The notes below the pieces were generated by a model. It saw only the letters and a list, made by a program, of their open reading frames with translations. It ran no database searches and had not been told where the DNA came from. 24,221 bases of DNA from a virus, in the IMG/VR virus record IMGVR_UViG_3300021185_000846, positions 1 through 24,221 of that record; one strand, 5' to 3'. A program made the translations under genes and the position numbers. Of this stretch, positions 1-24,221 are shown one piece after another. Each line of letters starts with the position of its first letter. Positions within the stretch are counted from its first letter, which is position 1.

Positions 1-3000
1 TTCCTAACGGGAAGACTGTTAAGCCTTTTGCGTACATGGACGCACGTATCGCTCGTGGTCGTATGTTGTCACAGTCATTCAAGACAATGAGAACCCTTCA
101 AGACGAGCGTCTAGTCGGGGCATTGGATAACTTTGACAAGTCAGATATGACTGAAGCGGCTCGCTCTGCTGAACTGCAACGACTAATAGAAACTCAAGAA
201 GGTGGTGACATCTTGTCAGTGCCAGATGAGGCTATGGCGTTTATGACACCAGCAGACTTTGGGACAACTAGCGGTTCACTGGAGAGTATGTTTGAGCGTG
301 ACGCTGACATCATTCAACAGATGATGGGACGTAAAGGTGCAGACGAAGTTCTTGAAGCATACTTAGTACAGCAGGCAAACGATATGATCGTAGCTCTGGA
401 CGGTGGCCTCGACGAGTTCGTTAATATGTTCAACCGTAACTTCAACAAGACAGGCTCCGTTGCTCCGAACATTGATAAGACTGGTCGCGTATACAAGGCA
501 GGCAACATGAAGGCCAAGAGATACGCAAAGGCTGTCAGTAAAAAGAACGAGCGTCTGGCTAAGACATTGCTAGAAAGCATAATGAAAGCACAAGACGAAG
601 TGTTTGGTTCTGCTGAAGTGGATGTTGTAGACCCAGTAGTTAATGCTTCTCCAAAGACGATAAGCACTAATGAGCTTCTGGAAAAAATCAGAGCGGTTGG
701 TTCTAACACACCAGAAGTAATAGAGATGAAGCAAGAAGTCTACACTCGTATGCAGGCTGGCCCTTACACTAAGCCTTTCAACGAGCTTAACGATGCAGAG
801 CTTGAGGCACTAAGGTCTATCAAGTCTGTCCCAGATGCACGCAAAGTCTACGACGAAGCAATGGTGACTGGCGAGTGGGACAAAGCACAGACAGCTATCA
901 GCTACTTAGCTAACAAGACTGAGAACCCTATTAAGGTAAAGTCTAGTATAGTTGGTCGTGCGCTGGACATCGAGACCAAACAACGTAGCACAGTAGATGC
1001 CATGAACGGTGTGCCAGGTGATGCGCCTGCCACTATCAAAGAGGTTCTTGGTAAGATTACTCACCGTAACAAGAAGGTTGAGTACACTTCTCGAACAATG
1101 CTTTATCGTATGCTTAACCTAATGGGGCGCACAGCTACCGACTTGGTTGAGAACAACACTACGTTTATGAGTGTCCAAGACCTTTATAAGTTATCTGGAG
1201 AGGTAGCTCCATCTGGGACTAAAGCGGCTTTCGCTGAGACTGCCCGACTAAATGGTGCGCCATTTAACTCTCTTCGCAAACAGATGCGTACCTTTGCTAT
1301 TGGTATTAACGAAGGTAATGCTGACCCTGTAGATATGATGCACGAAATCGGACACATGATTAGTCGTTCGACATTTGAAGATATCGACAGAGACCACATG
1401 TTACAAGGCTTCAAGGAAGCAATGGACAAGAACGACCCTGCCGCTCTAAAGATAAAGGAGTTGTACGGAAAGGTGGACGGATACAAAGACAGCGACGTAG
1501 CAGAAGAATGGTTTGTCGAAAGCTGGGGTCAGTGGATGGCAGAACGAGTGGCTAAAGGAGATATCTTTAATGTCCGTTATGGCGATGGCGGTATGGCTGA
1601 CTTAACTGTTAAAGGATATTTAAGTCAACTTGCTGACAGGCTTTATGAGTTCACTGCTTATGTACTAAACGGTATGATAGGTCGTAAGTCAATGAAGCAG
1701 ATGTATCGTCAGATGACATATCATGGCGACATGTTTGCTAAGAAGCGTACATCAACACCAATCAAAAATGCTGTGAACACTTATCAGTACCCAACAGTTA
1801 GTGCATCACTAGCACCAGCTTACGGTAAAGATATTGTTAAGAGTTTGGGTAGAGAGAAGGAGCTACTACTAAGAGAGTTCCTTGGACTTGACCCTGATGA
1901 GAACATTGCTGATCACGTTATGTATCACGGCACTCCTGTCATTGATGAGTTCAATAGAGCCAGAAACCCTGATGCTTATATACGTCCATCAGAAGATGGC
2001 ATGTACGGTGAAGGCACTTACACCACTAACAATCCTCAGTACGCCGAAGGCTATGCCGATGGCACTAGAATGGACGCTTATAGAAACGTCGTAGAGAAGT
2101 TAGAAGGTGACAAGAAAGCGGATGCCGAAGCACTCATATCAAAAATGGATGAAGAGCAAAGGTTCCTAGAAGAAGAAAGCTGGAAGGCTGGAGACGACGA
2201 GCTAGGTGCATCACGTATAGCAGACTACACTGCACGTCTTGAAGCGACTAAGGAAGCCTTCGCAAGACTTACAGGTAACAAGTCTATGGGTGGCGTTATC
2301 CCAATGTTCGTAAGAACAAAGAAGCACTACCGTTTCACCAGTGACACAATGTTCCAATATGGTACTGGAGACAAAAGCGATATCTCTCACATGTTAGCTT
2401 CCGCGCAAAACGGTGGGTACATCTCAGGAGATAGCCATCGTGCTTTAGCAGAGTTAATTCAGCAAGGCGACGGCATGTCAGGTGATGTGTTTTATTCTCG
2501 CTTATCGTCTGAGATGACTGACCCTAACGCTCGTTCTGTTCAAACCAGAACGCACGAAGAAGATTTAATGGGTCGTAAGAAACTATCTCAGTTCCTAAAG
2601 TCCGAAGGATACGAAGGTATTATTGCCGACGTTGGCTTTGGTGAGAAGCTACGTGAAGTAGTGACGTTCAATCCTAACCACATGAAGCACGTAAACGCCG
2701 ACGTATTCGACAGCGACAGACGCGGCATGTACTACAGCGTACTTGGTCAGCCAGGCACAGTTGGAGTAGGTGGTGAAGTCTTGTCCAGCATGGCTATGAA
2801 ACAGAGAACCATTGGTGTCGATGACATGGTTGGCGTTGCACGTAAGATGCAAGAGGCTGGCGTGCCAGACCTAGTAAAGCCATTACGTAGGATGATACGC
2901 AAGGAAGCCCCAAGCGCAGAAGACATTGACACAGTTCGCAAGAACTCATCAGTCTTCAGTTACTTCCGTGAGAACAGCCAACGTCTACGTGAGATGGGTG

Positions 3001-5489
3001 CTAGTTGGATGGGTGACTTTATCAAACCTGAAAATGGTACAGGCCTTTACGAGAGGCACGACGTAGACTTGAGCGATAAAGTTCTGCCAATTTATAACGC
3101 ACTAAAAAGCCTGCCCGACAATAGTGGCTGGGCAAAGCGTTGGGCAAGACGTTCAATGTCTTTCTTACCTAACAAGTTCACTGGCAAAGCAGACCTAGAG
3201 AGTTCACCTCAGTCTCACCAAAGAATACTTGGTGCTATACGTAGAGGTGAGATGGCTGTACGTGAACTAAATAATCAAGAGCAAGGCGTGGCTAGACAGA
3301 TCATCTCAGCTTTTGAAAGTGAGCGAGAGCGTATGCTTGAAGCTGGCCTTCCAGTTGGTGATAGCCGTCGTAGTAGTGGAGACTTCTATGTACCACAGCA
3401 GTGGGATATAGAACTTATGCGTTCCAATCCGAAGAAGGCGAAGGCCGCATTTGCTCAATACTTCTTTGATGAAAGCAGGAAGATGGACTTCGAGGATGTT
3501 CCGTTAGACCCGTCTGCGGCTAACAGAAAATCTGAAGAGTTTATCAACACGTTGTTGGATACTGACGGCGAGACATATGGTGACGACGTTCTACGTCGGG
3601 CTGTTGGCGATCCGTTCTACAACAGGGTTATCAACCTAGAGCCAGGCCAGTACGACTTCATGGAAGAGTTTCTGGTAAACGACTTAGATGGTTTGATTGC
3701 TTCTTACTTTGACAGAACTACAAGGAAGGTTGCACTAACAAAACAGTTTGGTGCGGCGGGTCATGGCTTCTCATCATACATAACCACTGCCACTCAAGGC
3801 GTGGATGGTGCTGTCAAAACTCTGATGTCAAACAAGAAGGTTGTCTACAAGTACAGACAGTATCAGGAAGAAGCACCTATCGAACAGTTGGTTGTGCCAG
3901 CACTTAAAGACAACCATGCTAACATTAAGCAGATGCTTGAAGAAGCAAAGTTTATGATCCAAGAAGACAAGAGCGTGGAAGGCGCACGTAACCTTATCTT
4001 GTCTAAGTTCGAGGCTCCTGACCAAGCTGACCCTAATCTTCGTGTAAGGGTTGATAGCATAGTCAATGCCATGAAGGATTACCCTGATGGCAATATGCCT
4101 GAGAGTGCTAAGAAGCTCGCAGAGAACATGACGGACATTATGAACAAGCGTCCTCTTGTTAAGTTCTCAGATGCTAAAGTGCCTTACTTAGTTTCACGAA
4201 ACGTGAAAGCCTTTAACTCAATCTCGTTGTTGGCCTTTACAACTCTCACCTCACTTGGCGACGTAGCGTTACCGCTCGTCCGTTCAGGAAACATGGGTGC
4301 GTTCTTAAAGGCTCAGAAGCAATGGTATAGTGTTGACCCATCTTATCGCGCCGCCGCAAAGAATATCGGCGTTGGTGTAGAGAACTTGATGCACGATAGA
4401 ATGGTGCAGATGGCAGGGGAAGGCTCTCAAAAGGTACAGAACAGCTTCTTTAACTTTACTCTTCTTACACCTTGGACAAACATGCAACGTGAGATTGCTG
4501 GTCTTGTAGGGTTCGAGGCGTTTAAGTCTGAGATAGCTAAAGCCCGAAGACTAGCGTCAGCAGGCAAGCAAGGTAGTAAGTCGTTCAAGGCATCTGAGCG
4601 TTTCTTGAAGCGTTACGGTATGACTGGAGAGAACGCTAGTACAGACTTCCTTTCCTTCGATGCACCAGTGTTAAATGATATACGTGACACTGACCTTATG
4701 TCTAACAAGCAGTTGCGTTATGCACTAATGCGTTTCACTAACGAGGCTATCTTCACACCTAACCCGAATGACATACCTACGTGGGCGCAAACCCCGTGGG
4801 GTTCTATGTTCTTCCAGTTGAAGAGCTTCCAGTTGATGATGGCTCGTATGTCAAAGCATGTATACAACGAGGCAATTCAGGGTAATCCTTACCCTGCGAT
4901 GTACTTGGCGACTGCTGGTGTTGGCATGGGTTACGCTTCTGCGGGCATTAAAGATATTGTCCAGTCTCGTGGTGGTGAAGACAACGAAAGTCGTGAGCTA
5001 CGTAAACGTAAGCTGACCAATAGCCCACTAGGTACAATGGCTGAGAGCATGTTCGGTCTCGAAGAAGGCAGTGACAACGATCAGATAATGGGTAACTACC
5101 TAGAAGGTATGATGGCTATTGGTGGTCTGGGTCTATTCGGTGAGCTTCTCTACAATACAGCAGAGCAGGCAGACAACGGTAAGTTCGGCTTTGTCAGAAC
5201 AGCGGGTGCCATCTTTGGCCCAGCCGTAGGTACAGCAGAAGATGCTTACGACGTATTTGTAGCAGGCCCAATGGGTGCCTTTGACGACAAGGCGGCACGC
5301 CGAAGAGAAGCAGTACGATCAGTCATAGGCCGTATCCCGATTGCTGGTGGCATACGTGGTTTCAAAGAGGATGTTGTTGACAGCATCGCTGGAGAAGCTG
5401 GCAGTGGCAACAAGAAGTCTGCATCTAAGCTGGGCTTTGCAGGGGGCAGTGGGTTCAGCGGCGGTGGATTTGGAACGGAGGGTTTCTAA
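1..5489 (+). CDS. Giant polyvalent virion protein with zincin and ADP-ribosyltransferase-like domains, 5' end outside window
   Basis: The frame is open from base 3 and the first ATG (36) has no ribosome-binding site, so the true start lies upstream; at least 1,828 residues are encoded. Numbering from ATG 36: a zinc-metallopeptidase motif HEIGH sits at 436-440; an ART-PolyVal-like region runs about 629-886, with YHGT (630-633), GEGTYTTNNPQYAEGYA (658-674) and a terminal VVTFNPNHMKHV strand (875-886). The C-terminal third has hydrophobic stretches near 1395-1415, 1621-1640 and 1691-1710 and a Gly-rich tail. Polyvalent proteins of phages are packaged and delivered with the DNA, carrying effector domains against host defences or host physiology. 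Position just before the lysis genes fits an internal core/ejection protein. Family assignment is from remembered motifs; activity is inferred. Confidence 0.8.
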   Translation, partial: PNGKTVKPFAYMDARIARGRMLSQSFKTMRTLQDERLVGALDNFDKSDMTEAARSAELQRLIETQEGGDILSVPDEAMAFMTPADFGTTSGSLESMFERDADIIQQMMGRKGADEVLEAYLVQQANDMIVALDGGLDEFVNMFNRNFNKTGSVAPNIDKTGRVYKAGNMKAKRYAKAVSKKNERLAKTLLESIMKAQDEVFGSAEVDVVDPVVNASPKTISTNELLEKIRAVGSNTPEVIEMKQEVYTRMQAGPYTKPFNELNDAELEALRSIKSVPDARKVYDEAMVTGEWDKAQTAISYLANKTENPIKVKSSIVGRALDIETKQRSTVDAMNGVPGDAPATIKEVLGKITHRNKKVEYTSRTMLYRMLNLMGRTATDLVENNTTFMSVQDLYKLSGEVAPSGTKAAFAETARLNGAPFNSLRKQMRTFAIGINEGNADPVDMMHEIGHMISRSTFEDIDRDHMLQGFKEAMDKNDPAALKIKELYGKVDGYKDSDVAEEWFVESWGQWMAERVAKGDIFNVRYGDGGMADLTVKGYLSQLADRLYEFTAYVLNGMIGRKSMKQMYRQMTYHGDMFAKKRTSTPIKNAVNTYQYPTVSASLAPAYGKDIVKSLGREKELLLREFLGLDPDENIADHVMYHGTPVIDEFNRARNPDAYIRPSEDGMYGEGTYTTNNPQYAEGYADGTRMDAYRNVVEKLEGDKKADAEALISKMDEEQRFLEEESWKAGDDELGASRIADYTARLEATKEAFARLTGNKSMGGVIPMFVRTKKHYRFTSDTMFQYGTGDKSDISHMLASAQNGGYISGDSHRALAELIQQGDGMSGDVFYSRLSSEMTDPNARSVQTRTHEEDLMGRKKLSQFLKSEGYEGIIADVGFGEKLREVVTFNPNHMKHVNADVFDSDRRGMYYSVLGQPGTVGVGGEVLSSMAMKQRTIGVDDMVGVARKMQEAGVPDLVKPLRRMIRKEAPSAEDIDTVRKNSSVFSYFRENSQRLREMGASWMGDFIKPENGTGLYERHDVDLSDKVLPIYNALKSLPDNSGWAKRWARRSMSFLPNKFTGKADLESSPQSHQRILGAIRRGEMAVRELNNQEQGVARQIISAFESERERMLEAGLPVGDSRRSSGDFYVPQQWDIELMRSNPKKAKAAFAQYFFDESRKMDFEDVPLDPSAANRKSEEFINTLLDTDGETYGDDVLRRAVGDPFYNRVINLEPGQYDFMEEFLVNDLDGLIASYFDRTTRKVALTKQFGAAGHGFSSYITTATQGVDGAVKTLMSNKKVVYKYRQYQEEAPIEQLVVPALKDNHANIKQMLEEAKFMIQEDKSVEGARNLILSKFEAPDQADPNLRVRVDSIVNAMKDYPDGNMPESAKKLAENMTDIMNKRPLVKFSDAKVPYLVSRNVKAFNSISLLAFTTLTSLGDVALPLVRSGNMGAFLKAQKQWYSVDPSYRAAAKNIGVGVENLMHDRMVQMAGEGSQKVQNSFFNFTLLTPWTNMQREIAGLVGFEAFKSEIAKARRLASAGKQGSKSFKASERFLKRYGMTGENASTDFLSFDAPVLNDIRDTDLMSNKQLRYALMRFTNEAIFTPNPNDIPTWAQTPWGSMFFQLKSFQLMMARMSKHVYNEAIQGNPYPAMYLATAGVGMGYASAGIKDIVQSRGGEDNESRELRKRKLTNSPLGTMAESMFGLEEGSDNDQIMGNYLEGMMAIGGLGLFGELLYNTAEQADNGKFGFVRTAGAIFGPAVGTAEDAYDVFVAGPMGAFDDKAARRREAVRSVIGRIPIAGGIRGFKEDVVDSIAGEAGSGNKKSASKLGFAGGSGFSGGGFGTEGF

Positions 5490-5692
5490 TGTTTAAGGCA
5501 ATACTTCTGATATGTGTCATGGGAGACAATAGCAACTGCATTGAACTTCACGACCAGAGAGGGCCGTACGAAACTAGAGAACGATGCGTTTCTCGCATAC
5601 ATGAGATGGGGCCGTTCGTTCATCAGTACATGCCAGGTTATCACCCTGTATCCTACAAGTGTAACAAGCTAGGTAAGGGCAGACTAACATGA
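5489..5692 (+). CDS. Small Cys-containing phage protein, unknown function
   Basis: 67 aa, ATG overlapping the stop of the giant virion gene by one base (TAATG), so translation is probably coupled. The N-terminus is hydrophobic (MFKAILLICVMG), which could be a short membrane anchor or a weak signal peptide, followed by a polar region with three further Cys residues (C17, C33, C58). No domain recognised. Its place at the head of the lysis cassette hints at an envelope role, but this is only positional. Confidence 0.7.
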   Translation: MFKAILLICVMGDNSNCIELHDQRGPYETRERCVSRIHEMGPFVHQYMPGYHPVSYKCNKLGKGRLT

Positions 5693-5883
5693 GTGATGTC
5701 CTACTAAGGCACAAAGTCGGGCCACGTATAATGATGCTGGTTATGACGGCTATGTATATCCGCGTCATCGAATGGGGAATTTCTCTTGATGACATCAGCA
5801 CCCAGCAGAGCGCAATGATTAGCGTTGTCAGTGGTAGCATGACAGGGGCGTTTGCAGTATGGCTCGGAAGCGAGAAGAAATGA
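5689..5883 (+). CDS. Small two-TM membrane protein, holin-like
   Basis: 64 aa, joined to the gene before by an ATGA overlap. Two hydrophobic segments are visible, about residues 11-31 and 42-60, separated by a short polar loop (SLDDISTQQ), with a charged C-terminus (GSEKK). Size and topology fit a small holin, antiholin or lysis-associated membrane peptide. A better 3-TM holin candidate lies at 6022-6402, so this one may be a partner or antiholin. Function is inferred from topology and context only. Confidence 0.7.
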   Translation: MSDVLLRHKVGPRIMMLVMTAMYIRVIEWGISLDDISTQQSAMISVVSGSMTGAFAVWLGSEKK

Positions 5884-6101
5884 AAGGACACTTCAAAAAG
5901 TACCTAGAGCAAAACAGATGCCCAAGGTGCTTGTGTCAAATGAAAGAAGTAGAAGTACATGGACACTTACAATGTAGTGTTTGCAAGTTCTATGTAGTCG
6001 AATGTTGTAACGGAGAGACAGATGATAACTGCACTGATAGGGCCACTGACCAGTCTGGCGGGGTCGTTCCTTCAGTCGAAGGTGGACAAACAGAAAGCTA
6101 A
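5880..6101 (+). CDS. Small zinc-ribbon protein
   Basis: 73 aa from the ATG at 5880, chosen over the upstream ATG at 5859 because it forms an ATGA overlap with the previous stop and follows a purine-rich GAGAAGAA. Two Cys pairs (C14/C17 and C32/C35) make a zinc ribbon; C42-C43 follow. The last third (from base 6022) is also coded in another frame by the holin gene, and it reads as low-information sequence, so the conserved part is likely residues 1-45. Zinc ribbons of this kind bind nucleic acid or protein; the target here is unknown. Confidence 0.6.
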   Translation: MKGHFKKYLEQNRCPRCLCQMKEVEVHGHLQCSVCKFYVVECCNGETDDNCTDRATDQSGGVVPSVEGGQTES

Positions 6102-6402
6102 GTCAACTGTAGCCATAGCTGAAGCGACAGCTAAAGCAAAGGTTATGGAGACTGCGGCTACCCACGATAGTAAGTGGGAACTACTTATGGCGCAGGGTAC
6201 GCAAGGATCGTGGAAAGACGAATTAGTTACCATTGTGGTTCTAATCCCATGCGTCCTAGTCTTCGTGCCTGGGATGGAGAACGTAGTTAAGTCGGGATTT
6301 GACAGGCTCAATGAGCTACCTGACTGGTACACAAATTTACTTTTAATTGTATGTACGGCGGCAGTCGGCATACGTGGACTAGATAAGTGGAGAAAGAAAT
6401 GA
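6022..6402 (+). CDS. Holin, GTA-type three-TM family
   Basis: 126 aa. A holin permeabilises the inner membrane so the endolysin can reach the wall. The layout matches the 3TM holin family known from alphaproteobacterial gene-transfer agents (Pfam GTA_holin_3TM): a hydrophobic N-terminus (residues 1-17), a Lys/Ala-rich amphipathic helix (20-45), the W-KDE motif SWKDELVT (63-70), a TM at 69-84, and LPDWYTN followed by a TM at 104-120. The start has a clear GGAGA 6-10 bases upstream, so the 80-base overlap with the zinc-ribbon gene seems real. The endolysin follows directly. Confidence 0.8.
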   Translation: MITALIGPLTSLAGSFLQSKVDKQKAKSTVAIAEATAKAKVMETAATHDSKWELLMAQGTQGSWKDELVTIVVLIPCVLVFVPGMENVVKSGFDRLNELPDWYTNLLLIVCTAAVGIRGLDKWRKK

Positions 6403-6857
6403 CATACGCATTATCAGCTAAGAGCTTAGACAAGTTAGTGGGTGTAGACCAACGCCTAGTTGATGTGGTCTGCCGAGCTATTGAGCTAACCGACGTAGAC
6501 TTTGGTGTCATCTGTGGCATGAGAACTGAAGAAGAACAGAAGGAACTGTTCGACAAAGGTGCATCACAAACCATGAAGTCAAAGCATCTTGAAGGTAAAG
6601 CTGTGGACTTGTTGGCCTACGTAGGCGGCAGGCATACATGGGAACTCAACGTCTATGATGATGTAGCTGACGCTATTAAGAAGGCGGCAAAAGAACTCGG
6701 TGTCAAAATTAGATGGGGTGCGGCGTGGCACGTACACGACATTGCTGAGTTTGACGGGACGATGGAATGGGCCATGACAAGCTATATTGATGTCAGGAGA
6801 TCAGAAGGCAAGAGGCCATTTATTGATGCTCCACACTTTGAAATATGGGGCGACTAA
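6399..6857 (+). CDS. M15-family peptidoglycan endopeptidase (endolysin)
   Basis: 152 aa. VanY/L-Ala-D-Glu peptidase-like enzyme cutting peptide bonds in the wall. Visible motifs: GMRTEEEQ (40-47), the zinc-binding SKHLEGKAVD (61-70, ligands H63 and D70), and DAPHFEI (143-149, third ligand H146, with D143 or a nearby acid as base). Length is normal for phage M15 endolysins. ATG 6399 is preferred over the GTG at 6387: it has GGAG six bases upstream and an ATGA overlap with the holin stop. No signal peptide, so it needs the holin for release. Confidence 0.9.
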   Translation: MTYALSAKSLDKLVGVDQRLVDVVCRAIELTDVDFGVICGMRTEEEQKELFDKGASQTMKSKHLEGKAVDLLAYVGGRHTWELNVYDDVADAIKKAAKELGVKIRWGAAWHVHDIAEFDGTMEWAMTSYIDVRRSEGKRPFIDAPHFEIWGD

Positions 6858-7003
6858 TGCACGGCAAAGTAGTTTTAGGTATCAGGTCAGCAGGCAACGT
6901 CAAGCAATCTGAACGCCCGACGAAGTATGCCCAGGGTGGCAAGAAGGGCAACATGTTGACCAGGCCATGCCCGTGTATTCTAAAGAAGAAGGGTAAGAAG
7001 TAA
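6857..7003 (+). CDS. Tiny cationic protein, 48 aa
   Basis: Starts in a TAATG overlap with the endolysin stop and ends in a TAATG overlap with the next gene, a strong sign of a real coupled gene. The product is Lys/Gly-rich with a PCPC motif near residues 37-40 and a basic C-terminus (KKKGKK). No family recognised. It could be a minor virion or DNA-binding protein; this is a guess from charge alone. Confidence 0.6.
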   Translation: MHGKVVLGIRSAGNVKQSERPTKYAQGGKKGNMLTRPCPCILKKKGKK

Positions 7004-7155
7004 TGGCGACTAAGAAAAAGGCGACGAAGAAAGATGCTTGCTACAAGAAGGTAGCACGAGCGATGCCACAAAACTCAGCCTACCGCAGTGGTCACATGGT
7101 TAGGTGCCGAAAGGTCGGCGCAAAGAACTATAAGATTGGCGGTAAGAAGAAATGA
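7003..7155 (+). CDS. Tiny Lys/Cys protein of the DACYxKV...KCRKVGA type
   Basis: 50 aa, TAATG overlap at its start and ATGA overlap with the next gene. The order DACYKKV, SAYRSGHMVRCRKVGAKNY matches a small conserved module I remember from cyanophages and other marine viruses (DxCYxKV, PSAYASGxLVKCRKVGA), whose role is unknown. Two Cys (13, 35) and 14 Lys. The ordered overlaps and the match support a real gene. The related modules at 8060 and 15231 are separate genes in this genome. Confidence 0.7.
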   Translation: MATKKKATKKDACYKKVARAMPQNSAYRSGHMVRCRKVGAKNYKIGGKKK

Positions 7156-7457
7156 AACAAGTAGCGACACGTTTGAATGAAGCTAGTGAAGTCACAATAC
7201 CTCTTCGCAACCTGATAAGTATGATTGCTTTTACAGCCGTTAGTGTTTGGGTTTACTTCGGTTTAACGGAACGGCTGTCATTTCTTGAGCATGAGCAAGA
7301 GATGATGATGGTGGAGATAGAAGAGAACGACGATTGGATAGATGATTTCCAGCCACCAGCAGAGGTGAAAGAAAATATTAAGCGGGTCAGAGAGCTTGAG
7401 CTTGTAATAACTAAACTGAACATAAGAGTGGAGAGGCTGGAAGATGGCAGACAGTAA
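7152..7457 (+). CDS. Membrane-anchored coiled-coil protein, spanin-like
   Basis: 101 aa with one TM segment (about residues 17-38) after a short N-terminal stretch, then an acidic, helical coiled-coil tail (about 45-98). GGTAAGAAGA precedes the ATG. An N-terminal TM with a long coiled-coil tail, located after holin and endolysin, is the layout of an inner-membrane spanin, which links to an outer-membrane partner during lysis. No lipoprotein partner was found nearby, so the call stays tentative; it could equally be a structural or superinfection-exclusion membrane protein. Confidence 0.7.
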   Translation: MKQVATRLNEASEVTIPLRNLISMIAFTAVSVWVYFGLTERLSFLEHEQEMMMVEIEENDDWIDDFQPPAEVKENIKRVRELELVITKLNIRVERLEDGRQ

Positions 7458-7605
7458 ATGCAAACAACAGCTTGCTAGGGAAGGTGCAAAATCTTTTGGC
7501 AACAAAAGCGATAGACTGAGTAGCAACAGGTCTATGCACATAGCAAGATATGTGACAAGAGGCGTTCAGAAGAAGAGCTGTACGCCAGTAAAGAAAAAGA
7601 ATTAA
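7444..7605 (+). CDS. Tiny basic protein, 53 aa
   Basis: ATG at 7444 lies inside the end of the spanin-like gene (14-base overlap) with GGCTGGAAG just before it. The product is rich in Lys, Arg and Ser, with two Cys (6 and 46) and a basic tail (KKSCTPVKKKN). It is in the same reading frame as the next gene, separated from it only by this TAA and five sense codons. No family recognised. See the finding on the missing start codon at 7618. Confidence 0.55.
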   Translation: MADSKCKQQLAREGAKSFGNKSDRLSSNRSMHIARYVTRGVQKKSCTPVKKKN

Positions 7606-7617
7606 CTTGAGGCATAT

Positions 7618-8073
7618 ATCATCGAACCAATTAGTACAGCTATCGCCGCTTTCGGCGCAATCAAAACTGGGATTGCCGCTGGGAAGGAAGTAACTTCTTT
7701 AGCTAAAGACATCGGTAAGCTATGGGGTTCTATAGACCAGATAAATAATGCCCACAAAAAAAAGAAGTCGTCTGCTTTTAGGAGTGTGGAAGAAGAAGCA
7801 CTAACCACTTTCATGGACAAGAAGAAAGCGGAAGACATGGAGAACGAACTCCGTGAAATAATTTTGTACTCTCGTGGTATGGGAGCGTGGCAAGAGCTTG
7901 TCACACTAAGGGTTGAGATACGTAAGCAAAGAATAGAAGATGCGAAGATTGCCAAAAAGAAGCGCGACCAAATAGTAGAAATAGTATGCGTGTCTTTCCT
8001 TCTTATACTAGGCTTCGCCGCGCTAGTCGCGTTTGGTTACTTTTTAATAGGAGCGAAAAATGCCCTCAAGTAG
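7618..8073 (+). CDS. Phage membrane-anchored helical protein with apparent AUC start
   Basis: Coding character begins well before the first ordinary start codon (GTG 7786). In frame from 7618 the sequence reads IIEPISTAIAAFGAIKTG, then LAKDIGKLWGSID, a pattern I remember at the N-terminus of phage proteins beginning M-[IF]-EPIST. GAGG lies five bases before an ATC (7618) standing where M would be, and no ATG/GTG/TTG occurs in frame between TAA 7603 and 7786. The GTG has AGGAG only one base away, too close to serve it. The middle is charged and helical; a TM lies near the C-terminus (IVCVSFLLILGFAALVAFGYF). 151 aa if begun at AUC. Function unknown. Confidence 0.6.
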   Translation: MIEPISTAIAAFGAIKTGIAAGKEVTSLAKDIGKLWGSIDQINNAHKKKKSSAFRSVEEEALTTFMDKKKAEDMENELREIILYSRGMGAWQELVTLRVEIRKQRIEDAKIAKKKRDQIVEIVCVSFLLILGFAALVAFGYFLIGAKNALK

Positions 8074-8278
8074 TGACGGATTACGAAAGTGGTTCAGCCG
8101 TAATGGTGGTAAGGGATGGATAGACTGCAAGACTGGCAAGACTTGCGGTAGGCAGAAGGGTGAAAAGCGAAAGGGCTATCCAGCATGTCGGCCTACTAAG
8201 GCTCAGTGCAACTCATCTGCGAAGAAGAAGACTGGCCCGTCTAGGATAAGCTGGAAGAAATCCACCAAGCGTCGATAG
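8060..8278 (+). CDS. Small Lys/Cys-rich protein, DUF5872-like
   Basis: 72 aa, with GGAG eight bases before the ATG and a 14-base overlap with the gene before. The core, KGWIDCKTGKTCGRQKG followed by KGYPACRPTKAQC, matches a module (WVDCKTGKPCGR...YPxCRPT) found in marine phages and algal viruses and, as I recall, covered by DUF5872. Four Cys could bind a metal. The C-terminus is strongly basic. It may bind nucleic acid in the virion, but no function is established. Its end overlaps the convergent kinase gene by 38 bases. Confidence 0.75.
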   Translation: MPSSSDGLRKWFSRNGGKGWIDCKTGKTCGRQKGEKRKGYPACRPTKAQCNSSAKKKTGPSRISWKKSTKRR

Positions 8279-8789
8279 CTTGTGTTAGTTGTTGAGGGGA
8301 ATACCCAGTATTATCAACTACTAAATCAGCGTTCACACTACTAAGGTCAAGACCCTCAGACGAGTGACCCCCTTCTTTCTGATCGTTGCGTAGCAGTACG
8401 ATCACCTGGGCGTTCAATCCCCGTACCATCTTTAACTCGTTCTGAAATCTCATGTCGTCTACTACTACGTTGGTGTTCATACTGAGGTGCTTGTCCACCA
8501 GCTTTTGCCACCTGTTCAGCCATAGATTTTCGCTTATCAGGGAGCGTCCCCATTCCGTTCCAAGACTTTGCATCGCCCATCGTGGTGTCTCTCCGTCTAG
8601 CAATTCACATGGCTCGTCTTTCAACTCGCCTTCAATGTGTCTGTCGTCAAGCCCTAGAGACCTCATCATATCTTTAATTGGTTGTGCAAACTTAACTTTA
8701 ACAAACCCATACTTAGCGCACAGCATGTCAGCCGCTAGGGTTTTTCCAGAGCCAAGTCTACCAGCCAGTCCAATTACTTTAGGTCTCAT
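8241..8789 (-). CDS. Deoxynucleoside monophosphate kinase
   Basis: 182 aa. The enzyme would phosphorylate dNMPs from host DNA breakdown toward dNTPs for phage replication. The P-loop GRLGSGKT is at residues 10-17, and the later segments (FAQPIKDMMRSLG, VVDDMRFQNE, VDNTGY) fit the phage dNMP kinase family related to T4 gene 1. ATG 8789 is chosen over 8804 because GGAG lies six bases upstream; it overlaps the end of the preceding gene by 11 bases. This is the last gene of the minus-strand replication operon. Confidence 0.85.
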   Translation of the reverse strand: MRPKVIGLAGRLGSGKTLAADMLCAKYGFVKVKFAQPIKDMMRSLGLDDRHIEGELKDEPCELLDGETPRWAMQSLGTEWGRSLISENLWLNRWQKLVDKHLSMNTNVVVDDMRFQNELKMVRGLNAQVIVLLRNDQKEGGHSSEGLDLSSVNADLVVDNTGYSPQQLTQAIDAWWISSSLS

Positions 8790-8997
8790 CTGCTTCTCCA
8801 ACATTATCTACTTTGTGTTTATATAAGTCGTCCTGTAGGTGACGCAGTTTATCTATGGCACGGTGCCTCTCTGCGTTCAGCCCTTCACGTTCTTTTGCAT
8901 CTTGATTGCATTGCTCAATCTGCCACTCGACATCGCGTATGCGGTCTCGTATCCGAAGGATTTTATGCTCAAGTTCCAATTCAATTTTTTTTTGCAT
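8779..8997 (-). CDS. Small coiled-coil protein
   Basis: 72 aa, almost entirely charged helix with heptad-like spacing (residues 3-65), consistent with a coiled coil. The ATG follows GAGAGGGAAA, a good ribosome-binding site, and sits inside the last 17 bases of the preceding gene, next to an A9 run. No family recognised. A slip losing one A would fuse it to the preceding coiled-coil protein (see finding). Confidence 0.65.
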   Translation of the reverse strand: MQKKIELELEHKILRIRDRIRDVEWQIEQCNQDAKEREGLNAERHRAIDKLRHLQDDLYKHKVDNVGEADET

Positions 8998-9199
8998 TTT
9001 CCCTCTCCGCTTGATGTATCAATTCCGCTAGGCGTTTGTTTAAGTTTGCCTCACGCTCGTTTCTTTTTTCACTCTTCTGCATGTAAAGAACTTCTTGTGC
9101 TTCCTTGCACAATTTCTTGAACCCTCTTGCTACCCACATGTCACTGCACTTGGCAATGGCAGGGGGTATAGGGCCAGACCATCCACTAGCTTTTTTCAT
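8981..9199 (-). CDS. Small helical protein, N-terminal WSGP motif
   Basis: 72 aa. The N-terminal part (WSGPIPPAIAKCSDMWVARGF) looks like a small folded motif; residues 35-72 are a charged helix. It overlaps the nuclease gene by 14 bases and the next gene by 17. No family recognised; co-transcription with the nuclease, SSB and Sak4 genes suggests a replication or recombination accessory role. Confidence 0.65.
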   Translation of the reverse strand: MKKASGWSGPIPPAIAKCSDMWVARGFKKLCKEAQEVLYMQKSEKRNEREANLNKRLAELIHQAERENAKKN

Positions 9200-9977
9200 A
9201 CGGAATATACCTTACCCAGTCCTGACAAGTTTCAACGCAACCCTTCTTGCATGTCCACTCTGCGTTAGTAGTAGATGCGGTAGCATTGCCGCATGTCTTA
9301 ATGGTTTTCTCTGCTGGTTCTTTACCTTGCCAGCAAGCATCTCTCTTGAAGCAACCCCTGCATCTCCAGTCACTCTCGTCTATTGACAGCTTCTTACCGT
9401 GACCATTGATTACGTCTTCTACCTTCTGCTTCAATGAATTGTAGTAGAAGATATCAAAGTCTATCCATTGGTGGTGGTAGTCAGAGTTATTCTTATTGTA
9501 TGATACGAGGATAGCCCTCTTCATATCTGACAAACCCATTAGGTATTGCATCTGAGCATAGTAAGTCGGGTGGCTAGAGCGCACACCTTTCTTAACAAAC
9601 TCTTTGAACTTGGCATCGTTCATAGATTTAATCTCTACGATTGCTGTGCCTTCTTCTGTCTCAAGTATACCGTCAGCATTACCCATAGCATGACCGTGGT
9701 AGTCAGTGTATCTCCACTGCTTGCCAGTCATCGGGTCTTTTTCCATTACATGAATACCAGCTTTGGTTAGGTCGGACACCACAACGTACTCGATCCTATG
9801 ACCATCTCTGAAGATACGCTTCAGCCTTTGGTCGGGCGGGTTGTTTGGGTATCCTCGATGAGAAAATGAGAGCATGGCGGTACAGTCGTGGCCTACACTA
9901 CTAGCACCAATGTATGCTCTGGCCTTTTCCTTTTCATCTTTTTCCCAGAACTCTGTTATCAACTTCGTGATATCCAT
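9186..9977 (-). CDS. PD-(D/E)XK nuclease of the Cas4/AddB (RecB-like) type with probable Fe-S cluster
   Basis: 263 aa. Core motifs: H60, GNADG with D102, VEIKS with E115/K117, and YYAQMQYLM (139-147, Q motif). Cys32 plus C206-x2-C209-x5-C215 reproduce the four-Cys iron-sulfur arrangement of Cas4 and AddB. An extra tail carries four more Cys (229, 243, 247, 251) and may hold a second metal. Such phage exonucleases process DNA ends; next to SSB and Sak4 it probably makes single-stranded tails for recombination. There is no CRISPR array here, so a CRISPR adaptation role is unlikely. Confidence 0.85.
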   Translation of the reverse strand: MDITKLITEFWEKDEKEKARAYIGASSVGHDCTAMLSFSHRGYPNNPPDQRLKRIFRDGHRIEYVVVSDLTKAGIHVMEKDPMTGKQWRYTDYHGHAMGNADGILETEEGTAIVEIKSMNDAKFKEFVKKGVRSSHPTYYAQMQYLMGLSDMKRAILVSYNKNNSDYHHQWIDFDIFYYNSLKQKVEDVINGHGKKLSIDESDWRCRGCFKRDACWQGKEPAEKTIKTCGNATASTTNAEWTCKKGCVETCQDWVRYIPYEKS

Positions 9978-10019
9978 TAACTTTTTTCCAATGCAAGAAA
10001 GACTAACCTGATGTGAAGA

Positions 10020-10037
10020 GGGGGGCCGAAGCCCCCC
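10020..10037 (-). terminator. GC hairpin with UUCG tetraloop between nuclease and SSB genes
   Basis: On the minus strand this reads GGGGGGC-TTCG-GCCCCCC, a 7-bp all-GC stem closed by C(UUCG)G, the most stable tetraloop. It lies after the stop of the SSB gene and before the nuclease gene. No U tract follows, so it may be a partial terminator, an RNase barrier, or a processing point that sets relative mRNA levels in the operon. Confidence 0.6.
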
Positions 10038-10052
10038 GTTAAACTACCTAGA

Positions 10053-10565
10053 CTAAAACGGAATGTCGTCGTCGAGGTTGTCTTTCGTCTGCGCTGTAGC
10101 AGAAGCTACTGATGCACCCATAGGGTCACGCATAGCTTGAAGATTAAAGTCTCCATCAACATCTTTTGCTGACTTGTACTTCTTAATCTTCATGCTTGTC
10201 TTGCCGTTGTACTCGGATGTACCGACGTACACACCAAAGACTAAGCCCTTCATCACAGACACATCGTCGTCGGGGAACGGGTTGTCTGGATTGTTGTGAC
10301 CACCGTGAATAAGCATTGCCTTTAGATTAGACAGACCAATCTCTGCGTTCTTCGGGTAGTTAGGATTGTGTACTACGATCCAGTCTTTGATAGTCTTCTT
10401 ACCATCAACAACCTCGCGCATAAGAACTTCGATCTGAACCGCACCAGTTGGTTTGGTTACAGACTTAGCTTCAGTTACTTCTACGATGTGGTTGCCTTCT
10501 GGCAGTATTGAGTTTTCTGATACCTCAACATTTTTGAGGTTCATGCTATTAAATGTGAAGCTCAT
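10053..10565 (-). CDS. DUF669-type phage single-stranded DNA-binding protein
   Basis: 170 aa. Fits the DUF669 family of phage ssDNA-binding proteins: an N-terminal beta-rich fold (LPEGNHIVEVTEAKS, then alternating strands to about 135) and a disordered acidic tail. The last six residues, DDDIPF, are the exact tip of bacterial SSB, which recruits partner replication and repair enzymes. Its start overlaps the Sak4-like stop by one base. SSB beside Sak4 is a known recombination pair. A hairpin follows the stop. Confidence 0.85.
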   Translation of the reverse strand: MSFTFNSMNLKNVEVSENSILPEGNHIVEVTEAKSVTKPTGAVQIEVLMREVVDGKKTIKDWIVVHNPNYPKNAEIGLSNLKAMLIHGGHNNPDNPFPDDDVSVMKGLVFGVYVGTSEYNGKTSMKIKKYKSAKDVDGDFNLQAMRDPMGASVASATAQTKDNLDDDIPF

Positions 10566-11368
10566 TATTCACTCCCTTTTGCTTTGTTAAATTCCTCGTC
10601 TTCCATATCCATCTTTTTGAATAGGGCAACGAGACTTCCTGTCTGTTCAACAGGTCTTAGACGGCGACGTTCATCACGAACCTTGCCCTTCCAACCCATG
10701 TACTCTTCAGTAACTACATACCTTATTACCTTGCCATCACCTGATTGGTTATTAGCGTCGGCGGTATGGCGTACACCACAGAATACATTGTCGAAAATTC
10801 CTGGTAGCTGTTGTTGAGACTGCTTACCAGATACCATAGGCCAATACTCAACATTGCCCTTATCGTCTTGCCCCTCTTTAGCGAGGGCGGTAACAAGAAA
10901 GTGGCACGGCATATCTCGCATAGCCTTACATGCACCTATAAGATTTTTTGCATGGTCAGAGAATATCTGAAAACCGTTCACCGCTTTGCCAGCCTTCTTA
11001 GCTTCCGCATCTGCTTTCTCTCCGCAGTGCTTCATGCTCATGTCGCTGAGTTCGGTGAGGCTATCTACTCCAATCCATTTGTAACCTTTAGATTTGAAGT
11101 CATCAGTCATCATCCACTTGAAGATATCAACAAAGCTGTAGCTACCTTCTTCTGGATTGGATGAGTTGCTCCATGAGGTAAAAGGTAAGTAGTCAATACC
11201 AGCGTCGCGGATAGAACTTAACCCACTCTCGCCAGATAAGATGAACCCTTTGCCAAAATGTTTTTGGTAGTGGGTAAACTGAGTAGTCTTACCCCATCCG
11301 TGATGCCCATATAGAAGTGTTTTCCTATAGGCTGTTGTGTGATCCGAAGTATTCATTGGTTCAAACAT
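10565..11368 (-). CDS. Sak4-like RecA-fold ATPase (single-strand annealing/recombination)
   Basis: 267 aa. Walker A is GHHGWGKT (21-28); a Walker B-like strand KWIGVDSLTEL follows in the middle. The single compact P-loop domain with phage SSB as neighbour fits Sak4-type (AAA_24) recombinases, which pair or anneal single strands with help from SSB. The ATG abuts the TAA of the upstream gene, with GGA close by; M5 (11356) is the only near alternative but lacks a better site. The call rests on motif, length and context. Confidence 0.8.
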   Translation of the reverse strand: MFEPMNTSDHTTAYRKTLLYGHHGWGKTTQFTHYQKHFGKGFILSGESGLSSIRDAGIDYLPFTSWSNSSNPEEGSYSFVDIFKWMMTDDFKSKGYKWIGVDSLTELSDMSMKHCGEKADAEAKKAGKAVNGFQIFSDHAKNLIGACKAMRDMPCHFLVTALAKEGQDDKGNVEYWPMVSGKQSQQQLPGIFDNVFCGVRHTADANNQSGDGKVIRYVVTEEYMGWKGKVRDERRRLRPVEQTGSLVALFKKMDMEDEEFNKAKGSE

Positions 11369-11779
11369 TTATCCTAGACCCCCTGTCTTTACTGATATTT
11401 TTACAGTGCCACCTTTTCTCGTCAGGGCAGGGAGTAGTTCTCTCTGCTGTCCTTCGTCGAGCGACTTAAACTTCCTCTTGTCAACTGAGTACGTGCGTCG
11501 CACAAACTCAGGTAGCGTAGTTGATGATGAGAAAATTGTTTCGAGAATTTCTTTATCCCATGACCACCGCTCTTGTCTATTGAGCGTTACCATGTAGCTT
11601 CCCGCTTGCTTATTAAACTCACCCGCATCGGCAGGGAACTCAACTTCAATTTTTGTTTTAAGAGTTTCGGCTTTCTCTACCAGTTTATCTATCTGGTTTA
11701 CTAACCTTCCGTATTCTTCTGCCATCTTGGCTAGTCCTTCGACCTCACCTTGGCTCTCGTATTCTTCCCATGTATCCAT
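11369..11779 (-). CDS. Conserved phage protein with N-terminal coiled coil, unknown
   Basis: 136 aa, the first gene of the minus-strand operon, with AGAGGAG seven bases before its ATG. Residues 10-50 are acidic helix, likely a coiled coil; the C-terminal part is basic (VDKRKFKSL, LPALTRKGGTVKISVK). It has the look of small phage proteins encoded beside Sak4/SSB modules, but I cannot name a function. Confidence 0.75.
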   Translation of the reverse strand: MDTWEEYESQGEVEGLAKMAEEYGRLVNQIDKLVEKAETLKTKIEVEFPADAGEFNKQAGSYMVTLNRQERWSWDKEILETIFSSSTTLPEFVRRTYSVDKRKFKSLDEGQQRELLPALTRKGGTVKISVKTGGLG

Positions 11780-11938
11780 AGGGCTACTCCTCTATCTGTT
11801 TTTGTTTCGGTGACTTAACATACCAAATACACATCGAAACACAACTGTCTTACATGTGAGAAAATGTAACAAAATTAAGACAACGCTGGTCAATAGACGT
11901 ATCTTAGACTTATAAAGATGGGTAAAGGAGAATTAACT
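11780..11938. promoter_or_regulatory. Divergent control region between recombination operon and primase operon
   Basis: No gene. An inverted repeat TTACAT-8-ATGTAA (11850-11869) looks like an operator for a small dimeric repressor, perhaps the Cro-like protein encoded next door. For the minus strand, TTGACC (11893-11888) is a good -35 with a weak -10 overlapping the operator arm. For the plus strand, TATAAA (11911-11916) may be a -10 with a poor -35. The motifs AATGTAACA (11863-11871), TTAAGACA (11875-11882) and ATAGACGT (11893-11900) recur in the other control region at 20705-20755. Confidence 0.5.
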
Positions 11939-12160
11939 ATGTATACCTTCGATGTACGTCAGCTAGTTGACGACTGTGGGGGAGCGAATGAGGTGGCGAA
12001 GGCCACAGGCAAGAGCCGAACACAGCCATATAGGTGGGTGAAGACCAACACAATAACCACCGACATACTAGCTAGACTAGCCTATGCAAACCCAGACTTA
12101 AACTTACACAAATATTTACAGGATGAAACTAATGAACGAAGAAACAACGAAGTGGCGTAA
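11939..12160 (+). CDS. Small Cro/YdaS-like HTH repressor
   Basis: 73 aa from ATG 11939, chosen over 11918 because GGAG (11927-11930) is eight bases before it. Residues 13-45 form a helix-turn-helix of the Cro type: CGGANEVAKATGKSRTQPYRWV, where the second helix carries the polar contact residues. It is placed beside an inverted-repeat operator at a divergent promoter and is first gene of the plus-strand operon, as for autoregulated Cro-like proteins. It overlaps the primase gene by 29 bases, suggesting coupling. Confidence 0.75.
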   Translation: MYTFDVRQLVDDCGGANEVAKATGKSRTQPYRWVKTNTITTDILARLAYANPDLNLHKYLQDETNERRNNEVA

Positions 12161-14138
12161 CGCTTTATATAATGCTTCGATTGAGGCTGTCGAGAGAGGG
12201 TGGTGTATAATCCCCCTCTCTTTGCAGAGCAAGAAGCCTTTAATCGGATGGAAGAAATATCAAACCGAAGCCACCACAATGGAAGAAGTTGAAGAGTGGT
12301 TCGAGAATGGTGTTACAACTGACAATGGTAATGTAGTACCAGTATTTAATATGGCACTCGTCACTGGTTCTATCAGTGGCGTTATTGTTTTGGACTGCGA
12401 TAACGAGCAGTCAGTAGAGTATGCAGAGAAGAACAATATAACTTCTCCTTTCATTGTGCATACAGCACGAGGTCGGCATTACTATTTCTCGCACCCTCAA
12501 CACGGTCAAAGATTTGGCAACAACGTCGGCGGCGTAACGAGAAACTGGCCTGACCTTGAAGGCTTAGACCTTCGTGGAGATGGTGGCTACGTCGTGATGC
12601 CCCCATCAATCAAACTTAAAGACAACAAAGTAGTTCATAACTACTACATGGAACTTGGTTATGGGTTGAACCTTGATGACTTAGAAGACCATGTGTGGAA
12701 GGGCGCACCCGATCAGGTTGTTGCACCTCAAGTCGGTGAGTTCAAGTTCGGCAATCTAAATCTATCTAATGTAAAGATGGCGAAGGTCGAGGACACACTC
12801 CCAGTATATGATCAGGTCAAAAGAAGAGTGGCTCACTTAGGTCACAAGCTACAAGAAGGTGACGGCACAGACATATGGATGGTTCGTTACATAGGGCAGA
12901 AGGTTAGGCAAGGTTTATCAACAGATGACTTGCACTTATCAGTAGCTAAATTTCACGACGAATTTTTTGACAGCACTGGGTATGACCAAGGACAGACAGA
13001 GGCTTGGATACAAACCAAGATACGTAGTGTCGTTGAAATGGATAGAAGACAGTATCCAGAAGACTACGACAAAGAAGGTCTTCGTATTGTTAAGGTAAAG
13101 GAAGCACCAAAGCTAGGAAGACTTGTACCTATTCGTGGTACAGATGTTGACCGCTTGATTGATACGCTAGGTGAGACAAGCTATTGGGCTGACCCTGTTA
13201 TACCTTCTGAGACAATCACTCAGGTTGTGGGGTACAACGGTCACGGCAAGTCATTCTTCCTACAAGGTATGCTAGTCAGCCTTGCGTCAGGCAACGAAGC
13301 CTTCGGCCCATTCGGTCAGAAGCCAGCCAAAGTGTTGTACTTAGATTACGATAACCCTAGTCGCACAGTCCTATATAGATTTCGCAACTTCATCAATATG
13401 TTTGGTGACTGCGGTGACAACTTTAACATGTGGTCGCCATCTCTTATATCAGCCGACGATGGTGGAGAAATGAACTTAGGAACTGAGGCAGGGTTCCAGT
13501 TACTAGGTGACTGGTTGGAAGTAGTGAAGCCAGACATCGTAGTCATTGACACAGTACGTAACGCCTTCGGTGGTTTGGAAGAAGCAAACGCGGCAGAATG
13601 GTTCAAGGTAAACCACGTAGCTAAGTCAATCAGAACTAAATTCAAAGCAAGTGTGGTATTAGTACACCATAGAAACAAACCAGGTGAGGGTGGACTAGGT
13701 AGGGAAGCTGGGTCAACAGCGCAACTTACCGACATCGACACACAAGTCATGGTAACTCAGGTCTTTCGTGACAAACAAGTAGCGAAGACTAAGGCTGGAT
13801 TGCATGATGCTGACCTATCAGTCACAGCATTTGATGGAACAATCTATTCAGCTACTACATTTTTAGAGAGACAGTTGGAAGCAGACAGTCGCTTGAAGAT
13901 GGTTCAGCAAATATCATTCGGTAAAGTAAGAACACAAACTGAACTGCATAGAACTTATTATATAGGTTGGGCAGAGAGATTGGTTGATGGCACCGAGTAT
14001 CTAGTACATACACCATCACCTAAACAGCAAGCTGTCTGGTTACATATTCATAAAGGAATGTCAGTTGAAGATGTAAGTCGGAAGCTGAGTATCCCGAAGT
14101 ACGAGGTCGAAGCATGGTTGGTAAACACTACTGTATAG
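12132..14138 (+). CDS. Primase-polymerase fused to RecA-fold replicative helicase
   Basis: 668 aa. N-terminal bifunctional primase/polymerase domain (about 10-185): VLDCD with D88/D90, HTARGRH with H110/H116, and LDLRGDGGYV with D146, the metal and nucleotide ligands of prim-pol enzymes. C-terminal RepA/DnaB-type ATPase: Walker A GYNGHGKS (367-374, K373), Walker B VVIDTVR (D473), and a VLVHHRNK motif. A short C-terminal HTH-like segment (MSVEDVSRKLSIPKYEVEAWL) may bind DNA. It would open and prime the phage origin. ATG 12132 has AGGA at good distance; 12123 would add three residues. Confidence 0.9.
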   Translation: MNEETTKWRNALYNASIEAVERGWCIIPLSLQSKKPLIGWKKYQTEATTMEEVEEWFENGVTTDNGNVVPVFNMALVTGSISGVIVLDCDNEQSVEYAEKNNITSPFIVHTARGRHYYFSHPQHGQRFGNNVGGVTRNWPDLEGLDLRGDGGYVVMPPSIKLKDNKVVHNYYMELGYGLNLDDLEDHVWKGAPDQVVAPQVGEFKFGNLNLSNVKMAKVEDTLPVYDQVKRRVAHLGHKLQEGDGTDIWMVRYIGQKVRQGLSTDDLHLSVAKFHDEFFDSTGYDQGQTEAWIQTKIRSVVEMDRRQYPEDYDKEGLRIVKVKEAPKLGRLVPIRGTDVDRLIDTLGETSYWADPVIPSETITQVVGYNGHGKSFFLQGMLVSLASGNEAFGPFGQKPAKVLYLDYDNPSRTVLYRFRNFINMFGDCGDNFNMWSPSLISADDGGEMNLGTEAGFQLLGDWLEVVKPDIVVIDTVRNAFGGLEEANAAEWFKVNHVAKSIRTKFKASVVLVHHRNKPGEGGLGREAGSTAQLTDIDTQVMVTQVFRDKQVAKTKAGLHDADLSVTAFDGTIYSATTFLERQLEADSRLKMVQQISFGKVRTQTELHRTYYIGWAERLVDGTEYLVHTPSPKQQAVWLHIHKGMSVEDVSRKLSIPKYEVEAWLVNTTV

Positions 14139-14165
14139 TACGAACTATACTGTTACGGAAAGCGA

Positions 14166-14184
14166 CAAGGCCGTTTAGGCCTTG
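14166..14184 (+). terminator. Hairpin after the primase-helicase gene
   Basis: CAAGGCC-GTTTA-GGCCTTG, a 7-bp stem with a 5-base loop, followed by the U-rich run GCGTTTGTACTGTTCTGTTCT. It starts 28 bases after the primase-helicase stop. A reasonable Rho-independent terminator, though the U tract is interrupted. Confidence 0.55.
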
Positions 14185-14199
14185 GCGTTTGTACTGTTC

Positions 14200-14214
14200 T
14201 GTTCTGTAAGAACA
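14200..14214. promoter_or_regulatory. 15-bp dyad, possible operator
   Basis: TGTTCT-GTA-AGAACA is a perfect 6-3-6 inverted repeat between the two hairpins, in a 168-base gap without a gene. A weak promoter can be drawn across it (TTGTAC 14189-14194, CATTAT 14213-14218, spacer 18), so a dimeric repressor bound here could control the operon beginning at 14307. The spacing is not that of the alphaproteobacterial LexA box (GTTC-N7-GTTC). Confidence 0.4.
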
Positions 14215-14265
14215 TTATACACAAAGATATAGGGAAAGGGTCAAGAGAGAAAATGTAGCAATATC

Positions 14266-14286
14266 GCAACCCCTTGGTGGGGTTGC
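14266..14286 (+). terminator. Leader hairpin just upstream of HTH/zinc gene
   Basis: GCAACCCC-TTGGT-GGGGTTGC is a perfect 8-bp stem followed by TCTTTC, ending ten bases before the GGAG of the next gene. It may terminate primase-operon transcripts, act as an attenuator in the leader of the 14307 gene, or protect the 5' end of that mRNA. Confidence 0.55.
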
Positions 14287-14306
14287 TCTTTCAACATGGA
14301 GAAACA

Positions 14307-14735
14307 ATGAATAGAAAACCGATCACTGATGATGATCGGGAAGCTCTCTCTAATATGTTGGATGATGGATTTACTTATAAAGAAATGGCCTCGTACATGG
14401 AGGTCTGCACTGATACACTAAAACGCATACTCGTCCGCGAGGGGCTTGCCGAATTTGATGGGGCTAAATACGCAGTGGCACCATCCCATAAATCCCAGAT
14501 GAAGACTTGGGATCGTGACTGCTTGAAGTGTCGTAAGAAAAATACGATGCCTAAGTGGCAGTACATTTGCGACAAATGCAAACAACTTAATGAAAGTCAG
14601 GGCATAGCTGACGACTTCATCTTCTCAGATGTAAGCGATGCTACTCCTATGACTGAAAGACTAGGGTCGTACAAGTTTCACGGCCTATCACCACACGGCA
14701 AAGAGAACCGTGGAACAGGAAAGGCTAAGAAATGA
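14307..14735 (+). CDS. HTH plus zinc-ribbon DNA-binding protein
   Basis: 142 aa from ATG 14307, which has GGAG eight bases upstream; the longer TTG-started frame would begin inside the hairpin. Residues 8-45 read as a homeodomain-like HTH (DREALSNMLDDGFTYKEMA, then CTDTLKRILVREGL). Residues 72-91 hold a zinc ribbon C72-x2-C75...C88-x2-C91. It is likely a phage transcriptional regulator of the downstream genes, or a small DNA-binding accessory. It overlaps the resolvase gene by four bases (ATGA). Confidence 0.7.
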   Translation: MNRKPITDDDREALSNMLDDGFTYKEMASYMEVCTDTLKRILVREGLAEFDGAKYAVAPSHKSQMKTWDRDCLKCRKKNTMPKWQYICDKCKQLNESQGIADDFIFSDVSDATPMTERLGSYKFHGLSPHGKENRGTGKAKK

Positions 14736-15250
14736 GCAAGCAAAAGCGTAAGGGCGATGGATACGAAAGAGAATTAGCTAAGTGGTTAGACCATTGGCTG
14801 TTCGATGATGCGGGGTACATACATCGTGCGCCACTATCAGGCGGCGGGCGTAATAACTTTGGTGGCGGGGAAGCCGACTTAAACGGCGTACCCTTTATGT
14901 GGGTAGAAGCCAAGAGAACTGAACGCTTCAGTCCTTACCCAGCAATGGAACAGGCTGAACGTGGTATCGAGAAGTCTCGTAGTCGTGACATCCCTGTAGT
15001 AATTAACAGAAAGAATAACATGGACACAGCAGAGAGCTTAGTCGTGATGAGACTGGGTGATTGGCTACCAATGTATAAGGCTTTCTTGTGGGAGATGGGT
15101 ATCACTACTATGGAACCCAATGGTGAAGAGGCTGGTATGCAAATCATATTCACGCCCGACGAGGACGAACCCGAAGACAATGTTGTGCCACTATCAAAGA
15201 GCAAAACGAATTTGAAGTTGGTGGTAAACAATGGCGAAGAAGAGATGTAA
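14732..15250 (+). CDS. Holliday-junction resolvase-like PD-(D/E)XK nuclease
   Basis: 172 aa. The N-terminal half carries the archaeal Hjc-like/phage resolvase pattern: KGDGYERELAKWL with E14, GEADLNGV with D49, and WVEAKRTER with E59/K61. Such enzymes cut branched DNA before packaging and would work with the Sak4/SSB system encoded on the other strand. The C-terminal 50 residues are acidic and look disordered. The start overlaps the previous stop (ATGA). No catalytic residue is missing. Confidence 0.8.
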   Translation: MSKQKRKGDGYERELAKWLDHWLFDDAGYIHRAPLSGGGRNNFGGGEADLNGVPFMWVEAKRTERFSPYPAMEQAERGIEKSRSRDIPVVINRKNNMDTAESLVVMRLGDWLPMYKAFLWEMGITTMEPNGEEAGMQIIFTPDEDEPEDNVVPLSKSKTNLKLVVNNGEEEM

Positions 15251-15497
15251 CGTCAAATTATCTGTAGGTCGTGGTGAGAAAAAGCCAGCCTCTAAAGGGG
15301 CTGGCCTTACAGCCAAGGGAAGAGCGAAGTACAACAGTAAGTGTGGCTCTAAACTCAAGGCACCACAGCCAGGTGGCGGTAAACGTAAGAACTCTTACTG
15401 TAAAAGGTCTGCTGGTCAAATGAAGATGCACAATATTAGTTGCTCGAAGACACCCAAGAAACGTATCTGCGCGGCCCGACGTAGGTGGGGATGTTAA
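15231..15497 (+). CDS. Small Lys/Cys-rich protein, DUF6321-like
   Basis: 88 aa, about a third Lys or Arg, with seven Cys. The core KGAGLTAKGRAKYN...SKLKAPQPGGGKRKNSYCKRSAGQM matches the GLTxxGRxxYN...LKAP...RRKSFCxRMSG pattern of marine phage and algal-virus proteins that I recall as DUF6321; in those proteins it often follows a DUF5872 module. Overlaps the resolvase gene by 20 bases. A DNA-condensing or virion role is possible but unproven. Confidence 0.75.
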   Translation: MAKKRCNVKLSVGRGEKKPASKGAGLTAKGRAKYNSKCGSKLKAPQPGGGKRKNSYCKRSAGQMKMHNISCSKTPKKRICAARRRWGC

Positions 15498-15872
15498 ATG
15501 GCTGGTATCCTGGGGGAAGCTATTGAAGATATGGTTCGGGATGAAGTGTCGCGTTGGTCTGCCCAAGTTTTGCAGAGGTCAGTTGACGTACACGTAATTG
15601 AAGAGTTTGATGATGTCGTTGAAATAATCAATGACAGGGAAAGAGACGACGTAACAGTTATCGCTTGGACTGAGTTTGACAATATGTCAGTGGATGATTT
15701 CTACAGCTTCATCGAGAAACTCAACACTTCAAACGATGGGGTCTGGATAGAAGGGCATCACCCAGATGGTGAGAAGTCAGACTTATTCGACACATACGAA
15801 GGACATGTTGCGGACGACTACGCAATCTTCTTTGTCCATACTGTAACAACTCTTGGAGATAAAGATGCGTAA
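15498..15872 (+). CDS. Acidic protein, unknown function
   Basis: 124 aa, starting right after the stop of the basic protein, with GTGGGGAT as likely ribosome-binding site. Strongly acidic, with alternating strand/helix composition (VDVHVIEEFDDVVEII, DVTVIAWTEF, YAIFFVHTVTT), suggesting a small alpha/beta fold. No motif recognised. Overlaps the next gene by eight bases. Confidence 0.7.
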   Translation: MAGILGEAIEDMVRDEVSRWSAQVLQRSVDVHVIEEFDDVVEIINDRERDDVTVIAWTEFDNMSVDDFYSFIEKLNTSNDGVWIEGHHPDGEKSDLFDTYEGHVADDYAIFFVHTVTTLGDKDA

Positions 15873-16680
15873 AACTAATGAGCCTTTGAAACAATTACCG
15901 AACAGTGAGTACAAGGCAGACTATGCTGAGTACGACGAAGCTGTGCGTTCAGGCAACCTCGTTACTGATTATGACCCAGCAGGAAACATGTGGGGCATTA
16001 CAGAAAAAAGAACAGACCACGGCTCACAAGACAACAACGCAGACTTTGGTGGCTACCGACTAAGCGGGCCTTGGGGCAAGCAGGAAAGAAACCCACAGCA
16101 AGTCGGTTCTATTCGTCCTGACTACGATCCTCGTGCTGGAAGTAAGATGGTCAAGTCTGTAACAACAATCTACGACGGTGCTACTAACACCACAGAAGAC
16201 GGTTCGTCACGGACGGCAAACTACACAATCACCCACTGGGGTGGCGTTGGCGTTGCGGCTGGTTCTGGTCGGGGCGATATAGTTCCTGGGCTTTACTTGT
16301 ATTACACGCCTGTTCTCAACGACAGTTTGATTGTCCTTGAGGCACAGTTCTGTATTTACAGAGCGGCAAACACTTACGACATGCTTGATATGATGTGGCG
16401 TGTTGGCTCAGACTTCGACGTAGGTGGGTTCCTTTGGCGTGGGTACAACTCTGGGCCAGATATGATTAGACCCAAGCAACAGTTAAATTCATGGGGGTCG
16501 GGCATCACGCAACGAGTAGCGTGTGTGCTTAACTCCTCCAACTCAACTCATACGACAGGCCTCTACGGTGCTGGTGATCAAGTCTATTACCAGAGACGCA
16601 TGACTGTAACCGAATACGAAAACCCAAACCCCTATGGTGAGCCAGTAAATATCTGGACACCTCAATCAATCCACTTCTGA
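15865..16680 (+). CDS. Beta-rich, virion-appendage-like protein
   Basis: 271 aa from ATG 15865, which has GGAG six bases upstream; an upstream TTG (15853) would overlap that site. Residues 1-95 are polar and probably extended; from about 100 on the sequence is rich in Gly, Asn, Thr, Tyr and Trp with short strands (NYTITHWGGVGVAAG, PGLYLYYTPVLND, QRVACVLNSSNSTHTTG), as in tips of tail fibres or head-decoration domains. It sits among replication genes and between two basic proteins, which is unusual for a structural gene. No homologue recognised. Confidence 0.65.
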   Translation: MRKTNEPLKQLPNSEYKADYAEYDEAVRSGNLVTDYDPAGNMWGITEKRTDHGSQDNNADFGGYRLSGPWGKQERNPQQVGSIRPDYDPRAGSKMVKSVTTIYDGATNTTEDGSSRTANYTITHWGGVGVAAGSGRGDIVPGLYLYYTPVLNDSLIVLEAQFCIYRAANTYDMLDMMWRVGSDFDVGGFLWRGYNSGPDMIRPKQQLNSWGSGITQRVACVLNSSNSTHTTGLYGAGDQVYYQRRMTVTEYENPNPYGEPVNIWTPQSIHF

Positions 16681-16694
16681 TCAGGAGAAATCAA

Positions 16695-16850
16695 ATGCCT
16701 ACACGTAACTCTTACGGGAAGATGGCGACTGCCAAGAAACTTGGTAAGTCGGCAGTTAAGTCTGGTGCCAAGTCTGGTGCTAACCGAAAGGCCGCTGGTG
16801 TTAGAGCGTATGCTGGTAAGACAGCACGTAGACGTTCACTTAAAGCCTAA
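16695..16850 (+). CDS. Tiny histone-tail-like cationic protein, 51 aa
   Basis: AGGAG lies nine bases before the ATG. The product is Lys/Arg/Ala/Gly-rich with loosely repeated KSGAKSGA units, resembling the low-complexity tails of bacterial H1-like proteins. No Cys. Probably DNA- or RNA-binding by charge; function unknown. Confidence 0.6.
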   Translation: MPTRNSYGKMATAKKLGKSAVKSGAKSGANRKAAGVRAYAGKTARRRSLKA

Positions 16851-16855
16851 CTAGC

Positions 16856-17347
16856 ATGGAACGGCATCGTTGCCGTTCCTGCGACCAAATAAAAAACGCA
16901 GATCAATACTGGTACTATACTGATAAGCGCAGAGCGGAAGGTAATGTCAGAAGGGAAGCGTGTTGCAAGCCGTGTAGAATGGCTGACCGACGCAAGCGCA
17001 ACAGTTCTTTATCTGGCTACCTTAAAAGAAAAATATCACAACTTAAACATGCGCGTCGTAAACAAGGCGTGTATTTTGAACTGTCTCTTGATGATGTCCT
17101 CGACATATATAAGAGGCAGTTTGGTTTGTGTGCCTTAACTGATATGACATTAGAGTATGGTGCTATCCACAAGAACAAATGGGAGAGTAACAACTTATCT
17201 ATTGACCGCATCCGTGAAGATGAGGGATATACAAAGGACAACATACAGTTAGTAGTGGCCTCAATAAATTTTATGAGAGGGAGATTACCTTTAGATGTCT
17301 TCGTGGGATTATGCGGAAGAGTTAGCGGACGGGACAGCCGACGTTGA
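16856..17347 (+). CDS. HNH-like endonuclease with N-terminal four-Cys zinc finger
   Basis: 163 aa. Cys pairs at C6/C9 and C37/C40 form a zinc finger, followed by a basic helix. The C-terminal part (GVYFELSLDDVLDIYKRQFGLCALTD...LSIDRIREDEGYTKDNIQLV) matches phage HNH-type proteins that read GVxFxLTxEDxxxLxxxQxGxCAxTG...SIDRIDxxxGYTxxNIQLV. The usual HNH histidine is absent from this core, so activity cannot be taken for granted. Such genes are often free-standing homing nucleases. Ribosome-binding site is weak. Confidence 0.7.
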   Translation: MERHRCRSCDQIKNADQYWYYTDKRRAEGNVRREACCKPCRMADRRKRNSSLSGYLKRKISQLKHARRKQGVYFELSLDDVLDIYKRQFGLCALTDMTLEYGAIHKNKWESNNLSIDRIREDEGYTKDNIQLVVASINFMRGRLPLDVFVGLCGRVSGRDSRR

Positions 17348-17582
17348 CACCGACCTAGAGTTAGCGCAACGCCCTATGATGGGCGTGGTTAAGGATGATG
17401 GGTCGCCAGCAGAATTAGTAGCTCCGATTATTGAGATGATGCCGAACGGAATACTGGTACACTTCAGTCCTGAGAATAGAATATACATGAGCTACATGTC
17501 CGCGATGATGTTCTCGTCGGCCTTAACCGAAGGGGCTATGTCAGCCCTAACGATTGAGGTTGTTGATGAAGAGGAAGAGTAG
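17295..17582 (+). CDS. Small acidic protein, unknown
   Basis: 95 aa, overlapping the HNH-like gene by 53 bases. GGAG lies somewhat far (about 12 bases) from the ATG; a shorter start at the ATG of 17376 is possible. Very acidic at both ends (EELADGTADVDTDLE; EVVDEEEE). Small acidic phage proteins can mimic DNA or inhibit host proteins, but nothing here identifies a target. Last gene of the plus-strand block. Confidence 0.6.
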   Translation: MSSWDYAEELADGTADVDTDLELAQRPMMGVVKDDGSPAELVAPIIEMMPNGILVHFSPENRIYMSYMSAMMFSSALTEGAMSALTIEVVDEEEE

Positions 17583-17665
17583 CCGATCCGACACTTAGCA
17601 GTTATGTTCTCACCTCTCGGTGCGGGGTGTCTGCGTAGCAGTAGTCGGGCGATACGCCAGTCGGC
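17582..17665. other. Possible structured RNA or terminator region between convergent genes
   Basis: The 110-base gap between convergent operons holds nested complementary arms: GCCGA (17582-17586) with TCGGC (17661-17665), CCGAC (17588-17592) with GTCGG (17644-17648), CACC (17611-17614) with GGTG (17619-17622), and a small GCGATACGC hairpin. No clear U tract on either strand. Could be a transcribed structured 3' end or chance pairing. Confidence 0.3.
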
Positions 17666-17692
17666 AAAGCAAGCGTGAAGGAACACACCCCA

Positions 17693-18172
17693 TTATGAAA
17701 TGGCATCGTACCAGAATGGTACTGGTTGTCCTTTAACCCACTTAGCGAAGTGGGATTTTTCTTTACAGTAATACATTCGATAAGAAGCAACGTGGCTCTT
17801 CGACTTGTATTGGTCAGGCATACAGAGAGGTGGGATAGTGAAACCCCCCTCTCTAATATTGGGTGGTGGCTCAGTTAGATGACACATACGATACATAGTC
17901 TTGTGCGTAGTGTTATATCTCAACCAGTGTTGGCTCATTAACTCACACATGTGTGCATAAGCCCAACGATAATTACCTGATGTCAGACCACACCACTTAG
18001 TCATAGGGTGGTGGGGGTGAGCAATCTTATAAAGCCCATCGTGGTTTTCGCCGTGTTGTCGATGGACGGTTGATAACATTTGTCCAGTTTCAAGAAACAT
18101 TTTACTAACGTGCTTATCGCACAGATAGCTTGCCGACTTTCTTGGACACATGCTCAGGTGAAATATATTCAT
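17693..18172 (-). CDS. Conserved phage protein of the MNIF...CDKHVxKM type
   Basis: 159 aa from ATG 18172, with GGAG about 11 bases upstream; the longer frame starting 18205 lacks a site. The N-terminus MNIFHLSMCPRKSASYLCDK, then HVSKMFLETGQMLSTVHR, and the end KSHFAKWVKGQPVPFW are typical of a widespread uncharacterised phage protein family that I recognise by sequence but not by function. Rich in His, Cys and Trp, suggesting a metal site. Overlaps the HTH gene before it by 59 bases. Confidence 0.75.
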   Translation of the reverse strand: MNIFHLSMCPRKSASYLCDKHVSKMFLETGQMLSTVHRQHGENHDGLYKIAHPHHPMTKWCGLTSGNYRWAYAHMCELMSQHWLRYNTTHKTMYRMCHLTEPPPNIREGGFTIPPLCMPDQYKSKSHVASYRMYYCKEKSHFAKWVKGQPVPFWYDAIS

Positions 18173-18410
18173 GGTGTTTAATCTCCAACGAGTAACCCAT
18201 GACATTCAGTACAGCTTCGACACTATCAAGTCGTGCGCCATTCTGTTTCATCCATCTACTCATGGTTCGATACCCCAGACCAGCGGCGAGTTCAATGTCA
18301 GTTACATTAAACCCACCACTATCAATCAGTCCAAAGGTCTCCTTGAGTAAAGGATTTATGCGTAGGGTTGAGGGGTCAGGCCGAGGCCTTCCCCTTTTAT
18401 TATTTGTCAT
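18114..18410 (-). CDS. XRE/C1-like HTH regulator
   Basis: 98 aa. A basic N-terminus (NNKRGRPRPD) is followed by a helix-turn-helix at about residues 34-56 (NVTDIELAAGLGYRTMSRWM) and the ending DSVEAVLNVMGYSLEI, common in small XRE-type regulators that bind as dimers. The start overlaps the end of the upstream HTH gene by 11 bases, so the two are co-transcribed. Probably part of the lysogeny switch near the integrase. Confidence 0.75.
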   Translation of the reverse strand: MTNNKRGRPRPDPSTLRINPLLKETFGLIDSGGFNVTDIELAAGLGYRTMSRWMKQNGARLDSVEAVLNVMGYSLEIKHHEYISPEHVSKKVGKLSVR

Positions 18411-18825
18411 GCAGAGTTACCGCCTTTAATTTTTTACAAGCCTTAACCATCTCATCCAGAATTTGAGCATGAGATTTCTTGAAGACTAACGCGCAAGCAT
18501 GAATGTATTCAGATGCCTCGAAGGATATACCCTTCATAGGTTGGTATCGAACCGCAGTGTTGTCGATCTGCTTCCGCAGTGTTGCCGATTTGCGTTGGCC
18601 TTTGTGTCGAAATTTATTTTTAGATTGAGTTCTAATACGAAATAAATCGTCACGATATTCTTTGCGCTTCGGATCAAAGTTTCTGACGGTAGTCGGATCA
18701 CATTTAAGTAACTTAGCGACGGCATGATAACTCATACCCTCGTTTAATTTCTCTTGAAGAAGTATCAGTGCTTCACCATCCAAGAAGTTGTGCTTCTTGT
18801 GGGCCTTATGTTGTGTCGCTGACAT
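18400..18825 (-). CDS. Homeodomain-like HTH regulator
   Basis: 141 aa. Residues 18-50 read as a helix-turn-helix (LILLQEKLNEGMSYHAVAKL, then LKCDPTTVRNF), the recognition helix starting near DPTTVRN. The middle (55-85) is very basic, and the C-terminus is helical. GAAAGG lies about eight bases before the ATG. A promoter can be drawn upstream (TTTATA 18899-18894, TATATA 18876-18871, spacer 17). Its leader contains an 18-base sequence exactly complementary to the candidate small RNA at 20773-20866. Confidence 0.7.
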   Translation of the reverse strand: MSATQHKAHKKHNFLDGEALILLQEKLNEGMSYHAVAKLLKCDPTTVRNFDPKRKEYRDDLFRIRTQSKNKFRHKGQRKSATLRKQIDNTAVRYQPMKGISFEASEYIHACALVFKKSHAQILDEMVKACKKLKAVTLHDK

Positions 18826-18850
18826 GTTGCGAACCTTTCGTTTAGATATG

Positions 18851-18868
18851 TGGTTTGGTGTGTAGTTG
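18851..18868. repeat. Copy 1 of exact 18-bp repeat
   Basis: TGGTTTGGTGTGTAGTTG, identical to 20816-20833 and in the same orientation, 1,965 bp away. It lies in the 5' leader of the minus-strand HTH gene, 26 bases before its start codon, so in that mRNA it appears as the complement. Confidence 0.85.
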
Positions 18869-18870
18869 GA

Positions 18871-18899
18871 TATATACTTAACAAGCTAATAGATATAAA
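18871..18899 (-). promoter_or_regulatory. Probable promoter of the HTH operon
   Basis: On the minus strand TTTATA (18899-18894) and TATATA (18876-18871) with a 17-base spacer; each matches the sigma-70 consensus at four of six positions. It would start transcription near 18864, inside or at the edge of the 18-bp repeat. Confidence 0.45.
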
Positions 18900-18922
18900 A
18901 CAAGCATTAAATCTTATCAATA

Positions 18923-18951
18923 GTGTGACAATTATGTGTCAGAGATGTCAA
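18923..18951. repeat. Copy 1 of 29-bp imperfect direct repeat near integrase
   Basis: Matches 19109-19137 at 26 of 29 positions, same orientation. It contains TGACA-ATTATG-TGTCA, an inverted repeat. The two copies bracket the candidate attP core, as integrase arm-type sites do. Confidence 0.75.
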
Positions 18952-19029
18952 GTAGGGACACAACGACGTGTCTAACAGACCATTGATTTTACTAGGTTTT
19001 ATTTTCGGAAGACGTGTGAAGACGTGCTT

Positions 19030-19061
19030 TGGCTCCCCGGGACGGACACGGTAAATGTCCG
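19030..19061. other. Candidate attP core
   Basis: Within the 308-base gene-free stretch 18826-19133 beside the integrase, TGGCTCCCCGGGA (19030-19042) is a GC-rich island. Read on the minus strand, TCCCGGGGAGCCA has the form of a tRNA 3' end (T-stem end, 7-base acceptor strand, A73). It is followed by the inverted repeat CGGACA-7-TGTCCG (19043-19061), which could be the core site for the integrase. The two 29-bp repeats lie on either side. The placement is inferred; no attB can be seen here. Confidence 0.4.
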
Positions 19062-19108
19062 CTGTAACCCTTGCTGTGCCTAAAATTTCTACCAATTTTT
19101 GAAACCTC

Positions 19109-19137
19109 GTGTGTCAATTATGTGTCAGATATATCAA
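19109..19137. repeat. Copy 2 of 29-bp imperfect direct repeat near integrase
   Basis: 26 of 29 positions match copy 1 (18923-18951); it overlaps the last four bases of the integrase gene. TGTGTCA occurs twice within about 14 bases here. Likely integrase or excisionase arm-binding site. Confidence 0.75.
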
Positions 19138-20135
19138 AGAGGTGTCCGACTACTAACCACTACAGACCTTGCTCTGCTTTGGATAAAGCCTCTGTACCTC
19201 ATTGTCATGGATATGTCAGCGTGTCCTAAAAGATACTGCAAGTCACCCAAGTCAGCACCATTTTTTGCGGCGAGATATGCAAACGTGTGGCGCAAATCAT
19301 GTATCCTAATCGGTGGAATATTGAGGTGCATACATGCTCTCTTGACTGCCTTGTTCAAGGTAGCCGAAGCACTCTTGCTATCGTTCCATCTATTCAATCC
19401 ACGTTTAGGCCAAGCATGTTCGACTAGCTTAGTCACGTCGGGTGTCATGGGAATATCACGAGTGATAGTCTTCTGCTTGTTAGACGTGGTTCGACGTATC
19501 TTCACTACCTCTGCACGGAACGACGTTGGTTCGAGGCGAAGCATCTCACTAAGCCTTGCACCAGTATCAACCAACAGTAAAATCTGTGGGTAATAGTTTG
19601 GTTCTTTACGTAGGAAGTACATCAGTACGTCGTTCACCTGGTCAGCATCGAGATGAACATCTCTCGCGTCGTCAACGTAGGGCATCATAAACTTAGGACA
19701 CTTCCAACCATAAAGTTCTGACGCATAGTTCAGTATGGCACGTAGTTGGTTGAGGTATCTTCGGATGCTGTTTGGTTTCAGATGACCCATCGTGTTCACA
19801 ACATAAGTCTGAACCGACTGAGTTGTTACGTCGTCGAGCCTCGTGCCTTTCCAGTAGTCGCTGATGATATCTATCTTTCTATCCATGTCAGGGGATAGTC
19901 GGCCTTCCATCTTCTTGAAGCCGCGATAGTCTTCGATAGCGTTGTCGATAGTCTTGTTGGTCGGGCCATTAAAGTTACGTGTGAGTATCTGTTGCTCACG
20001 TTCGATACGTTTTTGCTCCGCCAGTTTCTTTCCGTCGGGATGTGCCACTGGTATGCGAGTGGTTTCTCTCACTCGCTTGCCAGCAAAGGTTCCGACTATG
20101 TGATATACGTCACGACGTTTCTCCAATTTTAACAT
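19134..20135 (-). CDS. int: Tyrosine-type site-specific integrase
   Basis: 333 aa, full length for a phage integrase. An N-terminal arm-binding region (1-60) is followed by a core-binding SAM-like domain (about 62-150) and the catalytic domain with R194 (TGARLSEML), a Lys near 220, H279-x2-R282 (IHDLRHTFA), H305 (LLGHADI) and the nucleophile Y314 (MTMRYRG). All catalytic residues are present, so it should be active and the phage temperate. It overlaps the LuxR-type gene by 26 bases and ends in a direct repeat beside the candidate attP. Confidence 0.93.
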   Translation of the reverse strand: MLKLEKRRDVYHIVGTFAGKRVRETTRIPVAHPDGKKLAEQKRIEREQQILTRNFNGPTNKTIDNAIEDYRGFKKMEGRLSPDMDRKIDIISDYWKGTRLDDVTTQSVQTYVVNTMGHLKPNSIRRYLNQLRAILNYASELYGWKCPKFMMPYVDDARDVHLDADQVNDVLMYFLRKEPNYYPQILLLVDTGARLSEMLRLEPTSFRAEVVKIRRTTSNKQKTITRDIPMTPDVTKLVEHAWPKRGLNRWNDSKSASATLNKAVKRACMHLNIPPIRIHDLRHTFAYLAAKNGADLGDLQYLLGHADISMTMRYRGFIQSRARSVVVSSRTPL

Positions 20136-20622
20136 GATTACTTTCCTTCAGTTTGTTGGTGGTAGTTGTGTATTGCTCAGGATGTATAGCCCAATCTTTA
20201 GGTAGCCCAGCATAGGTTTCGTACTCTTCTGCCGTGCAATGTTGTAGTGTGGTTCTGTAGTGGGCTACAATCTCACGTCGTTCAGACGTGTTGGTCTTTT
20301 TCATTATGCTTCTAACATGTACCTTGGCGGTGCTTTCTTGCACACCAAGTAACCTTGCGATCTCTCTGTTCGTTTTGCCTAGCGATAGTAACTGCATAGT
20401 TGCATGTTGTTTCTCTGTAAAACGTATAAGAAAATCCGCATTGCATGTATTCTTCGGGATAGTATCCCTCTCTTCGTGTGGTCTTTCCGATAACCCCACG
20501 ATTGAGGCACTCATTAACTCGAACGAGCTTTGTAGTAGTCTTATAGTGTCTTCTAAATGAGTTAATCTATTTTCTAATTCATAAATTGTGGTTGCCTTTT
20601 TTGTTGTTGTTTTTGTATTCAT
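20110..20622 (-). CDS. LuxR/GerE-type HTH regulator without sensor domain
   Basis: 170 aa from ATG 20622, with GGAG eight bases upstream; the longer start (20634) would overlap that site. Residues 13-46 form a short coiled coil, probably for dimerisation; residues 68-121 are a GerE-type HTH (FTEKQHATMQLLSLGKTNRE, then IARLLGVQESTAKVHVRSIM). There is no autoinducer or receiver domain. It lies directly upstream of and overlaps the integrase, so it is likely to be made together with it and may activate or repress integration or the lytic promoters. Phage LuxR-fold proteins of this size are uncommon. Confidence 0.85.
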   Translation of the reverse strand: MNTKTTTKKATTIYELENRLTHLEDTIRLLQSSFELMSASIVGLSERPHEERDTIPKNTCNADFLIRFTEKQHATMQLLSLGKTNREIARLLGVQESTAKVHVRSIMKKTNTSERREIVAHYRTTLQHCTAEEYETYAGLPKDWAIHPEQYTTTTNKLKESNHVKIGETS

Positions 20623-20634
20623 TATAGTCTCCAT

Positions 20635-20770
20635 TTAAGTTTGCCTCCTGAAAACGGTAAGAGGTCTTGACGAACATTCTCCTAATCGCTCGCCGTTCTT
20701 TCGTTGTTACATTGTGTTACATTATTAAGACACGTTATCTCACGTCGATAGACGTTTGTCTAGCTATATT
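20635..20770 (-). promoter_or_regulatory. Control region of the LuxR-integrase operon
   Basis: On the minus strand, TCGACG (20748-20743) and AATAAT (20726-20721) with a 16-base spacer make a plausible promoter, starting near 20714 and leaving a leader of about 90 bases. Two tandem TGTTACATT copies (20705-20713, 20715-20723) spaced exactly 10 bp, one helical turn, cover the -10 and start, as an operator would. TTAAGACA (20725-20732) and ATAGACGT (20748-20755) repeat motifs of the 11863-11900 region. Confidence 0.5.
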
Positions 20771-20772
20771 GT

Positions 20773-20866
20773 GGTTCAGCAAAACAAAGTGTATAGATGT
20801 AGTGCTGAACCTTCTTGGTTTGGTGTGTAGTTGTGGGGCAGATGGTGGTTCGTCTGCCCCATTTTT
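20773..20866 (+). ncRNA. Candidate small RNA with antisense linker
   Basis: Plus-strand structure in an otherwise minus-strand region: a 9-bp perfect stem GGTTCAGCA/TGCTGAACC (20773-20781 with 20803-20811, 21-base loop), a 23-base unpaired linker, then a terminator hairpin GGGGCAGA/TCTGCCCC (20835-20842 with 20853-20860) followed by ATTTTTAT. The T tract is only on the plus strand, and no plus-strand gene precedes it. The linker holds the 18-base repeat complementary to the leader of the HTH gene at 18825. A TATATT at 20765-20770 is close by, but I cannot assign a convincing promoter. Confidence 0.5.
20816..20833. repeat. Copy 2 of exact 18-bp repeat
   Basis: TGGTTTGGTGTGTAGTTG, identical to 18851-18868. 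Here it lies between the two hairpins of the candidate small RNA, on the RNA-sense strand. Confidence 0.85.
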
Positions 20867-21098
20867 ATATGATCGTCTTTTTACCACGAACATATTCATG
20901 CAACGGTAGCACAAACTCATCTGTTTCTTCGTCTGGTGTTATACCGCTTTCAATTTGATTACGTCGCAAGTCTGCAAAGGTCTCGTCGATCTCTGCTTGC
21001 GCTTCTGCTTCGGTGTTATAGATTTCTAGCAAGCCACTCTCTTGCCCCCATGCTTGATGTCCATTGCACAAGGTATCAATTACAATTACGTAAGCCAT
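20865..21098 (-). CDS. Small conserved phage protein MAYVIVIDT type, unknown
   Basis: 77 aa from ATG 21098, placed seven bases after GAGGAG; the upstream ATG at 21104 is too close to that site. Begins with a hydrophobic strand (MAYVIVIDTLC) then NGHQAWGQESG and an acidic helix (TEAEAQAEIDETFADLRR). I recall similar short proteins in marine phages but no function. Overlaps the gene before it by 23 bases. Confidence 0.65.
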   Translation of the reverse strand: MAYVIVIDTLCNGHQAWGQESGLLEIYNTEAEAQAEIDETFADLRRNQIESGITPDEETDEFVLPLHEYVRGKKTII

Positions 21099-21237
21099 CT
21101 CCATACTCCTCTTCCGTTTCAAAGTTTATCAGTTCAACTTTCATGCGATCATTTTTGTTTCTTTCGGGCATACCAAAATGCTCCCACAGATCGTCACATT
21201 CATCTCCATAAATGTAACCCCAAGTATTTTTACTCAT
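21076..21237 (-). CDS. Tiny acidic protein, 53 aa
   Basis: ATG at 21237, preceded by GGGAGAATGAAG and overlapping the previous gene's stop by eight bases; its end overlaps the next gene by 23 bases. The product begins MSKNTWGYIYGDECDDLWEH and is acidic throughout. No family recognised. The gap between its neighbours would otherwise be an unusually empty 130 bases in a packed block, which supports it. Confidence 0.5.
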   Translation of the reverse strand: MSKNTWGYIYGDECDDLWEHFGMPERNKNDRMKVELINFETEEEYGDGLRNCN

Positions 21238-21442
21238 CTTCATTCTCCCATTTTTCTATTTGATTGAGTAAACCCTCAGCACATTCGTGTCTGCCCTCAC
21301 AGATATCATCAGCTCCATCACATTGCGGATGATTAACCTCATCTATCAACCATGATTTAATCTTGTTAATGAAGGCATCTTTCTGATCTATTGCAGACAT
21401 GAGATTGTCTCTCTCTTTATGTAGTGCTTTTATATTATCCAT
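21230..21442 (-). CDS. Small coiled-coil protein
   Basis: 70 aa from ATG 21442 with AAGGGA upstream; the 87-aa version would overlap the previous gene and has no site. Residues 3-35 are a charged helix; the C-terminus holds three Cys (C41, C48, C54 region, CDGADDICEGRHEC), possibly a metal site. Unknown function. Confidence 0.6.
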   Translation of the reverse strand: MDNIKALHKERDNLMSAIDQKDAFINKIKSWLIDEVNHPQCDGADDICEGRHECAEGLLNQIEKWENEDE

Positions 21443-21455
21443 TTCATTTTCCCTT

Positions 21456-21896
21456 CTATATCTTTGGACTGAATGTGTCGTTGATTGCATCATAAACTGT
21501 TTGACCCCAGCTTAGTTGTTCAGCATCCGCAATGCTGACAGTACCAATCATAAGGTTGGCACCCTTCTTGTACTGGATAACGTGGTATGGTTGACCACGA
21601 ACGGCACACAATACAGGCTTACCGTAGGCCTGTAAGTCGTTGACCCAATCAGTATCCAAATCCTTGAACGTCTTGAGGCCCGAACGATTAGTGTCGGGCA
21701 TCTCCTTCAGGTGATAAGGCCGACGACGAAAGCCTCCCCTATTCTTGGTCGTATGAGATGGGGTCGGGGCAGGAACCCCGACGTGTATAGGCTCTCCAAG
21801 CGCGGCGAGCCTATCGTTGCACAACATGATGAGTGTGCGTGTCTCCTTGGCATCCATAGTTGCCATTACTTTTTCAATCATGGTTAGCTTATCCAT
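21456..21896 (-). CDS. Conserved hypothetical protein, 146 aa
   Basis: AGGAG lies nine bases before the ATG. The N-terminal 33 residues form a helical segment (MDKLTMIEKVMATMDAKETR), followed by a Pro/Arg-rich linker (36-62) and a C-terminal domain with alternating strands (KPVLCAVRGQPYHVIQYKKG, then ANLMIGTVSIADA). No known motif. Overlaps the preceding gene by eight bases. Confidence 0.65.
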   Translation of the reverse strand: MDKLTMIEKVMATMDAKETRTLIMLCNDRLAALGEPIHVGVPAPTPSHTTKNRGGFRRRPYHLKEMPDTNRSGLKTFKDLDTDWVNDLQAYGKPVLCAVRGQPYHVIQYKKGANLMIGTVSIADAEQLSWGQTVYDAINDTFSPKI

Positions 21897-22050
21897 TGTC
21901 TTTATCTCCTTCTAGTGTGAAACCTACGAGCGCATTGTCTAAGCTACACAAGTAGGTCAACTCTTCTTCAGCTATATTTGATGCTTCGTCTTCGTTATCT
22001 GCACTGACGTAGACACAAACGACAACTTCTCTAAAATCAAAACTAGTCAT
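21889..22050 (-). CDS. Tiny acidic protein, 53 aa
   Basis: GGGAG is ten bases before the ATG at 22050. The product begins MTSFDFREVVVCVYVSADNE and continues with an acidic helix (DEDEASNIAEEELTYL-like). It overlaps both neighbours by eight bases, a spacing repeated along this block. Function unknown. Confidence 0.55.
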   Translation of the reverse strand: MTSFDFREVVVCVYVSADNEDEASNIAEEELTYLCSLDNALVGFTLEGDKDNG

Positions 22051-22210
22051 CGTCTTTAATCTCCCTTACAAATAATACTTGTGGTTCATAACCGCCAACG
22101 AGGTTGACGACTTCTTTCTTGGCTAACTCTTTAGCCGTGAACTCATAGTCGGCATCGGCAATTACCGAACGCCTAACTACAACCTCAACTTCAACTGCAA
22201 ACTTCTTCAT
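22043..22210 (-). CDS. Tiny protein, 55 aa
   Basis: GGGAG eight bases before the ATG at 22210. Starts with a long beta strand MKKFAVEVEVVVRRSVIADA, then a short helix and an acidic end (REIKDDD). It shares a strand-helix-strand pattern with the 53-aa protein that follows it, so the two may be related duplicates. No function known. Confidence 0.55.
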   Translation of the reverse strand: MKKFAVEVEVVVRRSVIADADYEFTAKELAKKEVVNLVGGYEPQVLFVREIKDDD

Positions 22211-22212
22211 AC

Positions 22213-22725
22213 CTACTCTCCCTTTACTTTGATTAAGTAGTTGCGACCACTCGCATCACGGAACACGGCATTGTCCTTCACGAACTTGTTGATATGCTCG
22301 ACCAATGCACCACGTTCCAGCGACCAGTCATGGCCCGACTTCCACTTGAGACCACGAGCATCCATCGCAACACCAATGTACTTGGCAATGGTAAGTGTGA
22401 AGTCTTCCCAATCATGCCGACCAATCTCTGCATCGGCTTGACCCTTTGCCATAGTCCAGTCGTCGGGCTTGTCAATCATACGCTCCAACTCACACTGTCT
22501 GACGTACAACTTCTGTTGCATGACTTCGAGTGCAGTCTCTTCTTGCAATGGCTTGACTACCTTGCGAGGTGAAGCCACGCGGAAGAGGTCAGGTGTGCTA
22601 TCAGACTGTCGCTTAGTAGTCACAGTCTTGAACACTGGGGTTGGCTTAGGTTTCTCAACGACACCGTACTCAGCAAGTGTGTTGTCAGTGATAGTCTTGG
22701 TAATGTTATCTAAAGATTTCGTCAT
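22213..22725 (-). CDS. Conserved hypothetical protein, 170 aa
   Basis: The N-terminal 65 residues are polar, Pro/Thr/Lys-rich and probably disordered; residues 65-170 look folded, with helical segments (ALEVMQQKLYVRQCELERMI, DFTLTIAKYIGVAMDARGLK) and an ending YLIKVKGE. No family recognised. Overlaps the upstream small basic gene by 20 bases and lies in the same operon as the CobT-like gene. Confidence 0.7.
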   Translation of the reverse strand: MTKSLDNITKTITDNTLAEYGVVEKPKPTPVFKTVTTKRQSDSTPDLFRVASPRKVVKPLQEETALEVMQQKLYVRQCELERMIDKPDDWTMAKGQADAEIGRHDWEDFTLTIAKYIGVAMDARGLKWKSGHDWSLERGALVEHINKFVKDNAVFRDASGRNYLIKVKGE

Positions 22726-22912
22726 GTGTTTGTTCCTTATTGATTGGATAGGGTTCAGCTAGAGCGATTGCCCTAACTTTGTTGTAGTCACGCAGTCGTA
22801 CATTCGCTTGCTTGACGCGACGACGAACACGCTTCCAGAAGCTAAGTGGTCTGCCTGGGATAAGACCGAACCACTCAGCGGGGATACGTAGGCCAGTGAT
22901 GTTACTTGACAT
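22706..22912 (-). CDS. Small basic protein, 68 aa
   Basis: Start at ATG 22912 with AAGGAG nine bases upstream; the 91-aa version would run far into the CobT-like gene. Contains IPAEWFGLIPGRPLSFWKRV followed by a very basic helix (RRRVKQANVRLRDYNKVR), suggesting nucleic-acid binding. Overlaps the CobT-like gene by 11 bases. Function unknown. Confidence 0.65.
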   Translation of the reverse strand: MSSNITGLRIPAEWFGLIPGRPLSFWKRVRRRVKQANVRLRDYNKVRAIALAEPYPINKEQTHDEIFR

Positions 22913-24221
22913 TGCGAGCAACTCCTTTGATGAGGTCACTGTTATCAACAGCGAACCGTTCACCAAGTAGTAGCTTGCCAAGCTGATCCATCACTTGTTT
23001 GGTTAGGTCGTCGAGGTTTTGCACCACGACGTAGCGAGGGAAGAACTGCCTCACACAGTCATCGAGGATACCAATACCGACAACATCAATTCCCATCTGC
23101 TGAATGAAAGCAACACAGTTTGATGTGTGTGAGTAGTGGGTCTTTGGTAGGTCACTTGAGTAGGCAGGCCTACCATCGGACATGGCAATGAAGATACGTC
23201 GCTTCTCAGGACGTTGTGCTAGTCGCTCCACTGCATACAACCAACTGTCACCATCAGCATTGGCACCACCAGTACAGTTAGGCATGTTACCAAGGGCGGT
23301 ACGAGATTGCTTCATCGTCTTTCCGAATGGCTTGAACATGAACATGCTGATACCATCAGTACGGTTGTACTTTACCCCACCTCGCTGACGATCACCGCTC
23401 ATCCTTACGGTGGTCTTGTGACCAGTAATCTCAAGCGATACGTTGGTGCCAGTCAATGCCTCGCCAATAGCAACGCAACAATCGGTAGCCAACTCAATCT
23501 CTTGACCGTTCATTGAACCCGACAAGTCAACGCAGATAGACACCGCAGTATCAATAGCATTGGTCTCTATCTTGCTACGGAATACATTGGGATCGAACTG
23601 CATGATGTTGACTAGCCGACGAGTATCCAACTTGCCAGTACGCTTACCACTCTCATGCTTGACACGAGCCGACGACATCAAGGCACGCTCCAACTTACGT
23701 CGCATTGTACCTAGCTTGTTGGACATGTTGGATAGACGATTACTGTAGTACCTATCGCCATGCTTATCATCCAAGATACGAGACACTTTGGTAATCAATG
23801 AAGTGCCAACCTTCACACCCTTCGGTACACGCCACATGTCTTGGTTTCTATTCAGTACACGATAGCCGTTTTTGGTTTTCTGATTTACCTGATTGACTAT
23901 GGCATCGAGTGCTTGACCCAACTCAGGGGATACTGGGTCGGGGGCATTGTTCTCAGTCCATACGTCGGCGTGGTTTGGGTCAGTCCCATCTATTTGTTTT
24001 GGCTTATCTCCGCTTTGAGTGTCTTTATCTGCTTGTCCTTTGTCATCAGCTTGAGAGCCATGTCCAGTAGAGCTTGTTGGATTTGGAACTGTAGGACTTC
24101 CATCATCTCCTTGATTTCCCGTTCCGTTAGTAGGGCCAGACTGCTCGCTATCTTCGGCGCGCCGTCCTCCTCCAGAAGTACGCTCATTATTTGGGGCAGT
24201 GCCATTGTCGCCATTGCCGTC
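22902..24221 (-). CDS. CobT-like VWA-domain protein, 5' end outside window
   Basis: Open on the minus strand from the window's right edge, giving at least 439 residues; the TTG at 23921 is internal. Residues 1-100 are acidic, Gly/Asp/Ser/Thr-rich low complexity, like the linker of CobT. The C-terminal half is a von Willebrand A domain with a full MIDAS: VDLSGSM (D232, S234, S236), a TGGANADG Thr, and AMSDGRP Asp. CobT works with a MoxR-type AAA+ ATPase (CobS) in metal chelation; phages often carry such pairs with unknown roles. CobS may lie upstream, off the window. A role in cobalamin synthesis is not implied. Confidence 0.85.
   Translation of the reverse strand, partial: DGNGDNGTAPNNERTSGGGRRAEDSEQSGPTNGTGNQGDDGSPTVPNPTSSTGHGSQADDKGQADKDTQSGDKPKQIDGTDPNHADVWTENNAPDPVSPELGQALDAIVNQVNQKTKNGYRVLNRNQDMWRVPKGVKVGTSLITKVSRILDDKHGDRYYSNRLSNMSNKLGTMRRKLERALMSSARVKHESGKRTGKLDTRRLVNIMQFDPNVFRSKIETNAIDTAVSICVDLSGSMNGQEIELATDCCVAIGEALTGTNVSLEITGHKTTVRMSGDRQRGGVKYNRTDGISMFMFKPFGKTMKQSRTALGNMPNCTGGANADGDSWLYAVERLAQRPEKRRIFIAMSDGRPAYSSDLPKTHYSHTSNCVAFIQQMGIDVVGIGILDDCVRQFFPRYVVVQNLDDLTKQVMDQLGKLLLGERFAVDNSDLIKGVARNVK

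Follow-up and report, generated by a model that had tools for sequence, protein, structure and literature searches.

What is a short plus strand element with the layout of a small RNA doing in a region where all genes of a phage run on the minus strand, and why does its unpaired segment match, in antisense, the leader of a gene some distance away? The question arises in a 24,221 nt stretch of viral DNA (IMG/VR record IMGVR_UViG_3300021185_000846, positions 1 to 24,221), here called the window. The window is a temperate marine phage of the CRP-810 type. Its integrase, LuxR-like regulator, CobT-like VWA protein and pyrimidine-dimer glycosylase are also found in Roseobacter phage CRP-810, the only annotated phage near it at the protein level; no related annotated phage was found at the DNA level. 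Contig L001 is 99.8% identical to the window and adds no information. The best explanation of the element, and one that we consider probable, is a phage-encoded, trans-acting, multi-target antisense sRNA, similar in kind to GcvB, that represses the phage's own early and lysogeny mRNAs. The basis for this is structure, complementarity, lineage-specific co-change and position.

The element is flanked by the luxR-like gene and the next minus strand gene and is directed away from luxR. Its parts, and the neighbouring gene, are as follows.

20765..20770, plus strand: possible -10 element TATATT (TATATTG also precedes both lineage A sRNAs, which is weak evidence)
20773..20866, plus strand: candidate sRNA gene, composed of a 5' hairpin, an unpaired linker and an intrinsic terminator with T5, recognized by its fold and by a layout that recurs in other lineages
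20773..20811, plus strand: 5' hairpin of 9 bp, arms GGUUCAGCA and UGCUGAACC (20773-20781 paired with 20803-20811)
20812..20832, plus strand: unpaired linker of 21 nt, the putative targeting segment, holding the 18-mer 20816-20833
20833..20866, plus strand: intrinsic terminator, a 13 bp stem and T5 (hairpin 20833-20862 running into T5)
20110..20634, minus strand: LuxR-like (GerE) regulator gene (PF00196, 1.6e-10), the divergently oriented neighbour and a conserved anchor for the sRNA

The first-pass annotation had described a plus strand hairpin, an unpaired linker and a GC hairpin with T5 among genes that are all on the minus strand. The genes at 17693-18825 and 19134-24221 are indeed all minus, and the predicted fold of the RNA (-38.6 kcal/mol; z = -5.71; equally stable shuffles 0/200) bears out this layout. 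Within it the 18-mer has a predicted mean unpaired probability of 0.92, and the hairpin and T-tract are the strongest terminator-like site of the region in a terminator scan. Both an intrinsic terminator and a stable fold, as would be expected of a discrete sRNA transcript, are present at 20773-20866. As that annotation had also found, there is no good promoter: the scan upstream of the RNA identified no σ70 promoter and no consensus -35. A bare TATATTG (20765-20771) is, however, at the identical position in the window phage and both lineage A phages, and may be the -10 of the sRNA promoter; its presence without a -35 suggests activator control. In the window, a palindrome in the 20735-20770 region (TAGACGTTTGTCTA; TTGAAGATGTCTTCAA in G001) stops 2 nt before TATATTG. 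A comparable palindrome precedes the lineage A sRNAs, and these palindromes are possible regulator sites for the promoter.

No tRNA or tmRNA was found, nor any convincing match among the Rfam families, a match to Virus_CITE_3 being rejected as chance. A degenerate linker plus GGGG pattern had 84 matches across viral contigs, 13 with a strong hairpin; these 13 look like the usual terminators at gene ends in other phages and were set aside. Contig L066 (at 2800) and 12 similar contigs have a conserved hairpin preceded by TTGGTGTGTTCCTTG and located after a gene end, seemingly an ordinary terminator belonging to unrelated phages.

Which mRNAs would such an RNA reach? The sites and genes on the window that bear on this are listed here.

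18400..18825, minus strand: target gene encoding a 141-aa protein of weak HTH similarity, adjoining the putative attP
18851..18868, minus strand: target site in the leader of this HTH gene, an 18-bp perfect complement of the linker at -43 to -26 from the start codon
19134..20135, minus strand: target gene encoding the tyrosine integrase (PF00589, 1e-20)
20156..20170, minus strand: target site in the integrase leader, CACAACTAC-CACCAA (9 bp, a 1-nt bulge and 6 bp)
22237..22246, minus strand: possible third target site, in the leader of a 55-aa gene (22043-22210, minus), a candidate known from the window alone
22902..24221, minus strand: CobT-like VWA gene, partial (PF11775, 6e-26)

The 18-mer TGGTTTGGTGTGTAGTTG is present twice on the plus strand, at 18851-18868 and 20816-20833. 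It is the sole exact 18-mer repeat in the window, which contains no further copy even when 3 mismatches are allowed. This recurrence, and the placement of the complement ending 26 bases 5' of the HTH start codon, had been reported by the first reading and are correct. The accompanying estimate that chance would produce such a repeat about once in 100 was too low, as 3/60 dinucleotide shuffles of the window contain some exact 18-mer repeat. Because of this the repeat taken alone is weak, only suggestive evidence and cannot carry the sRNA claim; its placement and, decisively, the related phages take it beyond chance. The description of the gene product as an HTH regulator holds in part: there is weak HTH similarity, all of it sub-threshold (best HTH_38, E = 0.002), which makes DNA binding likely rather than certain. 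Also too narrow was the proposal of the HTH leader as the single target, since each phage has several, including integrase and the CobS-like ATPase. In the window, the integrase site has a duplex energy of -26.3 kcal/mol, the best among 47 leaders (leader-shuffle p = 0.0035). It falls within the 3' end of the luxR-like ORF, hence is also luxR coding sequence, and it fails to discriminate the window linker from that of lineage A in the swap test described below. For the 22237-22246 site the duplex is -23.1 (shuffle p about 0.001). The CobS-like gene, the commonest target in relatives, is beyond the contig end in the window phage.

Near the HTH and integrase genes, two 34-nt direct repeats that are 85% alike (18923-18956 and 19109-19142) flank TGGCTCCCCGGGACGGACAC (19030-19049). 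Lineage A has this sequence too. It looks like a tRNA 3' end in reverse complement and, with the flanking repeats, is probably an attP core with integrase arm sites.

The element recurs in about six other lineages. The closest comparison is with lineage A, contigs 3300007640_000118 and 3300033183_000125, whose integrases are 67% identical to that of the window. Both contigs have, antisense and just upstream of luxR, a hairpin, the linker GTTGGTGTGTGTTG (in GCGTTGGTGTGTGTTG) and a terminator, GGGGTAGAGG-GTGGTT-CCTCTACCCC-TTTTT. The HTH leaders ACACACACCAAC and ACACACACCAAT complement the linker GTTGGTGTGTGT over 12 bp, the second via a G-U pair. Relative to the window (UUUGGUGUGUAG), three core positions are altered in both linker and HTH leader, a compensatory change. 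Had one copy been kept while the other drifted, the first-pass proposal of an sRNA pairing in trans with the 5' end of a regulator mRNA would have been in difficulty; the opposite was found, and the linker/leader co-change in relatives supports that proposal. Sites of the ACACACACCAA type are present in lineage A before the starts of luxR (noted for 3300007640_000118), HTH, cobS-like and 62-aa genes, all on the gene strand, and a variant, ACACACACCACC, precedes the integrase start.

Lineages A, B, C and G were found by position: in all four, the same sRNA layout immediately precedes a luxR-like gene, in antisense to it. An alignment search with LuxR yielded lineage B and one with the CobS-like protein added E and G. 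Lineage D came from an unbiased scan in which every intergenic window was compared with every leader, and E and F from a pairing search, hence these two are not independent tests. Gene starts were called by a simple script. In each lineage the linkers complement the leaders of the phage's own early genes, encoding the CobS-like AAA+ ATPase, integrase, HTH protein or a 170-aa protein, at sites that precede, cover or span the ribosome-binding site or start codon. Across lineages, the words of linker and leader shift together, being ACACACACCAAC in A, GAGCATCACCAAAG in D and CTACACACCAAACCA in the window.

The three lineage B contigs have a hairpin (ACTTAC-CTCG-GTAAGT), the linker TTTCGTGTGTGTGTGA and a terminator. 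The linker segment AGTTTCGTGTGTGTGT forms a 16-bp pairing across the integrase start GCACACACATGAAGCT, AUG included, and the linker also matches the CobS-like, 56-aa and 165-aa genes. Lineage C (G004) has a similar element. The linker of lineage D (G009), TTTTGGTGATGCTC, is quite different, and its match in the cobS leader is GAGCATCACCAAAG; the leaders of four genes, that of the CobS-like protein among them, carry GAGCATCAC(CAAAG). Lineage E (L194) has the linker CTATGGTGTGTGTCC, a strong terminator and a site over the start codon of cobS (GGACACACACCATG), with luxR about 0.3 kb from the element if the contig is circular. In lineage G (L202), GCACACACACATG (CATGTGTGTGTGT) lies over the cobS start codon. 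Lineage F (L192) is a borderline member on which no conclusion here depends. It has a possible sRNA (10300-10640, minus) with the linker CCATGGTTGTAGGTAG and a strong terminator, antisense upstream of integrase; no luxR was detected in this contig and the candidate linker pairs with the cobS leader over just 9 bp.

The elements are not uniform. Lineages C, D and G have terminators with a weak T-tract or none, and the MFE fold of the A, C and E RNAs places part of the linker in a duplex with the 5' part of the same molecule, a pairing that could be self-inhibition or the product of a wrongly placed start site. The self-paired 5' segment resembles a target site. No sRNA-like element was found in L186, G008 or most luxR/integrase loci of more distant members, and CRP-810 itself has none upstream of luxR. 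Four contigs (L204, L206, L207 and L222) have their own repeated leader words (e.g. CACACACATG, AACTATAACACTAAC) before several early genes, with no matching sRNA located on the stretch examined.

Does each linker pair with its own leaders better than chance would allow? Of the shuffled linkers, 0/200 equalled the best target of the window phage (HTH) or of any lineage B contig (integrase), and 2.5 to 3.5% did so for lineages A and C. In a swap test of 17 orthologous leaders from the window and lineages A, B, C and D, own-linker pairing ranks first of 120 assignments, although lineage D had been chosen by pairing. The single near-tie arises when the almost identical linkers of B and C are exchanged; because these are nearly alike the lineages are not fully independent. 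As D was picked by pairing, a position-only test is cleaner. Here the 450 nt antisense upstream of luxR were compared with the phage's own cobS leader in 14 phages, with no selection by pairing. Own pairs reached -21 kcal/mol or lower in 5/14 cases, versus 13/182 for swapped pairs (permutation p = 0.0004), and the sense-strand control gave 0/14. With 5/14 own pairs, the element is genuine in some members of the family but not in every one. For the CobS leaders of seven lineages the own sum was reached by 4/5040 permutations, a figure that is illustrative only given that E and F were selected by pairing. Duplex energies averaged over whole leaders fail to tell real leaders from shuffles, and the signal is confined to the extreme targets. 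There is an unpaired segment complementary to the 5' ends of mRNAs encoded elsewhere, and the predicted pairing is maintained through co-change in relatives.

How might such an RNA work? An RNA of about 90 nt would run divergently from the luxR-like gene to a terminator of its own. The linker, G/U-rich and single-stranded, would pair with C/A-rich sites at the 5' ends of phage early and lysogeny mRNAs. In the window phage these would be the HTH and integrase mRNAs, to which the relatives add those of the CobS-like AAA+ ATPase, the CobT-like protein, the 170-aa protein and luxR itself. Pairing would most likely lower translation by masking the Shine-Dalgarno (SD)/start region or an ACA-rich enhancer just upstream. 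Repression is predicted because the sites cover SD or start codons in several lineages; in the window and lineage A, those that lie at -20 to -43 would fit a blocked enhancer or standby site. In this way one RNA might hold down the integrase/regulator/CobS-CobT block during some phase of infection or lysogeny. Production of the RNA, its pairing in vivo and its repressive effect are inferences from these sequence features. More tentatively, and with rather less than an even chance in our estimation, each lineage may have its own linker word to which the leaders of the early operon, with integrase, regulators and the CobS/CobT-like ATPase, have been rewritten, one RNA setting the early/lysogeny programme and possibly being self-specific versus co-infecting relatives.

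Could the motif instead be a DNA operator, bound by the LuxR-like or HTH regulator at several promoters, with the hairpin an ordinary terminator? The motif does precede regulator and integrase genes, and there is a palindrome near the presumed sRNA promoter. However, it is invariably sense in the leaders and reversed in the sRNA, overlaps the SD and/or AUG in B, C, D, E and G, and tolerates G-U wobble (e.g. the G001 HTH leader and the B start codons), while a copy adjoins a GC hairpin in every lineage. Many sites are also inside operons, in gaps of 2-30 nt or within the upstream ORF, where an operator would be odd. We regard an operator as quite unlikely. It is very improbable that the C/A-rich leaders are ordinary translation enhancers, with a coincidental or compositional antisense match and plus strand hairpins that are mere terminators. 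ACA/CA-rich leaders boost translation in enteric bacteria (PMC3879156), mean pairing over whole leaders is not above shuffles, and exact 18-mers occur in 3/60 shuffles, yet the lineage D motif is not a CA repeat and is still matched by its own linker, the swap and position-only tests favour own pairing, and no shuffled linker of 200 equals the best target in the window or B.

The same sRNA and pairing might also serve activation or mRNA stabilization, by opening the ribosome site or protecting the 5' end, or the leaders might act as sponges. Several window and lineage A sites, 20-43 nt upstream of the start and outside the SD, would suit this, but those of B, C, D, E and G cover the SD or start codon, which predicts repression, and we consider such a role unlikely. 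On the preferred reading, one phage RNA appears to govern a small, putative regulon of the phage's own early genes, integrase included, in a widespread marine phage family where evolution supplies natural 'compensatory mutation experiments'. The lysis/lysogeny control of these hard-to-study marine phages becomes directly testable, and linker/leader co-change offers a purely computational route to phage sRNAs without RNA-seq.

GcvB has a G/U-rich single-stranded linker between stem-loops, and the candidate likewise has a G/U-rich linker that pairs with C/A-rich sites in several leaders. GcvB pairs just upstream of the SD, where ACA motifs are translation enhancers silenced by the pairing (PMC3879156); many targets, with predicted sites just upstream of the SD, are common to the two. 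The GcvB Rfam covariance model has no match at E up to 5 in the window or up to 0.5 in L048 and L166. The synteny of cobS/cobT, endonuclease V, LuxR, integrase and primase is common to these phages and the published CRP-810-type family (PMC11288001), and in the open-access literature neither that description nor a review of phage sRNAs (PMC12197685) mentions such an RNA. Like VpdS (VP882), PreS (lambda), 24B_1, Sar (P22) and OOP (lambda), the candidate would be a phage-encoded small RNA linked to lysis/lysogeny or replication (PMC12197685). OOP is cis-antisense to cII, whereas the HTH target here is about 2 kb away and the other sites are at other loci. Sar has one target, ant, PreS targets host dnaN, and the phage sRNAs reviewed have mostly host targets or one phage target; none is described as a co-evolving regulon of own early-operon leaders including integrase (PMC12197685). 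The nearest is VpdS, which targets host and phage mRNAs via Hfq (PMC12197685). Unlike GcvB, which is aimed at amino-acid transport, the candidate is phage-encoded, shorter and directed at phage early genes, with a linker sequence that varies between lineages.
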